DNA of 54,859 bases, from positions 1 through 54,859 of the forward strand of contig SVKS01000006.1 in NCBI GenBank assembly GCA_015068345.1. Reading direction: 5' to 3'. Each line of letters starts with the position of its first letter. The stretch's first letter is position 1. Of this stretch, positions 1-54,859 are shown in pieces. The stretch comes from Oscillospiraceae bacterium. GTDB lineage: Bacteria > Bacillota > Clostridia > Oscillospirales > QAMX01. The position numbers were made by a program, and so were the translations under genes. A model generated the notes under the pieces. The model ran no database searches. It was given only the letters and a program-made list of their open reading frames with translations, and had not been told where the DNA came from.

Positions 1-1819
1 CGCCGTAATCCCGGACAATGTCGCTGGGGTTCACGACGAATTCGGGGAAGCGCTTACCCATCTTGATGCCGTTTTCTCCCAGGATCATGCCCTGGTGAAC
101 CAGCTTCTTGAAGGGTTCCTTCACCGGGCTGATGCCCTGGTCATAAAGGAAGCGGTTCCAGATACGGGAATACATCAGATGTCCCACGGCGTGCTCGGGC
201 CCACCGATGTAAAGGTCAACCGGCAGCCAGTGCTTCAGAAGCTGGGGATCGGCCAGTTCCTTGTCGTTCTTGGGATCGATATAGCGCATGTAGTACCAGC
301 TGGAACCGGCGGAACCGGGCATGGTGGAGGTTTCGCGGGTTCCCTTCACGCCGTTTTTGTCGTACTGCTTCCATTCGGTGGCATTTTCCAGGGGAGCCTT
401 GCCGCCTTGACCCTTGTAATTGTCCAGAACCGGCAGAACCAGGGGAAGTTCTTCATCGTCCAGTACGTGGATACCGCCGTCTTCGGTGTGTACCACCGGA
501 ACCGGTTCGCCCCAGTAGCGCTGGCGGGCGAAGATCCATTCCCGGAAGTGATAGTTGACGGTGCGTTTGGCAACGCCCATGGCTTCCAGCTTGCGGGTGA
601 TGGCTTCCTTGGCTTCCAGAACCGGCATGCCGGAGAATTCTTCGGAATTCATCAGGACGTAATTTTTGTTCAGGTAGGTTTGCTTTTCCATGGCGTGATC
701 GGCGATTTCCACGTGTTCATCCTTGTGGTCAATGACCTGGATGATGGGGATGTTGTGGACTTCGGCATATTCAAAGTCACGCTGGTCGTGGGCGGGGACC
801 GCCATAACGGCACCGGTGCCGTAGCTTGCCAGCACGAAGTCGCCGATGAACAGCTGGACTTCCCGGCCGTTGACCGGGTTGATGCAGGTCAGGCCCTTCA
901 GGGGGCAACCAGTCTTGCCCTTGTTCAGTTCGGTGCGCTCCATGTCGCTCTGCTTGCGGGTGGCTTCAATGTAAGCCAAAACTTCTTCCTTGTTTTCCAC
1001 CCGGGGCAGGAGGTCCTGCACCACGTTGCCATCGGGGGCCAGCACCATAAAGGTGATGCCGTAGACGGTTTCAATGCAGGTGGTGAAGATGGAGAATTCG
1101 CCGCCGCCTACGATCTGGAACTTCAGCTCCACGCCTTCCGATTTGCCGATCCAGTTGCGCTGCATTTCCTTGGTGGATTCGGGCCAGTTGATGTCGTTCA
1201 GGCCTTCCAGCAGAGCTTCGGCGAAGGCGGGCTGGTCGATGACCCACTGCTTCATGTTTTTGCGGATGACCGGGAATCCGCCGCGTTCCGACTTGCCGTC
1301 GATGACTTCGTCGTTGGAAAGCACGCAGCCCAACTCTTCACACCAGTTCACCGGCATATCGATGTATTTGGCGTAGCCGGCTTCGTAGAGCTTTTTGAAG
1401 ATCCACTGGGTCCAGTGGTAGTATTCCGGGTCGGAGGTGGAGATGGTCTTGGAAAAGTCGTAGTCAAAACCAAGCTCGGTGAGCTGCTTCTGGAAGGTCT
1501 GGATATTAAGCTTGGTGAATTCGGCGGGGTGGTTGCCGGTATTGATGGCGTACTGTTCGGCGGGCAGACCGAAGGAGTCGTAGCCCATGGGGTGAAGGAC
1601 GTTGTAACCCTGCATGCGCTTCATGCGGGAAACGATGTCGGTGGCGGTGTAGCCTTCGGGATGGCCGGCATGCAGACCGACACCGGAGGGGTAGGGGAAC
1701 ATGTCCAGCACGTAGTACTTGGGCTTGGAAAAGTCCCACACATCGGTTTTGAAGGTTTCGTGATCGGCCCAATATTTTTGCCATTTGGGCTCAATTTCAC
1801 CGGGTACGTAGTTTTTCAT
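1..1819 (-). CDS. leuS: Leucyl-tRNA synthetase (5' part, runs off the left edge)
   Basis: Class Ia synthetase that charges tRNA-Leu in the cytoplasm. The visible 606 residues, of roughly 800 in the family, begin MKNYVPGEIEPKWQ and carry the HIGH-type signature (HAGHPEGYTATD, near residue 49) and the CP1 editing domain (GTGAVMAVPAHDQRD). The second class I signature lies near the edge as GIKMGKRFPEFVVNP, so the usual KMSKS is KMGKR here. The C-terminal anticodon-binding part is outside the window. The ATG at 1819 is preceded by ACAGGAG at good spacing and by a strong promoter. I see no T-box leader, which many Firmicutes place before leuS. The long open frame on the opposite strand is a shadow of this gene. 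Confidence 0.97.
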   Translation of the reverse strand, partial: MKNYVPGEIEPKWQKYWADHETFKTDVWDFSKPKYYVLDMFPYPSGVGLHAGHPEGYTATDIVSRMKRMQGYNVLHPMGYDSFGLPAEQYAINTGNHPAEFTKLNIQTFQKQLTELGFDYDFSKTISTSDPEYYHWTQWIFKKLYEAGYAKYIDMPVNWCEELGCVLSNDEVIDGKSERGGFPVIRKNMKQWVIDQPAFAEALLEGLNDINWPESTKEMQRNWIGKSEGVELKFQIVGGGEFSIFTTCIETVYGITFMVLAPDGNVVQDLLPRVENKEEVLAYIEATRKQSDMERTELNKGKTGCPLKGLTCINPVNGREVQLFIGDFVLASYGTGAVMAVPAHDQRDFEYAEVHNIPIIQVIDHKDEHVEIADHAMEKQTYLNKNYVLMNSEEFSGMPVLEAKEAITRKLEAMGVAKRTVNYHFREWIFARQRYWGEPVPVVHTEDGGIHVLDDEELPLVLPVLDNYKGQGGKAPLENATEWKQYDKNGVKGTRETSTMPGSAGSSWYYMRYIDPKNDKELADPQLLKHWLPVDLYIGGPEHAVGHLMYSRIWNRFLYDQGISPVKEPFKKLVHQGMILGENGIKMGKRFPEFVVNPSDIVRDYG

Positions 1820-1895
1820 TTTGCTTACTCCTGTATATCAATCGTTGGTAACTGGAATTTTGTGCATCGTTACACATCATAACGAATTACAGCTC

Positions 1896-1924
1896 ATTTT
1901 AACACAGTTAGGGGAAATAGTCAA
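1896..1924 (-). promoter_or_regulatory. leuS promoter
   Basis: Minus-strand -35 TTGACT (1924-1919), a 17-bp spacer and -10 TAAAAT (1901-1896), about 75 bp upstream of the leuS ATG. Confidence 0.75.
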
Positions 1925-1994
1925 TCGAAAAAGCCGCGTCTTTTGAAGAAAAGCAATTTTCGGGGAAATACTGGTAATTATCCGGCCTCTTTGC

Positions 1995-2097
1995 TATAAT
2001 AGGAAAAGGATTCACCGGGAACCCACCGGTTGCAACCGCCGGTTGACACATTTTAAGCCGTCGGTTGGTGGTGTGCTACCCCAAAATACGCTATACT
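1995..2097 (+). promoter_or_regulatory. Control region of the XRE gene: two -10 boxes and CGGTTG repeats
   Basis: A TGCTATAAT-type -10 box ends at 2000 and a second candidate, TATACT, lies at 2092-2097. Between them is a perfect 12-bp palindrome CGGTTGCAACCG (2027-2038), and CGGTTG recurs at 2040-2045 and 2062-2067. These repeats are a plausible operator for the XRE protein encoded immediately downstream. That link is inferred from position only. Confidence 0.45.
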
Positions 2098-2135
2098 TTG
2101 GACATCAAACAATCCAATCAAGCGGAGGAGCAAAT

Positions 2136-3110
2136 ATGATTTTGGCAGATAAGATTATCTCGCTTCGGAAAAAGAATGGCTGGTCCCAGGAGGAATTGGC
2201 CGAAAAGATGAATGTGTCCCGCCAGGCGGTGAGCAAATGGGAAGGAGCCCAGACCATCCCCGACCTGGGCAAGATTCTTCAATTGGCAAGGCTGTTTGGG
2301 GTGACCACCGACTATTTACTCAAGGACGAATTGGAAACCGCGGAGCATACCCGGGAAGACGAACAGCCGGATCTGCGTAAGATCGGTATGGAGGAAGCTG
2401 GAGTTTACCTGGAAAGTCGGGTGGCGGCGGCCAAACGAATTGCCCTGGGAGCCCTGCTTTGTATCCTGTCCCCCATTCCGCTGTTCCTTCTTGGAGGTGC
2501 CACCGAGGAAAACTGGGGTATCCATGAAGGCTTTGCCCTGGGGGTGGGACTTGTGAGCCTGATCCTGATGGTGATGGCGGCGGTGGCCCTTTTCGTTTAT
2601 ACCGGATTCCAAAATGCACCCTATGAATTCCTGGAAAAGAATGAAGATTTCGAACTGGAGTATGGTGTGGCGGGTATGGTCCGGGAAAAGCAAAAGGCAT
2701 ATCGGAAGGATTACGTGCTGGGTATGGTGATTTCGGTTTGCCTTTGTGTGATTTCCCCGGTCCCCCTGCTTTTGGGGGCTTTTGGCGGAATCGGGTTCCA
2801 GGTAGTGGCCCTGCTTTGTGTAACCATGGGCATTGTGGGATGCGGGGTCTATGGATTGGTGCGAAACGGTGTTCGTTGGGCGAGTATGCAAAAGCTTCTG
2901 CAGGAAGGGGAGTATCAGAAAAAGGAGAAGGAATCCAATTCGGTTCGTGAGACCGTCAGTTCGGTCTATTGGTTGATTCTCACCGCCATCTACCTTGGCT
3001 GGAGCTTCCTTTCCAATGATTGGCATATTACCTGGGTGGTATTTGCAGTGGGTGGAGTGTTGTTTGCAGCCCTGGACAGGGCTTGCGACCTTTGGAACAA
3101 ACGGAAATAG
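2136..3110 (+). CDS. XRE-family transcriptional regulator with six-helix membrane domain
   Basis: A 324-residue protein. Residues 1-62 form a Cro/CI helix-turn-helix (SWSQEELA-type helix 2, VSRQAVSKWE recognition helix), which should bind DNA. After a short linker come about six hydrophobic helices (roughly residues 95-120, 135-160, 195-218, 222-245, 270-290, 295-315), so the protein is probably membrane-tethered. This layout is common in Clostridia, where the signal sensed is usually unknown. The ATG at 2136 follows GCGGAGGAG at ideal spacing; a longer reading from TTG at 2043 would run through the promoter and is rejected. It is a single-gene unit ending in a terminator. Confidence 0.85.
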   Translation: MILADKIISLRKKNGWSQEELAEKMNVSRQAVSKWEGAQTIPDLGKILQLARLFGVTTDYLLKDELETAEHTREDEQPDLRKIGMEEAGVYLESRVAAAKRIALGALLCILSPIPLFLLGGATEENWGIHEGFALGVGLVSLILMVMAAVALFVYTGFQNAPYEFLEKNEDFELEYGVAGMVREKQKAYRKDYVLGMVISVCLCVISPVPLLLGAFGGIGFQVVALLCVTMGIVGCGVYGLVRNGVRWASMQKLLQEGEYQKKEKESNSVRETVSSVYWLILTAIYLGWSFLSNDWHITWVVFAVGGVLFAALDRACDLWNKRK

Positions 3111-3123
3111 GAAAGAATGATCG

Positions 3124-3154
3124 AAGGACTTCCGGAAAACGGAAGTCCTTTTTT
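3124..3154 (+). terminator. Intrinsic terminator after the XRE gene
   Basis: Perfect 11-bp stem (AAGGACTTCCG / CGGAAGTCCTT), loop AAAA-type, followed by a T-run. Confidence 0.9.
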
Positions 3155-3168
3155 GTTGAAAATTCAAA

Positions 3169-3197
3169 TTGAACCTTTGGAGAATTTGTGATATACT
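3169..3197 (+). promoter_or_regulatory. Promoter of the thioesterase gene
   Basis: -35 TTGAAC (3169-3174), 17-bp spacer, -10 TATACT (3192-3197). It overlaps the ATG at 3188, which rules that codon out as the start. Confidence 0.75.
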
Positions 3198-3223
3198 ATA
3201 GAAAATCGAAAAGGACAAGAAAA

Positions 3224-3952
3224 ATGGAAAACAAGCTTTGCAAGAATATAAAAGTACTGGCCAGCATGGCAGACAACCATGGAAAACTGAGCATTCCTGC
3301 AGTATTCTCCCTCTGCATGGATCTTGCTACCGAGCATGGGGCCATGATCAAGCTGGGGTTCGATGATCTGGCGGAAAAGGGACTTTTCTGGCTGACAACT
3401 AAAACGAAACTCAAATTTTCAATAATGCCTGGCATGCTAACCGATCTGCTGGCCGAAAGCTGGCCCGAAAAGCCGGGCAGAATCCGTTGCAACCGCTTTT
3501 ATCGCTTAACCTGTGGTGGGGAATTGGTGGCGGAGGGGAAAACCGAATGGGCCATTATCAGCAGGGAAACCGGTAAACTGATTCCTCTTTCGGAGGTCTA
3601 TCCGGAGGAACTGGTTCATCACCCCGAAGTGATATGCGAAGAACCCTTTGCCCGGATTCGGGACGACTTTGCCGGGTGCGAGGAATTGGAACGCTATAAG
3701 GTACGCTCCACCGATATCGATTTGGGTCAGCACATGAATAACGTTGCCTACGTGCGGGTGCTTTTCGGTGCCATTCCCAGCCGGGAATGGGAGGAGAAAC
3801 GAATCACGGAGGTGGAGGTGACCTTCAAATCCCAGAGCTTTGAAGGGGAAGAATTGACCATCTGCCGTCGGGAAATCGAGGATGGGTTTGAAATTGGGAT
3901 TCTCCATGCCGACGGAAAGCCTGCCGTAGTGGCGATAATCCGGTGCAAATAG
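3224..3952 (+). CDS. Acyl-ACP thioesterase (FatA/FatB-like double hotdog)
   Basis: Releases fatty acids from acyl-ACP in the cytoplasm, ending chain elongation. The 242 residues match the bacterial branch of plant-type acyl-ACP thioesterases. The N-terminal hotdog carries the opening helix (PAVFSLCMDLATEHG) and the strand GLFWLTTKTKLKF. The C-terminal hotdog has the hallmark DIDLGQHMNNVAYV, whose Asn and following residues belong to the active-site region of the family. The start at 3224 is preceded by AAAAGGACAAGAAAA, and the promoter sits directly upstream, so an earlier ATG at 3188 cannot be used. No fatty-acid genes are adjacent, so its in vivo chain length is not shown here. Confidence 0.88.
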   Translation: MENKLCKNIKVLASMADNHGKLSIPAVFSLCMDLATEHGAMIKLGFDDLAEKGLFWLTTKTKLKFSIMPGMLTDLLAESWPEKPGRIRCNRFYRLTCGGELVAEGKTEWAIISRETGKLIPLSEVYPEELVHHPEVICEEPFARIRDDFAGCEELERYKVRSTDIDLGQHMNNVAYVRVLFGAIPSREWEEKRITEVEVTFKSQSFEGEELTICRREIEDGFEIGILHADGKPAVVAIIRCK

Positions 3953-3962
3953 GATAAAGAGA

Positions 3963-3994
3963 AAAGCCAAGCTGATGGTTCAGCTTGGCTTTTT
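3963..3994. terminator. Bidirectional terminator between thioesterase and UroD-family gene
   Basis: Perfect 13-bp stem (AAAGCCAAGCTGA / TCAGCTTGGCTTT) with loop TGGT. T-runs lie on both sides, and the stop codon of the convergent gene overlaps its right edge. Confidence 0.85.
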
Positions 3995-5048
3995 ATCTTG
4001 TTTGGCGAATGCTGGGGTCATACATGGCGATAATGTTTTCCACCGGGGTGTCGTTTTGAATGTAGTGGGCGGAGGTCATGATGTAGCCCCCGTTTCGACC
4101 CAGAATGGAGATGGCGTTTTTCACTGCCGCCTGTACCTCCTCCGGGGAGCCGTGGGGGAGGGTTTCCTGAATGTCGATGCCTCCGTGGAAGCAGAGCTTA
4201 TCTCCCCAAGTACGCTTGATGACTTCAAAATCCATACCGGTGGCCCGGGGCTGCAGGGGATTGAGAATGTCGATGGGAAGCTCCGCCAGGGCGTCGATCT
4301 GCCTGGTGACCGCGCCGCAGGAATGATAAAGGATCTTTTTCCCGTGGCGCTTGATCACGGCATTCAGCCGACGGTGGTAGGGGTAAACAAACTCCTCCAG
4401 CATTTGGGGGGACATGATCAGGGTGGATTGGGTGGCAATGTCGTCGTAGGTGTAGACCAGGTCGATCTTGTCACCGGCCACTGCCATGGCCCGCTCCACA
4501 TAGTCACACCAGTAGGAACAGAGCTTATCCATGATGGCGTGGGCGAGCTCCGGGGCGGCGATCATATCCATGAGAAACTGCTCCTGTCCCCGCAGATTCC
4601 AGGCCATTTCGTAAAGGCCGCCTGCGTGGAGCTTGATGATGCGTTTTTCATGGAGAGAGCCGATCTTTTCGGGGAAGCCTGCCCAATCAAAGGCCGAAGC
4701 ATCCGGCCACTTGTCGTAGGAAGCCAAGTCGGAAAGCACCTCAACCTCCCCCAGGGGACGGGAGAGATATTCAGCGTACTCGCAAAAATCGTTTTTCACC
4801 AGACGCATGTGGGCACCATTGTGGTCGATCCAGCTGCCGTCGGGCAAAGTCTTTACCGGGGGCAGGGTGGAATCGGGGAAGACGAATTGCAGGTCGGTTT
4901 CAAAAATATCATAAAGCTCCTGTTCTCTTTTGACACCAAAGTGGGCCAGAAGGGTCCGGGTGGTGGTACCCTCGGCCCAGAAATCCACTGGACAGCGGTC
5001 AGGCTGGGTGTGGTTCAGGGCGGCCCAAACACGTTCTCGACTTGTCAT
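3993..5048 (-). CDS. Uroporphyrinogen decarboxylase (URO-D) superfamily protein, probably a methyltransferase-type member
   Basis: A 351-residue URO-D/MtaA-fold protein. The YHSCGAV segment gives the His-x-Cys-Gly zinc motif (H242, C244) seen in corrinoid methyltransferases such as MtaA and MtbA, followed by the conserved NPLQPRATGMD and LCFHGGID loops. That argues against the heme enzyme HemE, whose active site lacks this zinc motif. The ATG at 5048 follows GGAGG at 5-nt spacing; a TTG at 5063 overlaps the upstream stop and is less likely. It sits 11 bp after the GH51 arabinofuranosidase, so the two are surely co-transcribed. No corrinoid protein is encoded nearby, so the substrate is unknown. 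Confidence 0.8.
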   Translation of the reverse strand: MTSRERVWAALNHTQPDRCPVDFWAEGTTTRTLLAHFGVKREQELYDIFETDLQFVFPDSTLPPVKTLPDGSWIDHNGAHMRLVKNDFCEYAEYLSRPLGEVEVLSDLASYDKWPDASAFDWAGFPEKIGSLHEKRIIKLHAGGLYEMAWNLRGQEQFLMDMIAAPELAHAIMDKLCSYWCDYVERAMAVAGDKIDLVYTYDDIATQSTLIMSPQMLEEFVYPYHRRLNAVIKRHGKKILYHSCGAVTRQIDALAELPIDILNPLQPRATGMDFEVIKRTWGDKLCFHGGIDIQETLPHGSPEEVQAAVKNAISILGRNGGYIMTSAHYIQNDTPVENIIAMYDPSIRQTR

Positions 5049-5059
5049 AGGAGCCTCCG

Positions 5060-6556
5060 TCAATCGATGCGGATCACGTTTACCGAATGGGGCTCCAGGG
5101 TAATGGTAAGCGAGTCGGCATGGGTACCAAGATCGGTTTCGACGACCTGTACGCCCTGGTGATCCACGTCGTTGTAGGCATCCTTGCTGTCACCGTTCAG
5201 GGTGAAAAGGGTGATCTTGCCAGGGGTAGACAGGGGAATGGAGATGGTTTCGGCCTGGTCGGGGGACTTGTTTACCGCCGAAATGGCCATGCCGGGCTTG
5301 TGGGTGAAGGTGGTGGCCAGAATATCCAGGGCGTCCACGGCGCGTTCCCCGCCGCGCTTGTGGGGAACGGTCATGGTGGGCATATCACCCTCCTGCCACA
5401 GATCTACCACCCGGTCGCCCATTTGGTTCACAAACAGATCGAATACATGGTAGGTGCTGCGCAGAACGATACCCTTGTCGTGGCTGTAAATGCATCCCCG
5501 GGTGTTGACGATGGGGGCGAAGTTTGCCATGCCCACCACGTCGCAATGCCGGTTCATGGCATTCAGGAAGCAGGCGGAAAACACTGCATCTGCCATGGTA
5601 TAGATGGAGTTGTCATCGTTTTTGTCACGGGGGGTCAGGTAGCTGTCCTTGCCTACACCCAGGGGGTAGGAGTGTACCTTGGGGTGGTGCCAGGAACGAA
5701 GGTTCCACTCATCAAAGGCGATCTTGATCTTGTCATCCAGCTTCATGGCGGCCAGAATCCCCCGGACCTCATTGACCGAGTGATCGATCTTGTCGGTGAA
5801 AGCCATGCATTCCTCATAGCTGGCAGGGGAGTTTTCCTCCGGCATCATGTCCCAATACTCGTGGATGGAGATCCAGTTGAGGTAACGGCCGCAGTTCTGG
5901 AGCAGATTCAGGTTCCAGGCCACGTCGGTGAGGGCGGCGGCGGAAAGCTCGATGGTGGGATCCACGTGGGTCATCAGCTTGGCGGATTCCCGGGTCAAAA
6001 GCCCCCATTCCTCGCTGGATTTGGCACCCAATTCCCAATGACCGTAGTTTTCGTTGCCAATGGACCAGTATTTCACCGCATGGGGCTTTTCATGACCATT
6101 TGCAATGCGCCATTTGGCGTATTTGCCCTCGGTTTCCAAATTACAGTATTCCACCCAATCGCTCATTTCCTCGGCGGTGCCGGTACCGGCATTGGTGCAG
6201 ATGTAGGGTTCGCACCCAAGCTTGCGGCAAAGCTTGACGTATTCATCGGTGCCAAAGGTATTGGGATCCTCCACCCGCCATGCCTTGTCGAACATGGGGT
6301 TCCGATTGGACCCCACCGCTTCCTTCCAATGGTAGGTGGAAACGAAGCATCCACCCGGCCAGCGCAGGATGGGAATCTGGATTTTGCGCATGGCATCCAG
6401 AATATCGGTACGGAAGCCGTCCTCGTCCGAAAGGGGATGGCCCGGCTGGAAAACACCGTCGTAAACCTGGCGGTGGAAGTGTTCCAGAAAATGCCCATAC
6501 AGCATGGGATTGCGGTCCCCGATGATACGGGCAGGATTGACATGAAGCTGTAGCAT
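5060..6556 (-). CDS. Alpha-L-arabinofuranosidase, GH51
   Basis: Removes terminal alpha-L-arabinofuranosyl groups from arabinoxylan, arabinan or their oligosaccharides. No signal peptide is visible, so it acts in the cytoplasm on imported oligosaccharides. The 498 residues have the GH51 layout: a TIM barrel with LRWPGGCFVS, acid/base Glu169 in SIGNENYG, nucleophile Glu283 in IAFDEWN, then a beta-sandwich domain ending LEPHSVNVIRID. The start at 6556 follows AAGGAAGG. It is the first gene of a two-gene minus-strand operon with a URO-D family protein. Confidence 0.95.
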   Translation of the reverse strand: MLQLHVNPARIIGDRNPMLYGHFLEHFHRQVYDGVFQPGHPLSDEDGFRTDILDAMRKIQIPILRWPGGCFVSTYHWKEAVGSNRNPMFDKAWRVEDPNTFGTDEYVKLCRKLGCEPYICTNAGTGTAEEMSDWVEYCNLETEGKYAKWRIANGHEKPHAVKYWSIGNENYGHWELGAKSSEEWGLLTRESAKLMTHVDPTIELSAAALTDVAWNLNLLQNCGRYLNWISIHEYWDMMPEENSPASYEECMAFTDKIDHSVNEVRGILAAMKLDDKIKIAFDEWNLRSWHHPKVHSYPLGVGKDSYLTPRDKNDDNSIYTMADAVFSACFLNAMNRHCDVVGMANFAPIVNTRGCIYSHDKGIVLRSTYHVFDLFVNQMGDRVVDLWQEGDMPTMTVPHKRGGERAVDALDILATTFTHKPGMAISAVNKSPDQAETISIPLSTPGKITLFTLNGDSKDAYNDVDHQGVQVVETDLGTHADSLTITLEPHSVNVIRID

Positions 6557-6586
6557 AGAAATACCTTCCTTTTGCTTGATGATTAC

Positions 6587-6616
6587 AGTATAACAGAGAA
6601 ACAATCAATTGTCCAA
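6587..6616 (-). promoter_or_regulatory. Promoter of the GH51 operon
   Basis: Minus-strand -35 TTGGAC (6616-6611), 18-bp spacer, -10 TATACT (6592-6587). It fires away from the divergent reductase promoter at 6683. Confidence 0.65.
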
Positions 6617-6682
6617 TGCAGAAAATATACAATTAGCAATAATATAACAATGAGTAAAATCTCGGGGTGCGTTGATTTTTCC

Positions 6683-6711
6683 TTGCAACAGGAGTTTGAT
6701 TGGAGTATAAT
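6683..6711 (+). promoter_or_regulatory. Promoter of the aldo/keto reductase operon
   Basis: -35 TTGCAA (6683-6688), 17-bp spacer, -10 TATAAT (6706-6711). Confidence 0.75.
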
Positions 6712-6769
6712 GTTGACAAGATCATTCTGCCCGCTGGGCGGTAATATGTGAGAATAAGGGGAATTTTCT

Positions 6770-7699
6770 ATGATTTATCGTGAATTTGGGTCGTTGGGCT
6801 GGAAGGTATCGGCAGTGGGTATGGGCTGCTGGAACATTGGCGGTCAATGGGGCGAAATGACCGACGAACAGGCCGCTGAAATCATCCATGCCGCCTATGA
6901 TGCGGGGGTCAACCTCTTTGACGTGGCCGAAGCCTATGGCAACCCCCACGGTACCTCAGAACTGCGTTTGGGCCGTGCCCTGAAGGATATTCGGGACAAG
7001 GTGTATATTGTTTCCAAAATTGGTTCCTGGGGCTTCCGGCAGGGGGAAATGATCCCCAAGGGAACGGTGGACTCCATCCGCCTTTGCGGTCACGCCATCT
7101 GCGGCCGTCTGCAGACCCGCTACGTGGACGTGGTTCTGTGCCACAACGGCAGTATTGAGGATCCCAGCGTTTACATCGCTGGCTTCAACGCCCTGATGGA
7201 GGAGGGCTTCGTGAAGGCCTATGGCATTTCCACCAACAGCTTTGAGGTATTCAAGCGCTTCTACGACATGAGTGAAGGGAAGTGCCGGGTTCTGGAACTG
7301 GATTACTCGCTGATCAACCGCCAGCCGGAGGAAGAACTCCTGCCCTTCTGCAAGGAACATGGAGTGGCTGTTCTGGCCCGGGGTCCCCTGGCCCAGGGAA
7401 TCCTTTCGGGCAAATTTGATGAAAAAACCGTCTTTACCGACGACGTGCGAAAGGCCTGGAGCGAAGGCGGTGCCAAACGGGAAACCTTCCTGGCGGATCT
7501 TGCCAAGGCCCGGACTGCTATCGAGACTGCGGCGACCATTGCACCCGAGCTGGCTCCCGCCGAAGCGGCCATCCGCTACACCATTTCCCACGCCGCCGCC
7601 CCGGTGGCCATTCCCGGCATGACCAGCGTCCGCCAGGCCAAGCAAAACGCCGCCTGCGGCAACAAGCTTTTCACCCAGGAAGAACTCAAAAAGTTCTAA
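6770..7699 (+). CDS. Aldo/keto reductase
   Basis: NAD(P)H-dependent oxidoreductase of the AKR superfamily, 309 residues, a single (beta/alpha)8 barrel. The catalytic tetrad is present: Asp51 and Tyr56 in DVAEAYGN, Lys83 in IVSKIG, and His125 in VLCHNGS. The C-terminal GMTSVRQAKQN loop is the usual cofactor-phosphate region. The start follows AAGGGGAATTTTCT. It lies divergent to the GH51 operon and 10 bp before a pectate-lyase-like protein, which suggests a role in handling sugars or sugar acids released from plant polymers. The exact substrate cannot be read from the sequence. Confidence 0.93.
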   Translation: MIYREFGSLGWKVSAVGMGCWNIGGQWGEMTDEQAAEIIHAAYDAGVNLFDVAEAYGNPHGTSELRLGRALKDIRDKVYIVSKIGSWGFRQGEMIPKGTVDSIRLCGHAICGRLQTRYVDVVLCHNGSIEDPSVYIAGFNALMEEGFVKAYGISTNSFEVFKRFYDMSEGKCRVLELDYSLINRQPEEELLPFCKEHGVAVLARGPLAQGILSGKFDEKTVFTDDVRKAWSEGGAKRETFLADLAKARTAIETAATIAPELAPAEAAIRYTISHAAAPVAIPGMTSVRQAKQNAACGNKLFTQEELKKF

Positions 7700-7709
7700 G
7701 GAGTTGGAT

Positions 7710-9203
7710 ATGGAAGAAAAGATTTACGTCAATTACGAGGATTTTGGTGCCGTCGGAGACGGCGAGCACGATGACATGGCGGCCATTGTGGCAGCCCATG
7801 CCTATGCCAACGCCCACGGCCTGCCGGTAAAAACCAGGCGGGATGCCACCTACTACATCGGTCCCGGGGCCAACCCGGCCTACGTAGAAACCGACGTGGA
7901 TTGGAACACTTCCCGCTTTACCATCGATGACCGGGCGGTGGAAAACAACAAGGTGCCCGTCTTTATGGTGCGTTCCACCCTGGCGGAAACCACTCTGCCC
8001 ATCACCCGCCTGACCCGAGACACCAAAAAGTTGGATATCCATCCCGAAAGGGACATGCTGGTGACGGTGTATAACGACAACGTCCGCCACTTCATCCGGT
8101 TGGGCCCCAACCAGAGCGCCGGAGAGCCGGCGTTGGATACCTTCGTTTTGAAAACCGATGGTACCATCTACGGCAATATCGACTGGGACCACGAGACCGT
8201 CACCCGGGTAGTGGCTCGTCCCATTGACGAAAGATCCCTGACATTGAAGGGCGGTTATTTTACCACCATCGCTAACCGGGAAGCCTCTACCTACAATTAT
8301 TACGGCCGGAATATTAAAATTCAGCGTTCCAGGGTGACGGTGGATTCGGTGGTTCACTACGTGGCGGGGGAAATCGGTCACGGAGCACCCTATGGCGGCT
8401 TTGTCAGTGGGGTGAACTGTGCCTACTTTACCGTGAAGAACAGCTTTTTTACCGGACATAAGATTTACCAGACCATTGGAGCCGCCGGGGTACCGGTGCC
8501 CATGGGCTCTTATGATCTGAACGCCAACAACGTGGTGGACTTTTATTGCGAAAACTGCCGCATCAACGGTATCACCGACAATACCCGCTGGGGGGTCATC
8601 GCCAGCAATTTCTGCAAAAATATCGTGGTGGAAAACTGCATTTTCTCCCGGCTGGATGCCCACATGGGAGTTTCCGGGGAATATACCATCCGAAACTCCC
8701 AGCTTGGCCACCAGGGGCTCAATGCCATTGGTAAGGGCAAACTGACTCTGGAAAATACCACCCTTTACGGATACCGATTCCTTAACTTTCGGGATGACTA
8801 CGGAAGCAACTGGGAAGGGGACGTGGAGATCAAAAATTGCCGCTGGATTCCGAATGGCGGGGAGGAATGTACCCCCATTCTGATCCATTCCACCAACAAC
8901 GGTATGCACGACTTCGGTTATCCCTGCTCCATGCCCGAACATATCGTCATCGACGGCCTTGTGGTGGCAGATACCAACACCCCCGACGGATACCCGGGTC
9001 TGCAATTGCTCAAAAACCCCGACGAGGGTGCCTGGAAAAAGAAGGAGAATCCGGCCGATCCCGGGCCCTTCCCCTACAAACGGGCTAAGTCGGTGGAGGT
9101 AACTGGACTGGTCTGCGAAAGCGGCAAGCCCGCCTTCGTATGCGACGATCCCAACGCCTTCCCGGACACCGTGATTACGGTGAACGGGGAAAAACTCAAC
9201 TGA
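7710..9203 (+). CDS. Right-handed beta-helix protein, pectate-lyase-like
   Basis: A 497-residue protein opening with YEDFGAVGDGEHDDMAAI, the N-terminal signature of pectate-lyase-superfamily (GH28/PL-like) parallel beta-helix proteins. The middle is built of repeating short strands with aligned Asn and Val residues (for example KNIVVENCIF and KLTLENTTLYG), as in a beta-solenoid. No signal peptide is visible. I could not identify catalytic Asp or Lys residues with confidence, so it may be a lyase, a hydrolase or a binding protein. The ATG at 7710 has AAGGAG 6 nt upstream. It is co-transcribed with the aldo/keto reductase. Confidence 0.75.
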   Translation: MEEKIYVNYEDFGAVGDGEHDDMAAIVAAHAYANAHGLPVKTRRDATYYIGPGANPAYVETDVDWNTSRFTIDDRAVENNKVPVFMVRSTLAETTLPITRLTRDTKKLDIHPERDMLVTVYNDNVRHFIRLGPNQSAGEPALDTFVLKTDGTIYGNIDWDHETVTRVVARPIDERSLTLKGGYFTTIANREASTYNYYGRNIKIQRSRVTVDSVVHYVAGEIGHGAPYGGFVSGVNCAYFTVKNSFFTGHKIYQTIGAAGVPVPMGSYDLNANNVVDFYCENCRINGITDNTRWGVIASNFCKNIVVENCIFSRLDAHMGVSGEYTIRNSQLGHQGLNAIGKGKLTLENTTLYGYRFLNFRDDYGSNWEGDVEIKNCRWIPNGGEECTPILIHSTNNGMHDFGYPCSMPEHIVIDGLVVADTNTPDGYPGLQLLKNPDEGAWKKKENPADPGPFPYKRAKSVEVTGLVCESGKPAFVCDDPNAFPDTVITVNGEKLN

Positions 9204-9224
9204 TTTACGTTCCAGAATCCAATG

Positions 9225-9252
9225 ATGGTACACCCTTTTCGGGGTGTACCAT
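9225..9252 (+). terminator. Hairpin between the beta-helix gene and the MATE gene
   Basis: Perfect 11-bp stem (ATGGTACACCC / GGGTGTACCAT) with a 6-nt loop but only a short, broken T-run. It is probably a weak terminator or attenuator 24 bp before the MATE start. Confidence 0.55.
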
Positions 9253-9275
9253 TGTTATGGGAAGGGAGGAAAGAA

Positions 9276-10646
9276 ATGCTATTTACCAACCGGGATCTTT
9301 ATAAAATCGCCATTCCCCTGATGCTTCAAAGCATCCTCGCCACCACCATCGGTATGATCGACTCGGTCATGGTGGCCGGTATTGGGGAGGCGGCGGTGTC
9401 GGGGGTAGCCCTGATCAACTCGCTGGATGCGGTGCTGGTGAACTTTTTTGCCGCCATGGTGGCAGGGGGCACCGTTATCATTTCCCAATATCTTGGCAAG
9501 GGGGATATGCAAAAATCCCAGGAGGCCATGAAGCAGCTGCTTTACGTGACGCTGGCGGTTTCGTTGTTGATTACCCTGTTCGGCCAGATCTTCCGGGAAC
9601 CCATGCTCCGCCTGCTATTTGGGGAGGTGGAGGAGGGGGTCATGTATTACGCAGACCGGTATTTCCTTTTTGTTTCTCTGTCTTTTCCCTTCCTTGGGCT
9701 TGCCAATGCCTGCAGCGCCGCCATGCGGGCCATGGGCAATTCGGCCACACCCATGCTGATCTCCCTGGTGGACAATGGCTGTAATATCCTCTTGAATGGG
9801 GTCTTTATTTACTGGTTGGACATGGAAACCGCTGGGGCGGCCATTGCATCCCTCATCAGCCGGGTGATCGGAGCGGGAATCCTGCTTCTTTTGATGATGG
9901 ACCGGCGGCAGGACATCCACATCGACCGGCCTCTATATTATCGACCGGAGTTTTCCATTATCAGAGGAATCCTTCGCATCGGAATCCCCAATGCCATTGA
10001 AAACTGTATGTTCAGCTTTGGTAAGCTCCTGACCCAAAGCGTGGTTTCCACCCTGGGAACCGCCTCCATCACCGCAAACTCGGTGGCCTCCAACGTGGTG
10101 AATTACCAGTACATCGCCGGGGCTTCGGTGGGAAACGCATCGGTGATTGTCATTGGCCGTTGTATCGGTGCCGGGGAAAAGGAACAAGCCAAACACTACT
10201 CCCGAAAGCTTCTGTTTGCGGCCTATCTTTGCGTGTGGACGGTGGTATTGATCACAGCTGTGTTGGTCCGGCCCATCATCGGCTGTTGGCAGCTGACACC
10301 CGAAACCACCGAGTTGACCCGGGATCTGATCCTCTTCCATTGCGTCAGCGCCGCGTTGGTATGGCCGGTGGGATTTGTTCTGCCCAGCATGTTCCGGGCG
10401 GCAAGCGACGTGAAATTCCCCATGGTGATCTCCATCACCTGTATGTGGCTCTTCCGGGTGGCCTTCAGCTACATTTTGGCACCCGAGTCCTATCCGGTTT
10501 TGGGGATGAATCTTCCGGGACTTGGTATGGGAGTCATGGGCGTTTGGGTGGCCATGATCATCGACTGGGCTGTCCGGGTGGCAATATACGCCTGGCGCTA
10601 CTTCAGCGGAAGATGGCTCACCGTATACGATAAGATCAAAGAGTAA
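9276..10646 (+). CDS. MATE-family multidrug/cation antiporter
   Basis: A 456-residue inner-membrane exporter with twelve predicted helices arranged as two six-helix halves. It is typical of the NorM/DinF group of MATE proteins, which expel cationic or amphipathic compounds in exchange for Na+ or H+. Family-like features are PLMLQSILATTIGMIDSVMV in helix 1 and the internal repeat IGIPNAIENCMFSFGKLL in helix 7. The start at 9276 follows GGGAGGAAAGA; an upstream ATG within the hairpin is rejected. A LysR regulator follows after 26 bp, probably in the same transcript. Confidence 0.92.
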   Translation: MLFTNRDLYKIAIPLMLQSILATTIGMIDSVMVAGIGEAAVSGVALINSLDAVLVNFFAAMVAGGTVIISQYLGKGDMQKSQEAMKQLLYVTLAVSLLITLFGQIFREPMLRLLFGEVEEGVMYYADRYFLFVSLSFPFLGLANACSAAMRAMGNSATPMLISLVDNGCNILLNGVFIYWLDMETAGAAIASLISRVIGAGILLLLMMDRRQDIHIDRPLYYRPEFSIIRGILRIGIPNAIENCMFSFGKLLTQSVVSTLGTASITANSVASNVVNYQYIAGASVGNASVIVIGRCIGAGEKEQAKHYSRKLLFAAYLCVWTVVLITAVLVRPIIGCWQLTPETTELTRDLILFHCVSAALVWPVGFVLPSMFRAASDVKFPMVISITCMWLFRVAFSYILAPESYPVLGMNLPGLGMGVMGVWVAMIIDWAVRVAIYAWRYFSGRWLTVYDKIKE

Positions 10647-10672
10647 ACGAATGCGAATAGGAGCGATGGCAG

Positions 10673-11560
10673 ATGGATATCAAGAACCTGAATACCCTGA
10701 TCCACGTGGCGGAACTGGGCAGTTTTTCCCGGGCAGGGGAGCGATTGGGATATTCCCAACCCACTGTTTCGGTGCAGATCAAACAACTGGAGGAGGAACT
10801 GGGGGTGCGGCTCTTCGACCGCATTGGTCACGCCATTCGGCTGACCGGACCCGGCAGGGATGTTCTGCGCTATGCCCAGGAGATTTGTCGTATCTGTGGA
10901 GAAATGTCCCAAAATACCGCGGGAAACAATGAAAGACCCACGGTAATCCGATTGGCTACTGCCGACTCGCTGTGTGGTCCCTTGATCCAGCGGGTATTGC
11001 CCATTCTTCGGGAACAATGTCCCAATATCTCCCTGAAATGGATGACCGCCGGTACCGAAGATATGTTCCGCATGCTGGACCACAACGAAGCCGATCTGGT
11101 TTGCACCCTGGACCGGCATATTTACAACACCAACTATGTGGTAGCCCGGGAGGAGAAGATTGGAGTGCATTTTGTGGCACCGGCGATCCATCCTTTGACG
11201 GGACGGGGGCCTCTGACCAAACGGGGGCTTTTGGGGCAGGATTTCCTCCTGACCGAGAAGAATATGAGTTACCGGGGCCTTCTGGATGAATGGATGGCGG
11301 AGGACTCCCTGGAGATCAAGCCCATATTGGAAAGCGGCAGCGCCGACCTGATTTGCCGCTTGGTGGAACAGGGATACGGAATCTCTTTCCTGCCGGATTA
11401 TGTTACCGAAGAAGCCTGGAGGTCGGGACGTATTGTGCGGCTGGAGGCAGAGGGGTTCCAACCGGAACTGTGGAAACAGCTTCTCTATCACCGGGAGAAA
11501 TGGGTGACCCGCTCCATGGAACGGGTGATCGAGCATTTGAAAGCAATCACTTTAGCATAA
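10673..11560 (+). CDS. LysR-family transcriptional regulator
   Basis: A 295-residue LysR-type regulator. Residues 1-60 form the winged helix (NTLIHVAELGSFSRAGERLG, then SQPTVSVQIKQLEEELG), followed by the long linker helix and a two-lobed effector domain. GIRSGSADLICRLVEQGYGI-type spacing in the C-terminal part fits the substrate-binding fold. The downstream position in the MATE unit suggests it controls that exporter or itself. The inducer is unknown. Confidence 0.93.
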   Translation: MDIKNLNTLIHVAELGSFSRAGERLGYSQPTVSVQIKQLEEELGVRLFDRIGHAIRLTGPGRDVLRYAQEICRICGEMSQNTAGNNERPTVIRLATADSLCGPLIQRVLPILREQCPNISLKWMTAGTEDMFRMLDHNEADLVCTLDRHIYNTNYVVAREEKIGVHFVAPAIHPLTGRGPLTKRGLLGQDFLLTEKNMSYRGLLDEWMAEDSLEIKPILESGSADLICRLVEQGYGISFLPDYVTEEAWRSGRIVRLEAEGFQPELWKQLLYHREKWVTRSMERVIEHLKAITLA

Positions 11561-11564
11561 AAAT

Positions 11565-11600
11565 AACGCAGAACCGAAATTCTGGTTCTGCGTTTGACTT
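11565..11600. terminator. Convergent terminator, LysR gene / MFS gene
   Basis: 11-bp stem AACGCAGAACC / GGTTCTGCGTT with an 8-nt loop and T-rich flank. Confidence 0.8.
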
Positions 11601-11601
11601 T

Positions 11602-12864
11602 TTATTTGGAAGGTTCGTCCTGCTTGCGGAGCTCCTTGGAAAGAAGTACCAGGACGGCGATGACGATGAAAATCAGGATGTTCAGGAGGAAGGGGAGGCG
11701 GCGGTCCATGGCGGAAAGCTGACCGATGATCCAACCGAAGGGGGTGGTGATGGCCATGGTTACCACGTAAAGCAGGCTCTGGGCCCGGCTGCGTTCTTCG
11801 GCATCAATGAAGATGACCATCAGGGCATCCCGACGGGGGAAGAACAGGGCGCAGGCGAAGGCTTCAAACAGGGTGTAGCCAAGAACCAGCCACAGATTGC
11901 CCACCGGAGCCATCAAGAGAACCACGTGGCTTGCAATATAGAGAATCAAAGACCCCACCATAACCGGTCGGTAACGGAGAGCGTTGAAGTGGTTTTGTAC
12001 CGTGAAGATGAAAACCAGCATGAAGGCCGCCCGGATCATGGGGAATACCGAAACGAATTCCTGGGAAATGGACAGGTTTTCGGTGATGTAGATGGCAAAA
12101 AAGCTGCCGGTGACCATGGTGGAAACGTTGATCAGGGCGTAAATGATAATGATAAAGCGGGTCTCGGCACTCCTGATCACCTTCAGGAACACATCCTTGT
12201 ACTCCCAGATCAGCTTCCACAGGGAGGTGTTTTTGGTTTCGGCCATGCGGATGGCACCCTGCCGGGTCTCCCTGGAGGCAAAATAGAGGATCAGGAACTT
12301 ACTGGTCATCATGACGAAGGTGACGAAGTAGAGGATGCGCATGGTGGGAACCAGGGTCAGCTTGTTGATCAAAATGGCCGAAATGGGGGCGAAGAATACC
12401 GCCAAAAGCCCCGAAACGTTGATCCAGGTGTAAATATCCACCAGATCCTCCTCCCGGGCGTCCTCCACCAGAAGGCAGTTCCAGGCGTTGTCGGTGATCT
12501 TCCACATGCCGTTGACCACGGCGGCGGCAAAGAACCACCAGAAATTCTGGCTGAACATCCAGATCAGGCAGGGAACAGACCAGGATAGAATATCGAAAAT
12601 GGCGGTGGTTTTCCGCCGGCCCAGCTTGTCGCACAGGACACCGCCCAGAAGGGCGGCAATGACCTGGAAGATGGCGCCAATGGAAAGCAGGAAGCCGATC
12701 TGCTGGTCAGATACCCCCAGAGCTACCATGAAGAGGGATGCGTAGGGGGAGTAGAGGTTGTAGGGGATGCCCCACAGGGGCTCGGTGTAAACACAGGCCC
12801 GCTGGTTGCCCCGCAGGGCAAACAGGGACCGGAACAGATTCGTTTTGGGTTTTGGTTCGGACAT
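11602..12864 (-). CDS. MFS transporter, probably glycoside importer
   Basis: A 420-residue twelve-helix major facilitator. The loop 2-3 motif appears as GGVLCDKLGRRKTT, and the central cytoplasmic loop lies around residues 200-240. The start follows AAGGAGAATACCCCC. It lies 21 bp downstream of a GH39 beta-xylosidase in the same orientation, so it may bring in xylo-oligosaccharides or a related glycoside. This is inferred from the neighbour only. Nothing in the sequence separates sugar from drug substrates. Confidence 0.85.
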   Translation of the reverse strand: MSEPKPKTNLFRSLFALRGNQRACVYTEPLWGIPYNLYSPYASLFMVALGVSDQQIGFLLSIGAIFQVIAALLGGVLCDKLGRRKTTAIFDILSWSVPCLIWMFSQNFWWFFAAAVVNGMWKITDNAWNCLLVEDAREEDLVDIYTWINVSGLLAVFFAPISAILINKLTLVPTMRILYFVTFVMMTSKFLILYFASRETRQGAIRMAETKNTSLWKLIWEYKDVFLKVIRSAETRFIIIIYALINVSTMVTGSFFAIYITENLSISQEFVSVFPMIRAAFMLVFIFTVQNHFNALRYRPVMVGSLILYIASHVVLLMAPVGNLWLVLGYTLFEAFACALFFPRRDALMVIFIDAEERSRAQSLLYVVTMAITTPFGWIIGQLSAMDRRLPFLLNILIFIVIAVLVLLSKELRKQDEPSK

Positions 12865-12885
12865 GGGGGTATTCTCCTTGGCAAG

Positions 12886-14400
12886 TCAGATTCGTTCCAG
12901 GGTCAATAGGTAAACGTCGTTGGTGCGAAGGGGGATGGTTTTGGAAAAGGGGGAACCGTCCAGCGCCAGGGTGGCTTCCCAAATGGGGCGGCCGTCGGTT
13001 TGCTCCTTTAGATTCCGTACCTGTTCCCGGGAAAGGGAGTCCTCGTACTCGGTGTGCAGGAAGATGGTATAGGGATCGTTGATGCCATGGCCCACGGCGT
13101 AAAGCTTTGCGCTGTAGCGCCCGGGAAGGGGATTCCGGAGGGTCAGAGTTACGTCCTCCTGCTTTTCCGGGGGAACGTCCCTCCCGAAGTAGAGAATATT
13201 TTCCTCCTCCTGGAAGTTGTCGCAGTTCCAGGTCAGGAGCTGGTAACCATTGTGGCTTTGGGTGGCCAGGGTGTTTTCATCGGGGCAGAAAAGCCGGGTA
13301 TCCCCCAGCATGGCCAGGAAGCGGTAGGCAAAATAGGAGGGCTTGGGGATGCCCTGCAGGTTCAAAAGGCCGAAGCCGCCATGGAAATTGGTGGTGGGAG
13401 GACCGTCCTCCTCAAATACGTCGGACACCTCGCAAAAGGACAGGGAGGAGATTTTGTTCATGCAGTCCTTCAAAATCTGAAGCATGTGGGAGGGGGCCCG
13501 ATAGGAATCGTGCAGGGGGTCCCAGTAGCAGAAGGTCAGCCCCCATTCGGTGTAATGGATCTCCATGGGGTCATCCTTCATAACCTCCAACACGTGATCC
13601 ACGCTTTGGGTGGCACCGCCGGGCACCAGCTTCAGGTTGGAAAGGGGCCAGGGGGTACCCGGGGACCAGGTAGGGACGTGGCAGTCGGCATCGCTTTTTG
13701 CTCCGGGAGTGTGGTCGGTCAGGCAGTAGGAGTGGGCGGTCAAGAAATCCAAAGGAATGTTATTTGCCCGGCAATGGTCCCGCAGGGCGGGGAGCCAATC
13801 ATGGGCTCCGGCCACCGAGGGGCCGCCAATCTTGTAATCGGGGCACACCGACTTCACCGCCAGGGCGGTGACCTCGTATAATTTGAAATACTCCTCCCGA
13901 TCGCCGGTGAAAAACCATCCGTCAGGCTCGTTCCAGACCTCAAAAAGCCAGGTCTTGACCTCTTCCTCCCCGTAACGATGGGTGAAGTGTTGGGTAATGC
14001 GGTAGATCAGGTCGTACCATTTGTTATAATCGGCGGGAGGGGTGATGTTGGATTTTTCCCAGTAGATGGTCTTATCCCCGCTTGCCAGGGTTTCCGGCAT
14101 GAAATCGAACACCACAAAGGGTTTCATACCGATTTCCAGCAGGTAGTCGTAGACTTCATCGCAGTATTGGAAGCTGTAAATGGGCTCTCCGCTTTTGGAA
14201 AGACGGTAAATACCCATATCGTCCTGCAAAAGACCGTGGAATCTGACGTACTCAAATCCGCAGGTATCGTGAACCATTTTCAAGTGTTCCCGGTGGTCGG
14301 CCCGTAAGAGCAAATAAGCTCGGGATGCGCTGACACAACGGCTAAAATAACGGTCCAGTGTGCCTTCCACACGGGTGGTATCCACCATAATATTCTTCAT
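12886..14400 (-). CDS. Beta-xylosidase-type glycoside hydrolase, GH39
   Basis: A retaining glycosidase with a TIM barrel. Acid/base Glu158 lies in FEVWNEPDGW and nucleophile Glu285 in IHYTEWG, both textbook GH39 sites, with a C-terminal beta-sandwich after about residue 390. The 504 residues match the family length. There is no signal peptide, so it should act on imported xylo-oligosaccharides or other beta-xylosides; other GH39 specificities cannot be excluded. The ATG at 14400 is preceded by GGGGAGG at rather long spacing, and Met5 at 14388 is an alternative. An MFS carrier follows 21 bp downstream. Confidence 0.9.
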   Translation of the reverse strand: MKNIMVDTTRVEGTLDRYFSRCVSASRAYLLLRADHREHLKMVHDTCGFEYVRFHGLLQDDMGIYRLSKSGEPIYSFQYCDEVYDYLLEIGMKPFVVFDFMPETLASGDKTIYWEKSNITPPADYNKWYDLIYRITQHFTHRYGEEEVKTWLFEVWNEPDGWFFTGDREEYFKLYEVTALAVKSVCPDYKIGGPSVAGAHDWLPALRDHCRANNIPLDFLTAHSYCLTDHTPGAKSDADCHVPTWSPGTPWPLSNLKLVPGGATQSVDHVLEVMKDDPMEIHYTEWGLTFCYWDPLHDSYRAPSHMLQILKDCMNKISSLSFCEVSDVFEEDGPPTTNFHGGFGLLNLQGIPKPSYFAYRFLAMLGDTRLFCPDENTLATQSHNGYQLLTWNCDNFQEEENILYFGRDVPPEKQEDVTLTLRNPLPGRYSAKLYAVGHGINDPYTIFLHTEYEDSLSREQVRNLKEQTDGRPIWEATLALDGSPFSKTIPLRTNDVYLLTLERI

Positions 14401-14420
14401 GCTTCCATCACCTCCCCGTG

Positions 14421-14449
14421 ATTATAGCACGAATGGGCAGGGGTGTAAA
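14421..14449 (-). promoter_or_regulatory. Promoter of the GH39-MFS operon
   Basis: Minus-strand -35 TTTACA (14449-14444), 17-bp spacer, -10 TATAAT (14426-14421), very close to the start codon. Confidence 0.75.
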
Positions 14450-14469
14450 GGATTGTAAAAAAATAAAAA

Positions 14470-14505
14470 TTCCCCCTTGCAAAAGGGAATCGGTTGTGTT
14501 ATGAT
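14470..14505 (+). promoter_or_regulatory. Promoter of the second MFS gene with overlapping inverted repeat
   Basis: -35 TTGCAA (14477-14482), 17-bp spacer, -10 TATGAT (14500-14505). ATTCCC (14470-14475) and GGGAAT (14485-14490) flank the -35 box and could be a repressor site. Confidence 0.6.
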
Positions 14506-14568
14506 AACGCCACTTCCGAAGGTATTCAAAGCTACGGAGCAAATTTTGCCGCAAAGGTGGCATGATGT

Positions 14569-15906
14569 ATGTTTGCAACTCTCAAAAAACGCTTTCTCAA
14601 TTCGGACTTTTGCCAGGTGTTCAATTTCCGCACCCCCGAAAGCAAGGGCAGTTCCCTGCTTTTGATCAATACCTTTACAGCAAACCTGGCCAACGTGTTT
14701 ATCACCGGCGTTTTCTATACCTCCTTTTTAGCCCAAAACGGTATCGATATCGTCCGGGTAGGTGTTATTTCCTTTGCCTCCTACCTGGCCTGGTTTGTGG
14801 GTCTTTTGTCACCTAAATTTCTCCGACTGTTCAAGCATCGCCGGGCACTTCTGTTATTTAACCATGTTTTCTACTACGTTTGTATCGTATTGGCCACCAC
14901 CATCATGCCCATATTTGTGGAGGACCCTGGGGCCAGGACGATCTGGTTCATCGTCTTCATGTTGATAGGCAGCATGACCAACGCCCTTTTGGGGCCCGGG
15001 GCTATGGCCTGGCACATTCACTTCGTTCCAGAGGAAAACGACAAGCGAAATATCTATTTTTCCTTCCAGAATATGGTGGGAAGCGTGGTGTCTACCGTTG
15101 CCGCGGTGGTCACCGCTATTGCAGCCGACTCCCTGGGGTCTGCCGGGGGGCAGGAGCAGCTTATCGTGACCCTGCGGTACGTGGCCTTCGGTCTGTTCGC
15201 TTTCGGGGGCATTTTGGTCTATGCCCTCCCGAAAGAATGGCCCTATGAGTATTCCAGCGACACTCCCAAACTCAGGGACGTGGTGACCCTGCCCTTCCAG
15301 CAAAAGAAATTTCTGTGCTGGTGCGGTGTGTGCTTCCTTTGGAACTTCATTGCCAACACCAACAGTGCCACCTGGAACTACTATCTTCTGGATACGGTGG
15401 GGATGCCCTACCTGATGACCCTGACCACCAGTATTTTCTGCATGATCGGGAACCTGTTCATGCTGCCCTTCTGGCGGCGGCTTATCGCCCGGTTTGGTTG
15501 GCACAAAATGCTTTGCGTCTGTTTCCTTTTGGAGGCGGTGTGTGAAACCACCTACAACTTTACCACCAGCACTACCCTGTGGTGGTACGTGTTGGTTTCA
15601 GTCTATTGTGGCCTGGTCTGTACCGGACTCAACCTGACCTATGCCAACCTCTTCTACGTGAACCTGCCCAAGGGGGACCGGGACGTTTACTACCTCTTCT
15701 GGAACTTTGGGGCCAACATTCTGGCCTTCCTGGGGGCCTCCTTCGGTACCTTCTTCCTGAGCATCTTCCAAAAGATCGAGCCGGTCACCATGTTCGGCCT
15801 GCCCTTCTACGGGTCCCAGTTCCTGCCATGGGTGCGCTTTATCCTGACGGTGCTTCTGGCGATATACATCTGGAAGATTACACCCTATACCCTGCGTGAA
15901 GACTGA
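14569..15906 (+). CDS. MFS transporter
   Basis: A 445-residue polytopic membrane protein with about twelve helices and major-facilitator character. Its best family-like segments are LLLINTFTANLANVF in helix 1 and a central loop around residue 225. It lies between the divergent GH39 operon and the GH2 beta-mannosidase, so a role in glycan or glycoside uptake is likely but not shown. The ATG at 14569 follows AAAGGTGGCATGATGT; a nearby ATG at 14562 is in another frame. It forms a single-gene unit with its own promoter and terminator. Confidence 0.8.
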   Translation: MFATLKKRFLNSDFCQVFNFRTPESKGSSLLLINTFTANLANVFITGVFYTSFLAQNGIDIVRVGVISFASYLAWFVGLLSPKFLRLFKHRRALLLFNHVFYYVCIVLATTIMPIFVEDPGARTIWFIVFMLIGSMTNALLGPGAMAWHIHFVPEENDKRNIYFSFQNMVGSVVSTVAAVVTAIAADSLGSAGGQEQLIVTLRYVAFGLFAFGGILVYALPKEWPYEYSSDTPKLRDVVTLPFQQKKFLCWCGVCFLWNFIANTNSATWNYYLLDTVGMPYLMTLTTSIFCMIGNLFMLPFWRRLIARFGWHKMLCVCFLLEAVCETTYNFTTSTTLWWYVLVSVYCGLVCTGLNLTYANLFYVNLPKGDRDVYYLFWNFGANILAFLGASFGTFFLSIFQKIEPVTMFGLPFYGSQFLPWVRFILTVLLAIYIWKITPYTLRED

Positions 15907-15912
15907 CTTTAT

Positions 15913-15947
15913 TTCCCCTCCTTCGACGGTTGAAGGAGGGGAATTTT
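15913..15947 (+). terminator. Terminator after the second MFS gene
   Basis: Perfect 12-bp stem TTCCCCTCCTTC / GAAGGAGGGGAA, 7-nt loop, T-run. Confidence 0.9.
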
Positions 15948-15948
15948 C

Positions 15949-15977
15949 TTGTATTCGGATTACCTCCGTGCTATAAT
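15949..15977 (+). promoter_or_regulatory. Promoter of the beta-mannosidase gene
   Basis: -35 TTGTAT (15949-15954), 17-bp spacer, -10 TATAAT (15972-15977), starting just after the previous terminator. Confidence 0.75.
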
Positions 15978-16015
15978 ACAGGGGACAACCTGTGAAATCG
16001 GGAAGGAGAAAAATC

Positions 16016-18451
16016 ATGGCAACCTGTATCAATCTGAACGGCACCTGGACTTTAACGGGAGTCGATGAATTTGGAAAAGCTCTTGCCCTGCCGGGGACTG
16101 TGCCGGGATGTGTACATACCGATCTGCAGGCAAACGGCATCGTGGGGGACTTCTTTTGGCGTGACAACTCCAAAAAAGTGCAATGGATTGAAAATCACGA
16201 TTTTACCTATACCAAAACCTTCATACTGAACGAGGTGGCGGAAAATGCCTGGCTGGAATTTGACGGGCTGGATACCTACACTACCATCCTCCTGAATGGG
16301 AAAGTGGTGAGGGAGACCGACAATATGCATATTCCCCACGCCTTCCAGGTGGACGGTTTACTGAAAACCGGGGAGAACACCCTGGAGGTACGTTTTGATT
16401 CCCCCATCCGCCGGGTGGAGGGGCTACCGCTCCATCCCGGTGCCTTCACCCAGGAACGCATGAATACCCGCCGCATCCAATGTACCTACAGCTGGGACTG
16501 GGTGGACCGTTTTGTCACCATGGGCATTTACCGGGACGTGCGCCTGGTCTTCCGGGGACAAAACGAGGTGGAATCCTGCTATATCTATACTGCGGATATC
16601 AACCCCTACGCCGCCCAGCTCAAGCTGGAGGTGGCCTTCCGGGATTTTGTTGACCTGGGGGACACTGTTACCATGAAGATTCAGGACCCGGATGGAAACG
16701 TCATTTTCCAAAAGGAACGTACCATTCTCCAGGATCATCTTTATGAATATATCGATGTGGTTTCTCCAAAGCTCTGGTACCCCCTGGGCTATGGAGAACA
16801 GCCCCTCTATACACTGAGCCTTACCACAAAAACCTCCCAAAAGACCAAAAAATTCGGAATCCGAAAGATTACCGTTTTGCAGATTGAGGATCCGGTGGGA
16901 AGCGAGGCCTATAACCTTTGCCGGGCCATGCAGGAGGAGGATCACCTGAAGGGTTGTGATTTCAATCAATCCACCGCTTGCTTTACCGTGCTGGTGAACG
17001 GGGTGAAGATCATGTGCAAGGGAGCCAACTGGGTGCCCTGCGATCCCTTCCCCTCGGCGGAGAGCCCCGAAAAGATCACCCGGCTCCTGGAGCTGGGCGT
17101 GGCTGGGGGCTTCAACATGCTCCGGGTCTGGGGCGGCGGCATTTTTGAACGTGATGAATTCTACGCCGAATGCGACCGCCTGGGTATTTTGGTGACCCAG
17201 GATTTCCTGATGGCCTGCGGGGAATACCCGGAGGACGAGGATTGGTTCATCCAAGCCCTGAAAAAGGAAGCCACGACGGCGGCTCTGCGTCTTCGCAACC
17301 ACCCCTGCCTGGCCTTCTGGAGCGGGGACAACGAAAACGCCGTCCACGGCAACGAAAACCGTACCGATTTCCCGGGTTACAGCTCGGCGGCATTGGGCAT
17401 TGAGCCGGTGATCGCCCGCCTGGACCCCAACCGCCGCTTCTTCCCCTCCTCCCCCTATGGCGGCGACCACTACTGCAGTGCCACCCGGGGAACCACCCAC
17501 AATACCTTCTACCTGGGGTCGATGTTTGCCTATATCCAGGAAAGCGATTTCACTGACTACCGGGCCTACTTTAACAAGTTTATCTCTCGTTTCTGTGCCG
17601 AACAGCCCTCCTTTGGTCTGTCCTTCGTGTCGAGCCTTCGGAAATATATGACCGAGGAGGATATTTTTGGGGATGACCCCGGCATGATCGAATTCCACAG
17701 CAAAACCAATCCGGGTCTGCCCAGTACCCTCTTCCATATTACCAATACCATGGCCCAAAAGATCTTTGGGGATTTTGAAAACGGAGTCGACCGGGTCCGT
17801 AAACTTCAAATGCTCCACTGCGAATGGACCCGCATCTCCTTCGAGCTATACAGACGCCACAAGGGCTTTGATTGGGGTATGATCTACTGGATGTTCAACG
17901 ATTGCTGGCCTGCCGCCGGTGGTTGGGCCTTCTTAGACTACTACGCCTGTCCCAAGCCCGCTTATTACGTCTTCAAGCGTTGCGCCGCGCCGGTGGTGGC
18001 CACCCTGGCGGAGGAGGGGGGCAAGCTATCCCTCCACGTCAGCAACGACGCCATGGAAACGGTTTCCGGCAGTGCCGCCATCTATTGCCATAACGTCGTC
18101 ACAGGGGTGGATACCCCCGTTGTCGAGGTGCCCTTCCGGGTGGATGAAAACGCCGCCGTCAGGGTGTGGGAAGGGAACATGGTACCCACCGACGAAAATA
18201 CCATCCTCCTTTGCGACCTGACCTCCACCCTAGGGAATGACCGGTGCTTCCTGGTGGTTGACCGCTATAAGGATACCACCATGACCTACGCCGACCCCAT
18301 CCTCCTTTCGGAAAGCGAGGAAGAGATTACCGTTACCGCCGATCGCTTCCTGCCCTATGCCATGCTGGACGTACCCTATCTCCTTTCGGAAAACTGCTTC
18401 CCCCTGAAAAAGGGAGAATTGAAAACCGTAAAGAAGATCGGAAGACTCTGA
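16016..18451 (+). CDS. Beta-mannosidase, GH2
   Basis: Exo-acting retaining beta-mannosidase that trims mannosyl residues from manno-oligosaccharides or glycans in the cytoplasm; no signal peptide is visible. The 811 residues follow the GH2 plan: N-terminal jelly roll with WLEFDGLDTYTTILLNG, an immunoglobulin-like domain, a TIM barrel, and C-terminal sandwich domains. MLRVWGGGIFERDEFY and FWSGDNEN (acid/base Glu440) are typical of beta-mannosidases. The nucleophile is best placed at Glu529 in FCAEQPSFG, where most relatives read SEFG. The 89-residue gap between the two fits the family. The ATG at 16016 follows GGGAAGGAG. Confidence 0.92.
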   Translation: MATCINLNGTWTLTGVDEFGKALALPGTVPGCVHTDLQANGIVGDFFWRDNSKKVQWIENHDFTYTKTFILNEVAENAWLEFDGLDTYTTILLNGKVVRETDNMHIPHAFQVDGLLKTGENTLEVRFDSPIRRVEGLPLHPGAFTQERMNTRRIQCTYSWDWVDRFVTMGIYRDVRLVFRGQNEVESCYIYTADINPYAAQLKLEVAFRDFVDLGDTVTMKIQDPDGNVIFQKERTILQDHLYEYIDVVSPKLWYPLGYGEQPLYTLSLTTKTSQKTKKFGIRKITVLQIEDPVGSEAYNLCRAMQEEDHLKGCDFNQSTACFTVLVNGVKIMCKGANWVPCDPFPSAESPEKITRLLELGVAGGFNMLRVWGGGIFERDEFYAECDRLGILVTQDFLMACGEYPEDEDWFIQALKKEATTAALRLRNHPCLAFWSGDNENAVHGNENRTDFPGYSSAALGIEPVIARLDPNRRFFPSSPYGGDHYCSATRGTTHNTFYLGSMFAYIQESDFTDYRAYFNKFISRFCAEQPSFGLSFVSSLRKYMTEEDIFGDDPGMIEFHSKTNPGLPSTLFHITNTMAQKIFGDFENGVDRVRKLQMLHCEWTRISFELYRRHKGFDWGMIYWMFNDCWPAAGGWAFLDYYACPKPAYYVFKRCAAPVVATLAEEGGKLSLHVSNDAMETVSGSAAIYCHNVVTGVDTPVVEVPFRVDENAAVRVWEGNMVPTDENTILLCDLTSTLGNDRCFLVVDRYKDTTMTYADPILLSESEEEITVTADRFLPYAMLDVPYLLSENCFPLKKGELKTVKKIGRL

Positions 18452-18461
18452 TAATGATAGA

Positions 18462-18498
18462 AAAGCTCCCCTTTGTCACACCGACAAAGGGGAGCTTT
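18462..18498. terminator. Bidirectional terminator, GH2 / MFS exporter
   Basis: Perfect 16-bp stem (AAAGCTCCCCTTTGTC / GACAAAGGGGAGCTTT) with a 5-nt loop between convergent genes. Confidence 0.9.
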
Positions 18499-18519
18499 AT
18501 GACTTGATTTGTGAATTGC

Positions 18520-19821
18520 TTAATCTTCCGGAGGAAACTCCTTTTTGCGGGAACGGAACCAGAAGAAAAAGCTGATACCCGACCCCAAAAGCCCCACCAG
18601 GAAGAATTGCAGGGAAATACCGGCTCCTTCACTTCCGCCAAATACACGGGACAGCGCACGGACCAAGCCGGAAGTTCCGGTCATGATGGGATCGAATATC
18701 CCATCCGCCAAAATGCCGCCCAGGAAGATTCCCAGGGGAATGAAGATGTTTTGCAGGGTGTCCCGGGCGGAAAACACCCGTCCCTGCAGGGAAAGGGGGA
18801 CGTGGGTACGCATGAAGGCACCCAGGAGGATGTTCATCCATGCCGCAAGACTATAGGCCAAAAAGGCAGAAAGACACCACACCAGGGGGGGATTGCTCAA
18901 GCTGAGGGTTAAGTTGCCCAAAAAGAGCAATCCACAGGTGAAGTAGATGAAGGAAAGCGGCCTCTTTGGGGGCTTGGACCAGGCAGCAAGCAAACTGCCA
19001 AACAGAAGTCCAACAGCCATACAGCTTTGCACCATCCCCAGAACAGACTGGTTGCCGCCTGATTTGGCCAGTACAAGGACTGAAACCATGCCGTTTTCCC
19101 CGATCTTAGCCAAAAAATTGATCAGAGTAAAAAACAGGATCAGCCGCAGAAGAACCGGTTGCTTCCCAAGGTAACGAATTCCCGAAAGACAGGCCTGCAG
19201 GAATGGCTCCTTTTTCTCCTGGATTTCCGATTCGCTCTTCGGGATGCGGATCAAGAGGAGTAGCGGGAAAAAGGCAATGCCAAAGCTGAAAAGATCCAGG
19301 GTCAATACCAGCTCCAAGCCGCCGAAGGCGAAAACCATGCTTCCCAATACCGGGGCCAAAATGGAAATAATGGCGTTGGAAGCCGATTGCAAGCCCTCGG
19401 TTTTGGCGTATGCTTCCCGGGGAACCAACAGGCTGGTTGCCACGTAGGCGGCGGGAACCTGGAAAGCATTCATGAAGCTAAGCAGGAACTGGATAACGTA
19501 AAGGTGCCAAATAGCAAGCCGGGACAGCACCAATAATCCAAGGGTGATGGCGCTGCCACAGGCGGCGGCCAGATCGCACACCAGCATGATGCACTTTTTG
19601 TCCATCCGGTCTGCTATGGCACCCGCCAGAAAGCGGAAGAGTATGGTGGGTAAAAAGGAACACAGGGTCAGGGTGGCAACGCTGGATGCGGTGCCATGGG
19701 CCTGGTAAATCCAAACCACCAGGGCGTAATTGGTCATGGCGGTACCCAGGGCGGATATCGCCTGGGTGGACCATAAAATCAAAAAGGGTCGTAACGAACG
19801 AAAAGACAAATTCTTTTGCAT
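18520..19821 (-). CDS. MFS exporter, macrolide-efflux (Mef/MFS_3) type
   Basis: A 433-residue twelve-helix major facilitator. The pattern FLAGAIADRMDKKCIML after helix 2 and the NAFQVPAAYVATSLLVPRE stretch are characteristic of the MFS_3 group that contains Mef macrolide pumps and enterobactin-type exporters. Drug efflux is therefore the best guess, though the substrate cannot be told. The ATG at 19821 follows AAGGAG at 9-nt spacing. The ribosome site and start are bounded by one arm of a 10-bp inverted repeat, and a 20-codon candidate leader ORF lies upstream, so expression may be controlled by translation of that leader. Confidence 0.87.
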   Translation of the reverse strand: MQKNLSFRSLRPFLILWSTQAISALGTAMTNYALVVWIYQAHGTASSVATLTLCSFLPTILFRFLAGAIADRMDKKCIMLVCDLAAACGSAITLGLLVLSRLAIWHLYVIQFLLSFMNAFQVPAAYVATSLLVPREAYAKTEGLQSASNAIISILAPVLGSMVFAFGGLELVLTLDLFSFGIAFFPLLLLIRIPKSESEIQEKKEPFLQACLSGIRYLGKQPVLLRLILFFTLINFLAKIGENGMVSVLVLAKSGGNQSVLGMVQSCMAVGLLFGSLLAAWSKPPKRPLSFIYFTCGLLFLGNLTLSLSNPPLVWCLSAFLAYSLAAWMNILLGAFMRTHVPLSLQGRVFSARDTLQNIFIPLGIFLGGILADGIFDPIMTGTSGLVRALSRVFGGSEGAGISLQFFLVGLLGSGISFFFWFRSRKKEFPPED

Positions 19822-19937
19822 AGACTTTGCTCCTTATACCATGTTATTTATACAGGAAACAGCAAAGTCTGACGGGGACGGTATCACTCCCTTTCGGGAA
19901 GAGTCCGCTCCGCGCACCTACCGTCCCAAATCAGACT
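19822..19937 (-). promoter_or_regulatory. Structured leader of the MFS exporter with competing hairpins
   Basis: Read on the minus strand, AGTCTGA (19937-19931) can pair with TCAGACT (19872-19866), enclosing a 9-bp stem GGGACGGTA (19927-19919) / TACCGTCCC (19883-19875). The overlapping segment AGACTTTGCT (19870-19861) is also a perfect complement of AGCAAAGTCT (19831-19822), which touches the ribosome site and abuts the ATG of the exporter. The two pairings exclude each other, as in attenuators. I recognise no known riboswitch. Confidence 0.55.
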
Positions 19938-19993
19938 GTGCGCGAAGCTGTGCCTTGTGCGGCAAAAGAACCAAAGAAGTAGGGGTTGATCAT
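19931..19993 (-). CDS. Candidate 20-codon leader peptide before the MFS exporter
   Basis: An ATG with AAAGGAAAA upstream opens a 20-residue frame, MINPYFFGSFAAQGTASRTV. It begins 15 nt after the end of the acyltransferase-like gene. Its last codons and stop overlap the first arm of the leader hairpin that precedes the exporter gene. Small peptides in this position control efflux and resistance genes in Firmicutes by ribosome stalling. I do not recognise this peptide from any known case. The assignment rests on ribosome site, position and overlap only. Confidence 0.4.
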   Translation of the reverse strand: MINPYFFGSFAAQGTASRTV

Positions 19994-20013
19994 AATCGTT
20001 TTCCTTTCGTGAC

Positions 20014-20916
20014 TTACAGGACACGGAGTCCGGTACCGCCGCCAACCTTACCGCCTGCTTTCAGGTGGGTCTTGAAGGCGCGCCGGACCGAAGTATCCTC
20101 GGGGTAGTCGTCGAAGCTTCCGGTGTAGTCCATGTCGAAAAGCCGCCACATATCGCCGTAGCTGCCGCTTTCGTCCACACCGAATTTTACCAGGTTGAAC
20201 TCGGTGATAAACCGACGGATATTGCTCTTTTCGGGGAGAATATCCAGGTTCTCGGGGTAAAGGAGCCAACTGGCGCAAACGAATACCACCTTACCGTCGA
20301 TCCAGGCTTCCTTGAAAAAGTCCTTGGCCATGGCGTAGGAGGCGTCGCAGCTTGCCTTGTCGATGGGAGTGAGGGTGCGGGGAATGTGCACGTTGATGAG
20401 CTTGGTTTCGTTCCGCAGTACCAGACCGTTCAGGGTACAGGGATTGGTGGGAATACGGCCATCTGCCGTTACAAGCTCAAATTGCAGCCGACCCAGGGCG
20501 AAGCGGGTCAGGTTGAAAAAGCCCCCGAACCACCCGGCAACAAAACTGCCCCATATATTCTTGACAGCCTTGCATTCCCAAAGCTTGTATTTTAGATCGC
20601 ACATGCTGTCGTACCAGATCTGGTCGGCAATGCCACGCTCCCGGTAAAGGGTGCGAAGGTGGCGGGAAAGACAGATGAATAGCAGGAGCCGGACGGAGTA
20701 GCTGTGGAGCCCGGTTTTGAGGGCGATGTCATCGCAGGCTTCCAGGGCGGCGTTGAAGTCGCAGTTATAGTCGGCCTCATAGCGGGCCATCAGCTCCTGC
20801 CATGCGGCTGCTGTGGCGGGGGCCGCCGTGATGGTGTCGTAGGCATTCAGCAGAACCTCCCGGCTTTCGGCGGGGTAGTCGAAATCGGTGAAAAAGGTAT
20901 TCAGATAGGATCGCAT
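20014..20916 (-). CDS. Conserved protein, probably acyltransferase-like (GNAT-type C-terminal domain)
   Basis: A 300-residue soluble protein. It resembles a family found widely in gut Clostridia, described as having an N-acyltransferase N-terminal domain followed by a GNAT-like C-terminal domain; I recognise it from overall pattern (NVHIPRTLTPIDKASCDASYAMAKDFF region and FVCASWLLYPENLDILPEKS), not from a catalytic motif. No signal peptide or membrane helix is seen. It follows a sugar-isomerase-like gene by 22 bp and precedes the exporter leader, so all may share one transcript. Function is unknown. Confidence 0.6.
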   Translation of the reverse strand: MRSYLNTFFTDFDYPAESREVLLNAYDTITAAPATAAAWQELMARYEADYNCDFNAALEACDDIALKTGLHSYSVRLLLFICLSRHLRTLYRERGIADQIWYDSMCDLKYKLWECKAVKNIWGSFVAGWFGGFFNLTRFALGRLQFELVTADGRIPTNPCTLNGLVLRNETKLINVHIPRTLTPIDKASCDASYAMAKDFFKEAWIDGKVVFVCASWLLYPENLDILPEKSNIRRFITEFNLVKFGVDESGSYGDMWRLFDMDYTGSFDDYPEDTSVRRAFKTHLKAGGKVGGGTGLRVL

Positions 20917-20938
20917 GGAAAAGATCCTCCGTATTATC

Positions 20939-21691
20939 TTATTTCAGGAAGTTTTTGTGCAGATATTCGCTGCTGAACCGGACGCTTTCGAAGGGATCAC
21001 CGGGGCAGGTATCCTGTTCCACCACCAGGTACTTGACACCGATGGATTCCGCCAGGGGGATGATATCGGCAAAGTTCAGGTTGCCGTGACCACATTCGGT
21101 GATGTAGGGATCATTGCCCTTCACGGCCATATCCTTCAGGTGGAGAATGTCAATGCGGCCTTCCATCTTCTTCATCAGGGCGCAAACGTCCACACCGGCG
21201 TGCTGGGCCCAGTAGGTATCCAAAACAAAGGAAATGTTGTCCTTGAAGCCCTCCAGGTAGTAGTCGAAGCGGGTCTTGTCGCCAACCCGGACGAATTCAT
21301 GGCTGTGGTTGTGGTAGGTGAATTTGAAGCCTTCCCCCTTGATGGCGTCGGCGATGGCGTTACAGGCTGCGATCTGCTCCTCGATCCCCTCCATGGTGGT
21401 GACGGCGGCCATGCCGCCCACGCCCATGTTGGTGGTGCCAAGGGCCTTGTGCTCCTTGATGGCGGTGGGCAGGTCGTTTTGCATTTTGTTGAAGTCATCG
21501 TGGGTACCCACGATTTCCAGCCCTGCTTCTTTGGCTAAGGCGCCGAATACGTCATAGGGAATGGCGCAACCGGCGGTCTGGACCTGATCATAGCCCATGG
21601 CCTTGATTTTTTGGAAGCTCTCCCGGATATCGGCTTCGGTCTGCATGAAGTCACGAATGGAATAAAGTTGAAGTCCCAGTTTGGTATACAT
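20939..21691 (-). CDS. Sugar phosphate isomerase/epimerase, xylose-isomerase-like TIM barrel
   Basis: A 250-residue AP-endonuclease-2/xylose-isomerase-like barrel, a group of metal-dependent sugar isomerases and epimerases. Visible family features are GLQLYSIRDFM at the N-terminus, FTYHNHSHEF with metal-binding His residues, LDTYWAQHAGVD, and ILHLKDM with the later VVEQDTCPGDP. All the expected metal ligands (Glu, Asp, His, Glu) seem present. The start follows GGAAAGGAAG. It heads a minus-strand unit with the acyltransferase-like gene. The true substrate is unknown. Confidence 0.88.
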   Translation of the reverse strand: MYTKLGLQLYSIRDFMQTEADIRESFQKIKAMGYDQVQTAGCAIPYDVFGALAKEAGLEIVGTHDDFNKMQNDLPTAIKEHKALGTTNMGVGGMAAVTTMEGIEEQIAACNAIADAIKGEGFKFTYHNHSHEFVRVGDKTRFDYYLEGFKDNISFVLDTYWAQHAGVDVCALMKKMEGRIDILHLKDMAVKGNDPYITECGHGNLNFADIIPLAESIGVKYLVVEQDTCPGDPFESVRFSSEYLHKNFLK

Positions 21692-21724
21692 GGTGTTTCT
21701 TCCTTTCCGATTTGAATTTTCTTG

Positions 21725-21753
21725 ATTATATCACAAAATACAGCAGGAGAAAA
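21725..21753 (-). promoter_or_regulatory. Promoter of the isomerase-like gene
   Basis: Extended -10 TGATATAAT (box 21730-21725) with a weak -35 TTTTCT (21753-21748) at 17 bp. Confidence 0.6.
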
Positions 21754-21755
21754 GA

Positions 21756-21790
21756 GAAAAGTTTCAGCTTTTCTTCAAAGATGCTTTGAA
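21756..21790. repeat. Two adjacent small inverted repeats between divergent promoters
   Basis: GAAAAG (21756-21761) / CTTTTC (21768-21773), then TTCAAAG (21774-21780) / CTTTGAA (21784-21790) around ATG. The second, a 17-bp dyad, looks like an operator; no regulator can be assigned. Confidence 0.4.
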
Positions 21791-21877
21791 AAAAACCGAC
21801 AGCAGTTGTTAAGGGGGAAAAACAAAAAAATAGATAAAAAACCTGTCGCATTTCGATTCTTTTTGGGGAAAAGAAGG

Positions 21878-21906
21878 TTGACAATCAAAAGGGGCTGTGC
21901 TATAAT
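21878..21906 (+). promoter_or_regulatory. Strong promoter of the pot leader
   Basis: Perfect -35 TTGACA (21878-21883), 17-bp spacer, perfect -10 TATAAT (21901-21906). Transcription should begin near 21913, about 400 nt before potA. Confidence 0.9.
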
Positions 21907-21912
21907 TTTTTT

Positions 21913-22283
21913 AATCTCAATCGGGAATGGTCTTTCCGAAGCAAGATATTCCGACCGCCGGAGCTTTTCCGGCAAAGTAGGCCATACGGACAGCCGGGTC
22001 GAATGCCGAAGACCGCGGAATGCGGTTGGCAACTTCTGTTGCCTTATTGATTGAGTTAGAAGCTCAGTTTTATAAGTTGGTTACTATAAACCAGTGCCTC
22101 GCGCAAAACTTGTGAAATGGTCAATAAGAGTAGTAAAAGTAATCTTTGCTATATAGACTCTGGTCCCATTGTGATTTGTACCTGCCTGTTAGAGTGGAAG
22201 ACCTCCCCGGGGGGAGAGCAGAACAGACATGGAGAATATCGCCTTTCCAAGTGACGTGCCGCATTGGCAACGTCACTTTTTTT
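21913..22283 (+). ncRNA. Unidentified ~370-nt structured leader or small RNA upstream of potABCD
   Basis: The stretch lies between a strong promoter and a strong terminator and has no convincing gene. It can fold into many hairpins: GCCGGA/TCCGGC near 21957-21973, ACCGC/GCGGT (22012-22026), GGCAAC/GTTGCC (22028-22043), GAG/CTC (22053-22065), GGTT/AACC (22079-22092), and a stem joining CCTGCCTGTT (22181-22190) to AACAGACATGG (22222-22232). GGTCTT (21929-21934) pairs with AAGACC (22009-22014). It shows no tmRNA, RNase P, SRP or 6S signatures that I know. It may be a separate RNA or a regulated 5' leader of the polyamine operon. Confidence 0.5.
22249..22283 (+). terminator. Intrinsic terminator just upstream of potA
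   Basis: AAGTGACGT (22249-22257) pairs with ACGTCACTT (22270-22278), extended by GCC/GGC, then seven T. It ends 32 bp before the potA ATG, so it must be bypassed for pot expression unless another promoter exists. Confidence 0.9.
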
Positions 22284-22315
22284 GTTATGGAAATACGGAA
22301 GAAAAGAGAAACGGT

Positions 22316-23440
22316 ATGAAGAAGATCATTGAACTCAAAAACATTTCCAAAGCCTTCGATGGTGAAATGGTGCTGGACAACATTAGTCTGGACATCTACG
22401 ACAACGAGTTTATCACCCTGCTGGGTCCCTCCGGATGTGGCAAGACTACAACCCTTCGGATGATCGGAGGTTTTACCCAGCCCGATACCGGCGACGTGAT
22501 CTTCATGGGCGACCGTATCAACGACGTGCCTCCCCACAAACGCAACGTCAACACCGTATTCCAGCGCTATGCCCTGTTTCCCCACCTGAATGTGTTTGAA
22601 AATATTGCCTTCCCCCTGCGGGAAAAGAAGGTTCCCAAGAAGGAAATCAATGAAAAGGTCAACGAAATGTTGCGGCTTGTGATGCTCACCGGCTTTGCCG
22701 ACCGCCGGGTGACCAGCCTGTCGGGCGGTCAGCAACAGCGCGTTGCCATTGCCCGGGCGCTGGTCAGCCATCCCCAGGTTCTGCTTTTGGACGAACCCCT
22801 CGGCGCTCTGGACCTGAAGCTTCGCAAGGATATGCAGCAGGAACTCAAAAAGATCCAGAAGAGCACCGGCATCACCTTCGTCTTCGTTACCCACGACCAG
22901 GAGGAAGCACTCTCCATGTCGGATACCATCGTGGTTATGAGCGAGGGTAAGATCCAGCAGATCGGCACCCCCACCGACATCTACAACGAGCCGGAAAACG
23001 CCTTTGTTGCCGATTTCATCGGCGAAAGCAACATCCTGGACGGCGTTATGCTGGAGGATTACAAGGTTCGCTTCGCCGGTCAGGTCTTCTCATGCCTGGA
23101 CACCGGGTTCGAAAAGAACGAACCGGTGGACGTGGTGGTTCGTCCGGAGGACGTGGATATCGTCCCGGTGGAAAAGGGTATGCTTTCGGGTGTTGTCACC
23201 TCGGTGACCTTCCTGGGGGTGCATAACGAAATTATTGTGGATATCAACGGCTTCAAGTGGATGATCCAAACCACCGACAGCGTCAATGAAAATGAAAAGA
23301 TCGGCCTCTTCCTGGAACCCGATGCCATTCATATTATGAAGAAGTCGAAGTATTCCGGCATGTTCGGCGACTACTCCTCCTTCTCCGATGAAATGGAAGA
23401 AATCTCCAATCCCGATCCGGAAGGTGGGACGGAAGAATGA
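22316..23440 (+). CDS. potA: Spermidine/putrescine ABC transporter, ATP-binding subunit
   Basis: Cytoplasmic ATPase that powers polyamine import. The 374 residues carry Walker [10 protein letters not shown] (37-45), Q-loop Gln83, signature LSGGQQQ (135-141), Walker B VLLLDEP, H-loop His193, and a C-terminal TOBE-type regulatory domain ([12 protein letters not shown]). The ATG at 22316 gives the family N-terminus; its ribosome site is poor (GAGAAACGGT). An in-frame ATG at 22229 would add 29 residues but read through the terminator hairpin. It opens a four-gene operon, with a 4-bp overlap to potB. Confidence 0.95.
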
Positions 23441-24312
23441 AAAAAAGATTGAATACCTATCATGCGGCGTTAGCACCCTATTCCTTCTGGGCGCTGTTAT
23501 TCATCCTGGTGCCCCTGGTGTTTATTGCCTACTACGCCTTCACCGACGACAGTTTCGCCTTTACCACCGAGCATTTTACCCGCTTTTTTACCGCCACCAG
23601 CAATATACTGGAGGATGACGGTACCTCTCGGGAGGTCCGGACCTATCTCCTGATCTTCTGGCGTTCGGTAAAGCTTGCGGTGATCTCCACCGCCATCTGC
23701 CTGGTGCTTGGCTATCCCATTGCCTACATCATCGCCCGTGCCCCCGAAAAGACCCAAAAGACCATGATCACCCTGATCATGATCCCCATGTGGATGAACT
23801 TCCTGATCCGTACCTATGCCTGGATGACCATCCTGCAGGACACCGGTATCTTCAACAACATCCTCTCTGCTCTGGGGCTTGGACAACTGCACATCATCGG
23901 CACCGAAACGGCGGTTATCATCGGCATGGTGTACGACTACTTCCCCTACATGGTGCTTCCCATTTACTCCATCATGGCCAAAATGGATCTGCGGCTTCTG
24001 GAAGCCGCCCGAGACCTGGGCTGTGGAAGCCTTTCGGTGCTTCGCCGGGTGATTTGGCCCCTGAGTATACCCGGTGTGGTGTCGGGTATCACCATGGTCT
24101 TGATCCCCTCCATCAGCACCTTCTATATTTCTCAAAAACTCGGTAACGGCAAGTTCTTCCTGATCGGTGACGCCATCGAAGGACAGTATATGGCAAACAA
24201 CCTGCACTTTGCCGCCGCCATTGCCTTCATTCTGATGGTCATCCTGCTGGTGGCCATGGCCATTGTGAAATACGTGACCAATCGCTACGTTTACGGAGGT
24301 GAAAGGGAATGA
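23437..24312 (+). CDS. potB: Spermidine/putrescine ABC transporter, permease
   Basis: Inner-membrane permease of the polyamine importer, 291 residues with about six helices. The EAA loop that docks on PotA reads [21 protein letters not shown], and the segment [17 protein letters not shown] is conserved in PotB. A larger extracytoplasmic loop lies near residues 35-65. The ATGA overlap with potA indicates translational coupling. It pairs with PotC to form the channel and receives polyamine from the PotD lipoprotein. Confidence 0.95.
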
Positions 24313-25139
24313 AGATTTCCAGCAAAATCTACAGCGCCATCATCCTGATCTTCCTCTTTGCCCCCATCGTGGTTATGCTCTTCTTCTCCTTCAATGACGC
24401 CAAGAGCCTTTCGGTATTCTCCGGCTTCTCTCTGCGCTGGTACGAAGAATTGATGGGCGATCGCAACACCCTGGAATCGGTGAAAAACACCCTGATCCTT
24501 GCGGCTAGCGCCACGGTGATCTCCACCGTTATGGGAACCGCCGCTGCTATGGGGATCAACAAGATTCGTTCCCGTTGGTACAAGGCAGCTATGAACACCG
24601 TCACCGACATTCCCATGACCAACCCGGATATCATCACCGGTATTTCCCTGATGCTGATGTTCGTTTTCGTAGGACGGCTGATGGGGTCGGCAACCAGCCT
24701 GAACTTCTGGACTATGCTGGTGGCCCACGTGACCTTCTGTCTGCCCTACGTGATCCTGCAGGTGTTGCCCAAATTCCAGCAGATGGATAAATCCCTGCCG
24801 GAAGCGGCCATGGATCTGGGATGCACGCCTCTGAAGGCCTTCTTCAAGGTGGAACTGCCGGAGATTCTGCCTGGTATCATCACCGGTGCCATCATGGCCT
24901 TCACCCTGTCGCTGGACGACTTTGTCATCAGCTATTTCACCGCCGGCAACGACTTTGAAACCCTTCCCATCCGCATCTACGGTATGACCAAGAAAACGGT
25001 TACCCCGAAAATGTATGCCCTGGCCACCATCATTTTCTTCGTTACCATGACGCTTCTTTTGATCAGCAACTTTGTGGACAATGAGGATCAGAGAAGACTT
25101 CGGGAACTGAAAAAGAAGAAGCACCTTCCCAGCAAATAA
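24309..25139 (+). CDS. potC: Spermidine/putrescine ABC transporter, permease
   Basis: Second permease of the polyamine importer, 276 residues and six helices. The N-terminus, IFLFAPIVVMLFFSFND, is typical of PotC. The EAA loop is EAAMDLGCTPLKAFFKVELPE, and the SLDDFVISYFTAGNDFETLP stretch near residue 205 is a PotC hallmark. It overlaps potB by four bases. The C-terminal tail is short, basic and cytoplasmic. Confidence 0.95.
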   Translation: MKISSKIYSAIILIFLFAPIVVMLFFSFNDAKSLSVFSGFSLRWYEELMGDRNTLESVKNTLILAASATVISTVMGTAAAMGINKIRSRWYKAAMNTVTDIPMTNPDIITGISLMLMFVFVGRLMGSATSLNFWTMLVAHVTFCLPYVILQVLPKFQQMDKSLPEAAMDLGCTPLKAFFKVELPEILPGIITGAIMAFTLSLDDFVISYFTAGNDFETLPIRIYGMTKKTVTPKMYALATIIFFVTMTLLLISNFVDNEDQRRLRELKKKKHLPSK

Positions 25140-25166
25140 ATCCTACCCTCAAAAGGAGATTCCAAC

Positions 25167-26270
25167 ATGAAAAAAGCTTTGCTCACCATCGCTCTTGTGA
25201 CCCTTCTGGTTCTGTGCCTGGCCGGCTGTTCCGGTAGTGCCCGTACCCTGAACGTCTACAACTGGGGCGAATATATTTCCGACGGCAGCGAAGGCACCTT
25301 CGACACCATCCGTGAATTCGAGGATTGGTACGAGGAGACCTACGGCGAAAAGGTCAAGGTTAATTACACTACATTCGCCTCCAATGAAGATATGTACAGC
25401 CGTATTTCCAGCGGTGCCGCCAGCTACGACGTGATCATTCCCTCCGACTATATGATCGCCCGCATGGCCTCGGAAAATCTCCTGGAACCTCTGGATTTTG
25501 AAAATATTCCCAACTACAAGAATATTGATGAGAACTTCAAGGGCCTCTACTACGACCCGGACAACAAGTACACCGTTCCCTATGCCTACGGTATCGTGGG
25601 TATCATCTACAACGCCAACGTGGTGGATGAAGCCGATGCCAAGGGTTGGGATCTGATGTGGAACGAAAAGTATGCCGACAGCATTCTCCAGTTCAATAAC
25701 TCCCGTGATGCCTTCGGTACCGCCCTTTACAAGCTGGGGCTGGACGTGAATACCACCGACAAGGCCTCTTGGGATAAAGCCTACGACGAACTCCTGGCTC
25801 AGCGTCCCTTGGTTTACAGCTACGTCATGGATGAAATCTACAACATGATGGAAGCCGGGGAAGCCGCAGTGGGTGCCTACTATGCCGGTGACTACTTCAC
25901 CATGCGGGATGCCCAGGCGGAGGACGTAGATCTGAAGTTCTACTACCCCGATCCCACCAACCTTTACATTGATGCCATGTGCATTCCCACCTGTGCCCAG
26001 GATAAGGAGCTGGCGGAGATTTTCATCAACTACATGCTTTCCGAAGAACCGGCCATTGCCAACGCGGAATACACCTGCTACGCTTCCCCCAACAGCGTGG
26101 TTTACAACAACGAAACCTACAAGGCTGACATGGGCGAAGATGCCATTGCGGTGCTTTATCCCGAAATGGACGACTTCGCCGCTCGTTACAACACCTATGC
26201 CTACCAGAACCTGGACAAGGAAATGCTGGACTACATGAATACCCTCTGGGAAAATATCAAGATCAACTGA
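25167..26270 (+). CDS. potD: Spermidine/putrescine-binding lipoprotein
   Basis: Surface lipoprotein that captures polyamine for PotBC. The 367 residues start with a lipoprotein signal ending CLAGC, with Cys21 as the lipidated residue. The mature part begins LNVYNWGEYIS, the diagnostic PotD/PotF opening, and includes Asp and Glu-rich strands such as VIIPSDYMIARM and YYPDPTNLYIDAM that contact the amines. The start follows AAAAGGAG. Codon use is strongly biased to preferred codons, which suggests high expression. It ends the potABCD operon at a terminator. Confidence 0.95.
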   Translation: MKKALLTIALVTLLVLCLAGCSGSARTLNVYNWGEYISDGSEGTFDTIREFEDWYEETYGEKVKVNYTTFASNEDMYSRISSGAASYDVIIPSDYMIARMASENLLEPLDFENIPNYKNIDENFKGLYYDPDNKYTVPYAYGIVGIIYNANVVDEADAKGWDLMWNEKYADSILQFNNSRDAFGTALYKLGLDVNTTDKASWDKAYDELLAQRPLVYSYVMDEIYNMMEAGEAAVGAYYAGDYFTMRDAQAEDVDLKFYYPDPTNLYIDAMCIPTCAQDKELAEIFINYMLSEEPAIANAEYTCYASPNSVVYNNETYKADMGEDAIAVLYPEMDDFAARYNTYAYQNLDKEMLDYMNTLWENIKIN

Positions 26271-26280
26271 TTTACAAAAC

Positions 26281-26319
26281 AAAAGATGGTGCTGTGCCAT
26301 TGGTACAGCACCATCTTTT
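26281..26319 (+). terminator. Terminator of the pot operon
   Basis: Perfect 15-bp stem AAAAGATGGTGCTGT / ACAGCACCATCTTTT with a 9-nt loop. Confidence 0.9.
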
Positions 26320-26339
26320 ACATCATGGAGAGAGGTTAT

Positions 26340-27116
26340 ATGAAAATCACCGTTTTGGTGGAAAATACCACCTGCGACCCCAACCTGGAAGCCGAACACG
26401 GACTGTCGCTCTATCTGGAGACCGGGAAGAAACGCATTCTGTTTGATATGGGACAGACCGATCTTTTTGCCCGTAATGCGGAAAAGCTGGGGATTGATCT
26501 GAAAAATGTGGATCTGTCGATTCTGTCCCATGGACATTATGATCATGGCGGCGGCTTGCGTACCTTTTTGGAGATCAACCGACATGCACCAATCTATCTC
26601 AGCAAGCACGCTTTTGGACCCTATTACAATGGTACTGAAAAGTACATTGGATTGGATACGAGCCTTGCGGGAATAGAACGGCTGGTTATGGTGGACGGAA
26701 AGCGGAAACTGGGGGATGGCTTGACCCTTCTTTCCGGAGAAGACAGAGATTGCCCCTGGAATATAGAAAGCTTTGGCTTAAACCGCAGGAAGGAAGAGGG
26801 CTTTGAACCCGATGATTTTCGCCATGAACAGTATCTCCTGGTGGAGGAAGCGGGAAGGCGAATCCTGATCAGCGGATGCTCCCATCGGGGTGTTTTGAAC
26901 ATTATGGCGTGGTTTGCTCCTGATGTGCTGGTGGGGGGACTCCATCTGTCCAAGATACCGCCGGGAGAAAAACTGGCAGAGTATGCAGAAAACCTGGCGG
27001 GATACAAAACGGAGTATTATACCGGACATTGTACCGGAAGCGAACAGTACGCTTTTATGAAAGCACAGATTCCCAACCTTTACGCGCTTTCTACCGGGAC
27101 CGTAATCGAAATGTAG
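26340..27116 (+). CDS. Metallo-beta-lactamase-fold hydrolase
   Basis: A 258-residue cytoplasmic metallo-hydrolase. The zinc motif HxHxDH reads SHGHYDHGG (His64, His66, Asp68, His69), with further ligands in GCSHRGVLN and GGLHLS and the terminal GHCTG. This pattern is closest to the group often labelled 7,8-dihydropterin-6-methyl-4-(beta-D-ribofuranosyl)-aminobenzene-phosphate synthase-like (COG1237-type). The real substrate is unknown. The ATG at 26340 follows GAGAGAGG. No separate promoter is obvious, so it may depend on read-through from the pot operon. Confidence 0.87.
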   Translation: MKITVLVENTTCDPNLEAEHGLSLYLETGKKRILFDMGQTDLFARNAEKLGIDLKNVDLSILSHGHYDHGGGLRTFLEINRHAPIYLSKHAFGPYYNGTEKYIGLDTSLAGIERLVMVDGKRKLGDGLTLLSGEDRDCPWNIESFGLNRRKEEGFEPDDFRHEQYLLVEEAGRRILISGCSHRGVLNIMAWFAPDVLVGGLHLSKIPPGEKLAEYAENLAGYKTEYYTGHCTGSEQYAFMKAQIPNLYALSTGTVIEM

Positions 27117-27150
27117 AAGAAAGTGAATCAAATAGCATAGTATGAACAAA

Positions 27151-27195
27151 AAAGCATATGGAGCATCCCACATTGCGGGATGCTCCATATGCTTT
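27151..27195. terminator. 19-bp bidirectional terminator
   Basis: Perfect 19-bp stem (27151-27169 with 27177-27195) and a 7-nt loop. The T-run is best on the minus strand (TTTTTTG), matching the end of the pyrophosphatase fragment. Confidence 0.9.
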
Positions 27196-27206
27196 ATAAA
27201 GGGAAA

Positions 27207-27440
27207 TTAAGCGAAGATGGAGAAGCCAACAACCATGAGAACGGCGGAAACGCCCAGAACGGCGCTGCCTACAACGATCAGACCCATAACGGAACCGCCG
27301 CGGAAACCAACAAGGAATGCGGGCTGGATGCCCTTGGTGGCGGCTTCAGCGGATCTGCCGTTGGAGAGAGCGGCAACGATAAAGCCGAGCTTACCGGCGA
27401 TGGCAGAGAGAACGGTACCACTAAGAAACCCCTCCTTGAA
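27207..27440 (-). pseudogene. Fragment of membrane-bound pyrophosphatase (HppA-like)
   Basis: The minus strand encodes about 75 residues that match an N-terminal-third segment of Na+/H+-pumping pyrophosphatase: SAIAGKLGFIVAALSNGRSA, then EAATKGIQPAFLVGFRGGSV and MGLIVVG. Full proteins are about 700 residues, so both ends are missing. It ends in its own TAA followed by a strong terminator. There is no in-frame ATG; the nearest in-frame start is GTG at 27479 without a ribosome site. No stop codon interrupts it and its codons are those of highly expressed genes, so the loss looks recent. It could instead be a short real membrane protein. Confidence 0.55.
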
Positions 27441-27467
27441 TGAAATATGCGACGAAACAAGGAGGGG
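27429..27467 (+). promoter_or_regulatory. Hairpin that covers the ribosome site of the 48-codon ORF
   Basis: CCCCTCCTTG (27429-27438) is a perfect complement of CAAGGAGGGG (27458-27467) with a 19-nt loop. The right arm is the Shine-Dalgarno sequence of the ORF starting at 27474. The left arm is therefore an anti-ribosome-site sequence. Confidence 0.55.
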
Positions 27468-27473
27468 GAGTAT

Positions 27474-27620
27474 ATGCACCTGACGCTACGTGACGGACAA
27501 AAAAACAGGACCGTACCATACAAGGAAGGTCCCGTCACCGCACATATCAATCGAGATAAACCGGATCCGGGGGATTCGGTGACAGACTCCACCGCTTATT
27601 TCGACCGTCCAAAAGGATAA
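27474..27620 (+). CDS. Candidate 48-residue small protein
   Basis: An ATG 8 nt after a near-perfect AAGGAGG opens a 48-codon frame starting MHLTLRDGQKNRTVPYKEG and ending AYFDRPKG. The product would be soluble and hydrophilic, rich in Asp, Lys and Arg, with no signal or membrane segment. I recognise no family. The ribosome site is locked in a 10-bp hairpin, suggesting controlled translation. No clear sigma-A promoter is visible upstream, which weakens the case. It lies head to head with the pyrophosphatase fragment. Confidence 0.4.
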   Translation: MHLTLRDGQKNRTVPYKEGPVTAHINRDKPDPGDSVTDSTAYFDRPKG

Positions 27621-27633
27621 CATAAGGGGTCGT

Positions 27634-27664
27634 GTAAAGTCAAGATACGATAAATAGACTTTAC
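27634..27664. repeat. Inverted repeat GTAAAGTC / GACTTTAC
   Basis: Eight-bp arms at 27634-27641 and 27657-27664 in an otherwise empty stretch (27621-27814) upstream of the esterase operon. It may be an operator. Confidence 0.4.
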
Positions 27665-27742
27665 CGAATCTTATCCGTAAGGCAAATAAAATATTCCAAA
27701 ACTTTACTGACTTCGTTTTTTTGTGGAATTCATATTTTTCTA

Positions 27743-27771
27743 TTGATACTCGGCCAATTTTGTGTTACCAT
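27743..27771 (+). promoter_or_regulatory. Promoter of the esterase-glycosidase-LCP operon
   Basis: -35 TTGATA (27743-27748), 17-bp spacer, -10 TACCAT (27766-27771). Confidence 0.6.
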
Positions 27772-27814
27772 GTAAGAAGTGATTTACTAAATGCAAAAAT
27801 GAAAGGGTGTTTCC

Positions 27815-28648
27815 ATGAAATATACCATTACACCAACCAATATTCGGCCTTTAATCACCATGGCGGTGGACATTGTGTATAAACAGGTTCCCGATTGGTA
27901 TGGACATGGGAACCGTACCTTGTGTTTTGACATCGTTCGTTCTTTGGGAGATGGACCGAAGCCGCTGGTAATTTGGCTTGGAGGCGGTGCCTGGCAGGAA
28001 ATGAATCAGCACGTTTATCTGCCGGAGTTGACATATCTTGCGGAAAATGGTTACACTGTGGCCTCGGTGGAATATCGCACCAGTGAAAAGGCTAAGTTCC
28101 CTGCTCAAATTGAGGACGTGAAGGCGGCTATTCGATATATTCGCGCCCATGCGAAGGAGCTTTGCGTGGATCCTGAAAAAATTGCAATCATGGGAGAATC
28201 GGCCGGGGGGCATCTGGCGTCTCTGGCGGGTGTTGCCGGGGAAGAACGGCAATTTGACGTGGGGGAATATCTGAATGAATCCAGTGCGGTGTCCTGTGTA
28301 GTGGATTGGTATGGACCGGTGGACTTTACAAGGTTTGGTAACGGCAATCCTGTTTCTCCCGAATCTTTGCTGATGGGAGCAACTTTAGAAAACGATCCGG
28401 AAAAAGCCAGGGCGGTCAGCCCGGTAAGCTACGTATCCCCCAAAACGCCGCCCTTTCTGATTTTGCACGGCGATTCCGACCATTTGGTTCCTGTGGAACA
28501 AAGTCGGGAACTGTATGCTCTTTTGCAGGAAAACGATGTGGACGCCACCCTGGTGGAGCTTTTGGGTACCGATCACGGTGGCCCGGCATTTACTACGTCG
28601 GAAGTGAAACAAATCATTTTGGATTTTCTGAATTCACACTTGAAATAA
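27815..28648 (+). CDS. Alpha/beta hydrolase, esterase/lipase-like
   Basis: A 277-residue cytoplasmic alpha/beta hydrolase. The nucleophile elbow GESAGG gives Ser129, followed by an acid in LHGDSDHLVP (Asp220 or Asp222) and His254 in TDHGGPAF. WLGGGAWQE supplies the oxyanion-type loop, as in CE10-like carboxylesterases and BD-FAE proteins. The start follows GAAAGGGTGTTTCC. It is the first of three closely spaced genes with a glycosidase-like protein and an LCP protein, so removal of acyl groups from a glycan is a reasonable but unproven role. Confidence 0.87.
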   Translation: MKYTITPTNIRPLITMAVDIVYKQVPDWYGHGNRTLCFDIVRSLGDGPKPLVIWLGGGAWQEMNQHVYLPELTYLAENGYTVASVEYRTSEKAKFPAQIEDVKAAIRYIRAHAKELCVDPEKIAIMGESAGGHLASLAGVAGEERQFDVGEYLNESSAVSCVVDWYGPVDFTRFGNGNPVSPESLLMGATLENDPEKARAVSPVSYVSPKTPPFLILHGDSDHLVPVEQSRELYALLQENDVDATLVELLGTDHGGPAFTTSEVKQIILDFLNSHLK

Positions 28649-28666
28649 TGCAAAGGAGGGAATACC

Positions 28667-30691
28667 ATGAAAATTCCTTCTCCCTTCCTGCCGGTTCGGG
28701 CAGAAACCAATGATCTTTCCCATACCGTATACGTGCTGGACCGGGCCTATACCTTTGGACCGGATGGACTATTGACCTCGGTGGTATCCCAGGGGCAGGA
28801 GCTTTTGGCAGGTCCCATGCGCATAGTAATGCGGGAAGATGGGGAAGCAGGGGTTTGGGATGACAATTACCCCGAAAATGAAAGCGAAAGCTTTATTCAA
28901 CGGCGTACCGATGAGGAGGTTGTGATCTGCGGAGCAAAACAGACCGACCGATTTATTGTAGACACCGCAAGCACGGTGGACTATGACGGTAACGTGGATA
29001 TTTCTCTGAAGCTTATGACCCGGGGAAAGACCGTGGCCCAGGTATTTGGCATTGCCGACACCAAGCCCTTCCTTTACAAATTGGACTGCTTGTGGCTGGA
29101 AATCCCCTTGAAAGCCGAAGCGGCACCTCTTTTTACCATGTATCCCGATGGAGATATGTACCTTGCGGACGGTAGTGTCCGGGAAAAATCCACCACCTCC
29201 ATGAGCGGCCGCCTGCCCGAGCAGTCGGCGGCCATGCCTTTCAAAGCCCTTTTGTGGTTGGGAAATGATGCCCGTGGGCTTGGTTGGTATGCCGAAAACG
29301 ACCGGAACTGGCAACCGGAAGATCCGGACCGTGCTATGGAATTGGTGCGGGATGGGGAAATCTTGCTTCTTCGGGTGCGACTGCTTGACAGCCATCCCCA
29401 AAAGTGGCGGGAAGATCCAGCCCGTGGATCTGATTTTTATCAGCCGATCTCTTTCGCCTTTGGTTTCCATGCTACACCGGTGAAGCCCTTCCCCAAGCAA
29501 CCTTATCTTCACAATGCCCTGCACATCGACTGTGGTATCAAAGTCAAGGGTAACTACATCGATTTCTTTGCGGATGAAAACCGTTATGACCGTCTGGTGG
29601 AAAAGGGGGTTACCACCCTGATCCTCCATGAAAAGTGGAATAAATCCCAGAACTGGTTCGAGCTTTCGGAATTCACCCGGCATCAGCTGACTACCATTGT
29701 GGAGGAATGCCACAAGCGGGGCATCAAGGTTCTGACCTATTTTGGCTACGAAATCTCCTCCATGGCTCCCATTTGGTCGGGGCTTTCGGAAGAGGTGGCC
29801 ATGCGGGATCCCGAACGGTATCACGGTGGCTGGTGGCGTGTCCCCTTCCAGCGGGACTACCGGGTGTGCTACAATAGCCGGTACGCCGACCTGTTCATCA
29901 ATGGCATCGCCAATATTATGGACAGTTGCCATACCGATGGTATTTATCTGGATGGTACCGCCCAACCGGTGATCTGTTACAGCACCGAGCACGGCTGTGG
30001 CTGGCACGATGAGGAGGGGAATCTCCACGGTACCTACGGCATCCATGCCATCCGGGATATGTTCAAGCGTCTTTATGACGTGGTGACCTCCCGGGGTGGA
30101 ATGATCAACGTACACTTCTTCGGTTGTGTCAACTTCACCGCCCTGCCCTACATTCACCAGACCTGGTACGGGGAAAATCTGCAGTTCAGCCTGATGAAGG
30201 GGAGCACCGCCGATATGGCCCTGGATTATTTCCGTGCGGAATACACCGGTCGCAACATGGGAGTGCCGGTGGAATTCATCGCCTACGAAAACCGTCCCTA
30301 CTGGACCTTTGAAAATGCGGTGGCTTGTTCCATTCTCCATGGTATTCTGCCCCGCCCCAATGATATTCGCCATCCCCTGGACCTGATGAGCGATATCTGG
30401 CGGGTATTCGACGCCTTCCCCATCGCCCAGTCGGCGTGGTGCCCTTACTATCAAAATGACGTGACCACCGACCACGAAAAGGTCAAGGTCAGTTATTACC
30501 GCTATACCACCCTTTCGGGGCGGGTACAGCTTTTGGCGTTTGCGGTCAATATAGCGGCCGCTCCGGTGGAAAAGGTTACCCTTTCCTTCGGTGAAAAGGT
30601 TGCCACCGCTACCGATATGACGACCATGGAAAAGGTGGGATTTACCTTTGATCTGCCTGCCTATGGCTATCGCATTCTGTTTGTTGAATAG
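28667..30691 (+). CDS. Large glycoside-hydrolase-like protein (GH123/DUF6067-type layout)
   Basis: A 674-residue protein without signal peptide. About 280 residues of beta-sandwich come first. A TIM-barrel-like part follows (roughly 295-590), with TTLILHEKWNKSQNW, VLTYFGYEISSM, and HTDGIYLDGTAQPV near residue 425, then a short C-terminal beta domain. The arrangement resembles GH123-like and DUF6067-type uncharacterised glycosidases. I cannot name catalytic residues; the Asp pair in DGIYLDG is a candidate. It lies between an esterase (18 bp) and an LCP protein (8 bp), clearly one operon. Confidence 0.6.
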   Translation: MKIPSPFLPVRAETNDLSHTVYVLDRAYTFGPDGLLTSVVSQGQELLAGPMRIVMREDGEAGVWDDNYPENESESFIQRRTDEEVVICGAKQTDRFIVDTASTVDYDGNVDISLKLMTRGKTVAQVFGIADTKPFLYKLDCLWLEIPLKAEAAPLFTMYPDGDMYLADGSVREKSTTSMSGRLPEQSAAMPFKALLWLGNDARGLGWYAENDRNWQPEDPDRAMELVRDGEILLLRVRLLDSHPQKWREDPARGSDFYQPISFAFGFHATPVKPFPKQPYLHNALHIDCGIKVKGNYIDFFADENRYDRLVEKGVTTLILHEKWNKSQNWFELSEFTRHQLTTIVEECHKRGIKVLTYFGYEISSMAPIWSGLSEEVAMRDPERYHGGWWRVPFQRDYRVCYNSRYADLFINGIANIMDSCHTDGIYLDGTAQPVICYSTEHGCGWHDEEGNLHGTYGIHAIRDMFKRLYDVVTSRGGMINVHFFGCVNFTALPYIHQTWYGENLQFSLMKGSTADMALDYFRAEYTGRNMGVPVEFIAYENRPYWTFENAVACSILHGILPRPNDIRHPLDLMSDIWRVFDAFPIAQSAWCPYYQNDVTTDHEKVKVSYYRYTTLSGRVQLLAFAVNIAAAPVEKVTLSFGEKVATATDMTTMEKVGFTFDLPAYGYRILFVE

Positions 30692-30699
30692 GAGAAGAT

Positions 30700-32202
30700 A
30701 TGAGAAGAAAGAAAAAGACTTTGAAAAAGATGATTCCCAGCGTGATCCTCTTTGTGGTTTTGTTGGCGGTAATGGCTTGGTTTGTGATCGGACTTTTTAA
30801 TACCAACCTGGTACCCGAAAAGTATCTTTTGATCCTGGCCGGTGTGTTCTATGTTTTGGCGGTAGTGATTCTGTTTTTGACGCTGAATCCTGAACGCAAG
30901 GGGGCCTTTATCACCGGCATTGTGCTAAGCGTGGTGATGGTGGGAGGTATGGCATTTGCCAATGGCTACATCAAAAAGGGTGTAAATACCCTGGAAAAGA
31001 TTACCGGATCCCAAATGTCTGTGGCCGACATGGGAATCTATGTTCGCTCGGAAGATGCGTCTGTGGATATTTTGGATGTCGCCGACTACACATTTGGTAT
31101 CATAGCGGAGATGGATCGGGAAAATACCGATACCATGCTGGAAAAAATGACAGAGACTTTGGGAAAGCCCCCTGTTACCCAATCCTATGGCGATATTACC
31201 GAAGTGATGGAAGCTCTACTGACCACCCGGGAGGTGGAAGCCATTGTGATCAACAGCGCCTTCCTGGGTATTTGCGAGGAAATGGAAGAGTATGCCGATA
31301 TACGGAGCCGGATACATGCCGTTCTGTCGGAGCATATTGAAGTTCCCGTGGATACCTCGCTGCACGGAAATGAGGGGGAAATGGATCCTGAACAGATCAT
31401 CGATACCCAAACGTACAATGACGTGTTCACCATGTATATCAGCGGTATTGATACCTACGGAAAGCTGAGCACCACCAGCCGAAGCGACGTAAATATCGTT
31501 GCTACCGTCAACACCAAAACGCGACAGGTTCTTTTGGTGTCCATTCCTCGTGATGCCTATGTGGCTACCACCGTGTCAAACGGAGTGCCCGACAAGCTGA
31601 CCAATGCCGGAATCTATGGGATCAATTGTAGCAAGGGAACCCTGGAACGGATTTACAAGACAAAAATTGACTACTATTTCCGGGTGAATTTTAGTGGATT
31701 TGAGGATATTATCGATGCTTTGGGAGGTATAACGGTAGAGTCTCCGGTGGCCTTTACCAGCAGAGTGAATGACCATTATTTCAAGAAAGGCGAGAATAAA
31801 CTCAACGGTGAAAATGCTCTGGCTTTTGTCAGAGAACGGAAAGCCTTCGCAGACGGAGATCATCAGCGTGGACGGAACCAGATGACAATGGTCAAGGCGG
31901 TAATGGAAAAAGCCATGAGTCCCGCCATTCTGACCGGATATACCGATCTAATGAACAGCGTGGCCGATAGCTTTGAAACCAGCATGCCCTACGAAGTCAT
32001 TGCAGAACTGGTAAAGATGCAACTGGAGGAAGGGGGCAGCTGGAACATTCAGACCTATAGTGTCAGTGGTACCGGAGCCAGCAAAAAGCCATACTCTCAG
32101 AAGGGCAATGCCTATGTAATGGATATCGACTACAGCACGGTAGACACCGCCATTGCCAAAATGAATCAGGTCAAAAACGGTGAGATCCTGCAAGCTGAAT
32201 AA
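30700..32202 (+). CDS. LytR-CpsA-Psr (LCP) family cell-wall glycopolymer ligase
   Basis: Membrane enzyme that transfers lipid-linked glycopolymers to peptidoglycan. The 500 residues start with a basic tail and three predicted helices (about 12-32, 42-60, 68-90), then a large extracytoplasmic part. The LCP core starts near residue 255: RSDVNIVATVN, LLVSIPRDAYV with the conserved Arg, VNFSGFEDIIDALGG, and ALAFVRERKAFADGDHQRGRNQ, the arginine-rich pyrophosphate-binding segment. LCP proteins usually have one helix and no 150-residue spacer, so the N-terminal half is unusual. It is the last gene of the operon. Confidence 0.92.
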   Translation: MRRKKKTLKKMIPSVILFVVLLAVMAWFVIGLFNTNLVPEKYLLILAGVFYVLAVVILFLTLNPERKGAFITGIVLSVVMVGGMAFANGYIKKGVNTLEKITGSQMSVADMGIYVRSEDASVDILDVADYTFGIIAEMDRENTDTMLEKMTETLGKPPVTQSYGDITEVMEALLTTREVEAIVINSAFLGICEEMEEYADIRSRIHAVLSEHIEVPVDTSLHGNEGEMDPEQIIDTQTYNDVFTMYISGIDTYGKLSTTSRSDVNIVATVNTKTRQVLLVSIPRDAYVATTVSNGVPDKLTNAGIYGINCSKGTLERIYKTKIDYYFRVNFSGFEDIIDALGGITVESPVAFTSRVNDHYFKKGENKLNGENALAFVRERKAFADGDHQRGRNQMTMVKAVMEKAMSPAILTGYTDLMNSVADSFETSMPYEVIAELVKMQLEEGGSWNIQTYSVSGTGASKKPYSQKGNAYVMDIDYSTVDTAIAKMNQVKNGEILQAE

Positions 32203-32212
32203 TGCCGCATGC

Positions 32213-32241
32213 TACCGGGGCAATATTTGCCCCGGTATTTT
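32213..32241 (+). terminator. Terminator of the LCP operon
   Basis: Perfect 11-bp stem TACCGGGGCAA / TTGCCCCGGTA followed by four T. Confidence 0.85.
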
Positions 32242-32302
32242 ATACGACTCAAAATATACAATAAGTATAAAAATAACAAATGGTAAAAAGAGGGACTGGT
32301 CC

Positions 32303-32331
32303 TTGTAAAAGGGAAAGAGGGCGTATACAAT
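32303..32331 (+). promoter_or_regulatory. Possible distal promoter before the HAD gene
   Basis: -35 TTGTAA (32303-32308), 17-bp spacer, -10 TACAAT (32326-32331). The ~300-bp stretch 32203-32512 otherwise holds only the proximal promoter and an inverted repeat. An in-frame GTG at 32363 could extend the HAD protein but has no good ribosome site. Confidence 0.45.
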
Positions 32332-32445
32332 AAAGGAAAGCACACGAAAGAAGGGGAAACCTGTGAGATGGAGGATTGCCATTGTAGAAGACGATGGGGT
32401 AATTTATGTTGACCTGGTATCCCAGGGGGAAGCTTTGGGACGAGA

Positions 32446-32490
32446 AACACCCGGCAATCGCTTGACAAAGCAACCGCCGGGTGTTATCCT
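32446..32490 (+). promoter_or_regulatory. Proximal promoter of the HAD-GNAT pair, straddled by an inverted repeat
   Basis: -35 TTGACA (32462-32467), 17-bp spacer, -10 TATCCT (32485-32490). AACACCCGGC (32446-32455) and its perfect complement GCCGGGTGTT (32476-32485) surround the -35 box. They may form an operator, or an attenuator for transcripts from the distal promoter. Confidence 0.6.
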
Positions 32491-32512
32491 TTTGGGGTTG
32501 GGAGGTGGAACC

Positions 32513-33259
32513 ATGCATCAAAAACCGAAAATGATCCTGTTTGATTACGGCCAGACCCTGGCGGACGAGAAGGTGTTCGATGGGCTGGCAGGGAGTCGGG
32601 CGATTCTTGCGTATGCGGTGGAGAATAAACATAACGTTACTGCCGAGGAGTTACAGGCCGAGGCCACCGCCTTGAATCGGGAGGTGGGGCGCACCGACCC
32701 ACTGGGTTCGAATCCCATCCTGGTGGAGGTACCAAACCGCATGTTTTCCGCTTACCTGTATGAATCTATGGGGATCAAGCTTTCCCTGAGCCCGCCCGAA
32801 ATCGACCGGGTGTTCTGGGATGGGGCGGCTCCGGCGGTGCCAACACAGGGAATCGGCGAATTTTTGGCTTTCTTACAGGAAAGTGGGATTCGTACCGGTG
32901 TGGTCAGCAACATTTCCTTTTCCGGAGCGGCTTTGACAGAACGAATTCATAGGCTGTTCCCGGAGCACCGATTCGAGTTCATACTGGCTTCCAGTGAGTA
33001 TATGTTCCGGAAACCCAGCAGACGAATTTTTGATCTGGCGCTGTCAAAAGCAGAACTTTCACCATCCGACGTATGGTACGCGGGGGATAGCTTTGCTTGT
33101 GATGTGGAGGGGGCCGGAAACGCCGGCATTTTCCCGGTCTACTACACCGGTGTCGCCAAAAAGCTCCATTCCGCAGAGGGGATTTTGACTGTGGCAAGTT
33201 GGGACGAGCTGCGAGCCGTTATTGAAAAACTGGAGAAAAAGAATGAAGATACAATTTGA
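32513..33259 (+). CDS. HAD-superfamily hydrolase
   Basis: A 248-residue cytoplasmic HAD phosphatase-like protein. Motif I is LFDYGQTLAD: Asp11 is present but the second Asp of DxD is Gly13, a substitution seen in some HAD subgroups that may change chemistry or specificity. Motif II is VVSNIS, motif III has the Lys in FRKPSRRIF, and motif IV is YAGDSFACDVEGA. A helical cap lies between residues 20 and 100. The ATG at 32513 follows GGGAGGTGG, close to a strong promoter. A GNAT gene overlaps its 3' end by 17 bp. Confidence 0.88.
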   Translation: MHQKPKMILFDYGQTLADEKVFDGLAGSRAILAYAVENKHNVTAEELQAEATALNREVGRTDPLGSNPILVEVPNRMFSAYLYESMGIKLSLSPPEIDRVFWDGAAPAVPTQGIGEFLAFLQESGIRTGVVSNISFSGAALTERIHRLFPEHRFEFILASSEYMFRKPSRRIFDLALSKAELSPSDVWYAGDSFACDVEGAGNAGIFPVYYTGVAKKLHSAEGILTVASWDELRAVIEKLEKKNEDTI

Positions 33260-34070
33260 AACGAAGGACGAGAATCAGGAGATTTTTCGTTTCCTTTATC
33301 ACATGAACAACCTCCCGGAGCATCATTGCCATCTTTGCCCCAGGGAGGAGATAGCGTTGCAGAAGGAACTGAATCGGATCCTTTCCCGAAAAGATGCTTC
33401 TCTGTTGGTTTTGAGGGATGAAACGGGGAAAATCCAGGGTGTGTTTCGGGTGCTGGCGGAACCGGAAGAAAGGTATCTGGAGATAATCTGGGGATTTGTG
33501 GAAGAACCCTTGGTGTATGAGGAAATGTTTGCGTATTTCCGGCGGGAGTATACCGGATGCCATCTGGATGTGGTGGTCACAAAGACCAATCAAGAAATGA
33601 TGGAAGCCTATCAAAAGCAGGGGATCATCTATGATGAGGAACAAATCATGATGCTTTTGCAGGACTATACTCCAAAATCCGTAGAAGCGGCCATTATCCC
33701 CTATGACCCGATTTATGAGAAGTCGTATCGGGTGATTCACCAGGATGAAGGGGTCTATTGGACCGCTCAGCGGATGCTGAATGCCTTAGATCGATATCAC
33801 GTCCTGTTGGTCCTGGAAAAAGGGGAAGCGGTGGGATACGCGGAAATTACCAAAGGGTATGATGAAAATGAACCGATTCAGATTTATGTGAAACCGGAAT
33901 GCCGGGGCAAAGGGTATGGCCGCGGACTTTTACAGCGTGCTATTGAGGACAATATGCCATCAAACATGATGCTGGAGGTCTACGTCAATAACACCCCGGC
34001 TCTGGAACTTTACCGGAGTTTGGGTTTCCGGGAAGTCTTGCGAGAATACATGGGCAGTATGACGATTTGA
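33243..34070 (+). CDS. GNAT-family N-acetyltransferase
   Basis: A 275-residue protein whose C-terminal ~120 residues form a GNAT fold: YAEITKGYDENEPIQIYV, then the acetyl-CoA loop KPECRGKGYGRGLL and NNTPALELYRSLGF. The N-terminal 150 residues resemble a degenerate second GNAT half. The start at 33243 is set by CTGGAGAAAAAGA and lies inside the HAD gene, so translation is coupled. The acceptor substrate is unknown. Confidence 0.87.
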   Translation: MKIQFETKDENQEIFRFLYHMNNLPEHHCHLCPREEIALQKELNRILSRKDASLLVLRDETGKIQGVFRVLAEPEERYLEIIWGFVEEPLVYEEMFAYFRREYTGCHLDVVVTKTNQEMMEAYQKQGIIYDEEQIMMLLQDYTPKSVEAAIIPYDPIYEKSYRVIHQDEGVYWTAQRMLNALDRYHVLLVLEKGEAVGYAEITKGYDENEPIQIYVKPECRGKGYGRGLLQRAIEDNMPSNMMLEVYVNNTPALELYRSLGFREVLREYMGSMTI

Positions 34071-34076
34071 ATCACA

Positions 34077-34106
34077 AAAGCCAAGCTCGTGGGAGCTTGG
34101 CTTTTT
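34077..34106. terminator. Convergent terminator between two GNAT genes
   Basis: Perfect 12-bp stem AAAGCCAAGCTC / GAGCTTGGCTTT, loop GTGG, T-run. Nearly the same stem as the terminator at 3963. Confidence 0.9.
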
Positions 34107-34107
34107 G

Positions 34108-34692
34108 TTATCTTCCGTCATTTTGGTGCAGGAAATAGCCGAAATCGAAGCGAACCTCGTGCCGCTCCACATCGATGTTGGTGTAACAGCAGGAATCGAA
34201 ACCGATCAGGGTGAAACCCTGACTGCGGTAAAAGGCGATGGCCCGTACGTTGCAGGATTGGGTTTCCAGAATGATGGCCCTCCGCCCCTGCAATTTGGCC
34301 TGTTCCTTGGCCAGATTCATCAGACGGGTACCGATGCCCTGCCGCTGGAGCCGGTCTGCCACCCAAAGCTCGGTGATCATGAGCCGATTACTCCATTCCT
34401 CCGGGCAAAGCTCAATGCAAGCCAAAAGCTCCTTCTTTCCGCTCTTCTCTTCCACAATGCCGAAGGCCTCAGCCTTTTCCCAATGGTCCTGGTAGAGACT
34501 GTCGGGAAAATCGTAATCCTCCGGGGAATGGGTTACCGGGGTATCAAACTTCTTTTTTACCATATCCACCCGGAAAACGTCATCTTCCAGGGTGGTTTCC
34601 AGGTCGTAATATTCCTCGGTGGTGTAGCGAAGGGGGATGGGTGTCCCCTTCCACTCTGCCTTTGGCAGGGGGATGATCTGGTAGTCTGGCAT
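34108..34692 (-). CDS. GNAT-family N-acetyltransferase
   Basis: A 194-residue GNAT enzyme. The acetyl-CoA site is LWVADRLQRQGIGTRLMNLA, followed by IILETQSCNVRAIAFYRSQGF, both in the expected order for motif A and B. The ATG at 34692 follows AAAGGAG; an earlier TTG overlaps the Nudix stop codon. It is co-transcribed with the Nudix gene 11 bp upstream. The substrate is unknown. Confidence 0.92.
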   Translation of the reverse strand: MPDYQIIPLPKAEWKGTPIPLRYTTEEYYDLETTLEDDVFRVDMVKKKFDTPVTHSPEDYDFPDSLYQDHWEKAEAFGIVEEKSGKKELLACIELCPEEWSNRLMITELWVADRLQRQGIGTRLMNLAKEQAKLQGRRAIILETQSCNVRAIAFYRSQGFTLIGFDSCCYTNIDVERHEVRFDFGYFLHQNDGR

Positions 34693-34703
34693 AGGGTCTC
34701 CTT

Positions 34704-35180
34704 TCAATAGGGTAGGGGGATGGACTTCCCATTGAGTACCGCTTGGGAAAGCACGTCACCCCGATAGCATAATTTCAGGGAAAAGAAGGGACAGGGGGTG
34801 TCGATCAGGTCGAGAAAAATCTTGTCCCCTTCCCACATGGGGAGCTTTCGTAGGGCGGATTTTTTAATCCATTCCAAAACGCCCTCGTCACAATCGATGA
34901 TTTTCCCCGTAAATCCGGTGGCGGTGAAAAGATGCATGTACTCCCCCTCCACCTGGTCGGAAACGAAGGTGACGATCCCTCGGTAGGCGTAGTCGGTCAG
35001 GGTCAGGCCGGTTTCCTCCAAAACCTCCCTGCAAATGCAGTCCTCGGGACTTTCCCCCTCTTCCATTTTTCCCCCGATACCGATCCATTTTTCATGGTTG
35101 ACGTCGTTTTTCTTTTTGATACGGTGGAGCATCAAATACTGCCCTTCCCGTTCCAGATAGCATAAAGTTGTGTTTTTCAT
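34704..35180 (-). CDS. Nudix hydrolase, 8-oxo-dGTP pyrophosphatase-like (MutT/MTH1 type)
   Basis: Cytoplasmic pyrophosphohydrolase of 158 residues. The Nudix box is complete: Gly37-x5-Glu43-x7-Arg51-Glu52-x2-Glu55-Glu56-x-Gly58 (GKMEEGESPEDCICREVLEE). The downstream WIKKSALRKLPMWEGDKIFL is typical of the Firmicute 8-oxo-dGTP diphosphatase group, which cleans oxidised nucleotides. The ATG at 35180 has no ribosome site and lies 6 nt after a TATAAT box, so the mRNA is probably leaderless. Confidence 0.9.
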   Translation of the reverse strand: MKNTTLCYLEREGQYLMLHRIKKKNDVNHEKWIGIGGKMEEGESPEDCICREVLEETGLTLTDYAYRGIVTFVSDQVEGEYMHLFTATGFTGKIIDCDEGVLEWIKKSALRKLPMWEGDKIFLDLIDTPCPFFSLKLCYRGDVLSQAVLNGKSIPLPY

Positions 35181-35186
35181 GAGTCC

Positions 35187-35195
35187 ATTATACCA
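35187..35195 (-). promoter_or_regulatory. Extended -10 promoter of the Nudix gene
   Basis: Minus-strand TGGTATAAT (35195-35187), no clear -35 box. The predicted start site falls at or next to the ATG. Confidence 0.65.
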
Positions 35196-35224
35196 CACCT
35201 GTCAAGCAGGGGAAACAAAATGTT

Positions 35225-35254
35225 GTTGCCAAGGCAACTTTTGCGTGATATAAT
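35225..35254 (+). promoter_or_regulatory. Promoter of the PlsC-like gene with palindrome over the -35 box
   Basis: -35 TTGCCA (35226-35231), 17-bp spacer, -10 TATAAT (35249-35254). GTTGCC-AA-GGCAAC (35225-35238) is an inverted repeat that covers the -35 box and may bind a regulator. Confidence 0.65.
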
Positions 35255-35297
35255 AATCCCGGAATTTGAAGTATTTCCCCGGGAAGGATGATGTACT

Positions 35298-36512
35298 GTG
35301 AAAAAGAAACGGGAGCCATGGATGAAGTTCCGTCATCGAATGATACGCAATATTTTGATTCTGGTGCTTCACCCACTATGCAGACTTCGTTATGGTATCC
35401 GGGTGGAAAAATTCAAAAACCAGGGCAAACGACCCTATCTGATACTATATAATCACCAGACAGCCTTCGACCAGTTTTTTGTGGGGTTGGCCTTCCGGGG
35501 ACCGGTCTACTATCTGGCCTCGGAGGATCTATTCTCCAACGGATGGGTTTCCTCCCTGATTCGCTGGTTGGTGGCCCCCATTCCCATCAAAAAGCAAGCC
35601 ACCGACGCCAAAGCCGTTATGACCTGTATGCGGGTAGCCAAGGAGGGGGGGACCATCGCCATCGCTCCGGAGGGGAATCGAACCTATTCCGGTCGGACCG
35701 AATACATCAACCCCGCCATTGCCTCCCTGGCAAAACACATGAAGATGCCGGTAGCCTTTTTTAGGATTGAAGGCGGCTACGGAGTACATCCCCGTTGGAG
35801 CGATCGGGTTCGCCGGGGGAAAATGCGTGCTTACGTATCCCGGGTGTTGGAACCGGAGGAAATGGCCGCTATGTCGGCCGAGGAATTCCATCAAACTGTA
35901 TGCCGGGAGCTTTACGTGGATGAAGCGGTGGCCGACGCCAGATTTGCCGGGAAAAACCAGGCCGAATACCTGGAACGTGCCATTTACGTTTGTCCCGATT
36001 GCGGCATTGCCCCCCATGAAAGCCGGGGGGATATCATCACCTGTAAATCCTGCGGCAAGCAGATCCGTTACCTGCCCACAAAGGAATTGGAGGGAGTAGG
36101 GGAGAAAGTCCCCTTCCGCTTTGTGGCAGACTGGTACGAATACCAAAAAGACTTTATTAACAAGCTGGATACCCGAACCATGACCGAAACCCCGGTGGCC
36201 ACCGATGCCGCCGCCCTTTCGGAAGTGATCGTGTATAAAAATAAAAAGGCCATTGCCGATTCGGTTTCCCTCTCGCTCTACGGCGACCGGCTGGTGATGG
36301 ATGAGGGGAAGGAAGGGGAATGGACCATTCCCTTCGACGATGCCTCCGCCTTCACGGTGCTGGGTCGTAATAAGTTGAATATCTACTATGATGACAAGGT
36401 CTATCAGTTCAAGGGAGATCCCCATTTCAATGCGCTGAAGTACGTGAACTTCTTCTACCGATTCAAAAACCTGGAAAAGGGCGACGGAGAATCCGATTTC
36501 CTGGGTCTTTGA
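35298..36512 (+). CDS. 1-acyl-sn-glycerol-3-phosphate acyltransferase (PlsC) with zinc ribbon and C-terminal domain
   Basis: Acylates lysophosphatidic acid at the membrane. Motif I is NHQTAFDQFF (His53-x4-Asp58), and motif III is APEGNRTYSG; motifs II and IV are also recognisable. PlsC proteins usually end near 200-240 residues. This one has 404. Residues ~228-260 form a likely zinc ribbon (CPDCGIAPHES then TCKSCGK). The last 150 residues form a beta-rich domain of unknown role. The start may be GTG at 35298, after GGGAAGGATG, or ATG at 35322, which has GGAG at 6 nt; I give the longer one. Confidence 0.85.
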   Translation: MKKKREPWMKFRHRMIRNILILVLHPLCRLRYGIRVEKFKNQGKRPYLILYNHQTAFDQFFVGLAFRGPVYYLASEDLFSNGWVSSLIRWLVAPIPIKKQATDAKAVMTCMRVAKEGGTIAIAPEGNRTYSGRTEYINPAIASLAKHMKMPVAFFRIEGGYGVHPRWSDRVRRGKMRAYVSRVLEPEEMAAMSAEEFHQTVCRELYVDEAVADARFAGKNQAEYLERAIYVCPDCGIAPHESRGDIITCKSCGKQIRYLPTKELEGVGEKVPFRFVADWYEYQKDFINKLDTRTMTETPVATDAAALSEVIVYKNKKAIADSVSLSLYGDRLVMDEGKEGEWTIPFDDASAFTVLGRNKLNIYYDDKVYQFKGDPHFNALKYVNFFYRFKNLEKGDGESDFLGL

Positions 36513-36536
36513 ATGGAACCGTTCGAATCTAAACCC

Positions 36537-36573
36537 AACCCCATCCCATTTTGCACAATGGGATGGGGTTTTT
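36537..36573 (+). terminator. Terminator after the PlsC-like gene
   Basis: Perfect 14-bp stem AACCCCATCCCATT / AATGGGATGGGGTT with a 6-nt loop and T-run. Confidence 0.92.
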
Positions 36574-36610
36574 GTGTGTAAAAAATCTCCTTTTACCCGG
36601 GGATTGGCAC

Positions 36611-36639
36611 TTGAACTGACCTAAAAATCGTGGTACACT
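36611..36639 (+). promoter_or_regulatory. Promoter of the sugar ABC importer operon
   Basis: -35 TTGAAC (36611-36616), 17-bp spacer, -10 TACACT (36634-36639). Confidence 0.7.
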
Positions 36640-36677
36640 TGTAGGTAATCGGAGTACCGGTGAAAGGAAGGAACAAC

Positions 36678-37781
36678 ATGAAGGTTGTACTTGAAAATCT
36701 GACAAAACGCTATCAAAGCGGCAATAAAAAGAACGGCGGCGAGGTGCTGGCGGTGCGGGATTTCAACTACGAAATTCCCGATGGCAAGCTGGTGGGTCTG
36801 CTGGGCCCCTCCGGCTGCGGCAAAAGCACCACCCTCAATTTGATCTGTGGGTTGGAAAATCCCACCGAAGGGAAAATCTACTTTGGCGAGGATGACGTAA
36901 CCGACCTGCCACCGGAAAATCGGGGGGTTGGCATGGTGTTCCAGAATTATGCCCTCTATCCCCACCTGACGGTGAAGCAGAATATCCTCTTCCCCCTTCA
37001 GAACCTGAAGGGGAAGGATCGCCCCACCAAGGAAGAAATGAATGAAAAAGCTCTGGAAGCCGCCCGTTTGGTGCAGTTGGAGGAGTTGATGGACCGGAAA
37101 CCCAAGGAGCTTTCGGGCGGTCAGCAGCAGCGAGTTGCCATTGCCCGGGCTTTGGTGAAGCGGCCCCGGGTTCTGCTCCTGGATGAACCTCTTTCCAACC
37201 TGGATGCCAGACTCCGGCTCCAGACCCGGGAAGAGATCCGCCGCATCCAGCGGGAAACCGGTATCACCACCGTATTTGTCACCCACGACCAGGAGGAGGC
37301 TATGAGCATTTCCGATGAGATCGTGGTGATGCAGGCGGGGGTCGTACAACAGATCGGCAAGCCCCAAACGGTGTACGACGACCCGAAAAACCTCTTTGTG
37401 GCTAAATTCCTGGGAACCCCCTCCATCAACCTGTTTGATGGCAAAATCCAGGGCGGTAAGCTCTGGATCGGGGAGGAGACCGTTATGGATGTGGTTCTTT
37501 CCGACCGGCCGGTTACGGTTGGTATTCGACCCGAGGGCTTTGTGCTTTCTGCCCAGGGAGCCATGACCTGCAAGCTCATCCGGGTGGAGGTCATGGGACG
37601 GGACGTGAGCATCGTATCCAGCCACTCCGCCTGCCAGGCCGCCCAGCTCCGGAGCATCATCCTTTCGGAAAACAAGGTGGATGAGGATGCCGAAACCGTC
37701 CGGTTTGACCTGAAGCCCGGTAAGGTGTTCCTCTTTGATACCGAAACCGGCGACCGGATCGAGGTGGAAGCCCATGCGTAA
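36678..37781 (+). CDS. Sugar ABC importer ATPase (UgpC/MsmK/MalK type)
   Basis: Cytoplasmic ATPase of a CUT1-type carbohydrate importer, 367 residues. Walker A is GPSGCGKST (43-51), Q-loop Gln89, signature LSGGQQQ, Walker [13 protein letters not shown], and H-loop VTHDQEEAM. The C-terminal ~130 residues are the OB-type regulatory domain (VTVGIRPEGFVLS). The ATG at 36678 follows GAAAGGAAGG. It is the first gene of a complete four-gene importer and overlaps the permease gene by 8 bp. Confidence 0.94.
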   Translation: MKVVLENLTKRYQSGNKKNGGEVLAVRDFNYEIPDGKLVGLLGPSGCGKSTTLNLICGLENPTEGKIYFGEDDVTDLPPENRGVGMVFQNYALYPHLTVKQNILFPLQNLKGKDRPTKEEMNEKALEAARLVQLEELMDRKPKELSGGQQQRVAIARALVKRPRVLLLDEPLSNLDARLRLQTREEIRRIQRETGITTVFVTHDQEEAMSISDEIVVMQAGVVQQIGKPQTVYDDPKNLFVAKFLGTPSINLFDGKIQGGKLWIGEETVMDVVLSDRPVTVGIRPEGFVLSAQGAMTCKLIRVEVMGRDVSIVSSHSACQAAQLRSIILSENKVDEDAETVRFDLKPGKVFLFDTETGDRIEVEAHA

Positions 37782-38664
37782 GAAAAACCTCCACGGGTGG
37801 CTCTATTTACTGCCAGCCATCCTGTTTTTGGGGTGCTTTATGGTGTACCCCCTGGTGGACGTCCTGATCTATTCCCTGGAGGAGGGGTATAACTTCGCCT
37901 CCCAGGAAATGTTCGGGGTGGGCTTCTATAACTATTCCTACGTGCTCCACGATCCCTATTTCCTGCAGGCGGTGAAGAATACCTTCATTCTGGTAATGAT
38001 CACCGTCCCCCTTTCCACCGGTATTGCCCTTTTGATCTCGGTGGCACTTTCCTCCATCAAGCGTCTGCGGCATTGGTTTCAGACGGTGTACTTCCTGCCC
38101 TACGTCACCAATACCCTGGCGGTAGGCCTGGTTTTCATGATTCTTTTCAAGAAAACCGCCTACACCGACGGTCTGGTGAATTTGATGATCAACTGGTTTG
38201 GTGGTCCTTCGGTGGACTTCATCGATGGTCCCTACTGGGCGAAGATGTTCGTACTTTGCTTCTACACCATCTGGGTGGTTATGCCCTTCAAGATTCTGAT
38301 CCTGACCAGTGCCCTGGCTTCGGTAAATCCCGACTACTACAAGGCGGCCCGCATCGACGGTACGTCCAAGTGGCGCACCTTTACCCGCATCACCCTGCCC
38401 ATGATCTCCCCCATGCTCTTCTATTTGATTATCACTGGCTTCATCGGAGCCTTCAAGGCTTATTCGGATGCGGTGGCGCTCTTTGGTACCAACCTGAATG
38501 CGGCGGGCATGAATACCATCGTGGGCTATGTCTATGATATGCTCTACGGTGACAGCGGCGGCTACCCCTCCTACGCATCGGCGGCGGCCCTGATTCTGTT
38601 TGCCATTGTGTTTACCATCACCTGCATCAACCTTCTCATCAGCAAGAAGAGCGTGCATCATTGA
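37774..38664 (+). CDS. Sugar ABC importer permease (MalF/UgpA type)
   Basis: Inner-membrane subunit, 296 residues with six predicted helices. The EAA loop that contacts the ATPase reads YYKAARIDGTSKWRTFTRIT, and the opening LYLLPAILFLGCFMVYPLV is typical of this family. The ATG at 37774 follows GAGGTGG and overlaps the end of the ATPase gene. It should form a heterodimer with the next permease. Confidence 0.93.
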   Translation: MRKKNLHGWLYLLPAILFLGCFMVYPLVDVLIYSLEEGYNFASQEMFGVGFYNYSYVLHDPYFLQAVKNTFILVMITVPLSTGIALLISVALSSIKRLRHWFQTVYFLPYVTNTLAVGLVFMILFKKTAYTDGLVNLMINWFGGPSVDFIDGPYWAKMFVLCFYTIWVVMPFKILILTSALASVNPDYYKAARIDGTSKWRTFTRITLPMISPMLFYLIITGFIGAFKAYSDAVALFGTNLNAAGMNTIVGYVYDMLYGDSGGYPSYASAAALILFAIVFTITCINLLISKKSVHH

Positions 38665-38673
38665 GGAGGAATT

Positions 38674-39549
38674 ATGGGAAAACAAAACCAATATACACAA
38701 ATTGAAAAGCGCGCCGTCCGGCAGGAAATCATCCGCAAAAGCTTCACCTATCTCCTTCTGGGGTTTTGGATGCTTCTGGTGCTCTTTCCCTTTTACTGGA
38801 TGCTTTTGACCTCGGTGAAGGGGTATGGTGCTTACAACTCGGAATATATTCCTGCCTTTTTTACCCTGGCTCCCACCCTGGAAAACTACGTCCAGGTGTT
38901 TGAAAATGCATCTCTGGGCACCTACTTTATCAATACCACCATTTTCACCCTTGCCACCACCGCTATCATGCTGGTAGTGATCATCCCGGCGGCCTTTGCC
39001 TTCGCCCGGATCGATTTCAAGGGGAAAAATCTGGTGTTTGCCCTGCTCCTTTCGCTGATGATGATCCCCAATGAGCTGGTGGTGATCACCAACTACGTCA
39101 CCATCACCGACCTGGATCTGCGCAATACCTTCACCGGCTTGATTCTGCCTTCGGTAACCTCGGTGTTCTACATCTACCTTTTGAAGGAGAATTTTGAGCA
39201 GATTCCCCTGGAGCTTTACAAGGCCGCCAAGGTGGACGGTACCTCCGACTGGAAATACCTTTGGAAGGTAATGATCCCTATCAGTATGCCAACCATCGTC
39301 ACCATCACCATTCTGAAGGTGATCGAGTGTTGGAATTCCTATGTCTGGCCACGATTGGTCACCGATGAGGAGTCCATGTACCTGGTCTCCAACGGTATCC
39401 AGGCCATCCGGGAAAACGGATTTGGCCGGGAAAACATCCCTGCCATGATGGCGGCAGTGGTGGTGGTTTCGGTACCCCTGATTGTGATCTTTCTGATCTT
39501 CCGGAAAAAGATCATGGAAGGCGTTTCGAGAGGAGGTACCAAAGGATGA
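38674..39549 (+). CDS. Sugar ABC importer permease (MalG/UgpE type)
   Basis: Second permease, 291 residues with six helices. The EAA loop reads LYKAAKVDGTSDWKYLWKVM; PFYWMLLTSVKGYG near residue 45 is typical of the MalG side. The start follows GAGGAGGAATT, 9 bp after the first permease. It overlaps the binding-protein gene by four bases (ATGA). Confidence 0.93.
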   Translation: MGKQNQYTQIEKRAVRQEIIRKSFTYLLLGFWMLLVLFPFYWMLLTSVKGYGAYNSEYIPAFFTLAPTLENYVQVFENASLGTYFINTTIFTLATTAIMLVVIIPAAFAFARIDFKGKNLVFALLLSLMMIPNELVVITNYVTITDLDLRNTFTGLILPSVTSVFYIYLLKENFEQIPLELYKAAKVDGTSDWKYLWKVMIPISMPTIVTITILKVIECWNSYVWPRLVTDEESMYLVSNGIQAIRENGFGRENIPAMMAAVVVVSVPLIVIFLIFRKKIMEGVSRGGTKG

Positions 39550-41156
39550 GAAACGTAAAAAAGATCTTTGCCCTGCTGGTGCTTCTGGCCCTGTGTGTGA
39601 GTCTTTTCACCGGATGCCATGGCTCCCGGGGGATGGATGCCTTTTCGATTCCCGATGAGTTTGATACCTCCCGGGATTATGAAATTTCCTTCTGGGCGAA
39701 AAACGATACCAACCTGACTCAGGTGGAAATCTATAAGCAGTCCATTGCGGAATTTGAGGCGCTTTACCCTAATATTACGGTGAATCTGCGGCTTTATACC
39801 GACTATGGTAAGATCTACAACGACGTGATCACCAACATTGCCACCCAAACCACTCCTAACGTCTGTATCACCTATCCCGACCATATTGCCACCTACATGA
39901 CGGGTAACAACATCATGGTTCCCCTGGACGAGCTGATGAATCACCCGGAATATGGGCTTGGTGGCAGTAAAGTGGTTTTTGACTCCCCTGCAGTGGAGGA
40001 AATTGTTCCCAGCTTCCTTGCGGAATGCAAGCTTGGGGAAAGTTACTATGCTCTGCCCTATCTTCGCTCCACCGAAGCCTGCTATGTCAATAAAACCTAT
40101 GTGGAGGCCTTGGGTTACACCCTGCCGGAGGTATTGACCTGGGATTTCGTGTTTGAAGTGTCCGAAGCCGCCATGGCCACCGATGAGGAGGGCAATTATC
40201 TGGTCAACGGTCAGAAGACCATGATTCCCTTCATTTACAAATCCACTGATAATATGATGATCCAGATGCTCAAGCAGAAGGGTGCGAGTTATTCGCAACC
40301 CGACGGGAGCATTGAAATCTTCCACGAAACCACCCGGGACATCCTGGGTATGGTGGCGGAACACGCCAAGTCCGGAGCCTTCTCCACCTTCAGAATTTCC
40401 AGCTATCCCGCAAACTTCCTAAATGCCGGACAGTGTATCTTCGCCGTGGACTCCACCGGCGGCGCTACCTGGATGGGCAGCGATGCTCCCCTGGTGGACA
40501 TCAGCGACGATAAGCTGGTGGAATTTGAAACGGTGGTTATGCCGCCGCCCCAGTTTGACCCGGAAAACATCCAAATGATCTCCCAGGGTCCTTCGGTCTG
40601 CGTATTCAACAAGGCCGATCCCCAGGAAGTAATGGCTTCCTGGCTCTTCACCCAGTACCTTTTGACCAACAATGTGCAAATTGCCTACTCCAAAACCGAA
40701 GGCTACGTTCCGGTTACCACCAAAGCGCAGAACGACCCCGGCTACCAGGATTACCTTGCCCGCAGCGGAGAGGATAACAACGAGCACTACAAAATCAAGA
40801 TCGATGCGGTCAAGCTGATGCTGGAGCATGTGGATCAGACCTTTGTGACCCCGGTTTTCAACGGCTCCACCTCCCTGCGGGATGCCTCCGGTCAGATGAT
40901 CGAAGAGGTTGCCAAGGGGGTCCGCCGGGGAAAAACGGTGGATGATGCCTTTATTGATGACCTGTTTGCCAATATGACCTCCCTCTACCACCTGAATCAG
41001 GGAAATGCGGTCAACACCGGAGAAAAGGCCGATCTTGGGCCTTTGCCGGGAACCGCCGTGGTCCTTTTGACTGTGCTTGGATGTGTGTGGCTCATCATGG
41101 GCGGTTACGTATTGGCGAAGTATCTGAAAGCAAAAAAAGTTTCCCGAAAGGGGTAA
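39546..41156 (+). CDS. Extracellular sugar-binding protein with lipobox and C-terminal membrane helix
   Basis: A 536-residue solute-binding protein of the CUT1 type. The N-terminus is a lipoprotein signal ending LFTGC (Cys24). The mature part has the family opening YEISFWAKNDTNLTQVEIYK and an ordered two-lobe fold. After it comes a hydrophobic helix at roughly residues 501-524 (GTAVVLLTVLGCVWLIMGGY) and a basic tail (KYLKAKKVSRKG). Binding proteins normally have only the lipid anchor, so double anchoring is unusual. The ligand is not known; nothing in the operon specifies it. Confidence 0.88.
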   Translation: MRNVKKIFALLVLLALCVSLFTGCHGSRGMDAFSIPDEFDTSRDYEISFWAKNDTNLTQVEIYKQSIAEFEALYPNITVNLRLYTDYGKIYNDVITNIATQTTPNVCITYPDHIATYMTGNNIMVPLDELMNHPEYGLGGSKVVFDSPAVEEIVPSFLAECKLGESYYALPYLRSTEACYVNKTYVEALGYTLPEVLTWDFVFEVSEAAMATDEEGNYLVNGQKTMIPFIYKSTDNMMIQMLKQKGASYSQPDGSIEIFHETTRDILGMVAEHAKSGAFSTFRISSYPANFLNAGQCIFAVDSTGGATWMGSDAPLVDISDDKLVEFETVVMPPPQFDPENIQMISQGPSVCVFNKADPQEVMASWLFTQYLLTNNVQIAYSKTEGYVPVTTKAQNDPGYQDYLARSGEDNNEHYKIKIDAVKLMLEHVDQTFVTPVFNGSTSLRDASGQMIEEVAKGVRRGKTVDDAFIDDLFANMTSLYHLNQGNAVNTGEKADLGPLPGTAVVLLTVLGCVWLIMGGYVLAKYLKAKKVSRKG

Positions 41157-41164
41157 CACCCCTT
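41148..41164 (+). terminator. Compact hairpin at the end of the ABC operon
   Basis: Perfect 7-bp stem AAGGGGT / ACCCCTT with a 3-nt loop that contains part of the stop codon. The T-run is weak; it also touches the -35 box of the next promoter. Confidence 0.5.
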
Positions 41165-41191
41165 GATTTCTTGAGCCGTGAAGAGTATAAT
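41163..41191 (+). promoter_or_regulatory. Promoter of the lipoprotein gene
   Basis: -35 TTGATT (41163-41168), 17-bp spacer, -10 TATAAT (41186-41191). Confidence 0.75.
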
Positions 41192-41230
41192 GAATGCGGC
41201 TTGAAAAAGTATAAATAAGGAGAGAAAAAC

Positions 41231-41950
41231 ATGAAAAAGTTTCTTGCTATCCTCATGGCTCTCGCAATGGTCTTCACCATGGCCGCTTGCGATGCCGCCG
41301 AAGAAGAATTCGATCCCGCTGCCAAGTCGGAAGGCGTTATGACCTACGAAGAATACGCCGCTGCTGCACTGGACAGTGAAGTTGTTATCGAAGCTTACGT
41401 CCAGGCTACCCAGGGTTGGTGGTTCGACAGTGATGCCGGTTACGGTAAGATCACCGTCTACGCCCAGGATCCCGATGGTGCTTACTTCATTTACGAAATG
41501 AAGTGTGACGAAGCCGATGCCGATAAGGTTGTTCCCGGCGCCAAGATCAAGGTTACCGGTTACAAGGGCGAATGGTCTGGCGAAGTGGAAATTATGGACG
41601 CCACCTTTGAAGCCGGCGAAGGCACCTGGACTGCCGAAGCCATGGATGCCACCAGCCTCCTGGGCACCGAAGAACTCATCCAGCATCAGAATAAGCTGGT
41701 TTCCTTCTCCGGCCTGACCCTGGAAGCCATTGAATACAAGAATGGCGAACCGGGCGACGATATCTACGTTACCCTCTCCAAGGACGGCGAAAGCTACAGC
41801 TTCTGCGTGGAAAGCTACCTGACCGGTCCCGACAGCGACGTTTACAAGGCTGTTGGCGAACTGGAAGCCGGTGCTGTGGTTGACGTAACCGGTTACCTCT
41901 ACTGGTACGAAGGCGTTAACACCCATATCACCGCTATCGAAGTAAAGTAA
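41231..41950 (+). CDS. Putative lipoprotein, OB-fold-like, strongly expressed
   Basis: A 239-residue secreted protein with a lipoprotein signal ending TMAAC (Cys20). The mature part is acidic and beta-rich, with two similar stretches: VIEAYVQATQGWW...GAKIKVTGYKGEW and LVSFSGLTLEAIEY...GAVVDVTGYLYWYEG. Both resemble OB-fold nucleic-acid/oligosaccharide-binding repeats of unknown ligand. The ribosome site AAGGAGAG and near-uniform optimal codons point to high expression. I recognise no family name. It is a single-gene unit between its own promoter and a 30-nt palindromic terminator. Confidence 0.75.
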   Translation: MKKFLAILMALAMVFTMAACDAAEEEFDPAAKSEGVMTYEEYAAAALDSEVVIEAYVQATQGWWFDSDAGYGKITVYAQDPDGAYFIYEMKCDEADADKVVPGAKIKVTGYKGEWSGEVEIMDATFEAGEGTWTAEAMDATSLLGTEELIQHQNKLVSFSGLTLEAIEYKNGEPGDDIYVTLSKDGESYSFCVESYLTGPDSDVYKAVGELEAGAVVDVTGYLYWYEGVNTHITAIEVK

Positions 41951-41970
41951 TTCTTACATAACAAGCCACA

Positions 41971-42006
41971 CGATCCCCGATGGAATTCCATCGGGGATCG
42001 TTTTTT
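41971..42006 (+). terminator. Terminator after the lipoprotein gene
   Basis: Perfect 30-nt palindrome (41971-42000, centre GGAATTCC) followed by six T. Confidence 0.93.
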
Positions 42007-42015
42007 GATATATTC

Positions 42016-42044
42016 TTGACTTTTGCGGTGGGGTTTGGTATCAT
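42016..42044 (+). promoter_or_regulatory. Promoter of the hydroxyacid oxidase-like gene
   Basis: -35 TTGACT (42016-42021), 17-bp spacer, -10 TATCAT (42039-42044). A small hairpin, CGGGG / CCCCG, lies in the 5' leader near 42066-42083. Confidence 0.75.
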
Positions 42045-42111
42045 CATGGTAAGAAAATAACCGAAGCGGGGTAAACTATCCCCGTACCGTGCCGGAAGGA
42101 AGGAGAACACT

Positions 42112-43038
42112 ATGTCCGAAATCAAAAAATACAATCCCGCCGATGCCAACGCCAATACCCGTGCCTACATGGATTCCATTTGGGTGGAGGAACGTCTGCT
42201 GGATGCGGTTTCCCCCGATCTCACCATGGAACTCTATGGCAAAACCTTCAAGACCCCCATTATGACCCCGGCCTTTTCGCATTTGAAGTTTTATGGAGAA
42301 GGCCGCAAGAACGGTCTAATGGAATATTCCGAAGCGGCTCGTCGCATGGGTGCGGTCAACTGGATCGGCATGGGGGAAAACGAGGAATTTGGTGAAATCC
42401 TTTCGGTTGGAGCCGATACCATTCGTATCGTCAAGCCCTATGCCGACGACAGCAAGGTGGCGGACCAGTTTGCCTACGCCGAAAAGAAGGGTGCTTTCGC
42501 CATCGGCGTGGATATTGACCATACCTTCGGCAGTGACGGCCAGGATGACCTGGTGGTGGGGGAACGGATGCGTCCCCAGACCACTGCGGATATGGAAGCA
42601 TACGTCAAAGGGACCAAGTTGCCCTTTATTGTCAAGGGTGTCTTGAGTGTACGGGATGCGGTGAAATGTGCCGAAGCCGGTGTCAAGGGCATCGTGGTCA
42701 GCCATCATCATGGCAGATTGCCCTACGCAGTGCCTCCCCTTATGGTTTTGCCGGAGATCGTTCGGGAAGTGGGTGGCAAGTATGGTATGAAGATCTTTGT
42801 GGACTGCAGCATTGACCGGGGGAGCGATGCCTACAAGGCATTGGCCCTGGGGGCTGATGCAGTTTCGGTGGGACGCGCTATGATGCCTGCTCTGGAAAGC
42901 CGGGGTGTGGAGGGCGTTATGGAAAAGATCGAGGAAATGAACAAGGAACTTGCCATGACCATGGCCTTCACCGGTGCCAAGACTCTGGCAGAAATTGATC
43001 CTACCACCCTTTGGATCAATGGCAGACACGCTTTCTAA
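42112..43038 (+). CDS. FMN-dependent alpha-hydroxyacid oxidizing protein
   Basis: A 308-residue (beta/alpha)8 flavoprotein of the lactate/glycolate oxidase family. FIVKGVLSVRDAVKCAEAGV and FVDCSIDRGSDAYKALALGA align with the FMN-contacting strands. The catalytic-base region, SNHGGR in most relatives, reads SHHHGR here; the His is kept but neighbours differ. It is about 40 residues shorter than typical family members. The start follows AAGGAAGGAG. Substrate and electron acceptor are unknown. Confidence 0.82.
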   Translation: MSEIKKYNPADANANTRAYMDSIWVEERLLDAVSPDLTMELYGKTFKTPIMTPAFSHLKFYGEGRKNGLMEYSEAARRMGAVNWIGMGENEEFGEILSVGADTIRIVKPYADDSKVADQFAYAEKKGAFAIGVDIDHTFGSDGQDDLVVGERMRPQTTADMEAYVKGTKLPFIVKGVLSVRDAVKCAEAGVKGIVVSHHHGRLPYAVPPLMVLPEIVREVGGKYGMKIFVDCSIDRGSDAYKALALGADAVSVGRAMMPALESRGVEGVMEKIEEMNKELAMTMAFTGAKTLAEIDPTTLWINGRHAF

Positions 43039-43055
43039 TTTGCAAATCAGCATAG

Positions 43056-43079
43056 CCCGGAAGGTCTTTCTTCCGGGTT
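43056..43079 (+). terminator. Terminator after the hydroxyacid oxidase-like gene
   Basis: 8-bp stem CCCGGAAG / CTTCCGGG with a 6-nt loop and short T-rich tail. Confidence 0.7.
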
Positions 43080-43110
43080 ATATTTGTTTTCGGCAAAGCA
43101 TCCCGATTTG

Positions 43111-43127
43111 TTTACATATTTTTTACA
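43111..43127 (+). promoter_or_regulatory. Pho-box-like direct repeat upstream of the Na/Pi transporter
   Basis: TTTACA (43111-43116), 5 bp, TTTACA (43122-43127). This matches the TT(A/T/C)A(C/T)A-N5 repeat bound by PhoP in Bacillus, about 20 bp upstream of the -35 box. Only two units are clear. Confidence 0.5.
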
Positions 43128-43147
43128 GATTCTGTATCAATATCCAA

Positions 43148-43176
43148 TTGCATTGGGGAGTGAAATCAGGTATAAT
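43148..43176 (+). promoter_or_regulatory. Promoter of the Na/Pi transporter gene
   Basis: -35 TTGCAT (43148-43153), 17-bp spacer, -10 TATAAT (43171-43176). Confidence 0.75.
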
Positions 43177-43196
43177 ACGTATCGTGGGGGTATCTA

Positions 43197-43292
43197 ATGG
43201 CAGAAATGAAATTGGGTAAAGCCTCTGGAAATGACTTTAGGGAAAAGAAGAGTCGTGGAAAGGAAAATGTATGGATATATTTGATCTTCTGA
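43197..43292 (+). CDS. Possible 31-codon upstream ORF overlapping the Na/Pi transporter start
   Basis: An ATG after GTGGGGGTATCTA opens 31 codons, MAEMKLGKASGNDFREKKSR and on, ending in TGA 22 nt inside the transporter gene. The peptide is basic and hydrophilic. Such overlaps can couple translation. It has no recognisable family and may be chance. Confidence 0.25.
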   Translation: MAEMKLGKASGNDFREKKSRGKENVWIYLIF

Positions 43293-45010
43293 CAATGATC
43301 GGCGGGTTGTGCCTCTTCCTTTTTGGAATGAATATTATGGGAGAGGCTCTGGAACGGCGGGCCGGTGGTGGTCTTCGCACCCTGCTTGGAAAAATGACCG
43401 GAAGTAAACTGGCCGGATTTTTGACCGGCGCGGGGATTACAGCCATTATTCAAAGCTCCTCAGCTACCACAGTTATGGTGGTTGGTTTTGTCAATTCCGG
43501 GCTTTTAGCCTTGAATCAGGCGGTCAACGTGATTATGGGTGCCAACGTGGGGACAACCATTACCTCCTGGCTTTTGAGCTTGAGCGGAATCGACAGCTCT
43601 GCCGTTTGGGTCAAGCTTTTGAAGCCCTCCTCCTTTACCCCGGTACTGGCGCTGATCGGCGTGGTTTATTATATGTTCCTGAAGGATTCCAAAAAGAAGG
43701 ATACCGGTATGATCCTTCTGGGTTTTGCAACCCTGATGTTTGGCATGGATACCATGAGCGGGGCGGTGGCCGGACTCAAGTCGGTTCCCGGTTTTGCCGA
43801 TCTCTTCCTGCTTTTCACCAATCCCTTCCTTGGAGTACTTGCGGGGCTTATCCTTACGGCGATCCTGCAATCCAGCTCGGCATCGGTTGGTATTTTGCAG
43901 GCTCTGGCGGCTTCGGGAAGCGTCACCTACGGTGCGGCAATTCCCATCGTCATGGGTCAAAACATCGGTACCTGCGTGACCGCCCTGATCTCCTCGGTAG
44001 GAGCCACCCGCAACGCCAAACGGGCGGCAGGGGTGCATTTGGCATTCAATATTATCGGTACAGCGGTTTGTCTGGTGCTTTATTGTATCGTCATGTGGGT
44101 GTTTGCCCCGGCTATTTTGAACGAATCGGCTACCATGTATGGAATTGCCATTCTGCACAGCGCCTTCAATATTTTCTGTACCGTGATTTTGCTTCCGGCA
44201 AGCTCCCTTTTGGAAAAGCTTGTGGTCAAGCTGATTCCCGACAGCAAGCAAAAGGAAGTGGTGGTGGAGCTGGACGAGCGTCTGCTTTCCACGCCACCCC
44301 TGGCATTGGCCCAAAGCCGTCTTCTCATGGTGGATATGGCCTATTACGCCCTGGATGCGGCGAAAAGCGCCATCGACGTAGTGGCAAAGGATCCCACCCG
44401 CATGGAAAAAGCAATCCGGGAAGAGGAGGATCAGACCGACCACTACGAGGATATCCTTAGTACCTACCTCCTGAAGCTCAGCTCGCTGCAGGCATTGGGC
44501 GAAGCCGATTCCGAAGAGGTAACCGGATTCCTGAAGCTGGTGGGGGATTTTGAACGTATTGGTGACCACGCCGTCAATATTTTGGGATCTGCGAAGGAAA
44601 TGGCGGAAAAGAATCTGACTTTTACCGAAGCGGGACAAAAGGAAATGGATACCCTTCGCGAAGCTGTGAAGGAAAGCATGGATATTGCCTTCGGTTCCTT
44701 CCTGGAGGAGGATATGAAGGCTGCCGAGCGACTGGAACCCCTGCGGCATGTAATCCATAATCTGCAGAATACCCTTCGTACCAATCATATTCAGCGAATG
44801 ACAAAAGGCCTTTGCAGTGTGGAAGCCGGTTTTGTGTGGGCTGATCTGTTGACCAATCTGGGGCGTGTGACCGACCACTGCAGTAATATTGCGGGCTGTG
44901 TAATGGACATGAAAAAGCATCACCTGAACCTGCATGAATCCCAGCGGGAAAGCCGCAACGAAGAATATCAGGAAACGCTCAACGAATATACAAAGAAGTA
45001 TACTGTATAA
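43271..45010 (+). CDS. Na/Pi cotransporter with C-terminal PhoU domain
   Basis: Sodium-driven phosphate importer of the NptA/PNaS family, 579 residues. Two inverted halves each carry the QSSS motif: AIIQSSSATTVMVVGFVNSG and AILQSSSASVGILQALAASG. About eight to nine helices end near residue 320. The remaining 230 residues are a helical PhoU-like domain (FLKLVGDFERIGDHAVNI is the PhoU metal-binding signature), which is common in bacterial members. The start follows GAAAGGAAAATGT. The Pho-box-like site upstream fits phosphate control. Confidence 0.93.
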   Translation: MDIFDLLTMIGGLCLFLFGMNIMGEALERRAGGGLRTLLGKMTGSKLAGFLTGAGITAIIQSSSATTVMVVGFVNSGLLALNQAVNVIMGANVGTTITSWLLSLSGIDSSAVWVKLLKPSSFTPVLALIGVVYYMFLKDSKKKDTGMILLGFATLMFGMDTMSGAVAGLKSVPGFADLFLLFTNPFLGVLAGLILTAILQSSSASVGILQALAASGSVTYGAAIPIVMGQNIGTCVTALISSVGATRNAKRAAGVHLAFNIIGTAVCLVLYCIVMWVFAPAILNESATMYGIAILHSAFNIFCTVILLPASSLLEKLVVKLIPDSKQKEVVVELDERLLSTPPLALAQSRLLMVDMAYYALDAAKSAIDVVAKDPTRMEKAIREEEDQTDHYEDILSTYLLKLSSLQALGEADSEEVTGFLKLVGDFERIGDHAVNILGSAKEMAEKNLTFTEAGQKEMDTLREAVKESMDIAFGSFLEEDMKAAERLEPLRHVIHNLQNTLRTNHIQRMTKGLCSVEAGFVWADLLTNLGRVTDHCSNIAGCVMDMKKHHLNLHESQRESRNEEYQETLNEYTKKYTV

Positions 45011-45016
45011 GGTGAA

Positions 45017-45062
45017 CCCCCGGAAACGGTTCAAATCGAACTGTTTTCGGGGGCGTTTGTTT
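45017..45062. terminator. Convergent terminator, Na/Pi transporter / lipoprotein
   Basis: 16-bp stem with two non-canonical pairs (45017-45032 with 45038-45053) and a T-rich right flank. Confidence 0.8.
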
Positions 45063-45075
45063 GTTTATTGGAGGG

Positions 45076-45615
45076 TTAGCTTATAACGATTCTGGTGAGA
45101 GAGGTACAACCCACGAAGGTGCTGGAGGAGGTGGGGGCGAAAATGCCCACATAGGTGATACTGTCGGGCATCACGTTTTCCAGGTTGCTGATCCAGGCAA
45201 TCATGATTTCATCGCTGGAAACCTCTTCGGCGGTGAAGGTGTAGGTCATTTCATCTCCATAGATGTCGTGGCCATAGTAGGTGATACCGGTAACGTTGGT
45301 GGCACCCACATCAGCCAGAAACTCCTGCAGGGAAATACCGTCCACCCGGAAGCTCTTCAGGGCGGCCTTTACGTCGCCGGTCCCAGAAAGGGTACAGGTG
45401 GTGATCATTTTGCGGATTTCGTGGGTTTTGGCATCAGCAATGGTATATTCGGTTTCTTCGGCACCTTCTACCTGGAAGGACCAATCCAGAGTTTCCAGGG
45501 TGATGGCGGCTTTGGCTTCTTTTTCAGCCACATCAGGGGTGGTGCCGGTGCAGGCGGAGAGGAGACAAACGGTAAGCACCAGAACCATCAGCAGGGAAAG
45601 AAGGGATTTTTTCAT
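45076..45615 (-). CDS. Putative lipoprotein, possibly related to molybdopterin-oxidoreductase-fold domains
   Basis: A 179-residue secreted protein with a lipoprotein signal ending CLLSAC (Cys22). After an acidic linker, the core (KSFRVDGISLQEFLADVGAT, ITYYGHDIYGDEMTYTF) resembles the small beta-domain found in stand-alone sulfite-oxidase-like lipoproteins of Clostridia; this is a weak match by eye. No cofactor residue is apparent. The ATG at 45615 follows GGAAAGAAGGAAG. It has its own promoter at 45659-45687. Confidence 0.65.
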   Translation of the reverse strand: MKKSLLSLLMVLVLTVCLLSACTGTTPDVAEKEAKAAITLETLDWSFQVEGAEETEYTIADAKTHEIRKMITTCTLSGTGDVKAALKSFRVDGISLQEFLADVGATNVTGITYYGHDIYGDEMTYTFTAEEVSSDEIMIAWISNLENVMPDSITYVGIFAPTSSSTFVGCTSLTRIVIS

Positions 45616-45658
45616 GCTATCTTCCTTTCTTTTGCGGGTGTACCCGTATGATGGGTAT

Positions 45659-45687
45659 ATATTAACATAAAAGAAGCGGTTAGTCAA
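45659..45687 (-). promoter_or_regulatory. Promoter of the minus-strand lipoprotein
   Basis: Minus-strand -35 TTGACT (45687-45682), 17-bp spacer, -10 TAATAT (45664-45659). It lies just beyond the rmuC stop codon. Confidence 0.75.
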
Positions 45688-45705
45688 CAAAAAAGCAGGA
45701 TTTTG

Positions 45706-46983
45706 TCAACTATTCTCCGGGAAAACCGGGGTGCTTTCGGGGGCGGAAAGCAGATCCAGCTTTCGCTGAATTTGACGGGTGCGAACCCCAACCAGCTTGT
45801 TGAGTTCGCTTTGGGCTTGGGTCAGGCGCTGGTCGGTGAGGGCCAGGACTTCGCTGAATTTATCAAATTCCCCCTTCACCGAAATCAAAATGTCCCAAAC
45901 CTCGGCGGAGCGCTTTTGAATGGCCAGGTTGCGGAACCCAAGCTGCAGACTATTGAGCAGGGCGGAAATGGTGCTGGGGCCGGCGATATTCACCCGATAT
46001 TCCCGTTGCAGGGTCTCGATCATGCCGCTTCGCACGGCGGCGGCATAAAGCCCCTCGAAGGGCAGGAACATGATGGCAAAATCGGTAGTGTAGGGAGGCT
46101 CCACGTATTTGGTGTGAATGTCCCGGGCACAGGCCTTCAACCGGGCAGTCAAGACCTGGCTTGCGGTCCGGATGGCCTCCGGGTCCCCGGTTTCGTAAGC
46201 CTCCTCCAGGGCAAAGTAGGGTTCGCTGGGGAACTTGGCATCAATGGGAAGGTAGACAACCCCGTCACTTCCCGGCAGGCGGATGGCAAACTCCACCCGT
46301 TCGCTTCGGCCGGGACGGGTGGCCACGTTTTCGGCGTACTGGTCGGGGGAAAGGGTTTCCTGCAAAATAGCCCCCAACTGCAATTCCCCAAGGATCCCCT
46401 TGGTTTTCACGTTGGTCAAAACTTTTTTCAGGTCGCCCACCCCACTGGCAAGTCCTTGCACCTCACCAAGTCCCTTGTAGACCTGTTCCAAACGTTCGCT
46501 GACCAGACGGAAGGATTGGGAAATCTTGCTTTCCAGAGACTCCTGCAGACGTTCATCCACGGTTTTTCGCATGTCGTCCAGACGGCGGTTGTGATCCTCA
46601 CGCAGTTCGGCCATGCGGGTATCCACCACCTGCCGCAGGGCTTCCATGCGGCTGTCGTTTTGCAGGGCGAAGGCGGAAAAACGGGCATCCTGGGCGGCAA
46701 ATTCCCGGTGGACCTCCTGGGAAAGCTTGGCTTGCAGCTCTTCCAACTGGCGGAGACGAAGCTCCTGGGCTTCAAAATAGTGCCGTCGGTCCCTGGCCAC
46801 CGATTCCGAAAGGTTTTGGGTGGCATCCTGCAGGGTGGCACGTAGCTCCGCCCGGGTGGCCCGAAGCTCCGAGCGAAGTTCTGTTTCTCTTGTGTGGGTG
46901 GATCCAAGCCGGACCAGTAAAACAATAAGCAGAATCAATCCAGCAAGGGAAAAGAGGGCAGCAGCCAATAGAATATATTCCAT
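45706..46983 (-). CDS. rmuC: DNA recombination protein RmuC
   Basis: RmuC limits recombination at inverted repeats in E. coli; the domain is related to restriction-endonuclease folds. The 425 residues start with a membrane helix (YILLAAALFSLAGLILLIVL), then a long coiled coil to about residue 175. The RmuC domain follows, with VKTKGILGELQLGAILQE, LPIDAKFPSEPYFALEEA and FLPFEGLYAAAVR. The ATG at 46983 follows CAGGAGGTCG. A terminator separates it from mazF upstream; no clear hairpin ends it, so some read-through into the lipoprotein is possible. Confidence 0.93.
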   Translation of the reverse strand: MEYILLAAALFSLAGLILLIVLLVRLGSTHTRETELRSELRATRAELRATLQDATQNLSESVARDRRHYFEAQELRLRQLEELQAKLSQEVHREFAAQDARFSAFALQNDSRMEALRQVVDTRMAELREDHNRRLDDMRKTVDERLQESLESKISQSFRLVSERLEQVYKGLGEVQGLASGVGDLKKVLTNVKTKGILGELQLGAILQETLSPDQYAENVATRPGRSERVEFAIRLPGSDGVVYLPIDAKFPSEPYFALEEAYETGDPEAIRTASQVLTARLKACARDIHTKYVEPPYTTDFAIMFLPFEGLYAAAVRSGMIETLQREYRVNIAGPSTISALLNSLQLGFRNLAIQKRSAEVWDILISVKGEFDKFSEVLALTDQRLTQAQSELNKLVGVRTRQIQRKLDLLSAPESTPVFPENS

Positions 46984-47028
46984 AAACGACCTCCTGATCA
47001 GGGGAATAAACATTTGTACGGTGTTTAT

Positions 47029-47057
47029 ATTGTACCAGAAGAAGGGCATTTTGTAAA
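47029..47057 (-). promoter_or_regulatory. rmuC promoter
   Basis: Minus-strand -35 TTTACA (47057-47052), 17-bp spacer, -10 TACAAT (47034-47029). Confidence 0.75.
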
Positions 47058-47059
47058 GC

Positions 47060-47105
47060 AAAAAAGCGAAAGTATGTTCGCCAAGTTTGACGAACATACT
47101 TTCGC
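47060..47105 (-). terminator. mazF terminator
   Basis: Perfect 15-bp stem (47105-47091 with 47080-47066 on the minus strand), 10-nt loop, then six T. Confidence 0.92.
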
Positions 47106-47123
47106 ACGATGTGAACGGGGAGA

Positions 47124-47477
47124 TCAAAGACCGAAGCTGACCGCCAGGGCGTTATCCACCTGAGTCATCATTGCTTCGTCCACCCGTCCCATTTTCTCCA
47201 AAAGACGGCGTTTGTCCAGGGTGCGGATCTGTTCCAGAAGAATTACCGAATCCCGCTGGAGTCCGTAGACCCGGGCCGAAAGCTCAATGTGAGTGGGAAG
47301 CCGGGCTTTGTTGATCTGGGACGTGATGGCGGCGGCGATGACGGTGGGACTGTGACGGTTACCCACGTCATTTTGTACGATCAAAACGGGACGCACGCCC
47401 CCCTGCTCACTGCCCACCACGGGGGAGAGGTCGGCGTAGTAAATGTCCCCGCGTTTCACGGTATAATCTCGGTTCAT
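47124..47477 (-). CDS. mazF: MazF/PemK-type endoribonuclease toxin (EndoA-like), no adjacent antitoxin
   Basis: Sequence-specific mRNA interferase, 117 residues. It is very close to Bacillus EndoA/Ndo[35 protein letters not shown], and [18 protein letters not shown] are all in place, including the catalytic Arg near residue 29 and the Thr in AAAITSQI. In Bacillus the antitoxin gene directly precedes the toxin. Here the 140 bp upstream hold no antitoxin frame, only a hairpin (47512-47540), and the next gene is divergent. The start follows AAAAAGGAATG with rather long spacing. Confidence 0.92.
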
Positions 47478-47511
47478 AGTACAATCATTCCTTTTTATCG
47501 GAGGTATGCTC

Positions 47512-47540
47512 TTATTTTCCCTCATAAGCAGGGAAAATAA
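47512..47540. repeat. 11-bp inverted repeat between mazF and the ylbJ-like gene
   Basis: TTATTTTCCCT (47512-47522) and AGGGAAAATAA (47530-47540), loop 7 nt, in the divergent control region. It could be an operator for MazF autoregulation by an unlinked antitoxin, or a hairpin. Confidence 0.5.
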
Positions 47541-47622
47541 ACATGTGAAAAAAATAACCTGCATAAGCTGTTGCCGTGGGGTATTGCCCCCGACAGTATC
47601 AGTATATGTGCAGGGGGATATG

Positions 47623-48570
47623 ATGAAACGATATATTTTTCGGGATGGACTGATTCTTACGGTGGTGGCCCTATCCTTTTGGGGGTTTCTGCTTTATACC
47701 GAACCGGTCCATGCCGCGGTAGGGGAGGCGTCGCGTCTTTGTGCCGGGAGCTTGATCCCCTCCCTGTTTCCTGCCATGGTGGTGACCTCCTTTCTGGTGG
47801 AAAGCGGGGCATCAAGGGGGCTTGGACGGGCGTTTGACCGGTGGATGCGATTCCTCTTCCGGGTGCCGGGGACCTGCATGGCTTCCCTTTTGCCGGGTCT
47901 TGTGGCGGGCTATCCGGTGGGAGCCAAAACGGCTCTGGCGCTTTATGAAAGTGGGCAATGCAGCAGGGAGGAGACGGAGCGGCTTTTGGCGTTTGCAAAC
48001 AATGCCGGGCCGGCATTCCTCCTTGGCACGGTGGGGGTGGGAATGTATTCCTCCCTCCGATTGGGTGTGCTTCTATATCTTTCCCATGTGCTTTCGGCTT
48101 TTATGGTGGGGATGCTGTTCCGTTTTTGGAAGGGGAGGGAAGCCCCGCCGTCGAGTCCTCCATTGGCGGGGAAACGGGGAAGCCTGGCGGCGGCATTTAC
48201 AAAAAGCGTGGGGAATGCGGCTACCTCTGCCCTTCACGTAACCGCTTTTGTCACCTTCTTTTCGGCGGCAAGCTGTGTGCTTTTCGAAAGCGGATTTCTT
48301 CCTGCTCTGGCATGTGGAGTGGGACTTCCCATACCCTTCCTTGCCGGACTTATGGAAATGACCGGCGGGATACGGGGGCTTGCGATGGAGGACGGTCCTG
48401 TGGCCATGGTAGCTTTTCTTGTGGGATGGGCTGGTTTTTCGGTGCATTTTCAGGTGCTGTCCTTTGTGGGGGAGAAACAGCTTTCATTGGTACCCTATTT
48501 TGTTGGGAAATTACTGCAGGGGGGAATGGCGGCGGGACTAACCCTGTTTTTGCTCCGTTTTTTTACATAA
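47623..48570 (+). CDS. Sporulation integral membrane protein, YlbJ-like
   Basis: A 315-residue polytopic protein with about eight helices, related to YlbJ and the SpmA/SpmB nucleoside-recognition (Gate) group. Typical stretches are [40 protein letters not shown] followed by VGAKTA, and [20 protein letters not shown]. In Bacillus, YlbJ is a mother-cell protein needed for spore cortex. No SigE-type promoter can be asserted. Two starts are possible at 47620 and 47623 (ATGATG); GGGGG precedes both. Confidence 0.8.
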
Positions 48571-48596
48571 TTCACATGCTTTGCGAAAAAAAGACT

Positions 48597-48624
48597 TTGC
48601 ATTTTCAGGGGTATATGGTAGAAT
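48597..48624 (+). promoter_or_regulatory. Promoter of the small cysteine-rich protein / serine hydrolase pair
   Basis: -35 TTGCAT (48597-48602), 16-bp spacer, -10 TAGAAT (48619-48624). Confidence 0.6.
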
Positions 48625-48655
48625 AGACCTATGTGAAGAAAGGCAGGGGAGAACC

Positions 48656-48883
48656 ATGCTGTTTAATAAAAAAATCGAACCCCGGTGTGTTTATTGTTCC
48701 CGGTATTTCGCGGTGGATGAAGACCACGGCATTTGTGACCGGCGGGGGCCGGTGTATGCCGGCGGTGCCTGCCGCAAATTCAAATATGACCCCCTGAAAC
48801 GGGTTCCGCCCAAGGGCCTTTTAGAGGAAGAACTCCCCGTGTTTGAGGATGAAACCGACGAGAAAGGAACGAAATCGTTATGA
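48656..48883 (+). CDS. Small cysteine-rich protein, zinc-ribbon-like
   Basis: A 75-residue protein with CVYCSRYF, then single cysteines in GICDRR and GACRKF. The spacing C-x2-C-x11-C-x11-C fits a small zinc-binding knuckle often seen in unnamed Clostridia proteins. The C-terminal third is acidic. The ATG at 48656 follows GGGGAG. It overlaps the serine hydrolase start by four bases, so the two are co-translated. Function unknown. Confidence 0.7.
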   Translation: MLFNKKIEPRCVYCSRYFAVDEDHGICDRRGPVYAGGACRKFKYDPLKRVPPKGLLEEELPVFEDETDEKGTKSL

Positions 48884-50370
48884 AAAAGGATATTTTACAG
48901 TTTGGAACCCCGGAGGAAGCGGGCATTTCCTCCCGTAACGTGGTGAAGTTTATTGAGGATATCAAAAAGAAGCGCACCATGATGCACAGCTTTATCTTCA
49001 TCCGAAACGGTAAAGTCTTTGCGGAAGGGTATTATCCCCCCTTCGTACAGGATGAATTCCACCGGATGTATTCGGTCAGCAAGACCTTCGTTTCCATGGC
49101 GGTGGGGACCCTGATCGGTGAGGGGAAGTTGTCGCTGGATGACAAGGTGGTATCCTTCTTCCCCGATAAGTGTCCCGGCTACGTGCATCCCTGGGTGGCG
49201 GATGCCACCGTGCGGGATCTTTTGCGCATGGCTACTCCCTTCCGGGAAGGGACCACCTACAAGGTAAGCGATCCCGACTGGAGCTACACCTTCTTCAATA
49301 CCGAACCCAACCATCCCGCCGGTACCATCTTCAATTACGATACCTCCGGGTCCTATATTCTGGACGTCATCGTGGAACGGATCACCGGCAAACCCTTTAT
49401 GGAATATTTGAAGGAAAAAGCACTGAAAGCCATTGGTTTTTCGGAAGGCTCCTTCTGCGTGAAGGCGCCGGAGGGCTACTCCTGGGGCGGTTCGGGTGTG
49501 ATGTGCTCTACCCGTGACCTGGCTCGTCTGGCTCTGCTTGTGGCAAACGACGGCATGTTTGAGGGACGTGAGCTCCTTCCCGCCGATTACCTCAAGGAAG
49601 CCCGTTCCTTCCAGATTGATAACAACACCTCGGGCAACAACAATCTTTACTCCGGTCTGGGCTATGGCTACCAGATCTGGCGGACCTACGACAACGGTTA
49701 TTCCTTCGTGGGTATGGGCGGTCAGCTGGCCATCACCATTCCCGAAAAGAACTTCATCGCCGTCTTCACCGGCGACTCCCAGGGGCATTCCGTGCCCTAC
49801 GGCGGGGTGTTTGAAGCCCTTCGGGACAACATTACCGATCACCTGGGGGATGCTATGCCCGCCGACCCGGCCGCCCTTTCGGAAATGAAGGAAGCCATCG
49901 CCGCCCTAACCCCTGCTATGCTGGCGGGAAAGGAATCATCCCCTGCGGCAAGAGAGATCAGCGGTGTTACCTACCGGATGAACCGGGAGGATCGCATGGG
50001 CATCCGCAAGCTGACCCTGAATCTGGGAGAGGATGAAGGGGAACTGGTTTACGATACCACCCGTGGTCTGAAAACCCTGAGATTTGGATTCGGCAAGTTT
50101 GTGGTTGGGACCTTCCCCGAAACTCATTATTTTGGCGATACCATTGGGACCCCCTCCGGCAAGGGTTATCGCTACATGGCCCAGGCAGTCTGGACCGAGG
50201 AGCGGAAGCTGGTGCTGCGGGTCTACCTGATCGATATGTATTTTGGAAATTTCACCGTGACCTTCGCTTTCAAGGGGGACGAGGTGGCTCTTTCCATGGA
50301 AAAAACTGCCGAGTGGTTCCTGGAGGAATACCAGGGCTTTACCGCGGGCAAGGCGGAATCAAGTTTCTGA
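48880..50370 (+). CDS. Serine hydrolase, beta-lactamase/penicillin-binding-protein-like (class C fold)
   Basis: A 496-residue serine hydrolase of the beta-lactamase/transpeptidase-like superfamily. The catalytic SxxK is SVSK (Ser65, Lys68), the YxN-equivalent is YDTSG, and the later FVGMGGQ supplies a third motif. No signal peptide is visible, so it is likely cytoplasmic and an esterase or amidase rather than an antibiotic resistance enzyme. The last 150 residues are a beta-rich extra domain. It overlaps the upstream small gene (ATGA). Confidence 0.87.
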   Translation: MKKDILQFGTPEEAGISSRNVVKFIEDIKKKRTMMHSFIFIRNGKVFAEGYYPPFVQDEFHRMYSVSKTFVSMAVGTLIGEGKLSLDDKVVSFFPDKCPGYVHPWVADATVRDLLRMATPFREGTTYKVSDPDWSYTFFNTEPNHPAGTIFNYDTSGSYILDVIVERITGKPFMEYLKEKALKAIGFSEGSFCVKAPEGYSWGGSGVMCSTRDLARLALLVANDGMFEGRELLPADYLKEARSFQIDNNTSGNNNLYSGLGYGYQIWRTYDNGYSFVGMGGQLAITIPEKNFIAVFTGDSQGHSVPYGGVFEALRDNITDHLGDAMPADPAALSEMKEAIAALTPAMLAGKESSPAAREISGVTYRMNREDRMGIRKLTLNLGEDEGELVYDTTRGLKTLRFGFGKFVVGTFPETHYFGDTIGTPSGKGYRYMAQAVWTEERKLVLRVYLIDMYFGNFTVTFAFKGDEVALSMEKTAEWFLEEYQGFTAGKAESSF

Positions 50371-50396
50371 TTGGACAAATTTATCCCCAAAAAGAG

Positions 50397-50427
50397 GCGC
50401 GGTTGGTTCCAACCGCGCTTCCTTTTT
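50397..50427 (+). terminator. Terminator after the serine hydrolase
   Basis: Perfect 10-bp GC-rich stem GCGCGGTTGG / CCAACCGCGC and a T-rich tail. Confidence 0.9.
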
Positions 50428-50468
50428 GACTTATTACAAAACTGTTTTGTGAACGCGACAGATTTTGC

Positions 50469-50497
50469 TTGACAAATCCCCATTCCCGTATTATACT
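50469..50497 (+). promoter_or_regulatory. Promoter of the histidine operon
   Basis: Perfect -35 TTGACA (50469-50474), 17-bp spacer, -10 TATACT (50492-50497). Confidence 0.85.
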
Positions 50498-50535
50498 TTA
50501 TCATATTATCACGATAAAGCGATAGCATGATAAAG
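50496..50535 (+). promoter_or_regulatory. Operator-like nested inverted repeats at the his promoter
   Basis: CTTTATCAT (50496-50504) pairs with ATGATAAAG (50527-50535), and TTATC (50506-50510) with GATAA (50513-50517). The set starts at the -10 box and covers the transcription start. It is the likely binding site of the TrpR-like protein encoded directly downstream. Confidence 0.6.
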
Positions 50536-50545
50536 AGGAGCCGAT

Positions 50546-50839
50546 ATGACAAGCTTTCATAACAAGGATACCGACCGCCTGTTCCAGGCTATTTTGACCC
50601 TGAAGACGATTGAAGAATGTGATCAGTTTTTCGATGATATTTGCACCATTCAGGAGGTGCTGACCATTGCCCAACGGCTGAAAACCGCCGAGCTCCTGAA
50701 AAAAGGTGCCAACTACCAGGAAATCAACCGGGAAACCGGTATGAGCACCACCACCATCAGCCGGGTCCGCCGTTCGTTGGACTATGGCAGCGGCGGATAC
50801 GATATGGTGATTTCCCGCATGGAGGAGAAGAAAGAATGA
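50546..50839 (+). CDS. hisR: TrpR-like regulator YerC/HisR, probable repressor of his genes
   Basis: A 97-residue helical DNA-binding protein of the TrpR-related YerC/YecD family. The helix-turn-helix is AELLKKGANYQEINRETGMS followed by TTTISRVRRSL. In many Clostridia this protein precedes histidine genes and is proposed to repress them, responding to histidine. Here it opens the operon, sits just after a nested inverted repeat, and overlaps hisZ by four bases (ATGA). The start follows AGAGGAG. Autoregulation is inferred. Confidence 0.85.
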   Translation: MTSFHNKDTDRLFQAILTLKTIEECDQFFDDICTIQEVLTIAQRLKTAELLKKGANYQEINRETGMSTTTISRVRRSLDYGSGGYDMVISRMEEKKE

Positions 50840-51945
50840 ACATCGCCCAAGCCTACCTGAAGCCCGAAGAAAAAGCGGTATTTCTGCTTCGCAGTCTGTA
50901 CCGATCCTTTGGGTATTTGCCCTATAAAATGAGCAAGTTTGAAGAGTACGATCTCTACATGCGACATAAGGAGTTTCTGAAAAGCGACCGCATCATCACC
51001 TTCAACGATGCCGACGGCAAGCTGATGGCCCTGAAGCCCGACGTGACCCTGTCCATCGTCAAAAACGGGGAAAACCAGCCCGGGGGCAAGCAAAAGGTTT
51101 GCTACAACGAAAACGTCTACCGGGTTTCTCCAAGTACCCATCAGTTCCGGGAGATTTTGCAGACCGGTCTGGAATGCATTGGGGACGTGGATCTTTACGA
51201 CCTTTATGAGGTGTTGGATTTAGCTGTGAAATCCCTTGCCATGCTGTCGGAGGATTTCATCCTGTCGGTGTCCCACGTGGGCATTCTGACCGGGTTGTTT
51301 GAAGCCTGGCAGGTACCGGGGAAGGCTCAGGCCGGTTTGGTGAAGTGCATTTCGGAAAAGAACATTCATGAAATGGGGCCAATTTGCGACGAATTTGGTC
51401 TGTCGGATCGGGCCAGGGAAGGCATGATGCTCCTGCCCGCTCTGGATGGAGAACTGCTGCCTACCCTGAAGGCGTTGGAAAATCACCTGGAGGGAGAGAT
51501 GGCAAAGGCCGCCTGGGATGAGCTTTATGCCCTGGCAAACCTGTTCCGGGGAAGCGAATATGAAAACAAGATCCGCCTGAATCTTTCGCTGGTGGACGAT
51601 ATGAAATACTACAACGGTTTGGTGTTTAAGGGATATCTGGCGGGTATCTGGGAGAGCGTACTTTCCGGCGGCCGTTACGATACCCTGCCCCAGCATATGG
51701 GCCGCAAAGCCGGTGCGGTGGGATTTGCAGTCTACATGGATCTCCTGGAAAATCTGCCGGGCCGGGAGCGGGAAAGCGACGTGGATGTGCTTCTTCTCTA
51801 CCCCCAGGGAGCGGAACCCGCAGTCGTTGCCGGGAAAGTCCGGGAACTGCAGGCGGAGGGGAAGACCGTCAGCGCCCAGAAGATCATTCCCGAAAAACTT
51901 CGTTATAAGACCCTTTGCTGTCTGGAAGGGGAGGAAAAAGCATGA
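50836..51945 (+). CDS. hisZ: ATP phosphoribosyltransferase regulatory subunit HisZ
   Basis: HisRS-like paralogue that activates the short form of HisG in the first step of histidine synthesis. The 369 residues show class II synthetase motifs (ALKPDVTLSIVKN, NENVYRVSPS, REILQTGLECIG) but lack an anticodon-binding domain typical of true HisRS. DDMKYYNGLVFKGYLAG and LSGGRYDTLPQHMG are the conserved C-terminal motifs. It overlaps hisR and hisG by four bases each. Presence of HisZ fits the short HisG next to it. Confidence 0.93.
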   Translation: MNIAQAYLKPEEKAVFLLRSLYRSFGYLPYKMSKFEEYDLYMRHKEFLKSDRIITFNDADGKLMALKPDVTLSIVKNGENQPGGKQKVCYNENVYRVSPSTHQFREILQTGLECIGDVDLYDLYEVLDLAVKSLAMLSEDFILSVSHVGILTGLFEAWQVPGKAQAGLVKCISEKNIHEMGPICDEFGLSDRAREGMMLLPALDGELLPTLKALENHLEGEMAKAAWDELYALANLFRGSEYENKIRLNLSLVDDMKYYNGLVFKGYLAGIWESVLSGGRYDTLPQHMGRKAGAVGFAVYMDLLENLPGRERESDVDVLLLYPQGAEPAVVAGKVRELQAEGKTVSAQKIIPEKLRYKTLCCLEGEEKA

Positions 51946-52571
51946 TCAACGTTGCATTGCCCAAGGGCCGCCTGGGGGAAAAGGTTTACAAGCTTTTTGC
52001 CGCCGCCGGGTACGAGTGCCCCGAACTATTGGAAGACAGCCGAAAACTGATTTTTGAAAATGCTGAAAAGGGCATCCGCTACTTCTGGGTCAAGCCCTCC
52101 GACGTTTCCATCTACGTGGAGCGGGGAGCCGCCGACATGGGGGTGGCTGGCAAGGATATTCTTTTGGAATACGAGCCCGAAGTGTACGAAATGCTGGATC
52201 TGGGCTTCGGCAAGTGCCGCATGGCGGTGGCCGGATACAAGGATTTTTACGATGATGGATCCCGCACCCTGCGGGTAGCTACCAAATTCACCAACATTAC
52301 CAAGAACTACTATGCCTCCAAGGGCCGGGAAATCGACATCATCAAGCTCAACGGATCCATTGAACTGGCTCCCATTCTTTCTCTTTCTGACGTGATCGTA
52401 GATATTGTGGAAACCGGCACCACCCTGAAGGAAAACAACCTGGACGTGTTGGAAACCGTGGTTCCCATTAGCGCCCGACTTATCGTCAACAAAGCCAGCT
52501 ACACATTCAAAACCGCCGCAATTTCGGAAATCGTGCGGCAGATCAAGGAACAGGTAACCCAAAATGATTAA
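51942..52571 (+). CDS. hisG: ATP phosphoribosyltransferase, short form
   Basis: First enzyme of histidine synthesis: joins ATP and PRPP to give phosphoribosyl-ATP. At 209 residues it lacks the C-terminal regulatory domain of long HisG and needs HisZ. It opens MINVALPKGRLGEKVYKLF, has the GAADMGVAGKDILLE stretch, and the PRPP loop DIVETGTTLKENNL. Start and stop overlap its neighbours, which indicates coupled translation. Confidence 0.96.
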   Translation: MINVALPKGRLGEKVYKLFAAAGYECPELLEDSRKLIFENAEKGIRYFWVKPSDVSIYVERGAADMGVAGKDILLEYEPEVYEMLDLGFGKCRMAVAGYKDFYDDGSRTLRVATKFTNITKNYYASKGREIDIIKLNGSIELAPILSLSDVIVDIVETGTTLKENNLDVLETVVPISARLIVNKASYTFKTAAISEIVRQIKEQVTQND

Positions 52572-53844
52572 GATTCTGAAGGTCGGGGAGGTTTCCCCCG
52601 AAGAAATATTTGCAAGAGAATTGCCCACCCAATCGGTGGAAGGCGTGGTGGCCGATGTGATCGCCCGGGTGCGTGCCGAAGGGGATAAAGCCCTTTATGA
52701 TTACACCGAGCGGTTTGACGGAGTAAAGCTTTCCTCCCTGGAAGTTTCCGAAGAGGAAATGGAGGAAGCTCTGGCATCGGTGGAGGAGGATTTCAAGGAA
52801 GTTCTCGCCAAAGCCGCCGAAAATATCCGGGCTTTCCACGAAAAGCAGGTTCGTTCCAGCTTTGTCACTACCGAAAAGGATGGAGTCGTGTTGGGGCAAA
52901 AGGTTAGCGCCATCGAAAAGGTAGCTTTGTACGTGCCCGGCGGTACCGCCCCCCTTTCTTCCACCGTGTTAATGGATGCCATTCCGGCGAAAATTGCCGG
53001 TTGCCGGGAAATCATTATGACCACCCCACCGGGACGGGATGGAAAAATCAATCCCTCCATTCTGGCGGCGGCAAAGACTGCCGGTGTCACCCGCATTTTC
53101 AAAATGGGTGGTGCCCAGGCCATTGCTGCCCTGGCTTACGGAACCGAAAGTGTGCCGGCGGTGGATAAAATCGTAGGACCCGGCAACGCCTTTGTGGCCG
53201 AAGCCAAACGCCAGGTTTATGGCAAGGTATCCATTGATATGATCGCCGGTCCCAGCGAGATATTGATCGTAGCCGATGGTAAGTCCAACCCCAAATACAT
53301 TGCCGCCGACCTGCTTTCCCAGGCGGAACACGATAAAAACGCCAGCGCCGTGTTGGTGACCGACAGCATGGCCTTTGCCCTGGCGGTGCAGGAAGCTCTG
53401 GAAGTGGCTCTGGAAGCCCTGCCGAGGAAGGAGATTGCCCGGGCTTCGGTGGAAAAAAACGGTAAGATCATCGTTGCCGAAGGCAATCTGGATCAGGCTA
53501 TTGAAATCGCCAACGAAATCGCCCCGGAACATCTGGAGTTTTCGGTGGATAACCCCTTCGATTATCTCCAAAAGGTGCGCCACGCAGGTTCCATCTTCAT
53601 GGGGCGCTACTGTCCCGAATCTTTGGGGGATTACCTGGCGGGTCCCAATCACACCCTGCCCACCGGGGGGTCTGCCCGGCATTCCTCCCCGCTTTCGGTG
53701 GATGACTTCGTCAAAAAATCCCAATTTATTTATTACACCAAGGAAGCCTTTGCCAGAGACGCCGATCAGGTCGCTCTCTTTGCCCGCAAGGAAGAACTGG
53801 AAGCCCATGCCAGAAGCGCCCTGGTCCGTATGCAGGAGGATTGA
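52564..53844 (+). CDS. hisD: Histidinol dehydrogenase
   Basis: Zinc enzyme that oxidises histidinol to histidine in two NAD+-dependent steps. The 426 residues have the family length. KVALYVPGGTAPLSSTVLM, FKMGGAQAIAALAYGTESVP, DMIAGPSEILIVAD and LSQAEHDKNASAVLVT are conserved; the GRYCPESLGDYLAGPNHTLP stretch contains the catalytic Glu and His and a zinc ligand. It overlaps hisG by 8 bp. Confidence 0.97.
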   Translation: MIKILKVGEVSPEEIFARELPTQSVEGVVADVIARVRAEGDKALYDYTERFDGVKLSSLEVSEEEMEEALASVEEDFKEVLAKAAENIRAFHEKQVRSSFVTTEKDGVVLGQKVSAIEKVALYVPGGTAPLSSTVLMDAIPAKIAGCREIIMTTPPGRDGKINPSILAAAKTAGVTRIFKMGGAQAIAALAYGTESVPAVDKIVGPGNAFVAEAKRQVYGKVSIDMIAGPSEILIVADGKSNPKYIAADLLSQAEHDKNASAVLVTDSMAFALAVQEALEVALEALPRKEIARASVEKNGKIIVAEGNLDQAIEIANEIAPEHLEFSVDNPFDYLQKVRHAGSIFMGRYCPESLGDYLAGPNHTLPTGGSARHSSPLSVDDFVKKSQFIYYTKEAFARDADQVALFARKEELEAHARSALVRMQED

Positions 53845-53847
53845 CCT

Positions 53848-54859
53848 ATGAGCCGTTTCTTTTCGGGAAAATACAGCAATTTAGCTCCCTATGTGCCGGG
53901 GGAACAGCCCAGGGACCGCAAATACATCAAGCTCAACACCAATGAATCGCCCTTCCCGCCCTCGCCTGGGGTGGTAGCTGCCGCTGGAAACGAGGCTTAT
54001 CAAAGCAACCTCTACTCCGACCCCGAATGTACCTCCATCCGGGAAGCCCTGGCGGATTTTTACGGGGTCAAAAAGGAGCAGGTGATTGCCACCAATGGGT
54101 CAGACGAAGTGCTCAACTTTGCCTTCATGGCCTTTGGAGATGACAAAAGTCCTCTCCTGTTCCCCGATATTACCTATGGTTTCTACCCGGTATTTGCTGA
54201 ACTCAATCATATTCCTTACGATATAGCCCCCCTGCGGGAGGATTTTACCGTAAATCTGGCGGACTATTTGGGGAACGACCATACCGTTGTCATTGCCAAT
54301 CCCAACGCGCCTACGGGGCTTGCCCTGCCCCTTTCGGATATTGAAAAAATCCTCCGGGCCAATCCCGACCATGTGGTGGTGGTTGACGAAGCCTACGTGG
54401 ATTTCGGCGGCGAAAGTGCCATTTCCCTGGTGGGTCGGTACGACAATCTGTTGGTCACCGGTACCTTTTCCAAGTCCCGCTCCATGGCAGGGGCCAGACT
54501 TGGCTTTGGGATCGGAAATGCCGAACTGATGGCCGACCTGAATCGCCTTCGCTATTCCACCAACCCCTATAACGTGAACCGCATGACCATGGAAGCCGGT
54601 GCCGCCGCCATTCGGGAACACGACTATTACGCAAAAAACATGCAAACCATCATCCAAAACCGGGAGTCCACCAAAGAAAAGCTGGAAGCCCTGGGATTCC
54701 AGGTGACCGATTCCAAAACCAATTTCCTCTTTGCCAAAACCGACGCCATGGATGGAGAAGCCCTCTACCTGGCCTTAAAGGAGCGGGGGATTCTGGTACG
54801 GCACTTTACGTCCCCCCGCATCCGGGATTGGAACCGGATTACCGTTGGTACCGCCGGGC
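53848..54859 (+). CDS. hisC: Histidinol-phosphate aminotransferase (runs off the right edge)
   Basis: PLP enzyme converting imidazole-acetol phosphate to histidinol phosphate. The visible 337 residues, of about 350-360, have a class I/II aminotransferase plan: KLNTNESPFPPSPGV at the N-terminus, TNGSDEVLNFAFMAF at the cofactor site, NPNAPTGL and VVDEAYVDFGG, and Lys209 in TGTFSKSRSMAGARLGFG as the PLP lysine. It starts three bases after hisD, preceded by GGAGGATTGACCT. The C-terminus lies outside the window; further his genes may follow. Confidence 0.95.
   Translation, partial: MSRFFSGKYSNLAPYVPGEQPRDRKYIKLNTNESPFPPSPGVVAAAGNEAYQSNLYSDPECTSIREALADFYGVKKEQVIATNGSDEVLNFAFMAFGDDKSPLLFPDITYGFYPVFAELNHIPYDIAPLREDFTVNLADYLGNDHTVVIANPNAPTGLALPLSDIEKILRANPDHVVVVDEAYVDFGGESAISLVGRYDNLLVTGTFSKSRSMAGARLGFGIGNAELMADLNRLRYSTNPYNVNRMTMEAGAAAIREHDYYAKNMQTIIQNRESTKEKLEALGFQVTDSKTNFLFAKTDAMDGEALYLALKERGILVRHFTSPRIRDWNRITVGTAG

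Follow-up and report, generated by a model that had tools for sequence, protein, structure and literature searches.

Upstream of an MFS exporter gene, the stretch of DNA analysed here (the window, 54,859 nucleotides from an Oscillospiraceae bacterium) carries a short open reading frame (ORF) followed by overlapping inverted repeats. Does translation of this ORF decide access to the exporter start, as a preliminary description made from the sequence had proposed, and if so, what would be sensed? We consider it highly probable, on the basis of comparative analysis and folding models, that the element is a ribosome-mediated translational attenuator in which a drug-stalled leader ribosome would free the exporter start. 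The architecture of the element, its conservation and covariation, the mutual exclusion of its helices and their modelled switching were computed; the stall, its cause and the substrate of the exporter we infer.

Organization of the locus

In the 5' to 3' direction of the minus strand, the locus consists of an acyltransferase gene, the leader ORF with its Shine-Dalgarno (SD) sequence, 109 nt and the exporter start at position 19821 (Table 1). The 20-codon leader with its ribosome site was correctly described at first sight, as was the stem that overlaps its end: the helix named P2 here pairs AGTCTGA (19937-19931) with TCAGACT (19872-19866) and GGGACGGTA (19927-19919) with TACCGTCCC (19883-19875). 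Equally exact was the observation that the second arm also pairs perfectly over 10 bp with a segment at the exporter SD sequence (helix P3). AGACT is common to the P2 and P3 pairings, so that the two folds cannot coexist, as the preliminary description stated. It counted two helices, both of them real, and missed a third, P1, which surrounds the leader end, belongs to the minimum-energy fold and is, like P3, incompatible with P2.

Table 1. Features of the exporter locus in the window (coordinates of the forward strand)
Feature	Position	Strand	Basis
Ribosome binding site of the leader ORF, AAAGGA	20002..20007	-	Sequence; 8 nt upstream of the leader ORF
Leader ORF, 20 codons, MINPYFFGSFAAQGTASRTV-stop	19931..19993	-	Sequence; homologous leaders in relatives
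P1 5' arm, GCTTCGCGCAC, leader codons A-S-R-T	19938..19948	-	Minimum-energy fold; covariation
P1 3' arm, GTGCGCGGAGC	19907..19917	-	Minimum-energy fold; covariation
P2 5' arm (anti-sequestor): leader end, stop codon and GGGACGGTA	19919..19941	-	Covariation; held-out test
P2 3' arm, TACCGTCCCcgTCAGACTTTGC	19862..19883	-	Covariation; held-out test
P3 5' arm, AGACTTTGCT, shared with P2 and hence exclusive	19861..19870	-	Sequence; covariation
P3 3' arm, AGCAAAGTCT, overlaps the exporter SD sequence and abuts its start codon	19822..19831	-	Sequence; covariation
Exporter SD sequence, AAGGAG	19830..19835	-	Sequence; nearly invariant in alignment A2
MFS exporter, 433 aa	18520..19821	-	Matches to Pfam MFS_1 and MFS_3; scores with TIGR00900 and Mef(A) fall short of the curated cut-offs

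The fold is more stable than those of shuffled sequences (z = -2.65 for 196 nt, z = -4.7 for 19819-19948). A chance origin of the element is excluded because it is conserved across relatives (94 of 106 upstream regions) and all three of its helices covary.

The upstream gene (20014-20916, minus strand) codes for a NAT_N/GNAT_C acyltransferase and ends 20 nt before the leader. No sigma-70-like promoter was found between the two, and the exporter may be transcribed here from a promoter further upstream. The acyltransferase was considered as a part of the system and rejected, since this neighbour of the exporter is not conserved.

Among the named resistance families, the exporter is closest to the Mef-type macrolide exporters, far below their cut-offs (103.7 bits with the curated Mef(A) model, for which 675 is required). 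Its profile matched no solved structure at 1e-5. We regard it as a drug-exporter-like MFS_3/Mef-like protein whose substrate is putatively a drug.

Distribution of the element

A single-sequence protein scan of genome contigs with the window exporter gave no matches, and it was an alignment query that found the relatives. DNA similarity alone recovers little: a direct DNA search yielded only one relative, and protein searches 80 named loci and many more genomes. The leader and P1 are present in 94 of the 106 extracted upstream regions with usable DNA; four of the 106 belong to distant MFS proteins, so that 94 of about 102 close MFS relatives carry the leader and the hairpin. In two further regions (L070 and L085) the element is present by eye. 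Orthologous exporters lacking it, which the preliminary description had named as evidence against its reading, do exist but are few: the element is clearly absent upstream of at least five close relatives, L017, L056, L064, L120 and L124. Isolates that carry it include Hungatella effluvii, Lacrimispora celerecrescens, Monoglobus pectinilyticus and Subdoligranulum variabile.

Scans with the covariance model R1, built on P1 and P3 only, without P2, covered 391 genomes from the class and 299 from the phylum. Every match at E<1e-8 in these approximately 690 genomes directly precedes this MFS exporter. At L163, a weaker match, no more than a short 3' piece of the exporter gene remains downstream, apparently as the result of a deletion.

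Conservation and covariation of the helices

In 84 non-redundant elements, the duplexes formed with an arm's own partner are stronger than those formed with partners from other species (P1, z = -11; P2, z = -15; P3, z = -14; 0 of 2000 permutations in each case). In the 59-sequence alignment A2, the numbers of paired cells and double-change pairs and the covariation score exceed those of all 500 shuffles, both for P1 and P3 together and for P2, and sliding the partner by 1-3 columns lowers pairing from more than 92% to less than 49%. As kinship among sequences may inflate such shuffles, P2 was tested on 17 held-out elements, most of them found with R1 and two through a plasmid protein search. 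Although absent from R1, P2 still favours its own partner in these (z = -5.1, 0 of 5000). P3 alone is not significant in the same 17 elements (601 of 5000), because its core is nearly invariant. Covariation in related genomes, suggested at the outset as a check, is thus found for all the stems.

The leader is constrained at two codons

Leader codons were numbered relative to codon 0, the Ala codon at which P1 begins. The leaders of all 84 non-redundant relatives have an SD-like match, with a score of 4 or more in 82 of them. The distance from the leader start to P1 is exactly 7 codons in 51 elements and 15 codons in another eight. Together with the covarying helices, this retention of an ORF at a near-fixed distance from the hairpin supports the attenuator originally proposed.

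Two types of leader can be distinguished. Type B, found in most relatives, has about 12 residues and the consensus M-x-L-C-I-[AV]-x-A-P-C-[KR]-[VA]-stop; type A has about 20 residues and endings such as AADVFAPRKV. The window leader, which ends in AAQGTASRTV, is a divergent type A. The impression that this peptide is unlike known ones needs refining, since the type to which it belongs is common. Both types occur in the genome of the window: contig C86 (L022, L142; G000:C86:20458-20573) carries another element, of type B, together with an exporter that is 40% identical to that of the window.

In type B leaders, the synonymous share of single-base differences is 0.76 at codon -5 (0.34 expected) and 0.82 at codon -4 (0.16 expected), in pair counts that are not phylogenetically independent; no such excess is seen at codons -6, -3 and -1. 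From codon 0 on, the letters track pairing: with changes in P1, C at +2 gives way to R, H, Y or S. Judged from these sequences, amino-acid-level constraint is located at codons -5 and -4, and the C-terminal half of the leader is maintained chiefly at the level of the RNA, which different genes read in two frames. The other check suggested at the outset, on the leader, likewise speaks for the proposal: an ORF is kept, the residues of its second half mainly following the RNA.

A model for the switch

At rest, P1, which contains the last codons of the leader, and P3, which masks the SD sequence and start of the exporter, would form and the exporter would be little translated. A ribosome stalling early in the leader, with its P-site at about codon -3 (codon 13 in the 20-codon leader of the window and codon 5 in the 12-codon leaders of most relatives), would melt the 5' arm of P1 and free the leader end and stop codon to form P2. 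This would remove the arm required by P3 and open the exporter start (ON), while a ribosome at the leader end would cover the P2 arm and restore the OFF state. The stall would most likely be caused by an antibiotic acting at the peptidyl transferase centre (PTC), a phenicol-like compound being our first guess.

The model was examined by constrained folding with the ribosome footprint blocked along the leader. In type B elements, P2 beats P3 in 82% with the P-site at -3, a sharp optimum, and in 0% from +1 on. Without a stalled ribosome, the thermodynamic model gives P2 the advantage in 46%, near balance; the OFF state at rest would thus depend on modest energies and on kinetics outside the model. 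For the window, the predicted P2/P3 pairing is 2.8/14.4 bp in the absence of a stall; it becomes 24.4/10.0 bp when the P-site is at -3, and the switched state persists throughout -4 to 0. The start region is predicted to open only partly under stall (unpaired 0.27 to 0.39).

The predicted stall codon depends on where the footprint edge is placed, shifting by one for every 3 nt. With the standard edge, residue -4 is the penultimate residue of the stalled chain, and 67 of 84 elements have A, C or T there. Chloramphenicol and linezolid stall ribosomes best with a penultimate Ala and less with Ser or Thr (PMC8987054). The fit of residue -4 to this rule is suggestive only, as Cys, common at -4, lies outside the published Ala/Ser/Thr preference.

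Similar elements before other genes

Weaker R1 matches, with E of about 2e-6 to 8e-4, precede catA-like, Lsa-family ABC-F, Cfr and CD3324-family genes. The links to catA, lsa and cfr are few, with weak E-values (4e-6 to 3e-4): they concern the type A catA-like genes L153, L155 and L156, the Lsa-family gene L158 and the Cfr gene L160. By a rough calibration, about 0.7 R1 matches at E 0.001 would be expected by chance over 690 genomes, and the match L159 is probably of this kind. A search of 245 genomes for TIGR04432 (Cfr) found none, so the cfr link depends on the single locus L160. Homologues of the catA match added no more than the three elements, all in the closest CatA subgroup. Upstream of a further catA-like gene (L170), the leader MKRGLDEAF precedes a hairpin of another and simpler kind that covers the SD sequence; the leaders of L153 and L156 likewise begin with MKRGLD.

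At L152, L154, L157, L161, L164, L165, L166, L199, L211 and L212, genes of the CD3324 family (about 88 aa) come after leaders and hairpins that pair according to the same scheme; some members of the family have this element, and in others the leader is of a different kind or not obvious. The cfr, lsa and CD3324 elements, too, contain P2-like and P3-like pairings. The cfr, lsa and several CD3324 leaders read the conserved stretch in the other frame (e.g. LHAKS, not APCKV), which means that the common feature is the RNA and not the peptide end.

The identity of these genes suggests sensing of PTC antibiotics. It is possible, if rather doubtful, that a single RNA module sensing such antibiotics is reused in Clostridia, in two leader frames, before MFS exporters, catA, cfr, lsa-family ABC-F and small CD3324-family genes, and thereby defines an unrecognized antibiotic-response regulon in which the leader end doubles as the switching arm. 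A shared scaffold before cat, cfr, lsa-family and CD3324 genes would tie orphan genes to the antibiotic response.

What stalls the ribosome, and is it a stall?

The same switch could be induced not by a phenicol but by a macrolide, lincosamide, pleuromutilin or other ribosome-targeting drug, and we take this to be a serious possibility, somewhat short of an even one. The exporter's similarity to Mef-type proteins, however distant, would fit a macrolide; the products of cfr and Lsa-family genes counter several PTC drug classes; and lincosamides and pleuromutilins are sensed through the short leaders of ABC-F genes (PMC10201436). On the other hand, the leaders have no stalling motif of the MRLR type (compare MTASMRLR, PMC4335068), which argues against a macrolide, and the residues prevalent at -4 are near the published phenicol/oxazolidinone preference.

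A pause at scarce Cys or Ile codons during amino-acid starvation, involving no drug, could operate the same RNA, which would respond to any stall, and type B leaders are indeed rich in Cys (-4, +2) and Ile (-3). We nevertheless consider starvation very unlikely: type A leaders, including that of the window, lack Cys at -4 and Ile at -3, the Cys at +2 changes with P1 pairing, and elements of similar design are found before catA, cfr and lsa-family genes. Attenuation of transcription, known from the related mef/mel, cplR and vmlR systems, is most unlikely here. No terminator-like site was detected in 18400-20500, so control is probably at the level of translation; moreover, P3 extends as far as the start codon, and only 4 of 84 elements have a T run in the 25 nt that follow the AUG. 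A ligand-binding riboswitch or plain RNA structure with an incidental ORF would account for the very conserved RNA and the two-frame use of the leader 3' half, but is highly improbable in view of the SD-preceded leader start at a near-fixed distance from P1 and the synonymous-biased change at codons -5 and -4.

Comparison with known attenuators

In the attenuators of erm genes (ermC and others) and cat genes, a drug-stalled ribosome on a short leader ORF acts on mutually exclusive hairpins that hide the SD sequence of the resistance gene (PMC4335068). The present element shares with them a translatable upstream leader (SD, start, fixed P1 spacing, amino-acid constraint), and exclusive helices of which P3 hides the SD sequence and start of the main gene, P2 and P3 both covarying. 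In folding models, a stalled ribosome would tilt the fold towards ON. It differs from them in its leader sequences and in the predicted repression by ribosomes near the leader stop codon. When a switch of the ermC type is ON, the first hairpin contributes its 3' arm to the pairing with arm 3. Here, the ON pairing arm consists of the last leader codons and the stop codon, and lies in the loop of P1 and over its 5' arm; the element is therefore not of the ermC type, which does not speak against a translational attenuator.

The mef(E)/mel attenuator (leader MTASMRLR) also controls an MFS exporter of the Mef/MFS_3 kind by means of a leader, but its leader has the MRLR motif and it makes use of a Rho-independent terminator (PMC4335068), neither of which occurs here. 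Like cplR, vmlR and lsaA, Clostridial or Bacillota resistance genes induced by a stall on a short ORF, the exporter is preceded by such an ORF; their leaders, in contrast, are reported to have 3-4 residues (MR[I/M], MIN, MAGN), and cplR joins termination to SD sequestration (PMC10201436). No Rfam 15 family scores above its gathering threshold at the element. The best weak match near it, to uup RNA (RF03060), lies on the opposite strand with 16.9 bits, far below the gathering score of 36.8, and was discarded as probably due to chance. A search of open-licence papers found nothing relevant on the leader motif or on such an MFS attenuator. The element probably represents a new family and a topological variant of translational attenuation.

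If the model is correct, a widespread and undescribed inducible control of a putative drug exporter operates in common gut Clostridia, including Hungatella, Lacrimispora, Enterocloster, Monoglobus and many uncultured groups. Such switches conceal resistance in uninduced tests, and the leader sequence offers a testable prediction of the drugs that are sensed.

Another RNA in the window

SpF59/ldcC RNA (Rfam RF02440) was first described in Streptococcus. A match to this family above the gathering score (55.3 bits) is located at 21952-22009 on the plus strand of the window, about 0.2 kb upstream of a gene for a PotA-like polyamine ABC transporter ATPase (22229-23440). The family was detected in 8 of the 20 relatives searched, and at L220 it precedes a 97.5% identical ATPase; this RNA may be a cis-regulator of polyamine transport.
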